DNA from: Deltaproteobacteria bacterium
GTDB lineage: Bacteria; Desulfobacterota; Binatia; Binatales; Binataceae
Direction of reading: 5' to 3'
Length of the DNA: 58,667 nt
Assembly (NCBI GenBank): GCA_021799495.1
Contig: JAJZAI010000020.1
Coordinates: 1-58,667, forward strand
The number at the start of each line of letters is the position of its first letter. Positions within the stretch are counted from its first letter, which is position 1. The notes beneath the pieces were generated by a model. It ran no database searches. It saw nothing but the letters and a program-made list of their open reading frames with translations, and was not told the DNA's origin. Positions 1 to 58,667 of the stretch are shown one piece after another. A program made the position numbers and the translations under genes.

Positions 1-71
1 CCCTCTCCACGGCGTCATCCTTCGGCACCCGCCCAACAGCGGGCGCGAGTTGTGGCTCAACTCACCGGATC

Positions 72-335
72 TTGACGCCTTTTCACTTTTCCACCAACTC
101 CGCGACACTACCCACGAAACGCGTCTTGGCGCTGAACTTGTTGTTCATTCCGCTGGACAAGAAGATTTTAAGAACCGCGTACGGCGAACGCCGGGCTGCC
201 GGTCTTCTCACCAACGACTCAATGATTGTGTCATCGATGCGATCTTTCGGTGTTAAGAACTTGGCGAGCGCGGACGAAGATTTCGATCGGGTGACGGGAA
301 TTACGGTCTTTGGCCCGTCCGATCTCACTGCTTAG
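72..335 (+). pseudogene. PIN-domain (VapC-like) ribonuclease toxin, C-terminal remnant
   Basis: The reading frame ends in a typical PIN-domain C-terminus: a GLLTNDS segment, a helix with [14 protein letters not shown], then EDFDRV and a final GPSDL. In VapC-type toxins these acidic positions help bind the metal that cleaves RNA. The frame is open from base 3, but the N-terminal part does not look like a PIN fold, so the gene is probably cut by the window edge or degraded. No antitoxin gene is visible. Its 3' end overlaps the read-through tail of the antisense integrase remnant, which fits decayed mobile DNA. Family recognition is from motifs only. Confidence 0.5.
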
Positions 336-638
336 AGAGTGCGGGCTATCTGTCGGCTCCGCGCGGTCCACGTTGTTGACGATGTTGTAGCGGTCGAAGA
401 CGCGGCGCGTCTTGTGGCCGCTAAGCTCCATCGCTATGCGTTCCGGAATGCCGGCGCGCACCATGTTCCGAACGGCGGTGCGGCGGAGGTCGTGCACGAT
501 GATGCCGCTAAGTCCGGCCTTATTGCAGGCCGTATTCCAGGCCTTTCGAAAATCGCCGCTCGGCTGACCGTCGTTGTGAAACACGTTTGCACAGCCAAGC
601 TGGCGCGCGACGCGGGCGCGGTCCGCCGAGACAGTGGG
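231..638 (-). pseudogene. Tyrosine recombinase/phage integrase, C-terminal catalytic remnant
   Basis: The translation contains the C-terminal half of a tyrosine integrase: HDLRRTA (the His-x-x-Arg box), SGHK, and DRYNIV carrying the nucleophilic Tyr. Translated upstream, the frame is open only as far as the TGA at 639-641, giving [17 protein letters not shown] before the box, so the N-terminal DNA-binding arm and the first catalytic Arg are missing. A GTG at 582-584 could start a 117-residue product, but this would be inactive. The TGA is also the stop of the receiver-like gene to the right. I read it as a remnant of an integrated element. Confidence 0.75.
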
Positions 639-1040
639 TCAGAGCCGCTGACTCATAGTCGTCTCGATAAGCTGCCCAAACAGTTTTTCCACGAACGGAT
701 ACAGCCGCCGATCGTCAGCCGAGCCATAATAGGCGACGCCCGCCGCGCGCACCCGCCGCTCGAATTGCGGGGTATGCTCGGCGGCCAGGTAAAAGATCGC
801 GCTGTCGGGCGCAAACCGCTTGATCTGCGTAAGCATCCAGAGGCGATCGCTTTTCTCGGAATTGGCGTCGTCGATCACGATCAGTTTCGGCCGCGCCTGG
901 CGCAGCAATTCGCGGTCCGGCGCGCCCCATTCGCGAACCACGATCTCGACCTTGCCTTTCGCGGCTTTGCCGATCGTTCGTGCGACGGAATCATTCCCGG
1001 AAATAATCAGTACCACCTGGGATGCCGGGTCGCGGTGCAT
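639..1040 (-). CDS. Receiver-like (response-regulator REC fold) protein
   Basis: A 133-residue protein is read from ATG 1040 (a TTG at 1103 would add 21 residues). It has an alternating strand-helix pattern like a CheY receiver: a hydrophobic VVLIISGND first strand, LIVIDDA where the phospho-acceptor Asp normally sits, AIFYLAAEHT and a VAYYGSADD strand. The usual acidic pair on strand 1 and the Lys on strand 5 are not clear, so it may be a pseudo-receiver. It lies just downstream of, and co-directional with, the sigma54 regulator (gap about 80 bp), suggesting the same transcript. Partner and output are unknown. Confidence 0.5.
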   Translation of the reverse strand: MHRDPASQVVLIISGNDSVARTIGKAAKGKVEIVVREWGAPDRELLRQARPKLIVIDDANSEKSDRLWMLTQIKRFAPDSAIFYLAAEHTPQFERRVRAAGVAYYGSADDRRLYPFVEKLFGQLIETTMSQRL

Positions 1041-1122
1041 AGGGTTTCGTCCACCGATGGAAAAAGATCCGCCGATAGAGCGCTTGCTCTTAAAGCTGAG
1101 CAATTGACATGCCGAGGTTTCG

Positions 1123-2634
1123 TTAATTCTGCTTCACTACATAGTCAAGGCCGTATTTACGTAATTTGGCATAGAGCGTTTTACGCGAAATTCCGAGTAG
1201 TTTCGCCGCTTTAAGCTTGTTTCCATTGGTGCGTTCGAGCGCGCGTTCGACCAGCCCGCGCTGATAGCCGGCGAGGTTGAGGCGCTCGTCTTCGCCATGG
1301 CGTTTCACCGCAGCGGCCGAGGCGGGAACAACCGCGTTCGGCAAATCGCCGAGACCAATCAAATCGGTGCGGCAGAAGGTAAACGCCTGCTCGATCGCGT
1401 TCGACAGCTCGCGCACGTTACCCGGCCACCGGTAGGATCGCATCGCCTCCAGCGCCGCCGCGTCGATCCCGGCGATCGGGCGCTTGCGGCCGAGTTTTTC
1501 GTTGAACAGCGCGATGAAATGCTCGACCAGCAATGGCGCGTCGTCGAGCCGATCGCGCAAGGGCGGCACTCGCAGAAGGTTGACGCTCAACCGGTAGTAG
1601 AGGTCTTCGCGAAGGTTGCGCGTGCGCACCGCCTCCTCGGGATCGCGATTGGTCGAAGCGATCACGCGCGCGTCAACCGCGATTTCGTGAGTTGAGCCGA
1701 TCGGGCGCACCGTGCGTTCCTGCAGAGCGCGCAGCAGCTTGCTCTGCGTTTCGCCGCTCATCTCGGTGATTTCGTCGAGGAACAGCGTGCCGCCCTGCGC
1801 CGCGCGGAACAGTCCCAGATATTCGCCGGTGGCGCCGCTGAAAGCGCCCCGCCGGTAACCGAACAACTCGCTCTCGATCAACTCGCGGGGCAGCGCCGCA
1901 CAGTTCAGCGCGACGAAGGGCGCGCGGCGGCGCGACGAACATTCATGAATCGCGCGCGCGACCAACTCCTTGCCGGCGCCGCTTTCGCCCACCACCAGCA
2001 CGGTGCTGAGCACGGCGGCCAGCGCCTCGATCCGCTCGTACAACGCCAGCATCGGAGGCGTGGCGCCGACGATGCCGTGAAACTGGGTGCGTGCGGCGTC
2101 AGGCAGACGCGCCGCCTCGCGCTCGAGCCCTTCGACGCGGGCGGCGTGGACGGCGTTATGCGCCATGAAATAGGCCTCCGCAAGCACGGCGGTGCGGCAA
2201 TGGCTCACCTTGTCGAAGAGGCGGGAGCTGGCCGAATCCGCCGGCCGCGGGAAGGCGGCGATCGCGGCTTCCTCGAACAGATGCATCGACGCGACGACTT
2301 CCGCGAACGGCACGTGACGCTCCGCCAGACGTTCGCCGACGCCGCGCATCGCCGTGACGAAATCGGCGAACGCGCCGGCGCCGAGCGTCGCCACCGTGGC
2401 GTCGAGGTCGGGGCCATGGATTTCCAGAAATTCGGCGCGGGATAAAGTCCGCCGATCGCCAAAATGCAGACTGTATAAATCCCACCATTGCGCCAGCACG
2501 GCGTCGCGCCGCGCCGCGATCGCCGCCAGCAGCGGCTGCAGGGACGCCAATTCATGCTCCCAGATCAGGCCGAAGTGGATCGGTTCCATATTGTTCGTCG
2601 CCACATTTAGCAGGAGCCGCCGGCCTCGAACCAC
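1123..2634 (-). CDS. Sigma54-dependent transcriptional activator (bacterial enhancer-binding protein)
   Basis: This 503-residue regulator has three parts. Residues about 25-180 form a helical sensory region, resembling RsbR-type globin-like sensor domains. Residues about 188-425 form a sigma54-interaction AAA+ domain with Walker A GESGAGKE (216-223), GAFSGA (a variant of the sigma54-contacting GAFTGA, 263-268) and Walker B GGTLFLDE. The C-terminus is a Fis-type helix-turn-helix (NKLKAAKLLGISRKTLYAKL). It would drive open-complex formation by RNA polymerase-sigma54. GTG 2634 has GGAG upstream; ATG 2589 is an alternative start. It is divergent from the LLM gene at 2967 and a -24/-12-like element lies between them. 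Confidence 0.93.
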   Translation of the reverse strand: MVRGRRLLLNVATNNMEPIHFGLIWEHELASLQPLLAAIAARRDAVLAQWWDLYSLHFGDRRTLSRAEFLEIHGPDLDATVATLGAGAFADFVTAMRGVGERLAERHVPFAEVVASMHLFEEAAIAAFPRPADSASSRLFDKVSHCRTAVLAEAYFMAHNAVHAARVEGLEREAARLPDAARTQFHGIVGATPPMLALYERIEALAAVLSTVLVVGESGAGKELVARAIHECSSRRRAPFVALNCAALPRELIESELFGYRRGAFSGATGEYLGLFRAAQGGTLFLDEITEMSGETQSKLLRALQERTVRPIGSTHEIAVDARVIASTNRDPEEAVRTRNLREDLYYRLSVNLLRVPPLRDRLDDAPLLVEHFIALFNEKLGRKRPIAGIDAAALEAMRSYRWPGNVRELSNAIEQAFTFCRTDLIGLGDLPNAVVPASAAAVKRHGEDERLNLAGYQRGLVERALERTNGNKLKAAKLLGISRKTLYAKLRKYGLDYVVKQN

Positions 2635-2660
2635 ACCTTAGCGCTCCCGAAGCCAGGAAG

Positions 2661-2676
2661 CGGCGCGACTCTTGCT
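2661..2676 (+). promoter_or_regulatory. Putative sigma54 (-24/-12) promoter
   Basis: In the 332-bp divergent gap 2635-2966, the + strand shows CGGCGCG-ACTC-TTGCT, with GG (2662-2663) and GC (2674-2675) separated by exactly 10 bp, as sigma54 requires. It differs from the usual TGGCACG-N4-TTGCT at two positions. It points at the LLM oxidoreductase gene, 290 bp away, leaving a long leader. The adjacent divergent gene encodes a sigma54 activator. No clear activator-binding palindrome was found. This is inference from spacing and context. Confidence 0.4.
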
Positions 2677-2966
2677 CATCTATGGACGGAGTTTTTGACG
2701 GCGGGAAACGGCGTAATGGCTGCGACAACACTGGCGTTGGTTGGCCCTGAACGAATCATCGGCTCGCGCCCACGAACCATCGCCTGGATAGCCGCCACAC
2801 AACCGGAAGCTGCGCGCATCGTCTGTCGTCAGACCTCTTCGTCGGCCTCGATACTCCGCAATTCTCATTTTAGCGCATTTGAACACGAAAGGCCGCGCTC
2901 CCAATTCCGGCGGCGCGAACTGGCGACGGCAGCGACAACGCGCTGTCCGCGCAGGAGGTCAGAGAA

Positions 2967-4040
2967 ATGAAATTCGGCATGTTACATCTGTTCGAAAACC
3001 CGGCCGGCAGAACCGAACATGAGATCGTCAAGGAACAACTCGATCTGATGCGCGCCGCGGAGGATCTGGGATTCGATTCGATCTGGCCCGCCGAGCATCA
3101 CTTCAGCGAGTATGGTTACTGCGCTTCGCCGGCGGTCAGTCTGGCCGCGATCGCCTCGGTCACCAAGCGCATCCGGCTCGGCACCGGCGTGGTGGTTCTT
3201 CCGTTCCATAATCCGATCCGGGTGGCCGAAGAATTCGCGTTGCTGGACCTGATGAGCGACGGGCGGGTCGATTTCGGCGTGGGGCGCGGCTACCAGCCGA
3301 TCGAGTACAAGGGCTTTCAGGTCACCCAGGAACATTCGCGCGGCATTTTCAATGAAGCGCTTGAAGTAATCCTGCAGGCCTGGACGCGGGATCGGGTCAA
3401 CTTCAAGGGCGTCCATTTCAATATCGAGGACCAGGAAGTGCGGCCCAAACCGCTCCAGCAACCGCATCCTCCGGTATGGGTGGCCGGCATCACCGACGCC
3501 ACCTTCGCGATGGTCGGGAAGTGGGGTTTCAATCTGCTGTGCGCGCCGGTCTTCGGCTTCCAGGGCAAGAGCGCCGAGGGACTGCTCGAACAATATCGCG
3601 CCGCGCTGCGCTCCGGCGGTTTCGATCCGGCGAAGAAGGAGATTGCGGCGCTCAACATGGTCTATTGCGCCGAAACCACCGAGCAGGCGCGACGGGAGTT
3701 CGCCGACGCGGTCCTATGGTACTATCGCACGATCGCCAAGTACGTCGCGCCGCCGCCCAGCCAGCAACCAATCAAGACCTACGAGCTGTATTCCCAGACC
3801 CGCAAACTGGCCGAGACCATCAGTTGGCAGCAGCTGCTCGACGCCGGCGCCGTAATCTGCGGCAACCCGGATCACTGCGTCGAGCGGATCGAGGAAATTT
3901 CCAAGAGGTACGGCTTCACCCAGTTGCTATGCTGGACGCGCCTCGGCGGACTCGACAGCCGCAAGGTGATGAAGAGCATGGAGCTGATGCAAAAGCATGT
4001 GATTCCGCATTTCAGGCACGAAGCGAAACAGGCCGCCTGA
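2967..4040 (+). CDS. LLM-class flavin-dependent oxidoreductase (luciferase-like monooxygenase)
   Basis: The 357-residue protein matches the bacterial luciferase-like TIM-barrel family: MKFGMLHLFE start, LGFDSIWPAEHHFSEYG near residue 37, TKRIRLGTGVVVLP, and GRVDFGVGRGYQP. These proteins use reduced flavin to oxidise or monooxygenate small substrates; the substrate cannot be told from sequence. A strong AGGAGG (2950-2955) precedes the ATG. It is transcribed divergently from the sigma54 regulator and may be its target. A GC-rich hairpin follows at 4115. It is one of four LLM proteins in the window, and is not a close copy of the others. Confidence 0.92.
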   Translation: MKFGMLHLFENPAGRTEHEIVKEQLDLMRAAEDLGFDSIWPAEHHFSEYGYCASPAVSLAAIASVTKRIRLGTGVVVLPFHNPIRVAEEFALLDLMSDGRVDFGVGRGYQPIEYKGFQVTQEHSRGIFNEALEVILQAWTRDRVNFKGVHFNIEDQEVRPKPLQQPHPPVWVAGITDATFAMVGKWGFNLLCAPVFGFQGKSAEGLLEQYRAALRSGGFDPAKKEIAALNMVYCAETTEQARREFADAVLWYYRTIAKYVAPPPSQQPIKTYELYSQTRKLAETISWQQLLDAGAVICGNPDHCVERIEEISKRYGFTQLLCWTRLGGLDSRKVMKSMELMQKHVIPHFRHEAKQAA

Positions 4041-4114
4041 AGCCGGACGCGATTGTATCGCTGTTACCATTCGGCACACTGACGCTGTAACCCAATTACA
4101 CATTCCAGCCGTCC

Positions 4115-4153
4115 CGGCCCGCCGGCGACCCGAATCAGGGCGCCGGCGGGCCG
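4115..4153. terminator. GC-rich hairpin downstream of the LLM gene
   Basis: Arms of 13 bp (4115-4127 and 4141-4153) pair perfectly around a 13-base loop, 75 bases after the LLM stop codon. There is no T-run, so factor-independent termination is uncertain. The rest of the 4041-4506 gap holds no convincing gene. Confidence 0.5.
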
Positions 4154-4372
4154 TACGGGCAACCCACGCCCGACTCCGATCCGCGCTTGAGCTTGAACGC
4201 ACGCGGCGCGGTTCCGCTCGGCACGCGCCGCCGCAACGCATGCGGATCGCGCTCATTAAAGTGGTTAGTGAATTTTCCGTGCTTCAGGAATTCTTCGCTA
4301 CGTCCGGAACGCGATGGAATGGTACTGACCGATTGAACGATTCCGCCTGCGATGGCGGCATGCGCATAATTC

Positions 4373-4405
4373 GAGGGGGCGCATGACATTAGCCCGCGCC
4401 CCCTC
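4373..4405 (-). terminator. Hairpin downstream of the DUF1329 gene
   Basis: Ten-base arms GAGGGGGCGC (4373-4382) and GCGCCCCCTC (4396-4405) form a perfect stem with a 13-base loop about 100 bases past the DUF1329 stop. No T-run follows, so it is either a weak terminator or an mRNA-protecting hairpin. Confidence 0.4.
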
Positions 4406-4506
4406 GCCTCCCTCTTGGCGGCGACCGTCCTTACTCGCGAATCGAATCGCTGGCCGCCGACCGCGGCGTCTCGGCCGTTGCCGGACGCCGCGATTCCGCC
4501 GCTCGC

Positions 4507-5871
4507 CTACTTCATGATTTGCATCAGCCCCCCAGGCGTCGAGAATTTCGTGATATTGTCGTACTCCTTCGGCGCCATCCCATTGATCACGATGTCTTTG
4601 CCGCGCGAGTCGGCGCCAAAAATACTGCTGAAATGATCGTTCTGCAGGTCCCAATACTCCTCGGTGTAGTGACCCCACGCATAGACCTGATGGGAAGCCG
4701 GGTCGGTCAGCGGGCCTTTCGCGTAGCTCGCCACTTTCCACAACGCCAGGTTGGTGTCATAGAGGTCGATCCATGAGGGCGAGAAGGTCTGCTTGTCGAT
4801 GATCATGAAACGGCTGCCGTAACAATAGCCCGGCCTCAGCGACGGGATCCGCCGCACGTCGACGACATAGCTGTCACGCAAGCTCCACGGACCCCATGAC
4901 GGCTTGGCCCATCCCAGCGGCCAATCGTAGTTATCGGGGAATTTTCCTTCCGCGCTGGTCTCCTCCATGATCGCCAGGACTTTCCGGTCGCCCTGATATT
5001 TGGCCTGAAACATCGTGAAGCCGCCGTTGAAGCCGGTTTTCTGATCGTCGTGCGTCATGTCGCTGCCGAACAACGGCGCACATCGCGCCGAAACCGACAG
5101 CCGCAGCGACCGGCGCATCGCCGGCACGAATACGTAATCATCCTGGGCCTTGCTGAAATCCTGGTAGAAGATCGTCAAGTCGGCGGTATACTTCGATTCC
5201 TCAGGATATTCGACCATGATCCATTCGCTCAGGTAGGCGTCGCCCGCGCCCGGCGCGACCCGCGGAATCCCAGGATCGCTGTTGAAGGCGAGCTGGCGAT
5301 AGACCAGGTCGTTCTTCACGCAAGCGCGATTCTGGAACCGGTCGGAAGTGCAGAAGTGAATCAAAGCCGAGTCGGGCGAATGGGCCTGCACCAAAAGATG
5401 CGGCGAGGGCGGAAACCACTCATCCACCAGAATTTTCCAGCCCTTGTTCGGCTCCTGCGGATTAGGAAAGGCTTGTCCGCCTTGATAGTTCACGATCGTC
5501 ATCCCGCCGTCGGCCAACGGCTGAATCCTGACCTGACCGCTGTATTTCTCCGTGGCTTCGCGATAACTCGGTGGCATCGCGTGATCCACAGTCGGACCAA
5601 CGGTCATTTGCACGTCGGCCGGCATCTTCCAGAAATACTTGCCCTCGAACAGATCGATCATCCCGGCCGGCATGAACTGCTGATACTGTCGCCAGTTCTG
5701 CATCGTGATCACGGTTCCCGGAGGAATCGCTTCGCCCTGATGGGCGGTCGCCGCAAGCCAAGCCTGTTCCTCGGCCGGCGGCGCATAATCCTGCGCGCCA
5801 ACGACTCCCGGCAAGACCATCGCGACCGCGAGCAACACCACACCAATAGAAGACCTGGGCGCTAATTTCAT
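4507..5871 (-). CDS. DUF1329 exported protein
   Basis: The 454-residue product starts with a signal peptide (MKLAPRSSIGVVLLAVAMVL, cleavage near GVVGA-QD) and then matches DUF1329: an early IPPGTVITMQNWRQYQQF, mid-protein GGQAFPNPQEPNKGW, and a C-terminal YVVDVRRIPSLRPGYCYGSRFMIID. DUF1329 proteins are periplasmic or outer-membrane associated, share a LolB-like fold, and often sit beside transport or lipid/steroid catabolism genes; the exact function is unknown. AAGGAGGTC precedes the ATG at 5871. The gene is alone on its strand, divergent from the membrane-protein gene at 6057. Confidence 0.85.
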   Translation of the reverse strand: MKLAPRSSIGVVLLAVAMVLPGVVGAQDYAPPAEEQAWLAATAHQGEAIPPGTVITMQNWRQYQQFMPAGMIDLFEGKYFWKMPADVQMTVGPTVDHAMPPSYREATEKYSGQVRIQPLADGGMTIVNYQGGQAFPNPQEPNKGWKILVDEWFPPSPHLLVQAHSPDSALIHFCTSDRFQNRACVKNDLVYRQLAFNSDPGIPRVAPGAGDAYLSEWIMVEYPEESKYTADLTIFYQDFSKAQDDYVFVPAMRRSLRLSVSARCAPLFGSDMTHDDQKTGFNGGFTMFQAKYQGDRKVLAIMEETSAEGKFPDNYDWPLGWAKPSWGPWSLRDSYVVDVRRIPSLRPGYCYGSRFMIIDKQTFSPSWIDLYDTNLALWKVASYAKGPLTDPASHQVYAWGHYTEEYWDLQNDHFSSIFGADSRGKDIVINGMAPKEYDNITKFSTPGGLMQIMK

Positions 5872-6056
5872 TGACCTGACCTCCTTACTCAGCGAATCGA
5901 TATTTCCCGGAACTCTTCAGCATGACGCCAAAATTAACGAGCATCATCTGTGCCATCGCCGGTTCGGCGCCGGCGGCGTTGGTACGCCGCTTGCAGCCTT
6001 CACCTGATGGAATTCGCGTAGTCAATCCGGTGGTTCAGCCCAAGGAGGACAGGACG

Positions 6057-6737
6057 ATGCGCGATCTCACGAAACGGTTCATTGCCGACGGCATACTCGG
6101 CGGTTTGGCTGGCGGAGTCGTGATGGCGGTATGGTTCTTCGCCGTGGATGCGTTGCGCGGAGAGCTTCCGCTAACCCTTCGGACGCTGGCGGACGCCACC
6201 GCGCGCTTCATTCCCGGCGCCTCGGCGCATCCGACGGTCGCGCCGGCGTTGCTCGTCTATTTCGCGGCGCAGATAGCCGCTTTCGCGCTGATCGGCGTCA
6301 TGACCATGTTCACTCTCGCGTTCGGGCGGCGCGATATCGCGCTGTTTTTGCCGCTGACCGTCTTTATTGTCGGGATGGAAGCGTTTTTGGGCGCGGCCTT
6401 CATGATGTTCGGTCCGGCGGGCGCGGTGGCGCTGCCGTGGTGGAAGGTGATGGCGGGCGACCTCGCGGCCGCGGCGGCCGTTCTTGCGGTGATTATGCGG
6501 CGCGAACCGCAAATCGCCTCCGACCTTGCCGAATCGTGGCATGCGACCTGGGGCGAAACGATCACGGTCGCCTGCCCCGATACGGGGGCGCCAGCGCTAA
6601 TCGCGTTCAACGCCGACCGCGGCGTTATCTGCAAATGCTCGAACTGGCCGAAACGCTACGGTTGCAAACGCGATTGCGTCAGGGCTCGCCGTCGCCCGCG
6701 CCTTGCGGTGAGTAGTGGGGCGGCCCGAACTCTATAA
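6057..6737 (+). CDS. Integral membrane protein with Cys-rich C-terminal tail, function unknown
   Basis: I chose ATG 6057 because AAGGAGGA lies at 6041-6048; the frame is open further upstream without an equally good site. The 226-residue product has about four membrane spans: GILGGLAGGVVMAVWFFAV, a span around LLVYFAAQIAAFALIGV, LFLPLTVFIVGMEAFLGAAF, and a fourth before residue 150. A soluble tail follows with CPDTGAPA and CKCSNWPKRYGCKRDC, spaced like a metal-binding cluster. I do not recognise a named family; the tail suggests iron or zinc binding, but that is inference. Confidence 0.7.
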   Translation: MRDLTKRFIADGILGGLAGGVVMAVWFFAVDALRGELPLTLRTLADATARFIPGASAHPTVAPALLVYFAAQIAAFALIGVMTMFTLAFGRRDIALFLPLTVFIVGMEAFLGAAFMMFGPAGAVALPWWKVMAGDLAAAAAVLAVIMRREPQIASDLAESWHATWGETITVACPDTGAPALIAFNADRGVICKCSNWPKRYGCKRDCVRARRRPRLAVSSGAARTL

Positions 6738-7181
6738 AGGCGAATTTTGCGCTCGACCTCTCTTGGCTTCTGGGGCATGCCCTTGCGTCTCAGACGGACC
6801 AGAGTCCGCGCCATCTGAAAACTCCGCTTATTGAATTGAGTCTTGCATAATATGGCTACATAAACGGCCGTGCCCGCCGCCCAAAGGCGCGTAATAGCCG
6901 CCGCGGGAGACGCCCGGCCCGCGGTACATTCTCGCAATCAGGATCTCCCGCGCTTCGCGCAAAATCCGGTGCGTGCGCCGCTCTGGCAGGCGCCGTACCT
7001 GGTTTGCGGCGCGCCAGCAGGCTGCCGCTGGCGGAACGGCGGGTCTCTTGCGGGACAATTACTCATACGGCGTCGCGGCCGGACAAAATGACGATCTTCT
7101 CCGTGACAATCGCGTATACATTCATGGTTCTGAATTCGCAGATAATATAAATGCCGGGCCGGAACACGAACCGATCAAGCC
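6738..7181. other. Intergenic region, no gene seen
   Basis: These 444 bp separate the membrane protein and methyltransferase genes. Open frames here have no recognisable family and no good ribosome site. A locally AT-rich patch (about 6825-6860) may be part of a promoter, but no convincing -35/-10 pair was found. Confidence 0.4.
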
Positions 7182-7859
7182 ATGGGCATGCGCCGAAAGA
7201 TTGAACTTGACCTTTATCGCGCCGAAAGCCTCTTCTGGGAGAACTGGCTGGGAATCAGGACGCGAACCACGCGCCTGCCCTGCGAACGTTCCCGCGATGC
7301 GGAACATAAAATCTATACGCCCACGCTTTACCGCACGATTTTTCAGGTTCTCCGCGGTCTCCCGCTGAAAGCGTCCGACGTGTTCGTCGATTTGGGCTGC
7401 GGCAAGGGCCGGGTGGCCTGTTGCGCCGCGTATCTCGGCGCCGCGCAAGTGGTTGGCGTTGAATACGTCAAGGAGCTGCACGACATCGCGGTCAACAATG
7501 CGAAACGGATGCGCCACCGTCAAAGCCCGATTTCAATCAGTTTGGGCGAGGTCGAGGACTTCGATTTCTCGCAAGGCACAGTATTCTTCATGTTCAATTC
7601 CTTCGGCCGGGCGACAGTCCGATCGATCCTCGCCAAAATGGAAGATGGTTTACGCAAGAATCCGCGAGAGATTCGCATCGCCTATGTTAATCCAGTTTAC
7701 GGATTAGCGATGAAAGAACGGCCATGGCTGGAGCGCTACGGGTTTTGGCGGCGGTTTGACGTGGTTATGCTCTGGCGGTCCAAACCGGATCGCCAATCCG
7801 GAACTTCCACTGTCGGTCAATATACTTCCGCAGGGCGGGCCATGCCTGGCAAACAATAA
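7182..7859 (+). CDS. SAM-dependent class I methyltransferase
   Basis: A 225-residue protein with the class I methyltransferase glycine motif at VFVDLGCGKGRVACCAA (motif I) and an acidic end to the second strand, QVVGVEYVKELHDIAVNNAKRM, that would hold the SAM ribose. GEVEDFDF and VFFMFNSFGRATV correspond to motifs II-III, where a FNPF-like Asn-x-Phe region sits. The substrate is unknown. ATG 7182 lacks a strong ribosome site, so the start is uncertain; a second Met is at codon 3. The C-terminal about 20 residues look disordered. No operon partners are visible. Confidence 0.8.
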   Translation: MGMRRKIELDLYRAESLFWENWLGIRTRTTRLPCERSRDAEHKIYTPTLYRTIFQVLRGLPLKASDVFVDLGCGKGRVACCAAYLGAAQVVGVEYVKELHDIAVNNAKRMRHRQSPISISLGEVEDFDFSQGTVFFMFNSFGRATVRSILAKMEDGLRKNPREIRIAYVNPVYGLAMKERPWLERYGFWRRFDVVMLWRSKPDRQSGTSTVGQYTSAGRAMPGKQ

Positions 7860-8166
7860 CCTGTCGGTAAGATGGACGCTTCCCCGGAGTAGGCCAAAAG
7901 TCCCAGATCGTCGGTTCCTCGCCAAGCCCGCCGCATCGTTGCGCGTCTCGCGCGTGCCTGACTCCGCCTCACAACGCATTGATATTCGGGATGCAAGCCT
8001 AACGCGACATAATTACCTTACACAGAATTCTAATGACCCGGTTAATTTTTATTGAAAGATTATTTCTTTAATCGAAGCGTATGCTAGGATTTGCGCGTAA
8101 CAGTCTGAATCATCCTGATTAGACTCGTCGCTTTTCGTCATATGGCCGGGGGGAGGTCGAAAGCTC
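7860..8166. other. Intergenic/promoter region of the secreted protease
   Basis: About 300 bp without a gene. The segment 8010-8100 is markedly AT-richer than its surroundings and probably holds the promoter of the gene at 8167. GGGGGGAGG at about 8149-8157 is that gene's ribosome site. Confidence 0.4.
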
Positions 8167-9474
8167 GTGAAAAGACGTTCTATTTCTAAATTGGCGTCAG
8201 CGATTGTCATCGTTTTCTTTGGTATATTGCTGGTTCGCGGCGACGCGTTTGCTCAAGCCTCGCCAACTCCAACCGCGACGCCGACGCCGTCCTGCTCAAT
8301 TTCCGAACTGCCTGATGGATCACCGCCGATTTGCAATACGGGCGCGGAAGTACCGCCGTCTTACCTTGGCGTTTCGGGCGGAAACATCAACAGCGTAACG
8401 ATTTCAAAAACCGGCGGCGCTGTCTGCTGTTCGGGAACTTTTGGCGCGCTGGTGCAGGATTCCAGCGGAAATCAATATGTGTTGAGCACCAATCACGTCC
8501 TGGCGCGCAATAGTACAACAGGATCGGCCGCGGCGAAGGCGAAAGAACTGATCGTGCAGCCGTCGTTGCAGGACCTGGGATGCTGGCAGGATCCGTCTGA
8601 CACCGTAGCGCAACTTTCAAAATGGGTTCCGCTCAGCTTTAAAGCCGGCATTGAAAATCAGATGGATGTGGCGATCGCGAAAGTCGTGTCCGCGAATCAG
8701 GGTCCGAACGGCCCTTCGGTGCAGGGCGTGGATACGTCTGGCAGAATCCTGAACATCGGCACGATCAGCACCACGCCGTTCCCTTTTAACAGTCTGATAG
8801 ACGGCTTGGCCGTGATGAAGATGGGACGCACGAGCTGCCTGACCAGCGGCGTGATCGACGCCTTCGATGCGATGGGTCAGGTCGTCTACAGCAAGACCTG
8901 TAATAATGCCTCTTCCGGCGTCGCTTACTTCGATCATCAGATTCTGGTTCTCGGCCAGATTCCGGGTTCGACCAACGGCTCGTCCTGCACTTTCGCGTCG
9001 CCGGGAGATTCGGGAGCGCTGGTGCTGACAGCCGACTTCGGCTGCCCGCAGGCGATCGGAGTCGTGTTTGCCGGCGCCTCCGGAAGCGGCGCGGATTCCG
9101 GCGGATCGATTGTCGCCGTCAACCCAATCCAGACGGTGTTGACCAAGTTAAACGTCTCTCTGGTCGGGCAAGCCTGTACCGGCGCTGCGTACGCCCAGGA
9201 TGCCGACGGCTCGGTTCGGTCGGCTGATATAAGCGACGAACTCCGCGCTTCGATCGAACATGTGCGTCGCGTAAAGGAACTGCGCGGCCGCACATTGTTA
9301 AAAATTTCCGGAGTTGCCGCTGTTGGAATCGGCGCGGGAAACGATCCGAACAGCGCGATGCTGAACGTCTATCTAACCCAAGACACGCCCGAGATTCGCA
9401 ATCGCGTGCTTAAGCAGCTCAAGGGCGAGCAGGTCCGATTCAAACAGCTCGGAGGCAGCTTCTCGGCCCTATAA
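8167..9474 (+). CDS. Secreted chymotrypsin-fold serine protease-like protein
   Basis: Read from GTG 8167 behind GGGGGGAGG, the 435-residue protein has a signal peptide (cleavage near DAFAQ-AS), a Pro/Thr linker, then a trypsin-like core. His110 in STNHVLA, Asp167 in QMDVAIAK and Ser282 in SPGDSGALV fit the catalytic triad order, and SGVIDAF and GVVFAG match the barrel. Paired cysteines suggest disulfides. The C-terminal 70 residues (ISGVAAVGIGAG, YLTQDTPEIRNRVL, GSFSAL) resemble a small module that in related bacterial proteins usually lies before the protease domain. The substrate is unknown. A bidirectional hairpin terminator follows. Confidence 0.78.
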   Translation: MKRRSISKLASAIVIVFFGILLVRGDAFAQASPTPTATPTPSCSISELPDGSPPICNTGAEVPPSYLGVSGGNINSVTISKTGGAVCCSGTFGALVQDSSGNQYVLSTNHVLARNSTTGSAAAKAKELIVQPSLQDLGCWQDPSDTVAQLSKWVPLSFKAGIENQMDVAIAKVVSANQGPNGPSVQGVDTSGRILNIGTISTTPFPFNSLIDGLAVMKMGRTSCLTSGVIDAFDAMGQVVYSKTCNNASSGVAYFDHQILVLGQIPGSTNGSSCTFASPGDSGALVLTADFGCPQAIGVVFAGASGSGADSGGSIVAVNPIQTVLTKLNVSLVGQACTGAAYAQDADGSVRSADISDELRASIEHVRRVKELRGRTLLKISGVAAVGIGAGNDPNSAMLNVYLTQDTPEIRNRVLKQLKGEQVRFKQLGGSFSAL

Positions 9475-9480
9475 AAGAGA

Positions 9481-9520
9481 ACGGGCCGGCGTGCGAGATT
9501 GAAGTCGCTCGCCGGCCCGT
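9481..9520. terminator. Bidirectional intrinsic terminator
   Basis: Perfect 11-bp arms (9481-9491 and 9510-9520) flank an 18-base loop between two convergent genes. On the minus strand the stem is followed by TCTCTTTTAT, a reasonable T-rich tract for the NHL lipoprotein transcript; on the plus strand the tract is weaker. Confidence 0.7.
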
Positions 9521-9600
9521 TTGCCTGACGAAGTTCTTCTAAGATGCGCCCGCGGCCACGCGCAATGGTGGCCGCCGCACGCCCGGTTTCAGCGTGCGCT

Positions 9601-11592
9601 TCATGGCATGCAAACCTCTTTGCCCTGGTTCAGACAGGCTACCACCGGCGTGAGCGTCGGTGTCGCGACGCCAACGATTTCATTCACGCCGTCCTCATAG
9701 TTGTTTGCTATCCAGATGTTGCCGCCAGCATCAACAGCAATTGAGAATTCGCTCAGACGCGTTGGCCACGGTCCGAGATTCAATCCGAAACCGTAAGCAC
9801 TCGCCGCGGTCAGTTCGCTTACGCTATCGTCGACGGAGTTGGTGGCCCAAACGTTGCTGCCGGCATCGACAGCGATCGAATTAGGACTGCTGAACGACGC
9901 GCCCGGAATTCCTGTATTCGTATTGTTGAAGTTGACGCCGGCGCAGCTCGACGTCGTGCATCCGGCGGGTAATTCGCTGACGCTGTTGCTGTTCAGATTG
10001 ACCGCCAGGACATCGCCCGCGCCGTTAACCGCTATTTCGACCGGGCTTCCGAATCCAGCGCCGGGACTGCCGGTGTTTGAGTTGTTGAAGTTGACGCCCG
10101 TGCAGCTTGCGTTGGAGCATCCAGCCAGCAGCTCGCTGACGCTGTTGCCACTGTAATTCGCCACCCACAAATTGCCGAGTTCATCCGGCGTTGAGGAAAA
10201 TGGACCACTAAAGACCGCGCCCGGAGTGCCGGTGTTCGAATTGGTGAAGTTCACGCCCGTGCAGCTTGCGCTGGAGCATCCGGCCAGCAGCTCGCTGACG
10301 CTGTCGCCGGAGAAATTCGTAATCCACAGATTGCCCGCGGAGTCCAACTCGATCGAACTGGGGCCGTTGAAGGCGGCGCCGGCCGGCGCGAAATTCAAGC
10401 CGCTCGCATACCCGCTGGCATTGGTCAATTCACCAACGCTGTTGCCTTTGAAATTCGCCACCCAAACGTTGCCAGCCGCGTCGATCGCCAGCCATACCGG
10501 AAAGTTCAGGCTGGCGCCGGCCGGGGCGAAGTTCAGCCCCGTGATGTAGCCGCTTGCGCCGGTCAATTCGCTTACGCTGTTGCTGGCCGCGTTTGCCACC
10601 CAGACGTTGCCGGCGCCATCCACCGCAATCATGTAAGGCGAGTTGAAAGCCGCGGCAGTGGGCGCATAGTTCAAAGTCAGCGCCCAGCTTGCCGGCTCGA
10701 CCGCAAGCGCCGGTGCGAACGGAGCGTTGACCGGCTCCAACGCGAACAGGTCGCCGACGTTGTTTGCCGGATTGCGCGCGATATCAACCGCCGCCTGCAA
10801 GGTGGTCGTCGGCGCGGCGCCGCCTGACGGCGTTGCCGCAGTGAACAGATTCTGGCATTCCGTGGAATTCGCGCCGGACGAATCCACGCAACTCGCAAGG
10901 ATATTCGCCAGCGAATAAAGCGTCGGCGTCGGCGAAATCACGCCCGGCGGAAACGCGATTGGCGCCAACCCGGTCGCAGGGTCCACGAAGTTCGTCGCCG
11001 TGATTGTCGCCGCCGCGTTATTCAGCCCCGTCTGATTGGTCGAAGACGTTCCGACCGTCTGTCCGGACGCATCCAGGAACTGATCGAGCGTCCAAACCGT
11101 CGCGACCGTCGTCGCCTCGTTGACCACGGTCTCGTGCGCGAAACTGGCGCAAGTCCCGACCGCCGAAATAAATCCAGTCGCGGCGTTGGCGCCGCTCTGG
11201 CCCTTGATCGTGCCGCCCGTCGCCACCAGATAAATCTGCTGCGAATAACCGCTGGTCTGGCAGGTGATTGCGGGGATATCGAAGGCGCCATTACTATCCG
11301 AGGCCGTTTGCGCAAGCTGATACGCTCCCGCGCCGTAACCGGTCGCGCCAGCCTGATAGAGCGTGATCTGAGACCCGCCGATCGGCTCGCCAGCCTCAGG
11401 GGAACCACCGTAAACGTGCCCCGAAATTCCCGGACCCGGCGTTGGGGTTGGCGTTGGAGTGGGCGTTACTCCGCCGGAGCTCGAATTCCCGCCACATCCG
11501 CAAAGCACGCAGAAGCCAAGCATCAGCACGGAAATCGTGAAGAGTTTGACATTAGCTTTGCTTATGGCGCGGCGGTGAATCGCGGTTTTCAC
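9601..11592 (-). CDS. NHL/Vgb-like beta-propeller lipoprotein
   Basis: The 663-residue product begins at GTG 11592 (GGGGGATTAGAGA upstream). It has a lipoprotein signal with lipobox LCGC (Cys33), a Thr-Pro repeat linker, a region of about 270 residues that includes a carboxypeptidase-regulatory-like beta-sandwich (GHVYGGSPEAG) and a helical segment, then seven repeats of about 40-45 residues of the type SIAVDAAGNVWVANxxxNSVSEL. Seven such repeats would close a seven-bladed propeller like NHL or virginiamycin-lyase-type proteins. The likely role is surface display and binding; catalytic residues are not evident. It is divergent from the G8 protein at 11688. Confidence 0.8.
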   Translation of the reverse strand: MKTAIHRRAISKANVKLFTISVLMLGFCVLCGCGGNSSSGGVTPTPTPTPTPGPGISGHVYGGSPEAGEPIGGSQITLYQAGATGYGAGAYQLAQTASDSNGAFDIPAITCQTSGYSQQIYLVATGGTIKGQSGANAATGFISAVGTCASFAHETVVNEATTVATVWTLDQFLDASGQTVGTSSTNQTGLNNAAATITATNFVDPATGLAPIAFPPGVISPTPTLYSLANILASCVDSSGANSTECQNLFTAATPSGGAAPTTTLQAAVDIARNPANNVGDLFALEPVNAPFAPALAVEPASWALTLNYAPTAAAFNSPYMIAVDGAGNVWVANAASNSVSELTGASGYITGLNFAPAGASLNFPVWLAIDAAGNVWVANFKGNSVGELTNASGYASGLNFAPAGAAFNGPSSIELDSAGNLWITNFSGDSVSELLAGCSSASCTGVNFTNSNTGTPGAVFSGPFSSTPDELGNLWVANYSGNSVSELLAGCSNASCTGVNFNNSNTGSPGAGFGSPVEIAVNGAGDVLAVNLNSNSVSELPAGCTTSSCAGVNFNNTNTGIPGASFSSPNSIAVDAGSNVWATNSVDDSVSELTAASAYGFGLNLGPWPTRLSEFSIAVDAGGNIWIANNYEDGVNEIVGVATPTLTPVVACLNQGKEVCMP

Positions 11593-11687
11593 TCTCTAAT
11601 CCCCCTGACAGCGTCCAATCCCTTGAAAACTGACGCGATCTATTATTGTATCTAGGGGATTTGTGCAACCCGAAGGACTGTGAACAA

Positions 11688-14600
11688 ATGAGAACTCTAG
11701 AATCGTGCACGATTGTTTATACCAATCTAAAACGCCTAATATTAGTTTATTTAGGTCTTTTGTTCCTGTTTCTTTCCATCTTTTCTGGGCGCGCGATGGC
11801 CGCGACTTGCACCGGGGGAACAATACTGCCGAACACCTACACCTCCGGGACGATTCCCGAAGATCTAATCGTCTCGGGAGCGTGCACCGTGCAAGGCTCA
11901 AACACTGATACGCCGGCCACGTATTACTTCCACACCGTAAATGTCGTTAATGGCGGAAGTTTGATATTTGCCGACGCCAATACCGATTTTTACGCCGAAA
12001 ACATTTTGGTCGAAAATCAAGGCAAATTACTCGCTGGCACGACCGTCGCGCCGATTGGAACGGTGGCGGCCAGCAACGAAGTGACGATCCATCTGTGGGG
12101 CGCGCCCGTCGATCCCGGCGCCCTGTGCAACTCGGCCAACTGCGGAATCCCGACTCCCCCCTGGGGCGACAATACCGCGAGCACTTTGAATCCCGGCTCC
12201 TGCACGCCATTTACGTTTCCGACCGGACAGAGCGACTGCTTTTACAGTTATGGAACGCTCGATAAAGCGGACGGAACGGCGCCCGCCTATTTCGGCCATA
12301 AGGTCCTGGCCGTGTCTTACGGCGGCACTTTACAGCTCTATGGCAAGACCGGCGCGACCTATAACGACGCGTCGCTGACCGGATGCGCCGATCCGACCAA
12401 CAAACCCGCGTCTTGCACGGGAACGAGCTGGGTCCGGCTGGCTCAAGATGCGTTGCCGGGCGATATGAAAATCGTTGTCTCTGGACCGGTGGATTGGCAA
12501 GACCAATATCAGATTGTCCTGACCACGACCGATTATCTGCCCTCGCACTCGGAGTTGCTTCAAGTCAGCGGCGCGCCGAGTTACAACGGCACGGCGAACA
12601 CTACGACGATTAACCTGGTCAGCGCGGTTCAGTATCCGCACAACGGCCAGCTATTCGACCTGTCGAACGCCTCTTTTCCCGGAATTTCGAAGCTGACGAA
12701 CTTTCCGACGTCGGGCGATATGCGCGCCTCCGTCGGCCTGTTATCGCGCAACATACGCATAATCTCCGACGGCGACACCCCCGGATCGGCTTTTGCCGTC
12801 AATCCGGGAAATCCCGACAACTACTTCGGCGGCCATACCATCGTGCGCCAGGGCTTCCAGTCGGTCCAAATTCAGGGCGTGGAATTCTACCAGTTGGGCC
12901 AGGGCGGCAGCATCATGCATTACCCTGTCCACTTTCATATGGTCCGGGCGACGCCGACGAATTCTCCAACGTTCGTAAAGGACAGCTCGGTCTGGGATTC
13001 GATGACGCGCTGGATTGTGCTGCATGCGACGCAGGGCGTGATGCTCGCGCGCAACGTGGGCTATTTGTCGATCGGCCACGGCTATTACCTGGAAGACGGC
13101 ACCGAAACCGGCAATCAGCTCTATGCCAATCTCGGCGTCTTCGCGCGCGCCGCGGTGGCCAATGCGTCCGGTGGCACGGCGGCCGATGCGAATCCGCAGA
13201 ACCCGCGCATGATTCCCGGCATCCTGACGGCCACGGCTCCTATAGATAATAACTGTAAAAATAACGTTATAAGCTGTCCAAGCGGGTACAACGATCTTTC
13301 AAACTACTCGGACTCGGATAATCCGTCGGTCTTCTGGATCATGAACGGCATGAACGATTTCGAGTACAACATGGCCGCGGGCGCGGGCACTTGCGGCGCC
13401 TGCTACTGGTTCGTGCCCGGCGCGATTAGCGGCCCCTCGCAATACGAAAAGTGGTACGGCTACGCCAGCGAACAATTGTCGCTCAGCCGGGCCGGGACCA
13501 CTCCTCTGGGACCATTCATCGGCAATAGCTGCACCACCGCCATGGAGGGTTTCGTGGAGGTCGGCGCGATTAACGCGTGCAACGGCGTCAATCAGACAGA
13601 TACCTCGCGATTGAAAAATAAAAACACCACGCTGGTGATGTTGCCGTCGCCGTCCGCGCCGCCGAAAGGCGACACCAATTACTATCCGCAAATCACCGGC
13701 TTGCGGTACCCAACGCGATGCTCCGCCGCTGATAAAGGCACGGCCAACGCCGACTGCTCCGCGGTTCCGGTATGCGCCGCCGGCAATGAGACCAATTGCG
13801 ACGTGGTCGTGCTGAACAAGTTCACGACCTCGTTCAATTGGGCGCAAACCAATTTTGCGGCGGTCTGGTTGAGATCGCTTTGGTCGCTGACGGTCAACAA
13901 CGTCGTCAGCGATCCGCAGAATGCCGGAATGAATTTCGTCACCAGCGGCGGCTACGACACCGCGTCGGTGATTCCGGGATATTGGGGATTGGTGCGCCAG
14001 AGCGCAATGATTGGCAGTTCGCAATGGAGCAATCCAAAATACACCGACGGCCTCGCGAACAATCCCTACGTATCCAACGCGGGCCCATTCAATCCGTTTT
14101 CAGCGAAGATCGGAACCAAAGATATAACTGGCCTGAAATGCGCGGCCGATCCGAATTCCGACGGAGTAAACGCCGCATATTGCCTGTCGCAGAACGATCA
14201 AGTGAGCTTTCAGATTTCCAACTTCGCCGGCTTCCAGCGGCTGTTCAGCGTGTATGACGGTCCGATTTTCCAGGACACCAACGCCTATCTCAATATCCAT
14301 CCCACGTTCCTTACCTCCGACGGAACGATCAACGGGAAAGTGCTGCAAACGCCGGCCGGCCCCTGTGAAGCAAATCCAGACGTCGGAAGACCATGTATTC
14401 GGGCGGGCTTTATCAGCGGCGGCGTTTCGGGCATTCGCTCTTATCGCCTCGGCGGCAAGAAATTATGTTTCGAGCCAAACGCGGCGATTGGCTGGAAGCA
14501 ACCTAACGGATTCTACTACGCTCCCGCCTTTCATTCGTACAATCTCTTCTTCGGCGGCGTTGACATCCGTCATTTTGTCACGGAACCGCTGTTTAAACCC

Positions 14601-15950
14601 AACCTCTTAAGCTTCGAGACGAATGAGGGGGAGGCCAAGAAGGAGTACTGCAACTGGGACCCCGGCATGTTCCAGGGCTTTACCGATATCGATCGCGAGA
14701 CCGTGCTGAACGACGACGATGGTTCGTTGACCGGCCTGAGCAGCCCGATCAGCGCCGCGCCCAGCCCTGTTCCCACTCCATCGATAAATGAAACCATCTC
14801 GGTCAACAAAGAAACTTTCTTCAACGCGCCGACCGAGGCCTGGGAATGCGCTTCCGATTATCCGATCAACGCGCAAGGCGATGCGAAGTGCCTGCCCGCG
14901 ACGGCGAAGACCAGTCCTTATGAATACGTAAGCACCGCCATCTATCCGGAATGCGCCAAAACCGTGCCGGATAGCAGCGCCCCGGTGAGGTACTGCGCCG
15001 ACGGCAATTGGGGCAGTTCCTGCACCTCGTCTCCGCCCGACAACGGATGTCTGGGCGTGCCGATTTACCGGCAACTGCTGCTTTCAGGAGAAAAGCAGGA
15101 TCCCATCGGTCAAATGAAGCGAATGATGGGGCAGAACAACTTTCAACGCAGCGCCCTGACCGCGAGTCATGGCGTTTATTATATCGACACCACGATCTCG
15201 AAGAAGACGCAGCAAGACCACCGGTTCATCAGCGTCAATACATTCACTGGCGGAAATGTATATGACCTGTTCTTTCTCTTCACGAAAAGAGACACCTCCC
15301 AGACCTACATATTATTCGTCGGAAAGGGATTGCCCGCCAATTGGGACAAGCAGCCGGGGAACGTGAACCCTGGCTATGAGGGCCTGACTCTGCCGTTTCA
15401 GTTCTCAGGCGCCGGTTCCGACGGTAGCAGCGGCGCGTGGAGCAGCAGCTACGATCCATCCACGGGCCTCCTGACGCTGAAGCTCAATGCGTCGAAAATC
15501 GCCGCCCAGTACGCTTTAAGCGCCACGGTTCCCAACACCAAACCGGCGGTGTCGCTGGGGCAAAAGGTTTGCCAGCCCGCCACGATGTGCACGTGGAGCA
15601 GCGGCGCCAGCCAATGCCAGTGCAATACGAGCGGCCCTTACGCTTCCATTTGCGCGCAATTGAATACGGCAAAACAGACCGTATGCGACTGGTCGGTGAA
15701 GGATTTCGATTGCCCGGCGGCGGGATGCCCGGCCTTTCAAATCAAATTTCCTCCCGAATGCGCCGACGGTAAAATCGAGGGTTGCTTCGTCGCCGATGAT
15801 AAAAATCATCGTCCGGAGGCAGGTGAATATAATTTCACCAACGATCCTTACTGGAGCGCAAACTTCAATCTCGCCAGCGGCTCGGTCGCCGGTCAACAAT
15901 GCACGTATACCAAGCAGCCGACGACGTCCACCCTATGTCCCCTGCCATGA
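11688..15950 (+). CDS. Very large secreted G8/parallel beta-helix protein resembling CEMIP/TMEM2
   Basis: From ATG 11688 (AAGGAC upstream) the product is 1,420 residues with a signal peptide (hydrophobic VYLGLLFLFLSIF, cleavage after RAMAA). Residues about 70-115 fit a G8 domain: VVNGGSLIFADANTDFYAENI then VENQGKLLAG. Around residues 385-470 it carries the block typical of the animal hyaluronidase-related CEMIP/TMEM2 family: GVEFYQLGQGG, YPVHFHM (about 411-418), then GYLSIGHGYYLEDGTETGN (about 455-473), a parallel beta-helix region. The C-terminal third is Cys-rich and unrecognised. It could bind or cleave an extracellular polysaccharide; this is inference from distant family resemblance. Confidence 0.75.
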   Translation: MRTLESCTIVYTNLKRLILVYLGLLFLFLSIFSGRAMAATCTGGTILPNTYTSGTIPEDLIVSGACTVQGSNTDTPATYYFHTVNVVNGGSLIFADANTDFYAENILVENQGKLLAGTTVAPIGTVAASNEVTIHLWGAPVDPGALCNSANCGIPTPPWGDNTASTLNPGSCTPFTFPTGQSDCFYSYGTLDKADGTAPAYFGHKVLAVSYGGTLQLYGKTGATYNDASLTGCADPTNKPASCTGTSWVRLAQDALPGDMKIVVSGPVDWQDQYQIVLTTTDYLPSHSELLQVSGAPSYNGTANTTTINLVSAVQYPHNGQLFDLSNASFPGISKLTNFPTSGDMRASVGLLSRNIRIISDGDTPGSAFAVNPGNPDNYFGGHTIVRQGFQSVQIQGVEFYQLGQGGSIMHYPVHFHMVRATPTNSPTFVKDSSVWDSMTRWIVLHATQGVMLARNVGYLSIGHGYYLEDGTETGNQLYANLGVFARAAVANASGGTAADANPQNPRMIPGILTATAPIDNNCKNNVISCPSGYNDLSNYSDSDNPSVFWIMNGMNDFEYNMAAGAGTCGACYWFVPGAISGPSQYEKWYGYASEQLSLSRAGTTPLGPFIGNSCTTAMEGFVEVGAINACNGVNQTDTSRLKNKNTTLVMLPSPSAPPKGDTNYYPQITGLRYPTRCSAADKGTANADCSAVPVCAAGNETNCDVVVLNKFTTSFNWAQTNFAAVWLRSLWSLTVNNVVSDPQNAGMNFVTSGGYDTASVIPGYWGLVRQSAMIGSSQWSNPKYTDGLANNPYVSNAGPFNPFSAKIGTKDITGLKCAADPNSDGVNAAYCLSQNDQVSFQISNFAGFQRLFSVYDGPIFQDTNAYLNIHPTFLTSDGTINGKVLQTPAGPCEANPDVGRPCIRAGFISGGVSGIRSYRLGGKKLCFEPNAAIGWKQPNGFYYAPAFHSYNLFFGGVDIRHFVTEPLFKPNLLSFETNEGEAKKEYCNWDPGMFQGFTDIDRETVLNDDDGSLTGLSSPISAAPSPVPTPSINETISVNKETFFNAPTEAWECASDYPINAQGDAKCLPATAKTSPYEYVSTAIYPECAKTVPDSSAPVRYCADGNWGSSCTSSPPDNGCLGVPIYRQLLLSGEKQDPIGQMKRMMGQNNFQRSALTASHGVYYIDTTISKKTQQDHRFISVNTFTGGNVYDLFFLFTKRDTSQTYILFVGKGLPANWDKQPGNVNPGYEGLTLPFQFSGAGSDGSSGAWSSSYDPSTGLLTLKLNASKIAAQYALSATVPNTKPAVSLGQKVCQPATMCTWSSGASQCQCNTSGPYASICAQLNTAKQTVCDWSVKDFDCPAAGCPAFQIKFPPECADGKIEGCFVADDKNHRPEAGEYNFTNDPYWSANFNLASGSVAGQQCTYTKQPTTSTLCPLP

Positions 15951-15959
15951 GTTAAATCC

Positions 15960-16002
15960 GGCGCGGGCGCGCTGGCGATTCAATTCGCCGCGCGCCCGCG
16001 CC
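15960..16002. terminator. Strong GC hairpin between convergent genes
   Basis: Thirteen-base arms (15960-15972, 15990-16002) pair perfectly, and the loop contains a further short inner stem (GGCGA/TCGCC). It sits between the G8 protein stop and the convergent LLM stop. No T-run is present. Confidence 0.55.
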
Positions 16003-16061
16003 CCTCATTTGATCACGATCCCGCGGCATGCCTTCGCGGCCGCCCAACGATGCGGCGCCGG

Positions 16062-17345
16062 CTATCGGGCTGACAGGTAATCGCGCAGAGTGTCGCCTTC
16101 GTATTCGCGGCGGAACACGCCACGCCGCTGAAGTTCGGGAATGAGCAGGCGGACGATGTCCTCGTAATAATCCGGGGCGTAATAGGGCGGGCTGATCTGG
16201 AAGCCGTCGCCGCCCATCCGGTCTAGCATCGATTCCATCTGGTCCGCCACTTGCGGCGGCGTGCCGACCATGTGCGGCATGCCGATGCCGCGGCCGTAAA
16301 TCTTCGCCGCTTCCCTGAGCGTCAGATCGCGACTGGACCGCTTGAACGCTTCCAGGATTCCCTGCACGCCGGCGGTCTGGATGCGCGCGAGCGGCATATC
16401 AAGATCGTAGCGCGCCAAATCCAGATCGAAATGCGACGCCATCAGGCTGAGACCGGCCTCGGGTGGAATGCGTTCCAGCACCGCGCGTTCCAGCGCCTGG
16501 GCTTCGGCTTCGGTCTCGGCCACGATCGGCTGGGCGCCCCAGATGATCTTGATGGCCGACGGATCGCGCCCGTGTTTGCGCGCGCGTTCGGCGAGGTCGT
16601 CGGAGTACCATCGGCCGCCGGCGCCAAAAACGCATTCGGCATGGCGCGCGGCGAACTCGCGCCCGCGCTCCGACGCTCCGGCCTGAATCAGCACGGGGCG
16701 GCGTTGCGGTGAAGGAATGACATCGAGCGGCCCCTGGCAATGGAACCACTTGCCGTGAAAATTGATCCGATGGACCTTTTTCGGATCGGCGAAGACGCCG
16801 TTTTCCATGTCCATTCGCACCGCGCCGGATTCCCAGCTATCCCACAGCCGGTAGCAAACCTCCATGTATTCGTCGGCGCGCTCGTAACGCTCGTCATGCG
16901 GAATCATCCGATCCATTCCGAAATTGCGCGCCTCGCTGGCGCCGAACGAAGTGACGATGTTCCATCCGATACGGCCATCGCTGACGTGATCGAGCGTGGA
17001 GAGTTTGCGCGCCAGCATGAACGGCGGGTAGAACGTCGTCGACATGGTCACCGCGAATCCCAGCTTTCGGGTGAACCCCGCAAGGTACGAAATGAGTATG
17101 AGCGGATCGTGATTGGGAAACTGGATTGCGTAGCGGACGCTCGCCTCGTTGCCGCCGCCCCAGCCGTCGGCGAAGAACATCATGTCGAACTTGCCGCGCT
17201 CGAGCGTCTGGGCGATCGAGCGCCAATACTCATTCTGATGCCAACTCCAGCGGATTTTGTCCCGCGGATATATCCACGACATCATCGTGTGAGGCGCGGG
17301 GCAATAAATGACGAAACCCGTCAGATGCATCAGCTTTTTGGCCAT
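16062..17345 (-). CDS. NtaA/SnaA/DszA-type FMN-dependent monooxygenase (LLM class)
   Basis: A 427-residue LLM protein of the larger NtaA/DszA branch: MAKKLMHLTGFV, MSWIYPRDKIRW, TLERGKFDMMFFADGWGG, VTMSTTFYPPFMLARKLSTLDHVSDGRIGWNIVTS, RADEYMEVCYRLWDSWE and QAGASERGREFAARHAECVF. Members oxidise nitrilotriacetate, sulfones or related compounds using FMNH2 from a separate reductase. ATG 17345 is preferred over GTG 17351. It lies 31 bp downstream of the amidohydrolase gene on the same strand, so the two probably form an operon in which a monooxygenase and a hydrolase or decarboxylase act on one pathway. Confidence 0.9.
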   Translation of the reverse strand: MAKKLMHLTGFVIYCPAPHTMMSWIYPRDKIRWSWHQNEYWRSIAQTLERGKFDMMFFADGWGGGNEASVRYAIQFPNHDPLILISYLAGFTRKLGFAVTMSTTFYPPFMLARKLSTLDHVSDGRIGWNIVTSFGASEARNFGMDRMIPHDERYERADEYMEVCYRLWDSWESGAVRMDMENGVFADPKKVHRINFHGKWFHCQGPLDVIPSPQRRPVLIQAGASERGREFAARHAECVFGAGGRWYSDDLAERARKHGRDPSAIKIIWGAQPIVAETEAEAQALERAVLERIPPEAGLSLMASHFDLDLARYDLDMPLARIQTAGVQGILEAFKRSSRDLTLREAAKIYGRGIGMPHMVGTPPQVADQMESMLDRMGGDGFQISPPYYAPDYYEDIVRLLIPELQRRGVFRREYEGDTLRDYLSAR

Positions 17346-17376
17346 ACGCACCCCGGCGTTCGCGCGGACGAACGGC

Positions 17377-18828
17377 TCATCTGCCGCTCAGCAGATTATT
17401 TACCGCGCCCTCGACCACCGTGCCCTTGAAGAAGCCGTGGTTCATGCTGGTCCACAGGCGGGCGGGATTCGCGAAAACGAAATCGCGAAAATCGTCTTCC
17501 CCGATCAGTCCGTGTTCGACCAGTTCGTGGGCTTCCTCGGTCACTTCGGTCATGTCGGGAACGTCCCAATGGCCGATATCGGAGCTGAAGATGGCGTTGA
17601 GCCGGGCGCCAAAGGGAAGCTTGCGCGTATCGAACGCCACGGCGTTGATCGGGTCGTCCGCCTCGCAGCCGAAATAGAAGTTGGGCACGAACAGATCGCG
17701 GATATCCTCGGGCTTTTCGATTCCGCATCGCGACCAGTCGTCGAGCGCCTCCGGGTCCTCACTTGTGCCGCCGACGCCCCATCCTTCGCCATGGCCGTCG
17801 AGCTTGTCGGTGACGAGCTTGCCGCCGTAGCGGCGCGCGAGGTCCTGAAACAACTTGCGGTCGAGGTTGGCCGGATTGTAGTTCTCCATCGCCTTGCCGT
17901 TGCGCTTTTGCCAATGGCCGATCATGTCGGCGTAGAGACTGGCCGCCCATCCCACTCCGCATTCGAGAAAGGCGCATCGGAGTTGCGGAAAGCGCTGGGT
18001 GACGCCGCCGAAAAACATCGCCTTGCACAGCGCCTCGCCGGCCGAGGCGAAATGGCCGATATGGTTGAACATGTAATTTGAGATCGAGCTGCGGCTGCTC
18101 CAGCCCATGCCGGGCGAATGGAAACTCGGCGCGACGCCGAGCTCGACGCACTTGGCCCAAACCGGATCGTAGTCGTATTCGCTGTCGAGCGCGAAAAGAT
18201 CGAGCCAGTATGCGTAACGGGTGGGATGCGGCACGGCCGCGGCGACCGCGGGAATCGGCCGCCGCACATGCCCCGCCATCATGATCACCTTGAGCCCGAG
18301 CGTCTTCACGGCGTACTCGAGTTCTTCGATCGCTTCTTGCGGCGTATGCATCGGAATGATCGCCGCGGGCGTCAGGCGATCGGAATATTCGCGGAAGCTG
18401 TCGGCATGGAAAGTGTTGAAGGCGCGGCAGACGGCGCGGCGCAACTCGTCGTCGCGAATATGCGGCGCGCCCAGCCCGGATGTCGGATAGAGCACCGCAA
18501 AATCGATTCCCGTCTGATCGAGCCGTTCGTGCAGAAGCCTGGGGAAAGTCGCGGTGGCGCGGTCGAGCGTGTTTTTGGTGGGAAGCGCCCACCACGGCGG
18601 CCGCAACGGCCGCTCCGCGCGCCGTTGCTCCCAACTCATCCCATACCAGTTGGCGCCGTCCGTGCGATAACGCCCGGCCAGCTCCGATCCGGCTACCTGC
18701 CGGATGTAATCGCGCAACGCCGGCTGAAATTCGACCGTGTGGCCGTCTGAATCGATCACCGGGTGCTTCAGACGGGCGCGCACCTGCGCCGACTTCGATT
18801 GTGGAGCGGTATGCGTGCCTGCCGCCAT
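17377..18828 (-). CDS. Amidohydrolase-2 family metal-dependent hydrolase/decarboxylase
   Basis: The start is ATG 18828, because GGAGGTCAGGCAA precedes it; the ATG at 18843 is contained in that ribosome site. The 483-residue protein has the family's N-terminal metal motif as HPVIDSDGHTVE, a TIM-barrel core with VLYPTSGLG, FREYSDRLTPAAIIPMHTPQEAIEELEYAV, SFHSPGMGW, and a C-terminal FSSDIGHWDVPD block holding another metal-site Asp. Members include ACMSD-like decarboxylases and 6-hydroxy-type hydrolases. It heads an operon with the NtaA-type monooxygenase. The substrate is unknown. Confidence 0.9.
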   Translation of the reverse strand: MAAGTHTAPQSKSAQVRARLKHPVIDSDGHTVEFQPALRDYIRQVAGSELAGRYRTDGANWYGMSWEQRRAERPLRPPWWALPTKNTLDRATATFPRLLHERLDQTGIDFAVLYPTSGLGAPHIRDDELRRAVCRAFNTFHADSFREYSDRLTPAAIIPMHTPQEAIEELEYAVKTLGLKVIMMAGHVRRPIPAVAAAVPHPTRYAYWLDLFALDSEYDYDPVWAKCVELGVAPSFHSPGMGWSSRSSISNYMFNHIGHFASAGEALCKAMFFGGVTQRFPQLRCAFLECGVGWAASLYADMIGHWQKRNGKAMENYNPANLDRKLFQDLARRYGGKLVTDKLDGHGEGWGVGGTSEDPEALDDWSRCGIEKPEDIRDLFVPNFYFGCEADDPINAVAFDTRKLPFGARLNAIFSSDIGHWDVPDMTEVTEEAHELVEHGLIGEDDFRDFVFANPARLWTSMNHGFFKGTVVEGAVNNLLSGR

Positions 18829-19052
18829 TTGCCTGACCTCCATCTTATTCCGAGCCGGAGCGGATTGGCTTTACCGGTACCACAGCATATTTGTCAGCAC
18901 CAAACGCCATGATCCGGGTTCGGCCGCGGCGGATAGTTGTTCCAGCCGCGCCGCTTGCGTAATTTGAGGCTTCCGCTAAAAACCCCCGGCCGCACAACCG
19001 GCGACTCTCGCCGCGCCTCGCCCATCTTACGCGGGAGCTTGAAAAGATCGTC

Positions 19053-19349
19053 GTGAGGAAGGGTTTCCTGCATCTCGATATCGCGACTCTGGCGAAACGG
19101 TTGCGATGTTCGGAGCGCGCGCTGTACGCGCTCGCGCCGACTCAGGAGCGGTTGCTGACGCTTGTCATAGGCCCCGTGCTGAAGCGGACCGACGAGCATC
19201 TGGCCGGCGTCGCCAAAAGCGCGCCCGACCGGCGCGCCGCTCTGACCAACTACATGGCCGCCATCGTCCAGACTTCGCGCGCGGCGGACACGCCCGGAGC
19301 GCCGCGGCGAGGCGAGAAAGCTTGGCGAGGGATCAGACGCCCCGGATGA
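19053..19349 (+). pseudogene. TetR-like regulator, N-terminal DNA-binding fragment
   Basis: The reading frame (open 18963-19349) shows a TetR-type helix-turn-helix: LEKIVVRKGFLHLDIATLAKRLRCSERALYALAPTQERLL, then helix VIGPVLKRTDEHL. A full TetR protein has about 190-210 residues, whereas this frame ends after about 98 residues and runs into the 3' end of the convergent gene at 19333. The helix 1 region starts before the only plausible start codon (GTG 19053), so the gene seems truncated at both ends. It may be a decayed regulator of the amidohydrolase operon. Confidence 0.5.
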
Positions 19350-20388
19350 AGCGGTCCCACGGATAACCCGCGCGCTTGACCGGCCGCAACGCGCCGTAGT
19401 CCACCGCCGCCTCCGCCGCCTTGCCCACGATCTCGGCGAGACGCGCGATTCCCTTGCGCTCGCAGTAGGCCTCGATTCCCGCGAGCATCTCGGCGAACAC
19501 GCCGGGCCCGCGGCCCAGCACGGCGCTCGCGAGTTCCACGGCGCGCGCCCCGCTGAGCAGCGCGCGGATAACGTCGTCGCCCGTGCGCACTCCGTTGGTC
19601 GCCACGATCGGCATCGCGGGCGCGACCGCCTTGAAGCATTTGCTCACCCAGTACAGGGTCAGGGGCAGCGCCCAGCGCCCGCCAATTGCGCCCGCCGATC
19701 CGAGGATCGGCCGGCCGGTCTCGATATCCGGCATGAAGCCCTGGAAGCGGCCCATCAGGACCAGCATATCGGCGCCGGCGCGCACCGCCCGTTCGGCGAG
19801 CGCGATCGGATCGCCGCTCTGCGCGGTGAGCTTGACCGTGAGCGCCACGCGCGTCGCGGCGCGCACCTGGCGCACGTATTCGCCAACCGCCTCGGCGTCG
19901 GTGACCTGGCGCACCGCGCCGCGCGCCGCCTCGCGCCCGTGCGGGGCGCTGAGGTTGAGCTCGATCCATCGGAGCCCCGCGGCTTCCATCGCGGCCGCGA
20001 GCCGGGCGGCCGGCGCGGCCTCCGCGACCGTGATACTGCCGGCCACATAAGCGTCGCGCGCGCGAGCCGCGCGGTCGGCGCGCGCCAGCATCTCGAGCCA
20101 CTCGTCGCGCGGCGCCTGCGCGAGCCCCGAGCGGCAGAACAGTGAGGCGTCGTCGCCCGCGCTCTCCCACGGCGCGATCGTCCCGCCGCAATCGAGCGCC
20201 ACGTAATCCGCGATATCGAGCTGGCGCGCCGCGTCGGGCGATTCGTTGATCGATTTTGAGATGACCGCGGCGGCGCCGGCCGCGAGCGCGGCGTCGATGC
20301 CCGCCCGCGTCATGGTGAATTCCGAGGAAGCGGCGATGAGCGGATTCTTGAGCCGGATAGGGCCGAGGTCGGCGCTGAGATCGATCAT
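19333..20388 (-). CDS. Dihydroorotate dehydrogenase-like FMN TIM-barrel oxidoreductase
   Basis: From ATG 20388 (GGAG about 11 bases upstream) the 351-residue protein follows the PyrD/DHOD class 1 pattern: LGPIRLKNPLIAASSEFT, a SKSIN segment, WIELNLSAPHG (FMN and substrate site), VALTVKLTAQSGD, then MPIVATNGVRTGDDVIRALLSGARAVELASAVL for phosphate binding. No pyrimidine gene is nearby and the gene abuts a catabolic cluster, so a role in pyrimidine synthesis is doubtful. It may reduce or oxidise a pathway intermediate, as other DHOD-like proteins do. It is divergent from the IclR gene. Confidence 0.85.
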   Translation of the reverse strand: MIDLSADLGPIRLKNPLIAASSEFTMTRAGIDAALAAGAAAVISKSINESPDAARQLDIADYVALDCGGTIAPWESAGDDASLFCRSGLAQAPRDEWLEMLARADRAARARDAYVAGSITVAEAAPAARLAAAMEAAGLRWIELNLSAPHGREAARGAVRQVTDAEAVGEYVRQVRAATRVALTVKLTAQSGDPIALAERAVRAGADMLVLMGRFQGFMPDIETGRPILGSAGAIGGRWALPLTLYWVSKCFKAVAPAMPIVATNGVRTGDDVIRALLSGARAVELASAVLGRGPGVFAEMLAGIEAYCERKGIARLAEIVGKAAEAAVDYGALRPVKRAGYPWDRFIRGV

Positions 20389-20611
20389 GAGGAATTTTCT
20401 CCAGGCGAGTTCTTCCGAAATGCGCTTGGCAATTAGCGGACAGACGTTCTGCAAAACATCCTACCGGGGTCCCCGCATGTCAATGTACGGATCCGGAAAT
20501 CGTCTGGTTTTAGCGCTTGATTCGCGGAAGCCGGCAGGCTTGACATCGATCGGGCGCTTGTCGTACTAGGGCCGTGGGATACTCTTGCGGACAGCGTGTC
20601 CGCAATCGGCT

Positions 20612-21496
20612 ATGGCAGCGATTAGAACCGAAGCGCCTGCGAGCCGCACACGGACGCGCCGCGCGCGCCCGCACGGCACCGGCCGCGGCTCGACCGTCTC
20701 GGTGGTGGAGCGTCTCGCCGCAATCTTCACGCTTTTCACGCGCGGCGCCTCCGAACTGCATCTGCGCCACATCGCCGGCGCGCTGGGCCTGCAACGCTCG
20801 ACCGTCCATCGCTATCTCATTTCGCTGATGCGCGCCGGACTGCTCCGCCAGGTAGGCGTCAGCACCTACGGGATGGGGCCGCTGCTGATCCAGCTCGGCG
20901 CAAGCGCGGTGGGCGCGCTGCGCGTGGTCAACCTCGGCGAGAGTTATCTCCAGCGGCTGGTCGAGGAGGGCGGCGAGACTTCCGTGATGTGCATCTGGGG
21001 CGGCCACGGACCGGTGGTGGTGCGCACGCGCGAGCCGCTGAGCAAGCTGGTGCAGATCCGGGTCGCGGTCGGATCGCCGCTGCCGCTGGCCTCGGCGCAA
21101 GGGCAGATCTTTCTGGCCTGGCATCGCGACGCCGCCGCCATGCGCCGCCTGCTCGACCAACTCGTGCCGGCCGAGCGCGCCGGGTTGCAGCGCGAGATCG
21201 AGGCCGTGCGCCGGCGCGGGGTTGCGGTGGGCGCCCAGGTGGTCGAGGGCATCCGCACGGTCGCGGCGCCGGTCTTCGACCATGAGACGGTCGCGGCGAC
21301 GCTGGCCTTCGTCGGCACCACCGCGGCAATTCCCGCCGATCCGAATTCCGGTCTGGCCGTGGCGCTGCGCGAGGCGGCGGCGCGGCTCTCGCGCGAACTT
21401 GGCCATGCGGGGCGCGAGGATGATGCGCCGGCGGCGGCCGCGGGCAACGGCGGCGCGGCCGCGGCGGTTGCGATGGGGGCGCGCGCATTGAAATGA
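20612..21496 (+). CDS. IclR-family transcriptional regulator
   Basis: The 294-residue protein has a basic N-terminal tail, an IclR winged helix (SVVERLAAIFTLFTRGASELHLRHIAGALGLQRSTVHRYLISLMRAGLL), and an effector domain with LVQIRVAVGSPLPLASAQGQIFLAW, VVEGIRTVAAPVFDHE and VAATLAFVGT. The ATG at 20612 is chosen as the start. Its stop overlaps the start of the ligA-like gene (ATGA at 21493), so it is cotranscribed with the ring-cleavage genes it probably controls. IclR proteins commonly regulate aromatic catabolism (PcaR, PobR, HmgR). The last 25 residues are Ala/Gly-rich and look disordered. Confidence 0.93.
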   Translation: MAAIRTEAPASRTRTRRARPHGTGRGSTVSVVERLAAIFTLFTRGASELHLRHIAGALGLQRSTVHRYLISLMRAGLLRQVGVSTYGMGPLLIQLGASAVGALRVVNLGESYLQRLVEEGGETSVMCIWGGHGPVVVRTREPLSKLVQIRVAVGSPLPLASAQGQIFLAWHRDAAAMRRLLDQLVPAERAGLQREIEAVRRRGVAVGAQVVEGIRTVAAPVFDHETVAATLAFVGTTAAIPADPNSGLAVALREAAARLSRELGHAGREDDAPAAAAGNGGAAAAVAMGARALK

Positions 21497-21837
21497 ACCA
21501 GCACGCCGTCAACGTCTATGAAATCAGCCGTCTGCTCTACGATCTGCGCCAGCCCGCCAACCGCGAAGCCTGCCGCGCCAATCCCCAGGCCTTTTACCGG
21601 CGCTATGCGATCGGCGAGGACGGGCTGCGCCTGCTCGCCGGACCCGATTGGCAAGAGCTGGTTGACGCCGGCGTCAGCATCTACCTGCTCACCAAGCTCG
21701 CCGCCACGTTGGGCGTGAGCCTGATCGAGGTAGGCGCGGCGATGCGCGGGATGAGCAAGGAGCAGTTCGAGCGCTTCCTCGGTGAGCAAAACCGGCGCAA
21801 CCGCGCGCTGGCGGTGCTGCCCGAAGAGGAAACATAG
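21493..21837 (+). CDS. LigA-like small subunit of class III extradiol ring-cleavage dioxygenase
   Basis: A 114-residue protein resembling the alpha subunit of protocatechuate 4,5-dioxygenase: NVYEISRLLYDLRQPANREACRANPQAFYRRYAIGEDGLRLL, then LVDAGVSIYLLTKLAATLG and AAMRGMSKEQFERFL. LigA domains are all-helical and cover the active site of the catalytic beta subunit, which is encoded directly downstream (13 bp). It overlaps the IclR stop by four bases, giving translational coupling. Confidence 0.88.
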   Translation: MNQHAVNVYEISRLLYDLRQPANREACRANPQAFYRRYAIGEDGLRLLAGPDWQELVDAGVSIYLLTKLAATLGVSLIEVGAAMRGMSKEQFERFLGEQNRRNRALAVLPEEET

Positions 21838-21850
21838 AAGGAACGCCGCG

Positions 21851-22693
21851 ATGACCATGATCGTTGCCGGACTGGGATGCTCGCACGCGCCCTCGATCGC
21901 GCATGCCTACGACGCCGGGGCGACGCGGGAGCCGGGATGGAAGCCCCTGTTCGATGCGTTCGCGCGAGCGCGGCGCTGGCTTGGGGAGCGGCGGCCCGAC
22001 GCGCTGGTGGTGATCTACAACGACCACGTCGACAATTTTTTCTTCGACACGTGGCCGGCCTTCGCGATGGGCGTCGCCGGGGAATACCAGATTGCCGACG
22101 AGGGCTGGGGACCGCGCCGCTTCGCGCCGGTCCCCGGCCATCCCGCGCTGGCGCGCCATCTGGCGGCGCGCCTGCTCGAGAGCGGCATCGATCTGGCGAC
22201 CTCGCGGCGGATGGAGCTCGACCATGGGTTTCTCTCACCGATGCCGCTCATCGATTTCGAGCAGGGCTGGCGGGCGCCGGTGGTGCCGCTGACGATCAAC
22301 GTGGTGCTCGAGCCGCTGCCCACCCCGGCGCGTTGCTGGGCGCTGGGCGAGGCTCTGGGAGCGGCGGTGGCGTCCTATCCCGGCGATCTTCGGGTCGCGG
22401 TGATCGGCACCGGCGGCTTGTCGCATCAGTTGGCCGGCCCCGACTTCGGCAAGGTCTTCCCGCGCTGGGATCTCGAGTTCATGGAGCTGCTCGAGCGCGC
22501 GCCCCAAAGTCTCAAGGACTACACGATGGCGGATTTCGCCCGCCGGGGCGGCGAGCATTCGATCGAAGTCGTGCAGTGGATGGCGATGCGCGCGGCGCTG
22601 CCCGCGGATAGCCGCATGGAACTCAAGTATTACTACCCGTTCGGCCTGATGGGCTACGGGATTGCCGGCTTCCGGCCCGCCCAGGCGGACTAG
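21851..22693 (+). CDS. LigB-like catalytic subunit of class III extradiol dioxygenase
   Basis: From ATG 21851 (AAGGAA upstream) the 280-residue protein has the LigB iron ligands and base: GCSHAPS with His12, YNDHVDNFF with His59, GTGGLSHQL with the catalytic His, and a late GGEHSIEVVQW with Glu. These match the Fe(II) site of protocatechuate 4,5-dioxygenase. It should cleave an ortho-diphenol next to one hydroxyl, using the small subunit upstream. The true substrate could be protocatechuate, gallate or a substituted catechol. The HpaB-like hydroxylase downstream would supply the second hydroxyl. Confidence 0.9.
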   Translation: MTMIVAGLGCSHAPSIAHAYDAGATREPGWKPLFDAFARARRWLGERRPDALVVIYNDHVDNFFFDTWPAFAMGVAGEYQIADEGWGPRRFAPVPGHPALARHLAARLLESGIDLATSRRMELDHGFLSPMPLIDFEQGWRAPVVPLTINVVLEPLPTPARCWALGEALGAAVASYPGDLRVAVIGTGGLSHQLAGPDFGKVFPRWDLEFMELLERAPQSLKDYTMADFARRGGEHSIEVVQWMAMRAALPADSRMELKYYYPFGLMGYGIAGFRPAQAD

Positions 22694-22734
22694 ACGCGGC
22701 GCGCGCCAACCATTCGAGGCAGGAGGAGATCGCG

Positions 22735-24204
22735 ATGGGGATCCGGACCGGGCGGCAATTTCTCGACTCGCTCCGCGACGAGCGGCAAATCTGGCTCGAG
22801 GGCGAGCGCGTCAAGGACGTCGCCGGACATCCGCGGCTGGGCGCGACGGCGCATGCGCTGGCCGAGCTTTACGACTTGCAGCATCGCGCCGATCTCAACG
22901 AGCAACTGACCTACCGCTCGCCCACCAGCGGCGAACGCGTTGGACTGAGCTTTATCGAGCCCGCCAGCGCGGAGGATTTGGCGCGCCGGCGCGGGATGGT
23001 GAAAACCTGGATGGACTGGTGCGGCGGGATGATGGGGCGCAGCCCCGATTTCATGAATATCCACATCACCGGCTTCGGATCGGCGCACGAGTACTTCGCG
23101 CGCGCCGGCAAGCAGTTCGGCCACAACATCCGCCAGTACTACGAATATCAGCGGGAGCACGACCTTTGCCTGACCCACACGCTGCTCAGCCCGGCCATCG
23201 ACAAGTCGCGGCCCGTCCAGCAGCAGCCGCCCGGCGTGGCCGCCGCGATCGAGCGGGAGACCCAGGCGGGAATCGTTATCAACGGCGCGCGTTCGGTGGC
23301 GACGCTGGCGCCGTTCGCCAACGAGATCGCGGTCTTCCCCTCGAGCTATTTGCAGAACTCCGAAGAGGCGCGCCCCTACGCGTTCGCCTTCTGCGTGCCG
23401 GTGGCGACGCCGGGGCTGCGGTTCATCTGCCGCCCTTCGCTGAGCGAGCTCGGCGGCCGCCCGGGCGACCATCCGTTCTCCTCGCGCATGGACGAGATGG
23501 ACTGCGTGGGGATCTTCGACCACGTGCTGGTGCCGTGGGAGCGCGTGTTCATCGCGCGCGACGTCACGCTCGCCAACGGCCTGTTCGTCGAGACCGGCTG
23601 CATGAACCAGATCATGCATCAGTTCGCGATCAAGAACCTGGCCAAGGCCGAGTTCCTGCTCGGCGTGGCGCTCAACATGTGCGACGCGGTCAACTCGTCG
23701 CGCGCCGAGAACGTGCAAAACCTGCTTGCCGAGATGATCGACGCGGTCGAGCTATTGCGCGCCGCGATCCGCGCCGCCGAGGCCGACCACGCGCCCGGTC
23801 CCAATGGCACCGTGCTGCCCAACGGCCAACCCTTGTGGACCGTGCGCCTGATGTTCCCGCGGCTCTATCCGCGGCTGGTCGAAATCGTGCAGCTTCTCGG
23901 CTCGAGCAACATGGTGCTGATGCCCGGGCTGGCCGAGCTTGCGGGCGAACGAGCGCGCGACGTTGAGCTCTACTGCCAGGGCGTGGGCGTGACGCCCGAG
24001 CAGCGCATCCGGCTGTTTCGCCTGGCGTGGGACGTCGCGTGCTCGTCGTTCGCCGGGCGCCAGACGCTCTACGAGCGTTTCTTCTCGGGCGACCCGTGGC
24101 GGCTCGGGATGGCCCGCTACCAAGGTTATCCGCACAAGGAGCCGCTCAAGCAGCGGGTGTGGGATTTTATCGCGCGCGTTGGCAAAGAAGGTCCAGCGGA
24201 ATAA
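22735..24204 (+). CDS. HpaB-type flavin-dependent aromatic hydroxylase
   Basis: The 489-residue protein resembles the 4-hydroxyphenylacetate 3-monooxygenase oxygenase component: MGIRTGRQFLDSLRDERQIWLEGERVKDV, DLNEQLTYRSPTSGE, MGRSPDFMN, REHDLCLTHTLL, GARSVATLAPFANEI and a C-terminal YCQGVGVTPEQRIRLFRLAWDVACSSFAGRQ. Such enzymes insert one oxygen beside a phenol hydroxyl using FADH2 supplied by a separate reductase, which is not present in this operon. AGGAGGAG precedes the ATG. Position after ligAB implies hydroxylation to a catechol followed by ring cleavage. Confidence 0.92.
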   Translation: MGIRTGRQFLDSLRDERQIWLEGERVKDVAGHPRLGATAHALAELYDLQHRADLNEQLTYRSPTSGERVGLSFIEPASAEDLARRRGMVKTWMDWCGGMMGRSPDFMNIHITGFGSAHEYFARAGKQFGHNIRQYYEYQREHDLCLTHTLLSPAIDKSRPVQQQPPGVAAAIERETQAGIVINGARSVATLAPFANEIAVFPSSYLQNSEEARPYAFAFCVPVATPGLRFICRPSLSELGGRPGDHPFSSRMDEMDCVGIFDHVLVPWERVFIARDVTLANGLFVETGCMNQIMHQFAIKNLAKAEFLLGVALNMCDAVNSSRAENVQNLLAEMIDAVELLRAAIRAAEADHAPGPNGTVLPNGQPLWTVRLMFPRLYPRLVEIVQLLGSSNMVLMPGLAELAGERARDVELYCQGVGVTPEQRIRLFRLAWDVACSSFAGRQTLYERFFSGDPWRLGMARYQGYPHKEPLKQRVWDFIARVGKEGPAE

Positions 24205-24218
24205 GTGGAGGGCGTCGG

Positions 24219-25289
24219 ATGGATTTCGGCATCCTGATAATGCCCAGCGCGGCGCGCGCGGCCGGCGAAGCGCGCGTGGCCGAGGCCAACGGCTTCAGCC
24301 ATTGCTGGGTCGCCGACTCGGAACTGATGGCGGCCGACCCGTACGTGGCGATGGCGTCGGCGGCGCTCGCGACCAGGCGCATCGCGCTCGGCACGGGAGT
24401 GACGATCGCCGGTACGCGGATCGCGCCCGTGACCGCGTGCGCGATCGCCTCGGTCAATTCGCTGGCCCCGGGCCGCGTCGTGCTCGGAATCGGCACCGGC
24501 AACAGCGCGCGGCGCGCGATGGGGATGGCGCCGTACCGGGTGAGCCAGTTGCGCGAGCACGTGCGGGTGATCCGCGGCCTGCTCGGCGGCGGCGAAGTCG
24601 AGTATCGCGAGGGCGATGCGCAACGCACGATCCGCCTGTTCCATCAACAACTCCAGCTCATCAATACGCGCGAGCGGATTCCGATCTACGTCGCGGGCAA
24701 CGCGCCCAAGGCGATCGAGCTGGCGGGCGAGATGGGCGACGGCTTCATCACCTCGCGCACCAATTCGGTCGAGGGCTGGCGCGAAACGCGCACGTGGCTG
24801 CGCGCGGGCGCCGCCCGCGGCGGACGCCGGGCGGAGGACGTATACACGATGCTGCTGACCGCGGCGTGCATCCTGCGGCCGGGCGAGACTCTTGACTCGC
24901 CGCGTGTGCGAGCCGAAGCGGGGCCGTGGGCGATGGTCGCGCTGCACGCGTTGTACGAGGGCGTGCAGAAGGCGGAGGCGGCGCCGGCGCCGATTCGCGC
25001 CGAGTTCGCGGCCTACAAGGAATACGCCGACCGGCGCTTCGCCAACGACCCGCGCTACTACCTGGCGCTGCACGACGGCCATGGGCTCTACGTGCAACCC
25101 GACGAGGAGCGCTTCGTGAGCGGCGAGCTGATTCGGCATGCCACGATGAGCGGGACGCCGGAGGAGCTGATTTTGCGCCTGCGCGCTCTGGAAGCCGAGG
25201 GCGTGCGCCAGGTGGCGTTTATTCCGACGGCGAGCGGCGTCGCGGAATTCGCGCCCGAGTTCGCCGAGAAAGTGATCGCCCGCTACTGA
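24219..25289 (+). CDS. LLM-class flavin-dependent oxidoreductase (Mer-like)
   Basis: From ATG 24219 (GTGGAGGGC upstream, 14 bp after the hydroxylase stop) a 356-residue LLM protein: MDFGILIMPS, NGFSHCWVADSELMAADPYVAMASAAL, ALGTGVTIAGTRIAPVTACAIASVN, PGRVVLGIGTGNSARRAMG, IPIYVAGNAPKAIELAGEMGDGF. It resembles methylene-tetrahydromethanopterin-reductase-like members, some of which use coenzyme F420, but cofactor choice cannot be read from the sequence. It closes the IclR-ligA-ligB-hpaB-like operon; the CRISPR remnant starts 95 bp later. Confidence 0.9.
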   Translation: MDFGILIMPSAARAAGEARVAEANGFSHCWVADSELMAADPYVAMASAALATRRIALGTGVTIAGTRIAPVTACAIASVNSLAPGRVVLGIGTGNSARRAMGMAPYRVSQLREHVRVIRGLLGGGEVEYREGDAQRTIRLFHQQLQLINTRERIPIYVAGNAPKAIELAGEMGDGFITSRTNSVEGWRETRTWLRAGAARGGRRAEDVYTMLLTAACILRPGETLDSPRVRAEAGPWAMVALHALYEGVQKAEAAPAPIRAEFAAYKEYADRRFANDPRYYLALHDGHGLYVQPDEERFVSGELIRHATMSGTPEELILRLRALEAEGVRQVAFIPTASGVAEFAPEFAEKVIARY

Positions 25290-25383
25290 CCGTCGGCGCG
25301 GCCTGTCGTTCCAGCCCTTCGCGAATCGAGCACGGCTTCCGCCGCGCCTCGGAGATATAAGGGCGCCCGGCGGATTCATATAA

Positions 25384-25472
25384 GGCCTATCCCCGCATGT
25401 GCGGGGCAACCGGCGACCCGAGCTACCTACAGCTCTTTGCGCAGGGCCTATCCCCGCGTGTGCGGGGCAACC
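25384..25472 (-). CRISPR. Leader-distal end of the I-E array, separated from the main array
   Basis: Two 28-bp repeats (25384-25411 and 25445-25472) flank one 33-bp spacer, with the same 61-bp period and the same repeat as the main array. The outermost repeat differs at one base (CATGTG for CGTGTG on the plus strand), as expected for the degenerate terminal repeat. The array is transcribed leftward, so this is its oldest end. It is cut off from the main array by 1,601 bp. Confidence 0.9.
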
Positions 25473-26108
25473 GCTTGGCGATGGCTTCTGGATCTGTCCG
25501 AAAACCTTCTGCGGATGACCGGCGAAGATATGGTGAACATCCCGCGCAAGTACAACGAGGATTGGACCGGCCGTTTGAGCGCGCGGTTCCTGCTGCTGGC
25601 CAACGAACTGCCGAAGTTCTATGACAACAGCACTGCGTTGCCGCATCGCTTCATCATGCTGCGGACCGTCCGGACTTTTCGCGGCAAGGAAGACCTGCGG
25701 CTCGAAGAAAAGCTGAAACTCGAATTGCCGGGCCTTTTGAACTGGGCGATTCAGGGATGGTTCAGGCTGCGGGATCGCGGTTATTTCGTGCAGCCGCCCA
25801 GCGCGGCCGATATGGCCGAGGAACTCGTGGAAATGGCCAGTCCGCTGGCCAAGTTCATCGACGAAGCCTGTTTGGTCGGTCCGGAGCATAGCGCGACGGT
25901 CAACACGCTCTATCTCCACTACGGCCGGTTTTGCGACCGTTTCAAGGTCCATCCCGTTGCTATAACGGTTTTCGGCCGCGACCTGCGGAGCGCGATGCCG
26001 GGGTTGAGCGTGACCAAACCGCACGGTGAACCACGATGTTACGTCGGGATCGCGCCACGGGAGGACGCCGTGCCTCAAAATGACTTTGAATCAGAAAAAC
26101 GTTGGTGA
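25473..26108 (+). pseudogene. Phage/plasmid P4-family primase-helicase, C-terminal fragment
   Basis: The first codon after the CRISPR repeat reads directly into the middle of a P4/D5-type primase-helicase: LLRMTGEDMVNIPRKYNEDWTGRL, ARFLLLANELPKFYDNSTALPHRF, LPGLLNWAIQGWFRLRDRGYFVQP, then a C-terminal winged-helix-like TVFGRDLRSAMPGLSVTKP. About 211 residues remain; complete members have roughly 450-900. The primase part and the Walker A/B motifs are missing. The frame continues backward through the repeat but this is fortuitous. The gene normally serves replication of phages, satellites and plasmids. Confidence 0.85.
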
Positions 26109-26270
26109 ACGCGGTGAACCACACAGGGAACCGCAATGCCACATCAGTGCGCGCCAACCGCGCGTTGCTCCGCCCCGAAAACCCGTCGAATCCAAAAAGT
26201 GTTGATAAATCCTACGAAATTGACCATTTTGACGAATTTGCGGTGCAATTTTTCAAACATGGCTATACGT

Positions 26271-26419
26271 CGTGAACCGCATGAACCGCTATATTCCTTT
26301 ATTCTTATTTTCTATAGCCTCATTTTCGCTGTTTGTTCTCTTTTTCGTTTTTCGTTCGCCTTTCGCGCGCGCGCGTGTAGAGCAAAGAGGAGGGGCGATA
26401 GCGGTTCATGCGGTTCACG
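26271..26419. repeat. Perfect 22-bp inverted repeat built from TGAACCGC units
   Basis: Arms 26271-26292 and 26398-26419 are perfect reverse complements, 105 bp apart. Each arm contains TGAACCGC twice at a 9-bp step. Further GTGAACC/GGTGAAC-like copies occur at about 26023 and 26104-26135 near the primase stop. The interval between the arms is AT-rich and has no supported gene. Iteron-like repeats beside a replication gene suggest an origin or a replication-protein binding region. Confidence 0.6.
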
Positions 26420-26609
26420 GTGTGAGACGGCGTTTGATTTTCTGCGGTTTCGGTTTATAGAGCCTGACGTCGGTTTTTCTGGAAGCTATAGCGAGGCCAC
26501 CCCCGTCCGTGGCAAGCCCTTTTTCATCCGGGAGACGCCAATAAGATTCGACCTGAAACGGTTGATGCGCTACCCACAATATCGTGGAAGAGAGTTGTTT
26601 AAGTTTCAC
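26415..26609 (-). CDS. Small protein of unknown function, tandem paralog 2
   Basis: A 64-residue protein begins at GTG 26609, overlapping the stop of the upstream paralog (GTGA), so it is translationally coupled. It shares KLKQLSS-ILW-HQPF-ESY-RLPD with its neighbour and a later AI-S-T-LYKPK, about half of all positions. Conservation between the copies at the protein level, plus the coupling, argues it is coding. It ends just inside the right arm of the inverted repeat. I recognise no family. The HQPF and RLPD blocks are the conserved core. Confidence 0.6.
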   Translation of the reverse strand: MKLKQLSSTILWVAHQPFQVESYWRLPDEKGLATDGGGLAIASRKTDVRLYKPKPQKIKRRLTP

Positions 26610-26791
26610 GATTTTTTCGCCTTCAGGGTTTTTGGCTTATAGAGCATCCCTCGGGTTTCTGCGGAAACTATAGCGATATGACCCGTGCTCTCATCAGGCC
26701 ATGTCGCATCCGGGAGACGCAAATAAGATTCGATCCGAAACGGTTGATGCGTCGTCCACAATATCACGGAAGAGAGTTGTTTAAGTTTCAT
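26606..26791 (-). CDS. Small protein of unknown function, tandem paralog 1
   Basis: ATG 26791 is preceded by a perfect AGGAGG (plus-strand CCTCCT at 26798-26803) with 6-7 bases spacing, giving a 61-residue protein. It aligns along its length with the next gene: MKLKQLSSVILWTTHQPFR, ESYLRLPD, HIAIVSAETR and LYKPK. A TTG three bases upstream is not needed. It lies 47 bp after the RHH-like gene and probably shares its transcript. The protein is small and mixed-charge with a basic tail; function unknown. Confidence 0.65.
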   Translation of the reverse strand: MKLKQLSSVILWTTHQPFRIESYLRLPDATWPDESTGHIAIVSAETRGMLYKPKTLKAKKS

Positions 26792-26838
26792 CAAAACCTC
26801 CTGGCGCGGAGACTCCGGCCTTCAGGCCGGGGAAGGCG

Positions 26839-27030
26839 TTACTCCTTTTCCTTTTTGGACCGTTTAGGCCGATAGATGGTGTCCATGATGACCATTCGGA
26901 CCCATGCAGAAAACGACAGTCCGCGCGTGCGCGCATAGTTCACCGCGTCCTGGTACGTAGCACTCGAAAGGCGCAAGTTGACATGGCGGTCCTTATTTTT
27001 CTGGCCGTCGGGGTTATTCGGTGGGTTCAT
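26839..27030 (-). CDS. Ribbon-helix-helix-like small DNA-binding protein
   Basis: From ATG 27030 (GGAGAAGG upstream) a 63-residue basic protein: a disordered MNPPNNPDGQKNKD head, a strand DRHVNLRLSS, helix ATYQDAVNYARTRG, then LSFSAWVRMVIMDTIY and a Lys-rich tail. This beta-alpha-alpha order fits MetJ/Arc-type or plasmid partition/mobilisation ribbon-helix-helix proteins, which bind DNA as dimers. The frame runs open into the CRISPR repeat, but the ribosome site sets the start. Only 43 bp separate it from the repeat at 27074, so its promoter is truncated or lies within the array. Confidence 0.65.
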   Translation of the reverse strand: MNPPNNPDGQKNKDRHVNLRLSSATYQDAVNYARTRGLSFSAWVRMVIMDTIYRPKRSKKEKE

Positions 27031-27073
27031 TTGGACCTTCTCCGGCTTCTTTGATTTCAGCGGTACAACCGCA

Positions 27074-29663
27074 GGCCTATCCCCGCGTGTGCGGGGCAAC
27101 CGCATCGCCGCCGTCCTCCGGCTTCGGAACCGCCGGCCTATCCCCGCGTGTGCGGGGCAACCTCGTAGAGCTGGTTCGACGCGCCCGTCGATTTGGGCCT
27201 ATCCCCGCGTGTGCGGGGCAACCGGCGGGCGCGGCCTCGTTCGGTTTTGGTATTGGGGCCTATCCCCGCGTGTGCGGGGCAACCTTCAGCGCGAAATCGC
27301 GACCATCGCCGCTGATAGGCCTATCCCCGCGTGTGCGGGGCAACCCGGGTTGAGGTGCGCCGCACGATCAAGGCCGTGGGCCTATCCCCGCGTGTGCGGG
27401 GCAACCGGCGTCCTCGATAGCATCGAGGCGGGGAAAACCGGCCTATCCCCGCGTGTGCGGGGCAACCACGACCACTCCCGGAGCAGACAAGCGCGGGCAG
27501 GGCCTATCCCCGCGTGTGCGGGGCAACCGTTTGACGTGTATATTGGGCGCCAGCATCCACGGGCCTATCCCCGCGTGTGCGGGGCAACCCAAAAGGGCTT
27601 TGCCATGATCGATATCGCGCGCGGCCTATCCCCGCGTGTGCGGGGCAACCTCCGATCGCGAGACCGAGTCGCGCGCCGCCGCGGGCCTATCCCCGCGTGT
27701 GCGGGGCAACCTTGACGTCGAGCGCATCGCAATAATAGGTCGCAGGCCTATCCCCGCGTGTGCGGGGCAACCCGGAAAGCGAAAACTGGCGCGCCGGGAT
27801 GGCGCGGCCTATCCCCGCGTGTGCGGGGCAACCCAGAACGCCAGCGTCAAATACGGCGCCGCCTGCGGCCTATCCCCGCGTGTGCGGGGCAACCTAGGAA
27901 AGTCCCGTATCGACAACGCCCGCGACAGGCCTATCCCCGCGTGTGCGGGGCAACCCTGCGCGGCGTTCCATCAGCGCGCGTCTCCACAGGCCTATCCCCG
28001 CGTGTGCGGGGCAACCTAGGAAAGTCCCGTATCGACAACGCCCGCGACAGGCCTATCCCCGCGTGTGCGGGGCAACCTTCGGGCGCAGGAACGGTACGGA
28101 GTCAGCAGTCGGCCTATCCCCGCGTGTGCGGGGCAACCAAATGCTCCTCCGAGATGCGCTCGGGAATATAGGGCCTATCCCCGCGTGTGCGGGGCAACCG
28201 TCGATACCCTGCTCGAAGGAATCAGCCATCAGGGCCTATCCCCGCGTGTGCGGGGCAACCCACGATCTTTTTTATCGAGGGCGAGCTGCGCGGGGCCTAT
28301 CCCCGCGTGTGCGGGGCAACCTGCTCGAAAACCGGCGAGACGTAGCGATAGGCCGGCCTATCCCCGCGTGTGCGGGGCAACCGCGACCGCGTCCTCGTAA
28401 CGCAGCCGCGCGTCCGGCCTATCCCCGCGTGTGCGGGGCAACCCGCGTCGTTCATCGCTGACTCGCGCGCCTGAAGGGCCTATCCCCGCGTGTGCGGGGC
28501 AACCGTCGATACCCTGCTCGAAGGAATCAGCCATCAGGGCCTATCCCCGCGTGTGCGGGGCAACCGCCTGCAATCGCGACGAGCTCGTCACGGTCTATGG
28601 CCTATCCCCGCGTGTGCGGGGCAACCGGATTTTCTGCTCGGCCTTCGACGCCGAGGTGCGGCCTATCCCCGCGTGTGCGGGGCAACCTGAAGCCGCCGCG
28701 AGCGACGGTCTCACGGACGAGGCCTATCCCCGCGTGTGCGGGGCAACCCGATGCGTCGGTTGGAGCCAAATGACTGCGCCGGGCCTATCCCCGCGTGTGC
28801 GGGGCAACCGACGATGAAGCTCGCGCATCAGGTCCTCGGCAAGGCCTATCCCCGCGTGTGCGGGGCAACCTCCATGTCCGCACGCGCATAGCACCCAGTC
28901 CTCGGCCTATCCCCGCGTGTGCGGGGCAACCTCAGGATTGAACGCGGCGTGCCTGGACCATCGCGGCCTATCCCCGCGTGTGCGGGGCAACCCCCTCTGA
29001 GACCGCCAAAAGACCGCCGCAATGCGGCCTATCCCCGCGTGTGCGGGGCAACCTGACCATGACCAAAAATGACCTTCTTTTGCTCCGGCCTATCCCCGCG
29101 TGTGCGGGGCAACCCGAGCTGGCGTGCGCGATTGTCGCGCTGGTGTAGGCCTATCCCCGCGTGTGCGGGGCAACCACGGTCGGCGAAAAACCCGCATGAA
29201 TGCTACGGGGCCTATCCCCGCGTGTGCGGGGCAACCCACACCGCCATCGGGCCGGTCTGTTCCGTACCAGGCCTATCCCCGCGTGTGCGGGGCAACCTTG
29301 CTTGTTCTTTGGTCATCGTCAGTCCTCTTCGGCCTATCCCCGCGTGTGCGGGGCAACCTTCTCTGACCCAAACATAAGAAGTTAAGCCAAAGGCCTATCC
29401 CCGCGTGTGCGGGGCAACCGGTTGCGCGCGGAAGCGGCGCCCACGCCTGAAAGGCCTATCCCCGCGTGTGCGGGGCAACCTCCGTGCGCCATGGGATGGG
29501 CCAGCCCGCTGCGGGCCTATCCCCGCGTGTGCGGGGCAACCCGCCAGCAACACCGATCTTTCCAATCCGGCGAAGGCCTATCCCCGCGTGTGCGGGGCAA
29601 CCTGCACAAGGCCGTCTTGGCGCTTGCCGCGCAATGGCCTATCCCCGCGTGTGCGGGGCAACC
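27074..29663 (-). CRISPR. Type I-E CRISPR array, 43 repeats and 42 spacers
   Basis: The 28-bp repeat (plus strand GGCCTATCCCCGCGTGTGCG then GGGCAACC) recurs every 61 bp from 27074 to 29636, giving 43 repeats and 42 spacers of 33 bp (or 29+32 if the I-E convention is used). On the minus strand it reads GGTTGCCCCGC...GCGGGGATAGGCC, the usual I-E hairpin repeat, so transcription is leftward from the leader at 29664-29776. Repeats look identical throughout. Two spacers are present twice: 27895-27927 = 28017-28049 and 28200-28232 = 28505-28537. The three cycling reading frames across the array are not genes. Confidence 0.98.
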
Positions 29664-29669
29664 TCTTGC

Positions 29670-29695
29670 GACGCATCGCAACCTTCAGATGCGTC
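29670..29695. repeat. Inverted repeat in the CRISPR leader next to the first repeat
   Basis: GACGCATC (29670-29677) and GATGCGTC (29688-29695) are perfect 8-bp arms with a 10-base loop, only 6 bp from the leader-end repeat. It could be a binding site that guides spacer integration, or a hairpin at the start of the precursor crRNA. Confidence 0.45.
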
Positions 29696-29702
29696 CCCTC
29701 TC

Positions 29703-29731
29703 CTATTAACTTGTCAAAGACCAATCGTCAA
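29703..29731 (-). promoter_or_regulatory. Putative array promoter in the CRISPR leader
   Basis: On the minus strand TTGACG (29731-29726) and TAATAG (29708-29703) are separated by exactly 17 bp, close to sigma70 consensus. Transcription would begin near 29696, about 33 bases before the first repeat, and run through the array. Confidence 0.55.
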
Positions 29732-29735
29732 CGAC

Positions 29736-29763
29736 CCTGACCGATTCTGGTTAATCGGTCAGG
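29736..29763. terminator. Hairpin between cas2 and the CRISPR leader
   Basis: CCTGACCGATT (29736-29746) and AATCGGTCAGG (29753-29763) are perfect 11-bp arms with a 6-base loop, 13 bp after the cas2 stop. There is no T-run, so it may separate the cas transcript from the array promoter or act as an architectural site in the leader. Confidence 0.45.
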
Positions 29764-29776
29764 CGGCGATTCCGAG

Positions 29777-30085
29777 CTATTCGCCTTCAGCGCGCGCCTC
29801 GCGCTTGCGCGCCAGAAAAACATCGTTGCACTGATGCAGCTCGTAGGAGGCCGAACCAAGCACCGCAATCTGCTGGCCGCCGTGCGCGAGCGGCTCCAGC
29901 CATGTCATCACGATGCCGCCGCCGCCGAGTTCGCCGAACCATTCCTCCATCACGGCCCAGACCCGCTCGCGCACCGCGCGATTCATCTTGGGCGCGGTGT
30001 AAACGCCCGGAGCGATTTCGAGCATGCAGGAAGACAGAAAGCCGCGAAACCGCGCGGCGACGTCACGGGTCACTATCACTGTCAT
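29777..30085 (-). CDS. cas2e: CRISPR-associated Cas2, type I-E
   Basis: The 102-residue protein has the I-E Cas2 pattern: MTVIVTRDVAARFRGFLSSCMLEIAPGVY at the N-terminus, then a WAVMEEWF helix and a GGIVMTWLEP strand. Two Cas2 subunits hold two Cas1 dimers together to form the complex that inserts new spacers. Its start overlaps the cas1 end by 23 bases. The C-terminal tail is charged. It is the last cas gene before the leader. Confidence 0.97.
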   Translation of the reverse strand: MTVIVTRDVAARFRGFLSSCMLEIAPGVYTAPKMNRAVRERVWAVMEEWFGELGGGGIVMTWLEPLAHGGQQIAVLGSASYELHQCNDVFLARKREARAEGE

Positions 30086-30950
30086 CGTCGAACAACTCCT
30101 TGATCTTGTCGATCATCGCGGAGACCAGCCGCTGTTTGCGGAAGGTACGGCCCGCGAGTTTGCGGGTGACGGATTCGAGCGTCGCGAAAGCCGGCGGACG
30201 CAGCCGCTCGAACTCGCGCACCGCGCCGAACGCCACCGGCAGGGTAACGGAATCGCGATAAAGGTCGGCGATATCGAGGCAGAAGGAAATCCCCGAGGCC
30301 TCGTGGATAAAGCCGATCTGCGGAATGGCGCCGGCGATCGCGGTCGCAACCATCGCGGCCGCCTCGACCGCGGTGGCGGCGTGATTGATCGCCTGATTGG
30401 GGCGGTCGTCGTGTTCCGGATTCTGGCGGTCGTAACGGCGACCGTCCCATTTGACGCCGAACTGGCGGGTCAGCAGGCGATAGGTCTCGCGCATCCGGGC
30501 GCCCTCGATACCGCGCAGGGTGTCGAGGTCGGAATCGGGCAGGACCTCGCCAAGCCGCCATGCGTACATGCGGCGCACGCAGCGGATCCGCGCCTCGGGA
30601 TCGGCCCATGCGCGGATTTGGCGGCGGGCGAGCGCCGAGTCGTCGGGACCGAACGGCATGCTCGCGTAAAGCCGCACGCCGCCTTCGCCGGTGAACAGGA
30701 TGCCGGTGCCGTGGCGCGCCGCGATCCGCATCGCGTCATGACTGACGGTCACGCCGGGACCAAGGACGAAGCAGGAGACCGTCTGAAAAGGGATCAGGTA
30801 TTCGCCGGGCGGGAGATTGTCATCGCCGCCCGCGATAAAGCGCAGCGTGCCGTCCTCGACCAGCAGATTGCCACGGCCAAGCCACATCAAGCCGTGGCGA
30901 TCGGCCTGCGGGATACGGGCGGTTTCGAGACCAAGGCGGCCTTTGAGCAT
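30063..30950 (-). CDS. cas1e: CRISPR-associated Cas1 integrase, type I-E
   Basis: The 295-residue protein has the metal-binding active site: Glu149 in RGIEGARMRETY, His216 in IGFIHEASG, and Asp226/Asp229 in LDIADLYRD. The flanking DGRRYDRQ and NQAINHAAT match E. coli Cas1. It is the integrase that joins prespacers to the leader-end repeat, with Cas2. All catalytic residues are present, so adaptation should be functional. It begins 36 bp after the cas6e stop and overlaps cas2. Confidence 0.98.
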   Translation of the reverse strand: MLKGRLGLETARIPQADRHGLMWLGRGNLLVEDGTLRFIAGGDDNLPPGEYLIPFQTVSCFVLGPGVTVSHDAMRIAARHGTGILFTGEGGVRLYASMPFGPDDSALARRQIRAWADPEARIRCVRRMYAWRLGEVLPDSDLDTLRGIEGARMRETYRLLTRQFGVKWDGRRYDRQNPEHDDRPNQAINHAATAVEAAAMVATAIAGAIPQIGFIHEASGISFCLDIADLYRDSVTLPVAFGAVREFERLRPPAFATLESVTRKLAGRTFRKQRLVSAMIDKIKELFDDDSDSDP

Positions 30951-30986
30951 CGGTGAAGCCTCCTTTCAGGAATTCCGTGCGGCGCC

Positions 30987-31733
30987 TCAATGGCTCAGCA
31001 GGAGCATGCCAAAACCGAAAGCGCGATGCCGGCCGAGGCCGCGCCGGAGCAGCGCGGCGAAGGCCGCGGGCGAACCGACTTCGAGCACGCCTTCGAGCGT
31101 CGCGTCGGGACGTTCGCAGCGTCTCAGGCGCGTATCGGGACCGGAGCGATCGCGGCGGGCGAGCCGCTGGCGCTGAAAGCGCGTCAGGCGCACTTCGCCG
31201 ATGCGGGGCAGCCGGGCGGCGCCGTCGCGGGCGAGTTCGCGCGCCAGCCAATCGCGATAGACCGCCTGGCGATCGACGAAGACATCGGGGCCGGCGCGCA
31301 GGCATTGATGGAGAAAGGCGTCGGTTTCGCGCGGGCCTTCGCCGCCGGCGCGTCCGCTGATGCGGACGATCGGGCAGACGCGCGCGGTGAAACGATAGAG
31401 CGCGCCGGCGCGCCATGCCGCCGGCATCGCTTTCGAGCAGAGCGAGTCCGGAACGAGCGCGTCAAGGGCGAGCGGATCGGCGAGCGCGCGGGCGCGCTCG
31501 GCGAGTTCATGATGATCGACGGACGCGTAGCCGTACAGGGTCAGGCGGCGGGCGCGATCGTCGCGCGCGGCGAACGGTCGCGGCGCGGCATCGCCGAACA
31601 GCGCGCGGGTCGCGGCGTGCAGGATATAGCCGCCGTCGGCGACACGCAGGTTGAGGCCGGAGCGATCGGCGAAGCGCATCAGCGCCAATTCGTCGAACTC
31701 GGCGCGGAGCATGAAGAGCGATTCATTGGACAT
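30987..31733 (-). CDS. cas6e: Cas6e crRNA-processing endonuclease
   Basis: A 248-residue Cas6e (CasE/Cse3): N-terminal ferredoxin-like fold with ALMRFADRSGLNLRVADGGYILHAATRALFG, and the C-terminal glycine-rich loop GLGRHRAFGFGMLLL that grips the repeat RNA. It cuts each repeat at the base of its hairpin to release crRNA with an 8-base 5' handle. A His in the GGYILHAA segment is a candidate for the general base. Its start overlaps the end of cas5 by 11 bases; a Met at residue 8 is an alternative start. Confidence 0.95.
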   Translation of the reverse strand: MSNESLFMLRAEFDELALMRFADRSGLNLRVADGGYILHAATRALFGDAAPRPFAARDDRARRLTLYGYASVDHHELAERARALADPLALDALVPDSLCSKAMPAAWRAGALYRFTARVCPIVRISGRAGGEGPRETDAFLHQCLRAGPDVFVDRQAVYRDWLARELARDGAARLPRIGEVRLTRFQRQRLARRDRSGPDTRLRRCERPDATLEGVLEVGSPAAFAALLRRGLGRHRAFGFGMLLLSH

Positions 31734-32433
31734 CGATGGAGTCCTCCAGAATGAAGCGGCGGCCGGCGTGGATTTGATTGGTCCAGTCGCGGTCGTCGGT
31801 CAGGGGCCGCGCGCCGCGCACATGCGGACCTTCGGCGGCGAACCACGCACGCATCTTTTCGCCCGGCCGGGCGTGCGGCGAACGCGGCGCGGCGGCAAGC
31901 GCGGCGCGCAGCGATTCCGCGGCGATGCGCATGAGGAAGATCGGCTCGGCCGGCAGGCAGGATTTGCGCCCGATGAAGAGCGGACGGGCGGGCGCGCGCA
32001 AGGCGGCTTCGAGCCGCGCGGCGTCGGGATCGGCGCCGGGCGGCGCGAGTTCGAGCGCGACCGTGTAAACCGCGTCGGCGAGATAGTCGCGCAGCCGGAT
32101 ATGCGTGCCGGTGCGGGTCGCCTCGGCGCCCGCGCGGCCCTGGACCACGCCGCGCGTGGTCCAGCCGCGCGCGAGGAACGGCTGCGAGAGATCGACCGTC
32201 TGGTAGTCGCGCAGCGGCTGGCCGGGCCGATCGCAGCGGACCGCGTAGACGATCCGCGCTTGCAGCGCCTGGAGCGCGGCGGCGTCGCGATGGTCGTAGC
32301 CGAGGGCGTTGCCGAGCAGCCCGGCGAGCATCGAACGCGCCGGATAACTCCGGGTGACGCCGCGGTAGTCGATGACGACGCCGCCGAACGAGATCAGCGG
32401 CGCGTCGAAGCGCAGGATTATGGCGTCGATCAT
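31723..32433 (-). CDS. cas5e: Cas5e Cascade subunit
   Basis: The 236-residue protein (CasD) shows the Cas5 N-terminal strand MIDAIILRFDAPLISFGG, then TRSYPARSMLAGLLGNALGYDHRD and TTRGVVQGRAGAEATRTGTHIRLRDYLADAVYTV. Cas5e holds the 5' handle of the crRNA in Cascade. It overlaps cas7 by four bases (ATGA) and cas6e by eleven, so expression is coupled. Confidence 0.96.
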   Translation of the reverse strand: MIDAIILRFDAPLISFGGVVIDYRGVTRSYPARSMLAGLLGNALGYDHRDAAALQALQARIVYAVRCDRPGQPLRDYQTVDLSQPFLARGWTTRGVVQGRAGAEATRTGTHIRLRDYLADAVYTVALELAPPGADPDAARLEAALRAPARPLFIGRKSCLPAEPIFLMRIAAESLRAALAAAPRSPHARPGEKMRAWFAAEGPHVRGARPLTDDRDWTNQIHAGRRFILEDSIDVQ

Positions 32434-33632
32434 TCGGTCTCCTCCACGCGCGCCGCGACCCAGCGGGCGAGTTCGGCGAGCGACGGGGCGCGCTCGTTAT
32501 CGTTGAGGACGGGCGCGAGACGTTCCGGACGAGTCATCGCGAGCGCGTTGCGCGCGGTGCGCCCGTAGCCGCGATCGAGGTCGCCGAGATGCGCCGCGAG
32601 CGCGTCGTAGGCGTTGGCGAGCGGATCGGGCGCGATCCGCACGGGCGTCAGGAAAGCGTTGGCGAGGGTGCGCGGCTGCGCCGACCCGGCCTCCGCCAGC
32701 ATCAGGGAGGCGTAGGCGTGGGGCGCGGTCGAGCCGAGCTTGGCGCCGGGCGAGACGGTGGCGATCAGATGGACCATCCGGCGGGCGACTTCGGCCGCGA
32801 GCTTGCGATCGGCGCCGAGGTTTCCGGCCAGGCCGGGCACGTCGATCGCGATATAGCCGTAGTAAAGGCCGCTGGTGAGTTCGGATGAATTGATATGGCC
32901 GGCGCCGAGTTCGGCCTCGGGGCCTTCCTGGCGCAGATCGTCGACGGCGGAGAAGTAGTCGCTTTCGGCCTGTTCGCCGTGGACGGTGAAGGCGTGGGCG
33001 ACATGGAGGGCGGCGTCGACGCGGGCGAGGATGTCGCCGGTGACCATGCGGCCGAACATCGCGGCGTCGAGTCCGGCGCCGAGCTTGAGCGTGCGGAGAT
33101 TCTCTTTCCGCTCTTTGGTGAAATGTTTGTCCACGGCTTTGGCCGCCTCTTTGGCGTCATTGAGGCTGGCGCAGATGGCTCGGGCCTCGGCGCGCAGGAA
33201 ATCGAGTTCAGGGCGGCCGAGGACCGTGACCTGATTCGACTGGATACCGGGCGCGGCGGCGGCGCCATCGTCGGCCTGCTTCTTCTTTTCGGCTTTGGCC
33301 TTGGCGCTTTCGCCCAGCACCAGCGCCATCACGGCCTCGGTGACGGCGTGGGCGAGTGCGGGATCGACGCCGTCATCCTTGACCAGGGGAGTCAAGACAT
33401 GGCGCTCGAAACTCAGGCGCGAGCGGACCGAGACGTTGCCGTCGGCGCAATTTTTGAGCGCTTCGGCGTCGTCGGCGCGGCGCCAATGACGCTTGAGGCA
33501 TTGCGAGGAAATTCGCGTGCGGACCGCGCCGCCGAACGGAATCCGTTTGGCGAGCCCGGCGTCGTCGCGATTCAGCAATGCGGCGGGATAGGAGGTCAGC
33601 GAGTGAATCTGGATAAAGCGATGCGAAGCCAT
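32430..33632 (-). CDS. cas7e: Cas7e Cascade backbone subunit
   Basis: The 400-residue protein (CasC/Cse4) has FIQIHSLTSYPAALLNRDDAGLAKRIPFGGAVRTRISSQCLKRHWR at the N-terminus and GHINSSELTSGLYYGYIAIDVPGL near the middle. Six copies normally coat the crRNA spacer. It is slightly longer than the E. coli protein (363 residues), with a Lys-rich insertion near residues 115-125. The start shares one base with the cse2 stop (TGATG). Confidence 0.97.
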   Translation of the reverse strand: MASHRFIQIHSLTSYPAALLNRDDAGLAKRIPFGGAVRTRISSQCLKRHWRRADDAEALKNCADGNVSVRSRLSFERHVLTPLVKDDGVDPALAHAVTEAVMALVLGESAKAKAEKKKQADDGAAAAPGIQSNQVTVLGRPELDFLRAEARAICASLNDAKEAAKAVDKHFTKERKENLRTLKLGAGLDAAMFGRMVTGDILARVDAALHVAHAFTVHGEQAESDYFSAVDDLRQEGPEAELGAGHINSSELTSGLYYGYIAIDVPGLAGNLGADRKLAAEVARRMVHLIATVSPGAKLGSTAPHAYASLMLAEAGSAQPRTLANAFLTPVRIAPDPLANAYDALAAHLGDLDRGYGRTARNALAMTRPERLAPVLNDNERAPSLAELARWVAARVEETE

Positions 33633-34168
33633 CAGTCGTTCTCCTTGGGATTGCGTTCGGTGTGAAAAATCACGTTGAAATAATCGTTGGCGATCGTTTG
33701 CCGGACGCTTTGTTCGTCGCCGCGTCCGTCGCTGAGCACGAGCCGGGCGAGACCGGTCAGATCGACCGGAGCGGCCGCGGCCGCGAGTTGATGCGTCACG
33801 GCGCGGACTTCGTCGAACAGCGGCTCGCCGCTCGCGCGCAGGAGTTTGTTGAGCCGCAGCTCGGAGACGCCGGCCTCGGCCAGCGCGGCGCCGAAGCGGC
33901 GGCTGGGATTATGCAGGCCGTCGAGCGCGGCAAGCGCGCGCAGAATCACGGCCCATCGGCGCAACGCGGTTTCCCGCGAATCGCCGCCGGCGGGCAATTC
34001 CGGGTCGAGCCGGGTGACGACGACGCGCCAGAATGCGGAGCCTCCGGGGTCGTCGGGTTTGAGCCGGCGCAGCTCGGCAAGGTCGCCGGTTCCGGCGTCG
34101 CGCAGCTCGGCCGCGATCTGGCCGATCAGCGAGCCGAGCGAACGAGCCTCAGTCGGTTGAGGATTCAT
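33632..34168 (-). CDS. cse2: Cse2 (Cas11e) small Cascade subunit
   Basis: ATG 34168 is chosen because GGAAGGAG precedes it; upstream read-through overlaps cse1 in another frame. The 178-residue helical protein has GDLAELRRLKPDDPGGSAFWRVV, the hallmark of Cse2, then RRWAVILRALAAL and a C-terminal NDYFNVIFH. Two copies line the belly of Cascade and hold the displaced DNA strand. It overlaps the end of cse1 by 20 bases. Confidence 0.95.
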   Translation of the reverse strand: MNPQPTEARSLGSLIGQIAAELRDAGTGDLAELRRLKPDDPGGSAFWRVVVTRLDPELPAGGDSRETALRRWAVILRALAALDGLHNPSRRFGAALAEAGVSELRLNKLLRASGEPLFDEVRAVTHQLAAAAAPVDLTGLARLVLSDGRGDEQSVRQTIANDYFNVIFHTERNPKEND

Positions 34169-35732
34169 TGGGTACTCCTTCCTGTTCGTTGGATTCACCA
34201 GCGGCGGCGCGCATCCGATGCGCGGCGCCATTGAAGACGCGGTCGGCGGCGGCGCGGGCGCGAAAGACCCGGGCGGCCGGAATCGGGGCGGATTGTTTGG
34301 CGTCGGCAAGCGTATTGCGAGCAAAGCCGAGTAACTGATGAAGCCATTTGATGCGCGCGGCCTCGAAGCTCAGGTCGAGATCGGCGAACAGTTCAGCGAA
34401 GAAGACGCGATCGACCTCGCGGTCGAAAGACGCGGCGAACGGATCAATCCGCGGATCACGGAAATTGAGCTTTTCGGGTCCGCCCTGAAGCAGGGCCGCG
34501 AGCGCCGGTCTAAGCGCTTTGGAGGCGACGTTCTTGACCTCCTCGATGCGCTTTTTTGAAGTCTCGCCGAGTCTCAAACGCCCGTCCTCGGTGGCGAGCC
34601 AGGCGCGGGCCTTCGGCGGCACGGGGATAACGCGCTCGTGGTAGCCGTCGGTGCCGCCTTGACCACGAACGAACACTTGGCAAATGACCGAGGGTTTTTC
34701 GCCGTCGACCGGCTGTACCTGGCTGGCAACGGCCGGCGCACGGTCGCCGGGAAAGAGCAGTCTCGGAATACGGTCATAGCGGAGATCGGTCGAAGTTACC
34801 GCCGTGCCGTCGCTCCTATTGGTTGGCACCCAAGGATCGCCAAGGGCCAATTTCTGTTTCTTTTGCCCCTCGGTCTCCGGGACGTCCACGCGTTGAACCT
34901 CGGTCGTAGTCCAGCGGGCGACGATTTGGCCGCGACCATCGATCAGCCGTATGCGTCGGCAAATCTCAATGAAAAACGGATCGAGTTCGGATATCGCGAG
35001 CTGCGCGATCCCGTCCCACGGTTCAAGCCACAACAAGGCGTGGCCACCGTCGGGGTCGAATCCGTGTTCCTCGGCAATTTTGTCGCGTACCGCGACCAGC
35101 AGATTCGTGTCGCGGACGAAACGGGTCGGCCAGGCGAGGTCGCGTGCGGCGGCGAAACACGGCCGATTGCCGAATCCACCGTTCATGCGCGCTATGCCGT
35201 AGTTCATCTTTCCGCCGTATCCTTCCATCGTCTGGAGGGATACGAGCGCATAAATCCAATGCTCGGGTGCGGGCGCGGCGATCCGCTCCATTTTGACGTC
35301 GTGGTTCTTGGCGGTCGCCAGCAGATCGATCGCGTCGGGCGTCGCGGTCGAGTTATCGTCATCCCATTCGGCGAGAGAGCCTTCGGGAACCGGCGGCTGC
35401 ATGAAGGCGGGCGCCTTCAGGTCCGGCACGATCAGGCGCCACGGCTCGTCGCGGCCGTCGGTCAGCGCGCGCATGACTTCGGCCCACTGTTCCGCGCCGC
35501 GCATCTTCGCCACGTCCAAAAGTCCCGCGTGAAAGGCCGCAAGCGCGCCGAGCTGGACCAGAAAGGCGTGCCAGGCGTGGAATTGATATGGCTGCAGCGC
35601 GGCGAACTCGAGCGGCTCGCCGCGCGCCAACGCGGCGAGAACCTCGGGCAGCGTCAGGCGTTCGAGCACGCCGCCGCCGGCGGTAGCGCCGATCAGGCGC
35701 TCGGTCAGCAGATTGAAACGATTCTCAGTCAT
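34149..35732 (-). CDS. cse1: Cse1 (Cas8e) large Cascade subunit
   Basis: From ATG 35732 (overlapping the cas3 stop by 8 bases) the 527-residue protein matches CasA/Cse1: MTENRFNLLTERLIG, VLAALARGEPLEFAALQPYQFHAWHAFLVQLGALA, then LMQPP-like FMQPPVPEGSLAEW and GYGGKMNYGIARMNGGFGNRP. Cse1 recognises the PAM on target DNA and recruits Cas3. The start codons upstream of 35732 are inside cas3 and are rejected. Confidence 0.96.
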   Translation of the reverse strand: MTENRFNLLTERLIGATAGGGVLERLTLPEVLAALARGEPLEFAALQPYQFHAWHAFLVQLGALAAFHAGLLDVAKMRGAEQWAEVMRALTDGRDEPWRLIVPDLKAPAFMQPPVPEGSLAEWDDDNSTATPDAIDLLATAKNHDVKMERIAAPAPEHWIYALVSLQTMEGYGGKMNYGIARMNGGFGNRPCFAAARDLAWPTRFVRDTNLLVAVRDKIAEEHGFDPDGGHALLWLEPWDGIAQLAISELDPFFIEICRRIRLIDGRGQIVARWTTTEVQRVDVPETEGQKKQKLALGDPWVPTNRSDGTAVTSTDLRYDRIPRLLFPGDRAPAVASQVQPVDGEKPSVICQVFVRGQGGTDGYHERVIPVPPKARAWLATEDGRLRLGETSKKRIEEVKNVASKALRPALAALLQGGPEKLNFRDPRIDPFAASFDREVDRVFFAELFADLDLSFEAARIKWLHQLLGFARNTLADAKQSAPIPAARVFRARAAADRVFNGAAHRMRAAAGESNEQEGVPNESSTD

Positions 35733-38391
35733 CAGCCGATTCCTCCATTTGCTTCGATAATGTTTCAGCGGGGCGTAAGCCCATCCGGTCGTAAACGAAA
35801 GCGCGATCGGCAAAGTTGAATCGAATCGATTCCGCTTCGGCGACGACGTGTTCGGCTTGCGCCTCGGCGGGCGCGCCCTTCGCGAGCCATCCGGGGATAG
35901 TCAGGCGGCGGATCGGCGCGCCGAACGGACCGGCCGGCGCACCGTCAAATTCAACGATGCGATCATCCTCGCCGAGGCGCGTGCGAATGCGGCTCTCGCT
36001 TGACGGAAAGCGGCAATCGGCAAACGGCTGGTCGCGATCGACGGCGTTGAGATTGGCCAGACGCCGGCTGGCGATCGATTCGCCGTCGCATTTTTGCGCA
36101 TGCTTCTTCCACGGACCGCCGAGTTCGGCTACGATCGCCTTGAGCGCCTCGGGATGGGTGGCGGCTTCGACCAGCCGCCGGTTCATCGCGGGAATTTCCA
36201 GAGTTTGGTAGGTTTCGAGCGCGCGCCAGGTCGCCTCCAGCACGCGCAGGTCGTCATACACCGTGCCGAAGCCGTGCTCGCCGCGGGCGGCGCCCTCGCG
36301 GCCGATCAGCGGCGTCAGATCGCGATCGGCGGGAACGAGAACGATCACGCGCGGCGCGCGGAACGGCTCCGGACGAGCGCCGCGGTCATGGCGATGGAGC
36401 CGGCCGATCCGCTGCAGCATCACGTCGAGGGGACAGAGGTCGGTGAGCATCAGGTCGGCGTCGAGGTCGAGGCTTTGCTGGACCGTCTGCGTCGCCGCGG
36501 CGACGCACGGCGAGCGCGAGTTCTTGCCGAAACAATCCTCCAGCCGCCCGTCGAGCGGCACGCGATCCTCGCGGGCGAAACGCGCGTGATGAGGCGCCGG
36601 GATACCGTTGAGCGCGAAAAGCCGATCCGCCGCATTCCTTTCGCCGGCGATCCGCTCCAGCTCGATTTGCGTGGCGACGCAATCGCCGACGGTATTGCGC
36701 ACGATCAAAACGCGCGCGCCCGCCAGCGCCGCGGCGAGCGCGCGGCTTGCGGCCGCGGCGAAGTCGCCGGCTGCGGACATGATTTCGACATTCACGGTTT
36801 TGGGCGGCGATTCGCTCATCAATTCCACGCGCGCAGGATAGCGACCGCCTCCGACAACCGTTGTCACGATCGGATACGGAACCCCGATCGCGCCGGCCAG
36901 GGGCGGAAGTTTCAGCCGGCTTGATAACGCCGCTCCGATCAGATTGGCGGCGGCGCCCGCGCCGAGGGTCGCCGACAAGAGCAGCGCATGGCCGCCGGCG
37001 GCGAGATGGAAGCGCAACGCCTCGCGCAGGATCTCCGTCATGTAGGCGTCCGAGGCGTGCACCTCGTCGACCACCAAAAACTGCCGCAACATCGCGGTCG
37101 CGCGCAGATGCGAATGCGAAACCATCAGCGCGGAGAGCAGGGACTGATCGACCGTGCCGACGCTGATCGCGCCGGCGAGATAGCGCTTCGGATGCTCTCC
37201 GGCCCATCGGCGAAAGCGGCATCGGAAGGCTTCGTCGTCGGGATGCAGAGTCTCGAATGGCGCCAGCCGCCGGCCCTCCGGCCCGTCGTCGAGCGGAAGA
37301 TAGCCGGGGACGGCGAGCGTCACCGGCGGCCGAACCGATTCGCCGGGAAAGGCGCGCGCCACCGCGTTTTCAATCCGGCGATGCATCTGGACGGCCGCAG
37401 TGCGGGTCGGCAGGGCGAAATAGAGTCCGTCGGCTTCACCCGCGTCGAACAGGCGAAAAAACCGCGCGAGCGCGGCTTCGGTCTTGCCGGAACCGGTCTC
37501 GCTCTCGAGGATCGCGAGGCTGCCGCGCCCCGCCGCGATCGGCAGCTCGAGCATCCGGCGCTGCGCCTGATTCGGCGCGAACTCAAAAATTTCCCCGAAC
37601 TCGCGCCGATCATCGTGGTATGCGGCGCGGGCGGGCGCGGAATCCAGGCCGATGTGGCGCAGGACGATCGGCGCCACGTGGCGGGCGAAGCCGATGCGGT
37701 CGCCGTCGCCGGGTTCGCTGTAACGGAAGACCGAACGGTCGGAGCCGATCCAGTCGGCGAGCGTGACCAGTCCGCAGAAGGCGTGCTGGAACCGTGGCGT
37801 CGCCGGGAGCGGCGCGGCGTCCGGGGCAAACGCGGCGGGAAACCATTCGCGAACTTTCGCGCTCAGCCGCGCGATTCCCGCGAACGGATCGCGGCCGTTG
37901 GGCTCGGCGCGCCAAATCTCAACCCTCGGACCGGAACCGCCGCCGGGTTCGCCTGGCTTCCCGTGATGCGCGATCGCCGCAATCAATAATTCGAGGCCCA
38001 AACCATCGGATGTCCACGACTGGATCTGGTCGAGCGGGAGGCTTCGACGAAGTTCGCGCTGTTGGGCCGACGGACTTGGGCCGAACAGATCGAGCAATGG
38101 CTGGACGTGGCCGGCTCGCGGCTGGCGGCTGCGGTCAGCCTTATTTTGAAAGCCAAGATTGAATTTACCAACGTCATGAAACGCCGCGAGCGCGGCCAGG
38201 CGCTGGATTTCCGATTCGGTCAGGTCGTCACGCCCGCCAAGCGCCGCCATGCGGCGGCGAGTCGGGGAGAGCCGCAGCAGCGTCTCGCAGACGGCGGACA
38301 CGTCGGCGCAATGATCGATCAACGGATGCCATTCCATAGTCAATTCGCCTTGCGCCAGCTTTCCCCAAAAGCAATCCGGCATGCCTTTCAT
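35725..38391 (-). CDS. cas3: Cas3 helicase-nuclease, type I-E
   Basis: The 888-residue protein has an N-terminal HD nuclease (EWHPLIDHCADVS, LAAFHDVGKFNLGFQNK with the His-Asp pair at 72-73) followed by a superfamily 2 helicase: ESETGSGKTEAAL (Walker A, near residue 300), VVDEVHASDAYM (DEVH box) and LLSATLG (motif III), with LMLTDLCPLDVMLQRIGRLHRHDRG as motif VI. It shreds target DNA after Cascade binding. AAGGAGG precedes the ATG. It is the first gene of the cas operon. Confidence 0.97.
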   Translation of the reverse strand: MKGMPDCFWGKLAQGELTMEWHPLIDHCADVSAVCETLLRLSPTRRRMAALGGRDDLTESEIQRLAALAAFHDVGKFNLGFQNKADRSRQPRAGHVQPLLDLFGPSPSAQQRELRRSLPLDQIQSWTSDGLGLELLIAAIAHHGKPGEPGGGSGPRVEIWRAEPNGRDPFAGIARLSAKVREWFPAAFAPDAAPLPATPRFQHAFCGLVTLADWIGSDRSVFRYSEPGDGDRIGFARHVAPIVLRHIGLDSAPARAAYHDDRREFGEIFEFAPNQAQRRMLELPIAAGRGSLAILESETGSGKTEAALARFFRLFDAGEADGLYFALPTRTAAVQMHRRIENAVARAFPGESVRPPVTLAVPGYLPLDDGPEGRRLAPFETLHPDDEAFRCRFRRWAGEHPKRYLAGAISVGTVDQSLLSALMVSHSHLRATAMLRQFLVVDEVHASDAYMTEILREALRFHLAAGGHALLLSATLGAGAAANLIGAALSSRLKLPPLAGAIGVPYPIVTTVVGGGRYPARVELMSESPPKTVNVEIMSAAGDFAAAASRALAAALAGARVLIVRNTVGDCVATQIELERIAGERNAADRLFALNGIPAPHHARFAREDRVPLDGRLEDCFGKNSRSPCVAAATQTVQQSLDLDADLMLTDLCPLDVMLQRIGRLHRHDRGARPEPFRAPRVIVLVPADRDLTPLIGREGAARGEHGFGTVYDDLRVLEATWRALETYQTLEIPAMNRRLVEAATHPEALKAIVAELGGPWKKHAQKCDGESIASRRLANLNAVDRDQPFADCRFPSSESRIRTRLGEDDRIVEFDGAPAGPFGAPIRRLTIPGWLAKGAPAEAQAEHVVAEAESIRFNFADRAFVYDRMGLRPAETLSKQMEESADD

Positions 38392-38925
38392 AAATTGGTA
38401 TCCTCCTTGTAATCCAGTGACCTGCTGGCTTTCCTTCTCACGCGCCGAACGCCAATCACCACGATCGGCAAATCCATCTCCGCCAGCGGCTTACACAACC
38501 TGGAAGTATCAACTCCGGCGCCGCCTTACTCTCCGGTCTGAGACACAGGCTCCATTATGAATTTATTAATAGCCGTTATGCCAAATTGTTTGCGCAATTC
38601 CTTCCGCCGCTTCGGTCGCGGCGCTGGCAACGGGATGAACGAAAAGCGGCCGGTTCAGCACGGAGCGAATTCCGGAATCAATGCGCGCACCGGAGCGGTG
38701 AACGAAGACCCGGGAAGTCCGCCGGCCGGCGCACGCCCGCGATCGCGGCTTGCGTACGGAGCGCGTCAATCCTGGCGGACTGGAAGCGGTGGAAATGCGT
38801 TAGGCGAGCCGGCAGGAAACCGGTAATCGGCGGCTCAAAGGGACGCGGCGGATCGGGCGGCCGATCTCCGCACGCTCAATGGGGTAATGGCCAAAAGAAG
38901 CGGCTGAATATAGCGTCCGCCGCTT
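38392..38925. other. Region upstream of the cas operon, no supported gene
   Basis: This 534-bp gap lies between cas3 and the class II aldolase gene, both on the minus strand. An AT-rich stretch at about 38555-38585 could hold the cas promoter; on the minus strand TTGGCA is followed after 17 bases by TTCATA, a weak match. Short open frames on both strands show no recognisable family. Confidence 0.4.
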
Positions 38926-39549
38926 TCAAGCGTCGTTATGAAGATACGATTCCACAGGACGCTCGCGGATCAGGTCCAACGAATTAGCGCCGCGGAGCAG
39001 CAAGAAGATGCGGCAACAGTCCTCGAGCAAAAGCGTTCGATAAAGCGCCTGATCGGGCGAATGTCCCGTGGTGAAAGAGCCATGGCCGCGAATCAGTAGC
39101 GCGGGCGCGTGTTTGAGCGCCTCCACGATCAAGGCCGGGTCTTCGCCGGATTCTTCTCCCGGCACGCTGGTGTCGACAATTGGAATCGATTGCAGGCCGA
39201 TTATCGCCTCGTTATGGACAGGCTTAATCCTGTCGGTTCGGGAACTTATCGCCGCGGCGATCGCATGCACGCCGTGAACGTGAACGATCGATTGTGCAGC
39301 GGTCGAATTGTATAAGGCGCGATGTACCTGAGCTTCGCATGACGCTTCATCCGGAATTGCCGTATTGTCATCCAGATCGACCGAAATAAAATCGGTCCCG
39401 GAGAGTTGGCCCAGGCTTTTCCCGGTTCGTGTAATGAGAAAGCCACCACCGATTTTGACGCTCAGGTTCCCGCCTCGCGTCGTAACCAAGCCGCGCGCAT
39501 ACAACTCTTTACCGACCGCGATCAACTGTTCGGAGTATCTTTCGGTCAT
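38926..39549 (-). CDS. Class II aldolase/adducin-family protein
   Basis: From ATG 39549 (GGAG upstream) the 207-residue protein has the class II aldolase core: ARGLVTTRGGNLSVKIGGGFLITRTGKSLGQL, then EAQVHRALYNSTAAQSIVHVHGVHAIAAA with the HVHG zinc ligands, KPVHNEAII, and LLIRGHGSFTTGHS with a further His. Relatives include fuculose-phosphate aldolase and ribulose-phosphate epimerase. A decarboxylase role as in related families is possible. No sugar-kinase partner is adjacent. The substrate is unknown. Confidence 0.88.
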   Translation of the reverse strand: MTERYSEQLIAVGKELYARGLVTTRGGNLSVKIGGGFLITRTGKSLGQLSGTDFISVDLDDNTAIPDEASCEAQVHRALYNSTAAQSIVHVHGVHAIAAAISSRTDRIKPVHNEAIIGLQSIPIVDTSVPGEESGEDPALIVEALKHAPALLIRGHGSFTTGHSPDQALYRTLLLEDCCRIFLLLRGANSLDLIRERPVESYLHNDA

Positions 39550-39942
39550 CAAACGCTCCGTGCAAGAACAACCCTCGGCAAAATCAGCGCGCATCTTCAA
39601 CGGTTCACGCCGCCGAACGCTTCCGTTTCGACGGCGCCCCCAAGCTTACATCGCTGGTTACATTAGTCTCAGCGGACACAGCGGGAAAGTCAATGCAAAT
39701 TCGCGAGTCAGAGCCTAAAATAACGCGGCGCGGGCGGAATTTTCGCCGCCTGGCGACACGCAAAGGTAACGCCCGACCCACTTGTATTTGATCATGTCTA
39801 CGCCGAGACAAGGCGCCGGAAATATTAGAATTCCTTTAGGTGTCAAAAAGATTCCTGGTCTATTGCGTGCGCCTCAGCGGCTCCGCGCCGAAAGTCCGAT
39901 AGCTCCAGACGCCTGCGCGCCTTTCATAACGTGCCGCAAGGT
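39550..39942. other. Intergenic region, no gene seen
   Basis: About 390 bp between the class II aldolase start and the CocE hydrolase stop. Short open frames lack ribosome sites and family likeness. No strong hairpin was seen. Confidence 0.35.
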
Positions 39943-41736
39943 TTACCTCGGCATAACGGGCAGCAACACGTGCGAGGCCATCGCGCGTTCGTGGTAAACC
40001 GATTGCCGTGCGGCGATCCCTTTCACGCCTTCGCCAAAAGCCTCACCAGTGTTCAAGTTGCGGTCGAAACGCGGAAAGTTGCTGGAGCTGATCTCGAGCC
40101 GAATGCGATGGCCGCGGAGAAACAGATTGCTGGTCGCCCACAGATCGATGGTGAATTTGTATGGCCGTCCAGCCTCCATCAACCGCGGATGGCTCGCGGA
40201 TTCGCGGTAACGGGCGCGGATGATCCCGTCAAGGAGGTTCTGCGCGTATCCGTCCGGATGCACATCGACGAGTTTCGCGGTGAAGTCCGTATCGACCGCC
40301 GAAGAAGACGCCCACAAAACGACGCTGACCGGCCCAGTGATTTCCAGTGGTTGCTCGAGTGGCTCCGAGGTATAGACCAAAACGTCGTCTCGCTCCTCCA
40401 CCGTCCTTTGATCCTGGACGCCCATATCGATAGCGAGATTTGCGCCGCCAAGGCTGGGCACGGGATTATCTGGATCGTAAACGAAGCTGTCCGCATTTTC
40501 CTGGTCGGGCGGCACAGTTGAAAGCGCGCCGTCGCCGCGAATGGAATTGGCCCCCTGCCGGCTGTGCAGGTAATACGGCATCTGGCGGATGTTCGGTGGC
40601 GGCCAATCGGGCAACGAGCGCCATTTGTTCTCGCCGAGCGTGAATATCGTCACCGGAGGCTCGTCCATGACGCCGTTATCGACATCCTTCAGCCAGTAAT
40701 CGAACCATCGCGCCAACGTCTCGCTGAGGTCGATAAGCGCGGCGGGCCCGAAATCGATATCGCCAGTTCCGCGCGAACTTGGAACGGTGTACGGCAACAA
40801 GTGGCCCCACGGTCCGATTATCAGGCGCTGGCCGTCGCGCGCCTTCTGAAATTTGCTCTGCGTCTTGATGCTTCGATAGGCGTTCTGCGCGCCCTCGCCA
40901 AAAATGTCGTACCAGGAAGTGACGTGCAGCATCGGCACGCTGACGCTCGCCGCATGCCGGTTTACGTTCGCACGATACCAGTATTCGCCGTCGTCGGCGT
41001 GAGCGATGTGATCGGCGAAATACGGAGCGGTTTCTCTGAGCAGCTCAATCCAGTCCTTGATCGGCAGATGGCGGTACCATTTGTCGGTAAGCGGTGTAAA
41101 CGCATTCAGGCCGAAACGCGTCTGGCGAAGCAGCGGAAATTCTCCGCCTTCGACGTATTCTTTCATCTTTTCGAAAAGATCGTTTCGATTTTTGCGCTTA
41201 AGCGTATTCAAGCCTTTGAAGATCGCGTACGGAACTATCCATCCCCACAGCGACGCGCCGCCGGTGTGAAAAATCCAGCTCGCGTGGTAATCCGACGAGG
41301 CGGATACCGGCGCCATCACCTGCAAAGACGGCGGCATCGGATCGTTGCACGCAATCATGTATTGCGTAAGCCCGAGATAAGACTGGCCCGTCGTGCCGAC
41401 GCGGCCATTTGACCACGGCAGCCGCGCCGCCCACTCGACTGCATCGTAGCCGTCGGCGATTTCCTGGAAAATCGTGTCGTATTCGCCTTCGGACTGAAAT
41501 CGCCCCCGGCAGTCCTGCACGACCGAGACGTACCCGTAGCGCGCGAAAAGAAAATTCGGGCCGTTCGGGTCGTCGGTTCCCTTCTTGTTATACGGCGTGC
41601 GGCTGAGCAGAACTGGAAATCGCCCCGGCTCGTCGGGCCTGATCACGTCGGCATACAATGTAACGCCGTCCCGAGTCTTCATCGGAACGTTTTTTTCAGT
41701 TACGACTTTGCAGGTTTTGCGGGCACGAACAATCAT
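39943..41736 (-). CDS. CocE/NonD-type alpha/beta hydrolase (X-Pro dipeptidyl-peptidase-like)
   Basis: ATG 41736 follows GGAGGATCGTCGG; the open frame upstream is ignored. The 597-residue protein has MKTRDGVTLYADVIRPDEPGRFPVLLSRTPYNK, QDCRGRFQSEGEY (oxyanion region) and the nucleophile in TTGQSYLG (Ser119). Later blocks (LHVTSWYDIFGEGAQNAY, GPWGH, and the jelly-roll GPVSVVLWASSSAVDTDF) fit cocaine-esterase/peptidase S15 proteins. It hydrolyses esters or amides; the substrate is unknown. No signal peptide is visible. Confidence 0.92.
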   Translation of the reverse strand: MIVRARKTCKVVTEKNVPMKTRDGVTLYADVIRPDEPGRFPVLLSRTPYNKKGTDDPNGPNFLFARYGYVSVVQDCRGRFQSEGEYDTIFQEIADGYDAVEWAARLPWSNGRVGTTGQSYLGLTQYMIACNDPMPPSLQVMAPVSASSDYHASWIFHTGGASLWGWIVPYAIFKGLNTLKRKNRNDLFEKMKEYVEGGEFPLLRQTRFGLNAFTPLTDKWYRHLPIKDWIELLRETAPYFADHIAHADDGEYWYRANVNRHAASVSVPMLHVTSWYDIFGEGAQNAYRSIKTQSKFQKARDGQRLIIGPWGHLLPYTVPSSRGTGDIDFGPAALIDLSETLARWFDYWLKDVDNGVMDEPPVTIFTLGENKWRSLPDWPPPNIRQMPYYLHSRQGANSIRGDGALSTVPPDQENADSFVYDPDNPVPSLGGANLAIDMGVQDQRTVEERDDVLVYTSEPLEQPLEITGPVSVVLWASSSAVDTDFTAKLVDVHPDGYAQNLLDGIIRARYRESASHPRLMEAGRPYKFTIDLWATSNLFLRGHRIRLEISSSNFPRFDRNLNTGEAFGEGVKGIAARQSVYHERAMASHVLLPVMPR

Positions 41737-41929
41737 CCGACGATCCTCCGGGCGCAACGTCGCCTGACGCGCATCGTGGACATCCCGCGACCGAGATTCT
41801 CCTGAGCGACGCGGCGTCCGAACGGAACAATCGCAGAAAACCCAAGACGGTGGCAACGCTTCGGGACGAACGCAGGCTCCCGCGCGATTCGCGGCGCCGA
41901 ACGGCTTCCAGCCCGGCGATGCGACGAAA

Positions 41930-43189
41930 TTACACGGCGGTGGCCGTGACCGCGGGGAGAAACCGATTGCGGAAGTCTTCCGCGCCAAGCCCGGTATAGA
42001 CCGCGATGCGCGACAAGGCCGGCTCCTTCAGATCGCGCGGCTCGAGGCGAATCATATAGGAGCGTGCGACGCGGTAAGACTCGGTGGTGACGTCAACCAG
42101 CCGCACCTTGATGCGCCCGGTCTCCGGGTCGATCAAGTGCGGCAAATCCACCGGCGTCACGCGGCCGCCGGTGATGGCGATCAACGCGCCGGATCCTCCT
42201 TCGAGGAGATAGCGCACCGCGCCGTACCCGAGCGTGCGGGTGTACTCCGTGTCGAACGGCACCGGCTTGGCGCATCGCAACTCGTAACCAATATCCTTGG
42301 CGACGACATTCGTCGTGACGCCGATCTCCTTGAGCCGTTCGCGCACGCGTTCGCGCAACAGCGCCCCGAGCGGGATGTCGGCGATATGGATGTGGCCGTA
42401 AGAATCGCGCTCAAGGCCGGCGGCGGCCGGCAGCGTTTCGGGATCGAGCCGCTCGGCGATGCCCTCCGCGATGATCGCGACGCCGTTGTCGTGGCCCATC
42501 GAAGCGCGCTTCACGATCGCGCCGACGATGGTGTCGGCAACCAGCGAAAAATCGAATTTTTCGCCGCGAAATTCCTCCGGAATCACCGCGAGCGTGGCGC
42601 CCGCCGACTTGCACATGCTGAGCGCCAGAAAACCCGCCTTGCGCCCCATCGAGACCGCCAGATACCAGCGGCCGGTGGTGCGCGCGTCCTCCATCAGCGA
42701 CTCGATAATCGCCGTTCCGGTCGCGCGCGCCGTCTCGAAGCCGAAAGTCGGCGCGTTTTCCGGAAGCGGCAGGTCGTTATCGATGGTTTTCGGAACGGTC
42801 GCCACCCCGATACGGCCGCGCGCCCGCTCCGCGATTTGCGCCGCGCCAAAGGTGGTGTCGTCGCCGCCGATGCACACCAGGTAGCGCACGCGCAGACGGA
42901 TCAGCGTATCGATCACGCGCTGCAAGGTGGCTTCCTCCCGCGCCGGATTCGTGCGCGACGTGCGCAACACCGACCCGCCGGTGAAATGAATCCGGCTCAC
43001 GTCCGCGATGCGCAGATCGACGGTGTGCGAAGTATCGCCCTCGACCAGCCAGCGATAGCCGTCGCGCAGCCCGATGACGCGCAAGCCGTTATTGATCGCT
43101 TCGATCGCGGCGGAGGCGATGACCCCATTGATTCCGGGCGCGGGACCGCCGCCGACCAGAATCGCCAGAACCGGAAGACCGTCGCTCAT
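41930..43189 (-). CDS. pfp: Pyrophosphate-type 6-phosphofructokinase
   Basis: ATG 43189 has GGGAGG upstream. The 419-residue protein has PFK signatures GGGPAPGINGVI, CIGGDDTTFGAA and TVPKTIDNDLPL. In this family the second Asp of GGDD and the Lys of PKTIDND mark PPi rather than ATP as phosphoryl donor (ATP enzymes have GGDGS and PGTIDND). It would phosphorylate fructose 6-phosphate reversibly, or a related sugar phosphate. No other glycolytic gene adjoins it, though 6-phosphogluconate dehydrogenase is 7 kb away. Confidence 0.9.
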   Translation of the reverse strand: MSDGLPVLAILVGGGPAPGINGVIASAAIEAINNGLRVIGLRDGYRWLVEGDTSHTVDLRIADVSRIHFTGGSVLRTSRTNPAREEATLQRVIDTLIRLRVRYLVCIGGDDTTFGAAQIAERARGRIGVATVPKTIDNDLPLPENAPTFGFETARATGTAIIESLMEDARTTGRWYLAVSMGRKAGFLALSMCKSAGATLAVIPEEFRGEKFDFSLVADTIVGAIVKRASMGHDNGVAIIAEGIAERLDPETLPAAAGLERDSYGHIHIADIPLGALLRERVRERLKEIGVTTNVVAKDIGYELRCAKPVPFDTEYTRTLGYGAVRYLLEGGSGALIAITGGRVTPVDLPHLIDPETGRIKVRLVDVTTESYRVARSYMIRLEPRDLKEPALSRIAVYTGLGAEDFRNRFLPAVTATAV

Positions 43190-43347
43190 CGCAAACCTCC
43201 CGCCTTGTTTCTCAACTACCACGCTCGCGGCGGCGAGCGAATACTCCGCGCCCGGCCGATATTTATCCGCCACAGCCGCGCTTATCCGCCGTCGGGCGTC
43301 ATGTAAGCGGATTTAATTAGCCCCGCGTTAATTGCGGCCTAACCGAA

Positions 43348-43366
43348 CTGTAACAAATGCTGTCTA
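43348..43366 (+). promoter_or_regulatory. Pho-box-like direct repeat upstream of pstS
   Basis: CTGTAAC (43348-43354) and CTGTCTA (43360-43366) resemble two PhoB half-sites (CTGTCAT). Their 12-bp period differs from the usual 11 bp, so this is a weak candidate only. It lies 60-80 bp before the pstS start. Confidence 0.25.
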
Positions 43367-43426
43367 AACTCGCTCAAGCGAAGTCTGATGGAATCCGGAA
43401 AAATCAGGTTTTCAACAGGAGAAACG

Positions 43427-44467
43427 ATGGTCAAGGCAAGGAACTTTGTTGCGCTCGGTCTGTTGACGCTTTTGGCGTTCACCGCTCCACAAGGCGCGCA
43501 CGCCCAGATGCTGATCAACGGCGCCGGCTCAACTTTCGGCTACCCGATCTACTCGAAATGGTTTGACGCTTACACCAGGGTCGATCCGGGCGTGCGGTTC
43601 AACTACCAATCCATCGGCTCCGGCGGCGGCATCATGATGCTCCGCAACAAGACTGTGGCGATCGGCGCCAGCGACGCTCCGCTGAGCGACGCCCAGGAAA
43701 CGCAGATGTCCGGCCCGGTGCTGCATTTCCCCTCCGTCCTCGGCGCGGTCGTGATGTCTTACAACCTTCCGGAAGTCAAATCCGCCATCAAGCTCAGCGG
43801 CCCGGTAATCGCCGACATCTATCTCGGCAAGGTGGCCAAATGGAACGATCCTGAAATCGTGAAGCTGAATCCCGGTGTGGCATTTCCGGACAAGCCAATC
43901 CTCGTGGTTCATCGCTCCGAAGGCAGCGGCACCACCTACATCTTCGCCGATTACCTCTCCAAAGTCAGCCCGGAATGGGCCAAACAGGTCGGCAAAGGAA
44001 CCTCGCTGCGATGGCCGGTTGGTCTCGGCGGCAAAGGCAGCGAAGGCGTTACCGGTCTGGTTCAGCAAACCCCGGGCGCGATCGGCTATGTCGAATTGAC
44101 CTATGCCCTGGCGAACAAAATTTCCTTCGCCACGGTGCGGAATCACGACGGCGACTGGATCGTTCCCAGCCTGCGCGGCGTCACCAAGGCCGCGGCCGGC
44201 GCGGCCGCGAATATGCCGGCGGATTTCCGCGTGTCGATCACCGACGCTCCCGGCGCCGAAGCCTATCCGATTTCGTCGTTCACCTGGCTGCTCATCTACA
44301 AGAACCAAGCGGACAAGGCGACCGGAGAGCAGATCGTCAAATTTTTGAAATGGGCGCTCACCGACGGCCAGAAATACGCGGCCGCGCTCTACTATGCGCC
44401 GCTGCCGAAGTCGGTCGTCAAAAAGGAACTGGCGCAGCTCGCCGAAGTGTCGATTCCCGCGAATTGA
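43427..44467 (+). CDS. pstS: Phosphate-binding periplasmic protein PstS
   Basis: Start ATG 43427 follows AGGAGAAACG. The 346-residue protein has a Sec signal (cleavage near GAHA-QM), then the PstS pattern: INGAGSTFGYPIYSKWFDAY (phosphate-binding TFxxP), NYQSIGSGGGIMMLRN, FGASDAP-like AIGASDAPLSD, and VVHRSEGSGTTYIFADYLSKVS. It binds phosphate for the PstCAB permease, whose genes are not here; the next genes encode small secreted proteins and a porin. Pst may be encoded elsewhere. Confidence 0.95.
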   Translation: MVKARNFVALGLLTLLAFTAPQGAHAQMLINGAGSTFGYPIYSKWFDAYTRVDPGVRFNYQSIGSGGGIMMLRNKTVAIGASDAPLSDAQETQMSGPVLHFPSVLGAVVMSYNLPEVKSAIKLSGPVIADIYLGKVAKWNDPEIVKLNPGVAFPDKPILVVHRSEGSGTTYIFADYLSKVSPEWAKQVGKGTSLRWPVGLGGKGSEGVTGLVQQTPGAIGYVELTYALANKISFATVRNHDGDWIVPSLRGVTKAAAGAAANMPADFRVSITDAPGAEAYPISSFTWLLIYKNQADKATGEQIVKFLKWALTDGQKYAAALYYAPLPKSVVKKELAQLAEVSIPAN

Positions 44468-44500
44468 CCCGGCCGGCAAACAATTTTGGAGGTGAAGGAA

Positions 44501-44818
44501 ATGGTTGTTCAAAAGCACGTTCGAATCCGGCGTTTCGCCAGCCTCACGGCCGCCGCCGCGGCTCTTTTACTGGCGAGCGGTCCGGCGGCGTCGTACGCGC
44601 AAACCGCCGCCAAACCGATGGCGGCCAGCGCGCCCACCGATCCGCCTGCGAACGGCGCCGACCCGGCCCCCGCGAATCGTATCGCGCCGCCGCCGATGGT
44701 CGAGAATTGCGCGGTCGTGACAATTTCCACGCCCGCCAAATACGCATGCAATGGCAAAGTATATACGGCCTATGAGCTGCAACATCTTCGTGAAAAGTGG
44801 GAGGCTGCGAATAAATGA
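44501..44818 (+). CDS. Small exported protein of unknown function
   Basis: ATG 44501 follows GGAGGTGAAGGAA. The 105-residue product has a signal peptide (hydrophobic SLTAAAAALLLASG, cleavage near SYA-QT), a Pro/Ala-rich linker, and a conserved-looking end with CAVVTISTPAKYACNGKVYTAYELQHLREKW. The two cysteines could form a disulfide. It is in line with pstS (33 bp) and the porin gene, so probably cotranscribed. No family is recognised. Confidence 0.7.
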   Translation: MVVQKHVRIRRFASLTAAAAALLLASGPAASYAQTAAKPMAASAPTDPPANGADPAPANRIAPPPMVENCAVVTISTPAKYACNGKVYTAYELQHLREKWEAANK

Positions 44819-44892
44819 TAAACCGTTCCGGGTGGTTTGAAGCGGCGGGAGGAGAACGGCCGCGGATGCGCTGTGGCGATGTCGCGGCCGAT

Positions 44893-44917
44893 GGGCGGAC
44901 GCTTCGGGCGTCCGCCC
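44893..44917 (+). repeat. Hairpin between small exported protein and porin genes
   Basis: GGGCGGACGC (44893-44902) and GCGTCCGCCC (44908-44917) are perfect 10-bp arms around the stable loop TTCGG. Without a T-run it may stabilise mRNA or attenuate expression rather than terminate it. It lies 50 bp before the porin start. Confidence 0.5.
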
Positions 44918-44967
44918 GCCGACGCGCGTTCGTCGGCCAAATAATTCGATATCTTTGGAGCTACCGA

Positions 44968-46650
44968 ATGAAATTACAAACTGGCTTGACCGTTGCGATC
45001 GCGGGTCTTGCCCTGTGCCTGGCGGCCTTGGGCGGAACGAGCGGCGACGCGCGCGCGCAAGCCTATCCGTATAGTTCAGGGGGAATGAGCGTTTCGTCCG
45101 GCGGACTCTCGCCAATCAGCGCGAGTTCCGGCGGGGCGGCGGCGATGACGCTGTGGACCGATCCCGCGACCGGCGAAGTTTTCACCCGTCCGGGACCCGG
45201 CCGTTCGCCGCTGAATCTGCCGATCGCGACTCCGCAAAGCCAGCAGCAGCTCATGCAAAAGCTGCAGCAGCAGGAGCAAAAGACCGCCGAACTCGAACAG
45301 CAGGTCAAGACGATCGAACCCGCGTGGGAGGACTATCTCGGCAGTTTCAAGAACAAGGTGAGCATCGGCGGACAGTTCTGGGGCGACTGGGCGATGTACA
45401 CGCATACGAGCTGGGCGCCTCAGTTGCTGACCCAGATCAATCCTCCCGGTCCCGGCAACAATCTGTATAACTCTTTCGACATTTCGCGCGCGTACATAAA
45501 CATCTTTTTCAATCCGACTTCCGACTGGACGATGCGGATCACGCCGAACATCTATCGCACCACCGGCACCACGGCGAACCAGTCCTATGGCAGGAGCGGC
45601 GGCATCGGCAGCGATTTGCAGGGCGACCTCGGATATCGGCTGAAATACGGATATGTCCAGTGGAACACGCCGTTCAAGAATCTGGATATCGCTCCGCTCA
45701 AGAACGACGTGATCGTTCTTGGCCAGCAGCCGCAGCCGCTGACAGCATGGGAAGAAGATCTCTACGGCTTCCGCTACGTCAATTTGACGACCTGGAACAT
45801 GAGCATCTCGTCAACCTTCCCCGGTATCAGCATCCAGGGCCCGATCACGTTCGGCTCCGACAACCTGCAGTACATCGATTACAACATCGGCGTGTTCGAC
45901 AACGCCAGCTTCCATGCGCTCGAACAGACCAACACCAAGGAAGTGATGGGGCGGATATCGGTCTATCCGTTCGGCGCGCGCTGGCGTTTCGACGGCCTTG
46001 GCTTGACCACGTTTTATGATTACGGATACGGCAACGTGACGCCCGACATCGCGAATATTCCGACGGTTCTGAAAGGTCCCAACGCGAATATCCAGCGCCT
46101 GGCCGAACTTGTCCACTATACCGCCGACAACTGGCAGATCGCGTTCGAGTACGATTGGGGACGCAACGCCTGGACTCCGGGCAACCAATACTCGGGGTCG
46201 GGCCCGGCGGAGCTTTTTGGCTTCACCCCGAATCTGCCGCCGGCGGCAATCCTCAACCAGCAGGCCTTCGTGAATCTGGCCAACGCCCTTATGAACAACG
46301 GCCGCACCACCCAGCAGGCGTTTAACTTGTTTGGCCATTACCATATTCCCGACACCAAGTTCACGCTCTTCGGATGGATTAACCAGTTCAACCCGAACAC
46401 CTCCGTCAAGAACAATCCCTTCGACTGGCAGCGGTATGTCGTCGGCATATCGTACCAGTACAACGAATACCTGCGCTTCGCGCTCGATGAGCAGGCGATT
46501 CTGTACTACCAGAACCAGTACAACTTCCCGGTTTCGTACGCCGAACAGTTCAACTACGAGTCGCCGAAGGGCTTCAAGGGCAAAACGATACCGAACGTCG
46601 TGCTGCCCGACATGCATACGACGATGATCAACATCGAATATATGTTCTAA
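44968..46650 (+). CDS. OprP/OprO-like outer-membrane porin
   Basis: ATG 44968 is chosen as it begins a clear signal peptide (MKLQTGLTVAIAGLALCLAALGG, cleavage near ARA-QA). The 560-residue protein has a Gln-rich coiled coil (QSQQQLMQKLQQQEQKTAELEQQVK) as in trimeric phosphate-selective porins, then an aromatic-rich beta-barrel: VSIGGQFWGDWAMY, SFDISRAYINIFFNPTSDWTMRITPN, and a C-terminal TTMINIEYMF ending in Phe. The position behind pstS supports anion/phosphate uptake across the outer membrane. Confidence 0.8.
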   Translation: MKLQTGLTVAIAGLALCLAALGGTSGDARAQAYPYSSGGMSVSSGGLSPISASSGGAAAMTLWTDPATGEVFTRPGPGRSPLNLPIATPQSQQQLMQKLQQQEQKTAELEQQVKTIEPAWEDYLGSFKNKVSIGGQFWGDWAMYTHTSWAPQLLTQINPPGPGNNLYNSFDISRAYINIFFNPTSDWTMRITPNIYRTTGTTANQSYGRSGGIGSDLQGDLGYRLKYGYVQWNTPFKNLDIAPLKNDVIVLGQQPQPLTAWEEDLYGFRYVNLTTWNMSISSTFPGISIQGPITFGSDNLQYIDYNIGVFDNASFHALEQTNTKEVMGRISVYPFGARWRFDGLGLTTFYDYGYGNVTPDIANIPTVLKGPNANIQRLAELVHYTADNWQIAFEYDWGRNAWTPGNQYSGSGPAELFGFTPNLPPAAILNQQAFVNLANALMNNGRTTQQAFNLFGHYHIPDTKFTLFGWINQFNPNTSVKNNPFDWQRYVVGISYQYNEYLRFALDEQAILYYQNQYNFPVSYAEQFNYESPKGFKGKTIPNVVLPDMHTTMINIEYMF

Positions 46651-46676
46651 CGCATTCGGAGAAAGAGAAATTTCCA

Positions 46677-47045
46677 ATGATGATAAAGCGCAAATACGGA
46701 CATGACGGCGCCTCAAACGGCCGCGCGGGACGGATTTCATCCGCCGCCCGGATGGCCGCGGCCGCCGGCGTCGCTTTCGCATTGCTCGCGCTCGCGGCGC
46801 CGGACTGCCGTGCGCAATCCGGCGCGTCCGCGGGCTCCGCGCAAGCGGAGAGCTCCGGCGGCACAAGCAAATGGATTGGCATGACCACGCATCAGGTGCG
46901 CAAGAAGCTCGGCGAGCCGACTTCGTCGCAAATGCTGCAGGAAACCGGCGGGCTGATGTTGATCTACGCGAAACCCGGCAAGACGCACTACGTGTTCGAA
47001 ATCGGGCCTAACGGCAAGGTGGACAAAGTCGCCGTGATTCACTAA
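46677..47045 (+). CDS. SmpA/BamE-like (OmlA) exported small protein
   Basis: The 122-residue product has a long basic head, a signal segment (AAAAGVAFALLALAAPDCRAQ) and then the BamE-like fold signature GMTTHQVRKKLGEPTSSQ with GGLMLIYAKPGKTHYVFEIGPNGKVDKV. BamE-like proteins help assemble or stabilise outer-membrane proteins. It is 26 bp after the porin stop, so probably assists or accompanies that porin. A strong terminator follows. Confidence 0.75.
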   Translation: MMIKRKYGHDGASNGRAGRISSAARMAAAAGVAFALLALAAPDCRAQSGASAGSAQAESSGGTSKWIGMTTHQVRKKLGEPTSSQMLQETGGLMLIYAKPGKTHYVFEIGPNGKVDKVAVIH

Positions 47046-47050
47046 TCCCT

Positions 47051-47089
47051 GGGCCGTCGGACGGATTGGCCGTCCGGCGGCCCTTTTTT
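47051..47089 (+). terminator. Strong intrinsic terminator of the pstS-porin operon
   Basis: GGGCCG-T-CGGACGG pairs with CCGTCCG-G-CGGCCC around ATTGG (one mismatch), followed directly by TTTTTT. It begins 5 bases after the stop of the BamE-like gene. Confidence 0.9.
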
Positions 47090-47133
47090 GCGCCCGCGCG
47101 ATTTCGCCGGTGCGCTTGCGGCGGTAAGAACCG

Positions 47134-47484
47134 GTGAAGCCCGACAGACTGTTCACTCGCTACTCGTTTTTGGCCGCGATCGTGCTCGGCCTTTGTTCCT
47201 GCGCGGCGCCCGGCTCTTCCACGGAAGGTTATCCTCCTCCACCCGGCCTGCCGCCAACGCGCACCGCGTTGATCGCCAAGCTGGAGCGCGCCGAGGAATC
47301 CGACGTTGGCAACTCCCAAGCCTACAGTTGGAGCGATCCGGGACTCGACAACCGCTACAAGGCAAAAGCCAAAGAGGTGGAGGCGGTAATTCTGGAACTG
47401 GAGGCCGGAGATAACGTTCCGCCTGAGCAGATCAACAACGCGCTGGATAATTCGAGCTTGCGCGGGCTCGGCGGTTATCCGTGA
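47134..47484 (+). CDS. Small lipoprotein of unknown function
   Basis: Read from GTG 47134, the 116-residue product has a lipoprotein signal (FLAAIVLGLCSC, lipobox LCSC) and a Pro-rich linker, then a charged helical region (ALIAKLERAEESD, AKAKEVEAVILELEAG). No family recognised. It is monocistronic, between a terminator and the convergent dehydratase. Confidence 0.65.
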   Translation: MKPDRLFTRYSFLAAIVLGLCSCAAPGSSTEGYPPPPGLPPTRTALIAKLERAEESDVGNSQAYSWSDPGLDNRYKAKAKEVEAVILELEAGDNVPPEQINNALDNSSLRGLGGYP

Positions 47485-47535
47485 AAAAATGTGCGCCGCC
47501 GTCCCACGGACGCCTGACGTTGCAATCGACTTCCC

Positions 47536-47569
47536 AAAAAAAAGCGGGGCTCCCAATCGGACGCCCCGC
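47536..47569 (-). terminator. Intrinsic terminator of the dehydratase gene
   Basis: On the minus strand GCGGGGC (47569-47563) and GCCCCGC (47550-47544) form a perfect 7-bp stem, followed by eight T (47543-47536). It lies 30 bp after the stop of the gene ending at 47600. Confidence 0.9.
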
Positions 47570-47599
47570 CCATCGGATTCGTTCAGGTCTTGCCAGCGC

Positions 47600-48745
47600 T
47601 TATGCTTGACCGCGCGACGGCAGCCGCACTATCGCCTTCGCCCGCACCGACAATTCGCCGTCCTGCTGCGTCGCGACCTGCTCGATCTCGGCGTAATGCG
47701 CACCGTCCTGGACGAAGGTCCGCTTGACCTCGCCGTTGATGTACAGCGTATCGCCGACCGGATTGTGCCGTCGGATCTGCACCTCGATTTGGCTCAGAAA
47801 TCCCGCGTCGCCCATCCAGTTGGTCACCTGATGCGTCATCCAGGAGCATCGCTCCGGCCCATAGTCATAGGCGGCCGGCGTGCCGACCAGCATCGCCAAA
47901 TCGTCTTCCCAGTGCACGCGCTCGGGAATATCCGGGATGCCGAATTTGTTCGCGATTCCCAATCCCGGATGCTTCTGCAACTGCTTCCAGGCGAGCTTGT
48001 TGGCCCGAATATACAATCCGCCCCAGCCTTGGGCGAAAGCGATGAATCCGGTCGCGGTCATCGGCCCTTTGACCATCGCCGGCAGCTTTTCGCCCGCCTT
48101 CACGTCCTCTATGTACCGGGGCGTGGCGCCGCGTATCTCTTCGGCCTCGTACAATGCGAAGATCTTCGTCAAATCGTCGCGCGTGTAATAGACGGGTTTT
48201 TTGGCTTTGACCTCCGTGTATTTGGTGCCGCGTTCGCGCGCCGTGTCGCGCTCGGTGCGAAAGCACCAGCTATCGCCCTCGGCGACAATCTCGTCGCGTT
48301 GATTGATGAATTCGCAATGATAGATCTGCTGGATCGAGCGGCCGGCGAAGCGGGTGTCGTGCTCGATCAAATCTTTCAGCCAGACGCGCGTGCGGAACTC
48401 GTCGCCATGCAGCATCGGCCGCCGCCACGTGACGTCGATGCCCGCGAACATCGCATGCACGCCGGGCAGTCCGCCGACGTAGCCGCTGAAGACCCGGTCG
48501 AGCGGGAAGATGAACGACGGCGGCGCGACCAGCCGGCCATACGCCGTACCGCGCGCATACTCCGGATCGCACCATAAAGGGTTGTCGTCGCCGATTCCGT
48601 GCGCCCAGTGACGGATATTGTCGCGGCTCGCCTCATGACACCACGGTTCGAGCGTGTCCTCGATCACCACGCCCGTCAGCTTGCGCAGATCGGCAACGCT
48701 CTTGTCCGTGATAAGTGAAAAACGCTGTTGCGGCGATGCTGCCAT
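47600..48745 (-). CDS. Double-hotdog MaoC/FAS1-like acyl-CoA dehydratase
   Basis: The 381-residue protein contains two hotdog-like halves. The first (residues about 20-165) includes IRHWAHGIGDDNPLWCDPEYA, the hydratase-type motif with catalytic Asp/His candidates, and RLVAPPSFIF; the second (about 205-370) has GFIAFAQGWGG and DYGPERCSWMTHQVTNWMGDAGFL. MaoC-type proteins hydrate or dehydrate enoyl-CoA. It is followed by the T-rich terminator. It lies just downstream of and co-directional with the LLM gene, so the pair may act in one pathway. Confidence 0.85.
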   Translation of the reverse strand: MAASPQQRFSLITDKSVADLRKLTGVVIEDTLEPWCHEASRDNIRHWAHGIGDDNPLWCDPEYARGTAYGRLVAPPSFIFPLDRVFSGYVGGLPGVHAMFAGIDVTWRRPMLHGDEFRTRVWLKDLIEHDTRFAGRSIQQIYHCEFINQRDEIVAEGDSWCFRTERDTARERGTKYTEVKAKKPVYYTRDDLTKIFALYEAEEIRGATPRYIEDVKAGEKLPAMVKGPMTATGFIAFAQGWGGLYIRANKLAWKQLQKHPGLGIANKFGIPDIPERVHWEDDLAMLVGTPAAYDYGPERCSWMTHQVTNWMGDAGFLSQIEVQIRRHNPVGDTLYINGEVKRTFVQDGAHYAEIEQVATQQDGELSVRAKAIVRLPSRGQA

Positions 48746-48799
48746 TACTCAGTTCCTGTTCATTCCTTTTGCTGATCTCAATTTCGGCGCATCACGGAC

Positions 48800-50029
48800 T
48801 TACTTGAAACGCGGGATGATCTTCTCGCCGAAAGTGCGAATCTGATTCTTGACCACTTCCGCCGGCAACAATCCCTGATCGCCCTGCCACATGAACCATT
48901 CCGGATTGACGTTTTCGGCGAGCGCGTCCATCTCCTTGCGCACCCCGTCGACGTTGCCGAAAAAGGCGAACTTCGCTTTTTCAACGCGATCCAGCGTGCA
49001 TTCCTCGACCGGCAGCATCCGGCCCGGATATTTCGCGTCGTCTTCGGGAAATCGCCACGCCTCCCAGAACCCGAAATGGTAGAAGAACTTGCGGAAGCCC
49101 ACGCCGATCGCTCCATCCTCCGCCATGCGCATCGCGTGCTCGCGGTTTTCGCCGATATACAGGCTGCGCAGCACGCCGATGCTCTCGCCGAGGTTGAGCC
49201 TGCGTCCGTGCTCCGCTGATTCCTTGCGGTAGATTTCCGCCAGCTCGCGCACCCGCTTCGGCTCCGAAATCAGGATGCTCGGGGTGATTCGCTCGCGCGC
49301 CGTCCATCGCACCGTCTCTTCGCTGATCGAAAACGCCTGGAACAGCGGAGGATGCGGCTTTTGATAAGGTTTGGGAATCAGGTTGATCGCCCTGATATTG
49401 CCCTTTTCGTCGAGTTCGCCCGGCGCGCCGAACTCGCGCGTCCATTCGTTTGGCGCCCATGGCGTGCCGGTCTCGAACGGATACGGAAATTCGTAGTGCT
49501 TGCCCTTGTAGCGGAACGGCTCGTCGCCCCACGCCAACTTCAGGATGCGAAAAACCTCTTCAAACGCCTCGCGATTCGTCCGATCGACCTCGCTCTTGTC
49601 GCTGACCGTCGCGGAAACGTGGATCTTTTGCGCCATGTTGTTGAGCCAGCGCGTCTGATAGCCGCGCGCGAAGCCTATCAACGTGCGCCCCTTGGTCAAC
49701 TGGTCGAGCCATCCGATTTCCAACGCCAGCCGCATCGGATTCCATCCCGGCAGCACATAGCCGATCGGGCCGACCTTGATATGCCTGGTGTTGTGGATCA
49801 CGTGCTGGGTCAGCAGCGGCAGGCTGCCCATCTCCAGCCCCTCGCCGTGCAGGTGATGTTCAGGAAAGGCGACCGCGTCGAAACCGACCTCTTCGGCCAA
49901 TCGCGCCATTTCCACAACTTCATCGATCATCTTCTGAAAATATTCCGTGCGGTTCGCGATCGGCCGCAGCTTGCGCCGTTCTTCGAGCGTCGCTGGAACT
50001 GTAGGCAGAAAAAAGAACAGGAACTTCAT
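48800..50029 (-). CDS. LLM-class flavin-dependent oxidoreductase
   Basis: ATG 50029 follows AAAGGAGGACAGCGC. The 409-residue protein has MKFLFFFLPT, ARLAEEVGFDAVAFPEHHLHGEGLEMGSLPLLTQHVI, IKVGPIGYVLPGWNPMRLALEIGWLDQLTKGRTLIGFARGYQ, and a long C-terminal extension with GFRKFFYHFGFWEAWRFPEDD. It belongs to the same superfamily as the genes at 2967 and 24219 but is longer. The dehydratase is 54 bp downstream. The substrate is unknown. Confidence 0.9.
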   Translation of the reverse strand: MKFLFFFLPTVPATLEERRKLRPIANRTEYFQKMIDEVVEMARLAEEVGFDAVAFPEHHLHGEGLEMGSLPLLTQHVIHNTRHIKVGPIGYVLPGWNPMRLALEIGWLDQLTKGRTLIGFARGYQTRWLNNMAQKIHVSATVSDKSEVDRTNREAFEEVFRILKLAWGDEPFRYKGKHYEFPYPFETGTPWAPNEWTREFGAPGELDEKGNIRAINLIPKPYQKPHPPLFQAFSISEETVRWTARERITPSILISEPKRVRELAEIYRKESAEHGRRLNLGESIGVLRSLYIGENREHAMRMAEDGAIGVGFRKFFYHFGFWEAWRFPEDDAKYPGRMLPVEECTLDRVEKAKFAFFGNVDGVRKEMDALAENVNPEWFMWQGDQGLLPAEVVKNQIRTFGEKIIPRFK

Positions 50030-50192
50030 GCGCTGTCCTCCTTTAGTAGTCTCGGTCACGAGAGCTATTCATAGCACCAATCGATCGCTTGGCGATAACC
50101 GGTCGAGCCGTCGCCTTGGACTTGGCGCCGATCTTCGCGCAGATTAGATCGTGGAGCCGCGGCGGCTCCCCTTCAGAAAAGGAGCAGTTCCG

Positions 50193-51209
50193 ATGCAAGT
50201 GGGAATGGTTGGATTGGGCCGCATGGGCGCGAACATGGTTCGCCGCCTGCTGCGCGCCGGCCATCAATGCGTGGTTTTCGACGTAAGCCCGGCGACGGTT
50301 AAAACGCTCGCCGACGAAGGCGCGGCCGGCGCCACGTCGCTCGACGATTTCGCGGCGCGGCTGACCAGGCCGCGCGTAACCTGGATGATGGTTCCGGCCG
50401 CAGTGGTCGAACGCACCGTCACCGATCTCGCCAACCGCTTCGAGACCGGCGACATCATCGTTGATGGCGGCAACTCATGGTATGGCGACGACATCCGGCG
50501 CGCCGTGAATCTGCGCAAAAAGGGCATCCACTATGTCGATTCGGGCACTTCCGGCGGCGTCTGGGGATTGGAGCGTGGCTTTTGCCAAATGATCGGCGGC
50601 GAACCCGAAATCGTCAAACACCTCGACCCGATCTTCGCCGCGCTCGCCCCGACTGTAGATAGCGCGCCGCGCACCCCCGGTCGCGAAAACGTCAAGGGCG
50701 GCACCGCCGAACACGGCTATCTGCATTGCGGTCCGAACGGCGCCGGCCATTTCGTCAAGATGGTCCATAACGGCATCGAATACGGATTGATGGCCGCCTA
50801 CGCCGAAGGCTTGAACATCCTGCGCCATGCCAATGCCGGCAAGCGCCGCGAGAGTATCGACGCCGAAACCACTCCGCTGCGCGATCCCGAACTTTATCAG
50901 TACGATCTCAACCTGACCGAGATCGCCGAGGTCTGGCGGCGCGGCAGTGTAATCGGGTCGTGGCTGCTCGATCTAACCGCGAATGCACTGCTGGGCGACC
51001 CCGACCTCAAGAACTTCGCCGGACGCGTTTCCGATTCGGGCGAGGGACGCTGGACCATCGATGCGGCGATCGATGAGGGCGTGCCGGCGCACGTCCTGAC
51101 GGCGGCGCTGTATGAGCGTTTCAGCTCGCGCGGCCAGGCGGAATTCGCAAATCGAATTCTGTCGGCAATGCGCTATGAATTCGGCGGTCATTTGGAAAAG
51201 AAATCCTGA
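50193..51209 (+). CDS. gnd: 6-Phosphogluconate dehydrogenase (decarboxylating), short YqeC/GntZ type
   Basis: ATG 50193 follows AAAAGGAGCAG. The 338-residue protein has an N-terminal Rossmann fold ([24 protein letters not shown]), the dehydrogenase box [37 protein letters not shown], and [21 protein letters not shown] with the catalytic Lys and following Asn. This is the shorter class often NAD-dependent. It converts 6-phosphogluconate to ribulose 5-phosphate and CO2. Confidence 0.95.
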
Positions 51210-51286
51210 CGCCCTGCCGGCTCCGAATCGCAACCGAAAAGCGCCGACAAAGGTATGGTGGATGAGGCCGCCGACCGCTTTGAAGC

Positions 51287-51472
51287 CTATTCGCCTTCGA
51301 CGATCGATTCGGGGTCGGCCAGTCCGGTTTCAACCGTGGTCGCGACGCCGCGCGCGGCGATCTGATGCGGACGCATCGCTTCCACACGCGCGATCGCTTC
51401 TTCGGGCGATTGCGCCTGCACTGGCATTTCGTACCATGTTACGATTTGCACGCGAATGCGATACTGCGCCAT
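51287..51472 (-). CDS. Small hypothetical protein
   Basis: A 61-residue acidic protein, MAQYRIRVQIVTWYEMPVQA followed by SPEEAIARVEAMRP. The beta-alpha pattern and codon use look like a real small gene. No family or partner is recognised; it is isolated from its neighbours. Confidence 0.5.
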   Translation of the reverse strand: MAQYRIRVQIVTWYEMPVQAQSPEEAIARVEAMRPHQIAARGVATTVETGLADPESIVEGE

Positions 51473-51859
51473 GAATCAACTTCAGCCACTATCACGCCAT
51501 CAAGCCGCGGCCGCTCCAACCTTCTATAATAATCTCAGCAATAATTACGAGATATGTAAACAATTATTTCAATTTAACGTTCTTTGACTCGCAATTGGAA
51601 CTTCAGCTCTGAATATGCTTATCCCCGTCATTGCCGGTCTTTAGTGGTCAACCAAGCGCCATTTATGTACATAGAGCGATAAGCATGCCGGGCAAGCAGT
51701 TCGATTGATGATTTCTATTCGGTGGTAAAGAGCGACCGATGTCACGCCGCTTGAGGCTATCGCAAATGAATTAACCTCCCGCAGGCATCGCTCCCGGTCT
51801 GATTGCGATTCCCGTCCGCCGCGTCTCAACTCGTTCGGTCGCTCCAGCTAAAGCGTCGT
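51473..51859. other. AT-rich intergenic region, no gene seen
   Basis: Bases 51525-51620 are far more AT-rich than neighbouring sequence. Open frames have no family likeness. It may hold the promoter of the small gene ending at 51287 or a decayed insertion; nothing more can be said. Confidence 0.35.
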
Positions 51860-52441
51860 TTAGCGCCGGCGTGCGGCCAGCGGAACCGGCCCCAATGGAC
51901 CCGAAATGGCGGGCGCGGCCGCGCGCAGCCGCACCAGGGCGTCGATTAGCGCGGCGAGATCGTCCCTCACAGCCTGCGATGGCGCGCCATCGACGAAATC
52001 CGCCGACGATAAATAAACTCCCGTCGGCGCCGTCATCGCGCCGAACCACGTCAGCACGTCCCGCAGATGCCATTCCGCGCCGAGAAAATGATGCGCCGTC
52101 GCGCCCATCGCGATTATTCCGCACGGCTTGCCCATCAGCGCCTCGACCGGAATGTGATCGAGCAGATTCTTCAGCGCCCCGGTGAAGCTCGCCCGATAAA
52201 CCGGCGTCGCGAGCACGATCAAATCAGCCGCCGCAATTTTTCCGACAACCGTTGTCGTGTCGTCGCCGTATGCTTCCAGCGGTCGGCCGTCGGCGAACGC
52301 GATGCGAAAATCGGCAAGATTGAGAATTTCGGTTTCAACCTCGGGATGGTTCCGGCGCGCGGTCTCGGCCATCGCGGTCGCCGCTTTAAGGAGCCGGCCC
52401 GGCGGCGTCACGCTGCCAACTACAATCACAAGTTTGCTCAT
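51860..52441 (-). CDS. NADPH-dependent FMN reductase
   Basis: From ATG 52441 the 193-residue flavodoxin-like protein has LVIVVGSVTPPGRLLKAATAMAET (flavin-phosphate loop), ADLIVLATPVYRASFTGALKNLLDHI and KPCGIIAMGATAHHFLGAEWHLRDVL, typical of SsuE/chromate-reductase-like FMN reductases. It could supply reduced flavin to the LLM monooxygenases or HpaB-like enzyme, which lack a reductase partner nearby. It is divergent from the FAD oxidoreductase gene (121 bp between starts). The Ala/Pro-rich C-terminal end is disordered. Confidence 0.85.
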   Translation of the reverse strand: MSKLVIVVGSVTPPGRLLKAATAMAETARRNHPEVETEILNLADFRIAFADGRPLEAYGDDTTTVVGKIAAADLIVLATPVYRASFTGALKNLLDHIPVEALMGKPCGIIAMGATAHHFLGAEWHLRDVLTWFGAMTAPTGVYLSSADFVDGAPSQAVRDDLAALIDALVRLRAAAPAISGPLGPVPLAARRR

Positions 52442-52562
52442 GGCGGTAATTCTGTCGTCGATTCGGCTTACGAATGCAATCCGCGCTTGGATGGCGCGGC
52501 GCACGGGCGCTAGGATTCGCAAATCGGACGGCGGCGCGGTCCAATCGCCGCGGGAGGCGTTC

Positions 52563-54044
52563 ATGGGACGAACGCATGCGATCGTAATCGGGGGCAGCTT
52601 CGCCGGACTCGCGGCCGGCCGCGTGCTGAACGATTTTTTCGACCGGGTCACCGTTCTCGATCGCGACATTTTCCCCGCAGGCGCCGCCGACCGCGCCGGC
52701 GTTCCCCAAGCCCGCCACGTCCACGGATTGCTGCTGCGCGGATTGCACGAATACGAACGCTTTTTCCCCGGCTTCGAGGCGCTCGCGATCGAACGCGGCG
52801 CCACCTTCCACGACCATACCTATGATTTCGCCGTGCTGCGTCCGCAGGGATGGACTCCGCGCTACCGCTCGGGCCTGAAGTTTCTCAGCGCCAGCCGTGA
52901 ACTTATCGAATCCTGCGTCCGCGATCTCTTCCGGCGCCTGCCCAAGGTCGAACTGCGCGAACGTGCGCCGGTTATCGGTCTGGCGATCGACAAATACGGC
53001 GCACCGCGATGCCGCGGCGTGATCGTTCCGCGAGGCTCGCTCGCGAGCGGCTCATCGGATTCAACCGCCGCGGGCAATCAGGAAATTCTCGACGCCGACC
53101 TGGTCGTCGATGCGAGCGGCGCGATGTCGCGCGCGCCACAATGGCTCGCCGCTGCCGGCCTGCATCCGCCCGACGAGACGATCGTGGATCCGCTCGCCGG
53201 ATATTCCTCGCGATGGTTCCAGGGACCGCCGCCCGAACGCTGGCCCGATGATTGGTGGTGGTGGGCGGGCGCCTATATCCGCCGCCGGCCCGACGATTTG
53301 GTCGAGGCCAATTTCCAACTCAAGGAACACAACCGCTGGCATCTGACGCTCTCCGGCTTCAACCGCCGCTATCCGCCCACCGACGAAACGGGATTCACCG
53401 CCTTTATCGAGCGGTTGCGCTCGCCGGTAATCGTCGCAATGACGCGCCTGATGGAGCCGATTTCGCCCGTCTATGCGAACCGCGCGATCCGCAACCGTCG
53501 CCGCCATTACGAGCGCTGGAACGAACGGCTCGACGGCTTTATCGCGATCGGCGACTCTTTCTGCGCCTACAATCCCGTTTACGCCCAGGGGATGACGGCG
53601 GCGGCGATGTCGGCGACGATGCTGCGCGGATGTCTTGAACGGCTCGGTCCGGCCGAGGGCGCGCTCGCCCGCGAGTTCCATCGCGCGGAAGCGGAAATCC
53701 AGCACGGCCCGTGGATGCTGTCGGCGGGCGTCGATCTGCGCTTCCCGTTTACCGCCGGCGACCGGCCGCTTTCGCTCAAACTATTCAATCAATATCTCGA
53801 TCGGATCGGCGCCGCCGCGAGCGATTCCGTCGTCCGCACCCGCCTGCTCGAAGTCGCGCAACTGGTGCGGCCGTTCGACGACCTGTTCGAGCCTTCGATT
53901 ATGATGCGCGTTGGCGCGCGAACGGTTGCGCACGCCGCCGCGTCGCTCGCCCATGTCTTTTCGAGGAACGGCGCACGCGAGATTCCGCCAATGCCGCCTC
54001 CACCGACGCTCGCGGATCCGCCATCCACCCGCACCGCCGCCTGA
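52563..54044 (+). CDS. FAD-dependent oxidoreductase/monooxygenase-like
   Basis: ATG 52563 follows GGGAGG. The 493-residue protein has an N-terminal FAD fold HAIVIGGSFAGLAAGRVLNDFFDRVTVLDRD, GVPQARHVHGLL, a mid-protein DLVVDASGAMSRAPQWLAAAG (second FAD contact) and a C-terminal GDSFCAYNPVYAQGMTAAAMSA, the GD motif of PHBH/tryptophan-halogenase-type flavoproteins. A single-component hydroxylase or ketoreductase role is possible. No halogenase Trp motif was seen. It is divergent from the FMN reductase. Confidence 0.88.
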   Translation: MGRTHAIVIGGSFAGLAAGRVLNDFFDRVTVLDRDIFPAGAADRAGVPQARHVHGLLLRGLHEYERFFPGFEALAIERGATFHDHTYDFAVLRPQGWTPRYRSGLKFLSASRELIESCVRDLFRRLPKVELRERAPVIGLAIDKYGAPRCRGVIVPRGSLASGSSDSTAAGNQEILDADLVVDASGAMSRAPQWLAAAGLHPPDETIVDPLAGYSSRWFQGPPPERWPDDWWWWAGAYIRRRPDDLVEANFQLKEHNRWHLTLSGFNRRYPPTDETGFTAFIERLRSPVIVAMTRLMEPISPVYANRAIRNRRRHYERWNERLDGFIAIGDSFCAYNPVYAQGMTAAAMSATMLRGCLERLGPAEGALAREFHRAEAEIQHGPWMLSAGVDLRFPFTAGDRPLSLKLFNQYLDRIGAAASDSVVRTRLLEVAQLVRPFDDLFEPSIMMRVGARTVAHAAASLAHVFSRNGAREIPPMPPPPTLADPPSTRTAA

Positions 54045-54053
54045 GAATTGAAT

Positions 54054-55166
54054 ATGCGTACGCTATGTTTATTTCTCGGTTTGTCGATTTGTTTAGTCTT
54101 CCCGTCCAAAGCGGCATTGGCCGCCACTCATCCAGACCTTGCATCCGCTGATTGGTCCGTGAAACAGGCGGAAACGCTAAACGGCGAGCCAGAACAGGTT
54201 GTCTGGAATTTTGTAAATAGCTTGTGGGGTGGCCTTGACTCAAACGGCGGCGGATTATGCTCATTTAAGTTCGCCGATCTTCGACATGACGGTCATCTCT
54301 CGTTGGTTGTTTCTTATAGCCCTGGCGGCACGGCGGACTGCAACTACTTACAAATTTTGGACAAGATGCCTTCTGGCATCGAGAATTACGACTTTCAAAC
54401 TGTAGCAGGAGATACTTATTTCGACGGCGTCAAAGATCTCAACGGCGACGGACATTACGAAGTGATTGTGGACGTGTATTTCGCCTCCGGCGGCTCGATC
54501 GACCACTGCGACGCGACGTGGCCGGTGATCTACGCCTGGACCGGCGACGGCTATGGCGACGTGAGCCGCGGCTTCAAGCACTACTACGAACAACAACTTG
54601 CCGTCCTGCAAAAGCGCAACGCCGCGGCCGAGGCCGAGAAAGAGCGGGCGCGACAGGCCGCCGCCGGGCCGAAGGCGCCCGCCTGGAACTGCCAAGCCGC
54701 GAACGTCGGGGAAAGCGCGGCGCCCGCGGCGCTGGGGACGAAGACAGGAGCCGGGGTATCTCCCGCCGGCGTGGGCGGCGCCCATTTCTGCTGGCCGGCG
54801 CCGCCGCCTGCTACATTACAGGAGGTCCGAGAGGAGGAGCGGAGGGGACTCGATTGCGACAAGGCCGAGGCGGCCAAGCTCGAGCGCTTCCTCGGCGTTT
54901 CGCGCGACGCCGGGATGAGCGACGCGATCAAATGGGCCAACAGCGGCAATCCCCACGACCGCGACTTCACCGCCGACATTTTCGCCGACATCGGAACCGA
55001 CCAAGCGAAAGAATATCTGAAAACATTGAGCCACGATCCGGATCGCAACGTCGCGACGGAGGCCAAAGGTTGGCTCAGCGACGCCAACCCATCGGCCATA
55101 TACACATATCCGACGATCAAGGGAGAATTTATTCCGCTGACGCCGGGCTATCCGCCCGCCAATTGA
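54054..55166 (+). CDS. Secreted FG-GAP/EF-hand-like protein with HEAT-like tail, copy 1
   Basis: Reading from ATG 54054, the 370-residue protein has a signal peptide (cleavage near AALAA-TH), two FG-GAP/VCBS-like units (FADLRHDGHLSLVV and VKDLNGDGHYEVIVDV, calcium-type DxNxDG loop), a coiled coil (EQQLAVLQKRNAAAEAEKERARQ), and a helical end (AEAAKLERFLGVSRDAGMSDAIKWANSGNPHDRDFTADIFADIG) like a HEAT repeat. It is nearly 50% identical to the next gene, so a tandem duplicate. Function unknown. Confidence 0.7.
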   Translation: MRTLCLFLGLSICLVFPSKAALAATHPDLASADWSVKQAETLNGEPEQVVWNFVNSLWGGLDSNGGGLCSFKFADLRHDGHLSLVVSYSPGGTADCNYLQILDKMPSGIENYDFQTVAGDTYFDGVKDLNGDGHYEVIVDVYFASGGSIDHCDATWPVIYAWTGDGYGDVSRGFKHYYEQQLAVLQKRNAAAEAEKERARQAAAGPKAPAWNCQAANVGESAAPAALGTKTGAGVSPAGVGGAHFCWPAPPPATLQEVREEERRGLDCDKAEAAKLERFLGVSRDAGMSDAIKWANSGNPHDRDFTADIFADIGTDQAKEYLKTLSHDPDRNVATEAKGWLSDANPSAIYTYPTIKGEFIPLTPGYPPAN

Positions 55167-55176
55167 CCGCGCTCGC
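55125..55176 (+). repeat. 3' end duplicated after copy 2
   Basis: Bases 55125-55176 (end of copy 1 and its stop) are nearly repeated at 56291-56339, differing by a 3-base deletion and one substitution. This marks the unit of the tandem duplication. Confidence 0.8.
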
Positions 55177-55197
55177 TGCTCTGACTGAGAATTGATT

Positions 55198-56292
55198 ATG
55201 CGAAAGGGAGTTGCATCAGCAATTTCGATAATGGCGATTCTTATGACGTTCGCGTTGAGCGCATTTGCAAATCCGCCGAATCTCGCTTCGATGAATTGGT
55301 CAGCGACTGCTCAGCGCAGCTTGGCGGCGCACAAGCCTTCTGACGACGCGATCACCGATTTCTTGGATAGTATCTATCCAGATATGAAATTGTTATCGCA
55401 ACCCGAAATATGCTATGCCAAGTTTGCAAACCTGCGCCACTCGGGCAATCTTTCGTTCGTTGTTTCCACAGCCAGTCGAATGTTCTGTTATACGAGTATA
55501 ATAGACAAAACGGAATATGGTTTCGAATCGTATGATTTGAGTGATAACGAGGAACTTGGCGAGCCGGAAATCAGAGACCTCAAGAGCGACGGGAAATTTG
55601 AGGTAATTATTCCAATGCTGTTCAGCGGATACTACGGCGCCAATCACTGCATGGCGTCTTGGCCGGTAATCTATGCCTGGACCGGGAGCGCGTACAGCGA
55701 CGTAAGCAGCCAGTACAAAAATTATTATGAACGGCAACTTGCCGCGCTAAAGAAGCAAATCGCCGTGGCCGGGGCCAAGAAGGAGCGGGCGCAAGCAGCG
55801 GCCGCCGCGCCTGCGGCGCCCGTCTGGAACTGCCGGCCCCAAGCCGCCAGTGGCGGGGAAAGCCCGGTGCCTGCGGCGCCGGGGACCAAGATCGGAACGG
55901 GAGTGTCTTTCGATGGCGTTGGCGTCGCGCGCATATGCTCGCCGGCGCCTCCGCCGGCCATGCCCGAGCCGGACCGGCTCGGACTGGATTGTGACAGGGC
56001 GGAAGCCGCCAAGCTCGAGCGCTTCGTCGGGATTTCGCGCGACGCCGGGATGAGCGACGCGATCAAATGGGCCAACAGCGAGGATCCTCACGACCGCGAA
56101 TTCGCCGCCGATGTGCTGGCCGACATTGGGACGCAGCAGGCGGTCGAATATCTGAAGAAGCTGACTCATGACCCGAACCGTCTAGTGGAGATGTCCGCAA
56201 AAAGCGGCCTTGCTCAGGTAAAGCAGGGGCCCGTCGCGCATACGGTTGACGAGCAGGCGATCCCGCTGAGCGCTCTGGACGCGCATCGGTGA
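55198..56292 (+). CDS. Secreted FG-GAP-like paralog, copy 2, with shifted C-terminus
   Basis: From ATG 55198 the 364-residue product has a signal peptide (cleavage near SAFA-NP) and matches copy 1 in FANLRHSGNLSFVV, IRDLKSDGKFEVIIPM, SWPVIYAWTG, the coiled coil and LERF-GISRDAGMSDAIKWANS. Copy 1 ends in GEFIPLTPGYPPAN; here the equivalent bases (56291-56333) lie just past the stop in another frame, so a frameshift has replaced the last residues with DAHR. The calcium loop DLNGDG of copy 1 is DLKSDG here, weakening metal binding. Spacing between the genes is 31 bp. Confidence 0.7.
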   Translation: MRKGVASAISIMAILMTFALSAFANPPNLASMNWSATAQRSLAAHKPSDDAITDFLDSIYPDMKLLSQPEICYAKFANLRHSGNLSFVVSTASRMFCYTSIIDKTEYGFESYDLSDNEELGEPEIRDLKSDGKFEVIIPMLFSGYYGANHCMASWPVIYAWTGSAYSDVSSQYKNYYERQLAALKKQIAVAGAKKERAQAAAAAPAAPVWNCRPQAASGGESPVPAAPGTKIGTGVSFDGVGVARICSPAPPPAMPEPDRLGLDCDRAEAAKLERFVGISRDAGMSDAIKWANSEDPHDREFAADVLADIGTQQAVEYLKKLTHDPNRLVEMSAKSGLAQVKQGPVAHTVDEQAIPLSALDAHR

Positions 56293-56339
56293 ATTTCCGC
56301 TGACGCCGGGCTACCCGCCCGCCAATTGACCGCGCTCGC
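56291..56339 (+). repeat. Second copy of the paralog 3' end, out of frame
   Basis: Encodes GEFPLTPGYPPAN* in the frame one base off from copy 2. It shows that copy 2 once ended like copy 1 and later suffered an indel before 56290. Confidence 0.8.
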
Positions 56340-56353
56340 GGACAGCTTCTTTC

Positions 56354-57523
56354 TTACTCGCCGAGGGCGGCGCGGATCGAACTGTGAAAGTGTTCGAGCG
56401 CCGGTTCATAGCGGCCGTAAAAAACCTTGCTCAAGACGCCCGCCTCGAAATTGCGCTGAATCGTCTCGCCGACCTCGAAATCCTGTTCGACCACGCCCAC
56501 CAGCAAATCCATCACCTTGTCCCATCCCGGACCGCTCGGCAGGCCCCATCGCCGCTCATACCGATCGGCGGCGGCGCCGGCCGGACCCAGCACATTGATT
56601 TCGGTGACCGACTCGGACGGATTGTCAGGCGCGGGATAGATCCGATACGCCTCCGCGTGATCGCTCTGCATCACGAACACGGTATTCGGAAAGAGATTCA
56701 TCAGAATCGTCGCGTGCGGCAACAGGTCCCATCGCTCGGGCGGCAACCCGCGCAATTTTTCGATCGACGTGCGGATTCCGACCAGCCGATGGCACAGCCC
56801 GAAAGGATCGAACAGCGCCAGGTTGCGCACGAACATCGGCGCGATCGTCGTGCGATGGAGAAACTTTATATGGTACGCCTCCCAGAAAGTGTCGCTGACC
56901 AGCTTCCAGTTCATCCGCCGCCGCACGACCAGTCGCTCGCGCAACTCGAAATCCTCAAGCCCGTAGGATGCGAGGTCGGGCGCGAGCCTTTCAAGATGAA
57001 TATCCAGATCGATCTCGCCGTCAACACGCGGCGTCACCCACACCATCCCGTACCGTTCGGCGACGGGGAACCGGATCAGGCCGTGGGATTCGCGGTCGAA
57101 ATGCGCGAAGCCGAAATCGTCGGGAATCGCGCGCAGGCGGCCCGTCGTATCGTAGCTCCATGAATGATACGGGCAGACGAACCGCGCGCCGGCCCGGCCG
57201 CATCCCTGCGCAAGGCGCGACCCGCGATGACGGCAGATGTTGGCGAAGGCGCGCACGACGCCGTCCTCGCCACGCACGACCAGCAGGGGCGTCGGGCCGA
57301 GTTCGTCGGTGAAGTAGTCGCCCGGATTGCGCGCCTGCGAACTGAACCCGACGACCAGCGGAAAATCGTGGAAGAGCGTGGCGCGCTCGCGCTCCGCCCA
57401 TTCGCGCGACGTGTACACCGCCGGATTATTGCGCGTGAACGATTCGGTCATCATCGGCGGGCGTCCCGCGTCGATCGCGGCCAGCGCCTGCGCGATCAGC
57501 CGCACTTGCGTGTCATGATCCAT
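56354..57523 (-). CDS. Rieske [2Fe-2S] aromatic-ring-hydroxylating oxygenase, alpha subunit type
   Basis: The 389-residue protein has the Rieske cluster ligands CRHRGSRLAQGCG (Cys97, His99) and CPYHSW (Cys117, His120), then a START-type catalytic domain with MNWKLVSDTFWEAYHIKFLHRTT supplying the His-His of the mononuclear iron site. It would hydroxylate or demethylate an organic substrate using electrons from a reductase that is not nearby. Substrate unknown. Start ATG 57523. Confidence 0.92.
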   Translation of the reverse strand: MDHDTQVRLIAQALAAIDAGRPPMMTESFTRNNPAVYTSREWAERERATLFHDFPLVVGFSSQARNPGDYFTDELGPTPLLVVRGEDGVVRAFANICRHRGSRLAQGCGRAGARFVCPYHSWSYDTTGRLRAIPDDFGFAHFDRESHGLIRFPVAERYGMVWVTPRVDGEIDLDIHLERLAPDLASYGLEDFELRERLVVRRRMNWKLVSDTFWEAYHIKFLHRTTIAPMFVRNLALFDPFGLCHRLVGIRTSIEKLRGLPPERWDLLPHATILMNLFPNTVFVMQSDHAEAYRIYPAPDNPSESVTEINVLGPAGAAADRYERRWGLPSGPGWDKVMDLLVGVVEQDFEVGETIQRNFEAGVLSKVFYGRYEPALEHFHSSIRAALGE

Positions 57524-57622
57524 CGCAGGTCGATTCTAGCTTGCGTCGTTCGCGGAGGTAATCGATCACGGCGGCCGCCTCGGTCGCCTATGCGACTGGC
57601 GCGATCGCGCCGGCGTCGGCGG

Positions 57623-58408
57623 TCAGGGCGAAACCGTGATGATGTTCGTGCCGATTTCGAGGCTCGGCGCCACGCCCAGCGCCACCGTTTGCGCGCGCTG
57701 CTTATCAACCGGGGTCGATACTGTGCCGCTCAAATAAACGGTCTTGCCGATTACCTTGGCCTTCACCAGCTTCAGGCCGGCTTGCTGCAACGCCTGATTG
57801 ATTTTGACCTGGGTTTGCAGCCAAACCAGCGTCTGCGTCGAAAGCACGTTGATTACCTGTTTGACCCCGCCGACGTTGCGGGCGACGCGTTCCGCTTCGG
57901 CCTTGGTCTTGTCGTCGAACACGGTTCCGCGCAGCACGACCACGCCCGGCCTTGTCACTTCCACCGAAACATTGCTGAAGCGGGCGTCGGAATGCATCGC
58001 GAGCTCGACCTTCGAGCGCAACACCCATTCCGGCTGCCGTGCCGGCTTGTGATGTGCGACGTGCCGGCGCTTCGCTTTGCGCGCCGGCGTGGCCTCGGGC
58101 GCCGGCGCCGTCTTGGCCGGAGCGGGCGTGCTCGCCGCGGCGGGCGCGACGCTGGGCGCTCCCGCCGGACTGACCGGCGCCGCCGTGCTCGGCGGCATGG
58201 ATTCCTCCGTCATCGCGGGCGTGCTTGCGGCCGCGGGAGAATTTTCGGCGCACCATCCCGATTCCGCACCGATCAGCCAAATCAAACCAGTTAAAGCGGC
58301 TACCGATGCGAAAATTCGTCCGAAGCGGCGAATTCCGTAGATCGCAAACCGTTGCGATCGAAACTTCTCGCGGCCGGTATCGCGCGCCGCTATGGGACTG
58401 TCAAGCAT
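57623..58408 (-). CDS. Exported protein with two BON domains
   Basis: The 261-residue product has an N-terminal hydrophobic anchor/signal (FASVAALTGLIWLIGAESGWC), an Ala/Pro-rich linker of about 70 residues, then two BON domains (WVLRSKVELAMHSDARFSNVSVEVTRPGVVVLRGTV and QTQVKINQALQQAGLKLVKAKVIGKTVYLSGTV). BON domains bind phospholipid and occur in OsmY-like envelope proteins. ATG 58408 is used. It is followed by an OmpA-family gene on the same strand. Confidence 0.8.
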   Translation of the reverse strand: MLDSPIAARDTGREKFRSQRFAIYGIRRFGRIFASVAALTGLIWLIGAESGWCAENSPAAASTPAMTEESMPPSTAAPVSPAGAPSVAPAAASTPAPAKTAPAPEATPARKAKRRHVAHHKPARQPEWVLRSKVELAMHSDARFSNVSVEVTRPGVVVLRGTVFDDKTKAEAERVARNVGGVKQVINVLSTQTLVWLQTQVKINQALQQAGLKLVKAKVIGKTVYLSGTVSTPVDKQRAQTVALGVAPSLEIGTNIITVSP

Positions 58409-58478
58409 AGGTGTAGCCAGAATCCTGACAATGATGCGGCGGTATTAAAAATCGGCGGCGTTCAGAAGTCAAAGTCGC

Positions 58479-58515
58479 ACGGCCGCGATTCCCGCCGGAC
58501 GGGAATCGCGGCCGT
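58479..58515 (-). terminator. Long hairpin after the OmpA-family gene
   Basis: Perfect 16-bp arms (58479-58494 and 58500-58515) with a 5-base loop; on the minus strand the stem is followed by GCGACTTTGACTTC. A second, smaller hairpin (58535-58541/58547-58553) lies closer to the OmpA stop. Confidence 0.75.
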
Positions 58516-58571
58516 GGCCATGCGTTGCCGCGGACCGGACCTCAAGGGTCCGGCCCGCGCGTGCGTTGCGC

Positions 58572-58667
58572 TTACTGGTCGGCAGGCACCAGCTCCACCC
58601 GCCGGTTCTCCGCCCGTCCCGCGGCGCTGCGGTTGCTCGCCACGAAATGGGTCTTGCCGAAGCCCTG
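58572..58667 (-). CDS. OmpA-family protein, C-terminal end (partial)
   Basis: The last 31 residues (QGFGKTHFVASNRSAAGRAENRR then VELVPADQ) match the C-terminus of OmpA-like peptidoglycan-binding domains, where GxGxxxFxASNxxAxGRxxNRRVE is characteristic. The rest lies beyond the window. The stop TAA is at 58574-58572. Confidence 0.85.
   Translation of the reverse strand, partial: QGFGKTHFVASNRSAAGRAENRRVELVPADQ

Follow-up and report, generated by a model that had tools for sequence, protein, structure and literature searches.

Mobile DNA has been seen to interrupt CRISPR arrays before. Prophages reportedly integrate into the CRISPR loci of Streptococcus pyogenes, as Varble et al. are said to have described in 2021. 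The locus examined here resembles that case in having phage DNA inside a CRISPR array, whereas neither an integrase, nor a whole prophage, nor any sign of the repeat serving as an attachment site was found. In Mycobacterium tuberculosis, a complete transposon, IS6110, split a repeat of the direct-repeat (CRISPR) region and is accompanied by a 3-bp duplication (PMC7820667). That case and the present one are alike in that foreign DNA divides an ancestral array into two parts with the same repeat and in that the interrupted unit is recognised from leftover pieces; in contrast, the DNA found here is a truncated phage-type fragment within a spacer slot, without a fitting duplication. Insertion sequences in cas genes inactivate CRISPR-Cas (PMC10359306). 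Mobile DNA in a CRISPR-Cas locus is common to those cases and the present one, although here it is the array that carries the insert, and the frames of the eight cas genes are open.

The window analysed, a stretch of 58,667 nt from a deltaproteobacterium of the Binatales (contig JAJZAI010000020.1, assembly GCA_021799495.1), was found to carry a type I-E CRISPR-Cas locus, with an eight-gene cas operon and an array of 61-bp period (Table 1). All eight cas genes have open frames; seven were each matched by a model over its curated cut-off, and Cas6e scored 36.9 bits versus a cut-off of 45.2. As these genes are on the minus strand, the leader lies on the right of the array, and a single spacer slot separates the gap described below from the old end. 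A single array of 45 repeats of 28 nt was identified (25384-29663). At its leader-distal end, the degenerate terminal repeat (25384-25411, one substitution), a spacer (25412-25444), and a further repeat (25445-25472) are followed by a 1,601-bp gap, and the repeats resume at 27074. This gap is the sole interval of the array that is not 33 nt in length, with 43 of 43 spacers elsewhere being exactly of that size. The preliminary description had proposed one array, of shared repeat, orientation, and 61-bp period and with a degenerate terminal repeat, that foreign DNA had divided close to its old end. This proposal was borne out: repeat and orientation are the same on both sides of the gap, and the insert is phage-like, deviant in composition, and was not found in 6 of 6 other genomes of the same genus. 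Its remark that the block is not a multiple of 61 was likewise correct (1,601 = 26 x 61 + 15). Two pairs of identical spacers were also detected within the array, which points to probable repeat-mediated rearrangement.

Table 1. Features of the interrupted type I-E array and of the DNA within it (positions in the window).
Feature	Coordinates	Strand	Description
Leader-distal array end	25384..25472	-	Terminal repeat (one substitution), 33-nt spacer, intact repeat
Gap between two intact repeats	25473..27073		About 1.57 kb of phage-like DNA, with a probable spacer remnant at either end
Probable left remnant of interrupted spacer	25473..25493		End likeliest at about 25490-25499, less likely up to 25505
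3' part of P4-family primase gene	25494..26108	+	About 204 residues, 5' part missing; PHROG 6088, E 6e-31
Iteron-like region	26000..26450		Seven copies of TGAAC[C/G], both strands; perfect 22-nt inverted repeat 26271-26292 / 26398-26419
sm2, small ORF	26415..26609	-	64 aa; GTG start overlaps sm1 stop
sm1, small ORF	26606..26791	-	61 aa; 56% identical to sm2
Ribbon-helix-helix-type (RHH) protein	26839..27030	-	63 aa; weakly NikA/Arc-like
Main array part	27074..29663	-	43 repeats of 28 nt, 42 spacers of 33 nt; leader side at 29664
cas operon, type I-E	29777..38391	-	cas3-cse1-cse2-cas7-cas5-cas6-cas1-cas2

The gap departs in composition from the remainder of the contig, its GC content of 0.540 being below that of every one of 511 overlapping 1,601-b stretches elsewhere (minimum 0.543). 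Its content is of phage type and includes a truncated primase gene. The match to PHROG 6088 covers residues 10-199 of the translated fragment, and homology to the helicase/C-terminal part was found in 124 phage records; Pfam matches fell under their cut-offs. When compared with the phage P4-family primases of PHROG 6088, 1829, and 864, the fragment was alike at the C terminus, its best relatives being 42-48% identical, whereas only about the last quarter is kept, and thus no function is expected of it. The relatives read have primase ORFs of 750-845 aa, so that roughly the first 550-640 residues are absent; the fragment begins downstream of the DAR stretch of these relatives, and a complete gene with nucleotide-binding motifs was not present. 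From a profile search of the viral_contigs set, 80 of 412 primase relatives were retained, the best at 48% identity; when viral_contigs and genome_contigs were searched for close peptide matches to the primase, there were none. Among the neighbours of the relatives with ORFs of 750-845 aa were phage-type recombination or helicase genes (L057, L058, and L061) and an integrase (L053). The iteron-like region is a possible replication origin; the TGAAC[C/G] motif was picked after inspection of the sequence, and its counts are descriptive. After the primase gene in the 25 relatives shown, 0-5 copies of this motif were found per up to 1.5 kb.

By their sequence similarity, sm1 and sm2 are read as a tandem duplication; sm2 was assigned to no family above curated cut-off and had no relatives in the 394 phylum genomes (of 395) besides its own, and sm1 had none in viral_contigs or phages. 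The RHH protein was matched to a NikA-like model at E 0.001, under the curated cut-off, and weakly to sequences in 5 of 394 other genomes. Its further matches were one phage record at E 0.3 and 11 plasmid records at E 0.2-4, of which four are annotated mobC. Against the loci of the primase relatives, none of the three was matched better than E 0.02 among the best 25 rows. Since sm1, sm2, and the RHH protein are without useful relatives, the right junction of the foreign DNA cannot be placed.

The left junction was more accessible. Directly after the repeat, the gap opens with GCTTGGCGATGGCTTCTG, and the likeliest start of homology to primase is about 18-27 nt past that repeat, to judge by the alignments. 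Of the 10 PHROGs listed, 9 have alignments that begin at residue 7-15 (at 10 for PHROG 6088) and the remaining one at 73; the alignments begin at residue 8-9 in the four closest phylum relatives, and, among the 80 viral loci listed, at residue 7-12 in 61, at 1-3 in 16, and at 5, 6, and 15 in one each. Junction scoring was performed on 79 distinct relatives derived from 94 rows, with upstream residues read ungapped; matches with E above 1e-15 or a start after residue 16 were left out, as were L051-L056 (duplicates of loci in the set, or non-primase loci). By log-likelihood, the change-point fell at residue 7-10. A flush change-point at residue 1 was 10.8 bits worse with the 79 relatives and 18.7 bits worse with the 26 that have the same loop register; one at residue 12, corresponding to a complete 33-nt spacer on the left, was only 3.3-4.5 bits below the best. 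Residues 1-7 scored -9.0 bits versus a mean of +5.1 (sd 5.5) in the relatives, with 1 of 79 as low, and -18.5 versus a minimum of -7.1 in the same-register set, with 0 of 26 as low. The loop upstream of residue 10 varies within the primase family, and thus the absence of homology over these 7 residues is suggestive only. On this statistical evidence, the left junction is probably inside the spacer. The borders had been described beforehand as flush with intact repeats; both repeats are indeed intact, but the foreign DNA likely starts some way into the slot. Nor are intact flanking repeats unusual for a random insertion, as had been thought, since by simple arithmetic an insertion at 34 of the 61 possible points in each unit would fall in a spacer or at its edge. 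When the left 18-mer was searched as a protospacer, it was detected in six stretches, none followed by the right end of the gap.

The ends of the gap were also compared with each other. No target-site duplication of 2-12 bp fitting a 33-nt spacer was detected, and a few matches of 2-3 bp appeared when a 32- or 34-nt spacer was assumed. A direct local match between the two 60-b ends (score 17, reached by 5 of 300 shuffles) is slightly above chance and fits poorly to a duplication around a 33-nt spacer; it is unexplained. No inverted repeat of at least 16 nt joins the ends, and a shorter end-to-end inverted match was no better than chance, its score being reached in 47 of 300 shuffles. The scanned insert ORFs included no match to a transposase or integrase. 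A transposon or insertion sequence was rejected for want of a transposase match, terminal inverted repeats, or a fitting target-site duplication, and an integrated prophage or satellite because, in place of a near-complete gene set, only the truncated primase and three small ORFs were recognised.

Searches for further copies, empty sites, and related arrays gave largely negative results. The insert was matched only to itself in its own genome, and by blastn it had no match in the phage and plasmid records, where the preliminary description had suggested looking. No genome with an empty site was identified. In the genus, the left flank had partial matches only, the best outside the window being 67% over about 0.7 kb, and none was shown to be the same locus. 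A single array was found that shares the repeat and lies with a closely related cas operon (L055/L165), and its contig ends before the old end of that array; 0 of 16 spacers were common to it and the present array. A variant repeat is carried by the array of another genome (G005). The best match of the array spacers to the insert had 13 mismatches of 33, and those to primase-bearing loci were short (13-22 b) among the matches listed.

Several explanations of this structure were weighed. The one we favour, and consider likely, is that DNA of phage or prophage origin, about 1.57 kb long, was inserted within an old 33-nt spacer, the last but one before the leader-distal end. The preliminary description had instead looked to recombination at repeats or to an over-long fragment, neither of which is needed for the data or supported by them: the left boundary is probably within the slot, 43 of 43 spacers are 33 nt, and there is no other genomic copy. 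That Cas1-Cas2 took up a 1.6-kb phage fragment, both ends flush, as the second surviving spacer from the old end is unlikely. Such an event would agree with the intact repeats on both sides, with a phage-type fragment truncated at or near a repeat, and with the 16 of 80 listed viral tblastn alignments that reach residue 1-3; however, about 18-27 nt of the left end are unlike primase, and 1,601 bp is far from the spacer length, which is set by a structural ruler in type I-E Cas1-Cas2 (PMC5059440). The fragment would, moreover, presumably predate 42 spacers, yet its frames are still open. More broadly, an origin by Cas1-Cas2 or by repeat-directed recombination precisely between repeats, with 42 normal spacers gained afterwards, is improbable.

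Integration or recombination of an element at a CRISPR repeat, with later deletion down to 1.6 kb, would recall the prophage integration into CRISPR loci that Varble and colleagues reportedly described in 2021, and the identical spacer pairs make repeat-mediated events in this array plausible. We regard this course as quite unlikely, as no integrase was seen among the scanned insert ORFs and the later deletion would have had to end by chance near a repeat; a free element carrying the array repeat had been envisaged, but the exact 26-nt repeat core was not found in a scan of viral_contigs. A misjoined metagenome contig comes to mind because the window is the whole of one contig in an 89-contig assembly, but this is very unlikely given that two joins would be needed, that the insert was found nowhere else in the genome, and that the left junction is likely within a spacer rather than a repeat. 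It is hardly credible that the small part is a second array in its own right and the insert its native leader region. The degenerate terminal repeat at the far end of the small part would suit this arrangement and is explained equally by one split array; the 113 b upstream of the small part, however, are unlike the leader (local score 14, reached by 175 of 300 shuffles), whereas the leader of the related L055 array does resemble it (score 135), and the stretch upstream of the small part is mostly primase coding sequence.

If phage-type DNA did enter a 33-nt spacer of a single old array and so interrupt it, about 18-27 nt of that spacer would remain on the left, and a remnant of about 6-15 nt would be expected on the right if nothing was duplicated or lost. 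The capture would most likely have occurred via illegitimate end joining or template-switch repair and not by dedicated transposition or integration, because the fragment is truncated, no integrase or transposase was seen, and no fitting target-site duplication was present. Ku had no match in the genome (search control positive in 1 of 14 named genomes), which makes classical nonhomologous end joining unlikely and implies another repair route. Its place among the oldest spacers is probably why the insert was tolerated.

Overall, the interruption is most likely ordinary damage to the array, with no pointer to a new mechanism of adaptation or of memory storage. A giant spacer, if proven, would be relevant to the question of how tightly integration is constrained by the Cas1-Cas2 ruler. 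The locus shows clearly how an insertion with an intact repeat on each side can be wrongly taken to lie exactly between repeats, as any insertion within a spacer looks alike, and the insert would make annotation programs split the array. It also records one capture of phage DNA in a little-known lineage.

The array comprises 45 repeats of 28 nt each. The window that carries it is an entire contig of 58,667 b (G000:C63), part of a 3.43 Mb assembly of 89 contigs that is 98% complete. The array has 43 spacers of exactly 33 nt and a single gap of 1,601 bp, and the only deviating repeat is the terminal one; the preliminary description was correct as to coordinates, period, orientation and degenerate end. 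The position of the cas operon and its location on the minus strand put the leader at the right, so that the gap occupies the second slot counted from the old end of the array.

Features of the interrupted type I-E array and its insert
Feature	Position	Strand	Remarks
Array, full extent	25384-29663		
Small array (leader-distal end)	25384-25472		
Deviating terminal repeat	25384-25411		
Insert (gap)	25473-27073		
Primase open frame	left repeat to stop	plus	211 residues; similar to the C-terminal part of P4-family primases
TGAAC[C/G] region	26000-26450		
sm1 and sm2, tandem overlapping small ORFs	26415-26791	minus	61 and 64 aa; mutual identity 56%
Ribbon-helix-helix (RHH)-type protein	26839-27030	minus	
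RHH gene ribosome-binding site	~27036-27043		read by eye
Main part of array	27074-29663		
Identical spacers, pair 1	27895-27927 and 28017-28049		two units apart
Identical spacers, pair 2	28200-28232 and 28505-28537		five units apart
Type I-E operon, complete	29777-38391	minus	Cas6e under its curated cut-off

The gap DNA is foreign and of phage type. Its GC content (0.540) was below that of every one of 511 overlapping stretches of equal length taken elsewhere in the contig, and its tetranucleotide distance was 0.411 compared with a mean of 0.262 (sd 0.049, maximum 0.436, 248 stretches). The insert was found once in its own genome, with no second copy, and was not found in any of the six other genomes of the genus examined. 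The primase frame matched PHROG 6088 (E 6e-31, residues 10 to 199, counted from the first codon after the left repeat), and tblastn with this frame returned 124 phage and 5 plasmid records, every one below 60% identity. Among 395 sampled genomes of the phylum, 40 (own genome counted) also had a primase match. Viral contigs yielded 412 candidate stretches that encode relatives, 80 of which were kept. The relatives of 42-48% identity that were inspected are 750-845 aa long. Their neighbors are phage-type genes for a RecT/Bet annealing protein, helicases, a Cas4-domain exonuclease or an integrase; a terminase small subunit gave a single weak match there. Only about the last quarter of the primase is present in the window; the front of the gene is absent.

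The insert had been described as flush with the repeats on both sides, a claim that was not confirmed on the left, where phage homology most likely starts 18-27 nt in. Intact repeats on both sides are expected from any insertion within a spacer (34 of the 61 insertion points per unit). Where the four closest relatives in the phylum read DARLG[SG]RxxQxxxxERLLxISGED, the window reads (repeat)-AWRWLLD-LSENLLRMTGED. Window residues were scored with column profiles built from 79 distinct relatives (94 rows before identical ones were dropped). The likelihood of homology peaked for a start 18-27 nt past the left repeat (residue 7-10); a flush start was 10.8 bits worse on the 79 relatives and 18.7 bits worse on the 26 that have the same loop register. 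Residues 1-7 scored -9.0 bits versus +5.1 (sd 5.5) for the relatives by leave-one-out, with 1 of 79 as low, and -18.5 versus a minimum of -7.1 against the 26 same-register relatives. Given the low scores of these residues and the lower likelihood of a flush start, phage DNA probably does not reach into the first ~18-27 nt beyond the left repeat, consistent with a 33-nt spacer being partly retained there. However, the primase loop at this border is variable across the family, even a start at residue 12 loses only 3.3-4.5 bits to the best, and the alignment begins at residue 1-3 in 16 of the 80 listed viral alignments (residue 7-12 in 61; one each at 5, 6 and 15). These scores are evidence, not proof, of a left border inside the spacer slot. 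On the right, the RHH ribosome-binding site would still allow a possible spacer remnant of at most ~15 nt.

How the insert entered the array was considered in this light. Placement of the 1,601-bp block between repeats by Cas1-Cas2, as one giant spacer, appears improbable: the likely start of homology 18-27 nt inside the left border disfavors it, as do the constant 33-nt length of the 43 other spacers and the published spacer-length ruler of type I-E Cas1-Cas2 (PMC5059440). Integration of an element at a CRISPR repeat is likewise disfavored, since no integrase was recognized among the scanned ORFs of the insert and the 26-nt repeat core, sought in viral contigs, was found on none of those searched. 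The two pairs of identical spacers, probably internal duplications via recombination between repeats, nevertheless suggest that repeats here recombine, and repeat-mediated events are therefore possible. A separate second array, whose own leader would lie in the insert, is also disfavored, as the 113 b upstream of the small array were no more leader-like than shuffled sequence (175 of 300 shuffles reach the score).

The simplest account is that repair of a break in an old spacer illegitimately captured a piece of phage DNA. No transposase was recognized among the scanned ORFs of the insert, and neither an inverted repeat of at least 16 nt joining its ends nor a target duplication of 2-12 bp fitting a 33-nt spacer was found. 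A direct local match does exist between the two 60-b ends of the gap, at 25483-25493 and 27044-27058 (GGCTTCT, by eye). Its score is attained by 5 of 300 shuffles, and it is not placed as a duplication around a 33-nt spacer would be. Ku had no match in the genome.

Downstream of the primase, TGAAC[C/G], a motif picked after inspecting the sequence, occurs in 7 copies within 451 b, compared with a maximum of 3 in 1,068 overlapping stretches elsewhere and with 0 of 2,000 Markov sequences reaching 7; a perfect 22-nt inverted repeat also follows the primase. A replication origin in this region is only a possibility because the motif is sparse in most of the 25 relatives shown. Among these relatives, L024 carries a similar GCGGTTCA in four copies after its primase, and an 8-mer reaches 11 copies in L071 and L075 downstream of a P4-family primase; an origin may follow the primase in some such elements. 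Searches for relatives found none for sm1 in phage records or viral contigs and none for sm2 in the phylum's 394 other genomes.

A single relative (L055/L165) was found to combine the repeat of the window array with a closely related cas operon, its leader and cas genes being 86.6% identical over 5.5 kb; none of its 16 spacers was common to the window array (its contig ends within its array). The exact repeat core was also present in three further stretches from two assemblies labeled as other lineages, a Panacagrimonas MAG (L164 and L166) and a Rhodobacteraceae MAG (L167), with pieces of cas-like DNA 64-76% identical in L164. These occurrences may mean that the type I-E locus moved horizontally or that the stretches were binned wrongly. 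In a same-genus genome (G004), a lone repeat-like sequence with 3 mismatches lies outside any array (L137, 4813-4839).

Interruption of CRISPR arrays by mobile DNA is already known, as reported for IS6110 in M. tuberculosis (PMC7820667) and for prophages in S. pyogenes (Varble 2021). The array in the window belongs to the same kind, although its insert, unlike either of these, is a truncated phage fragment.
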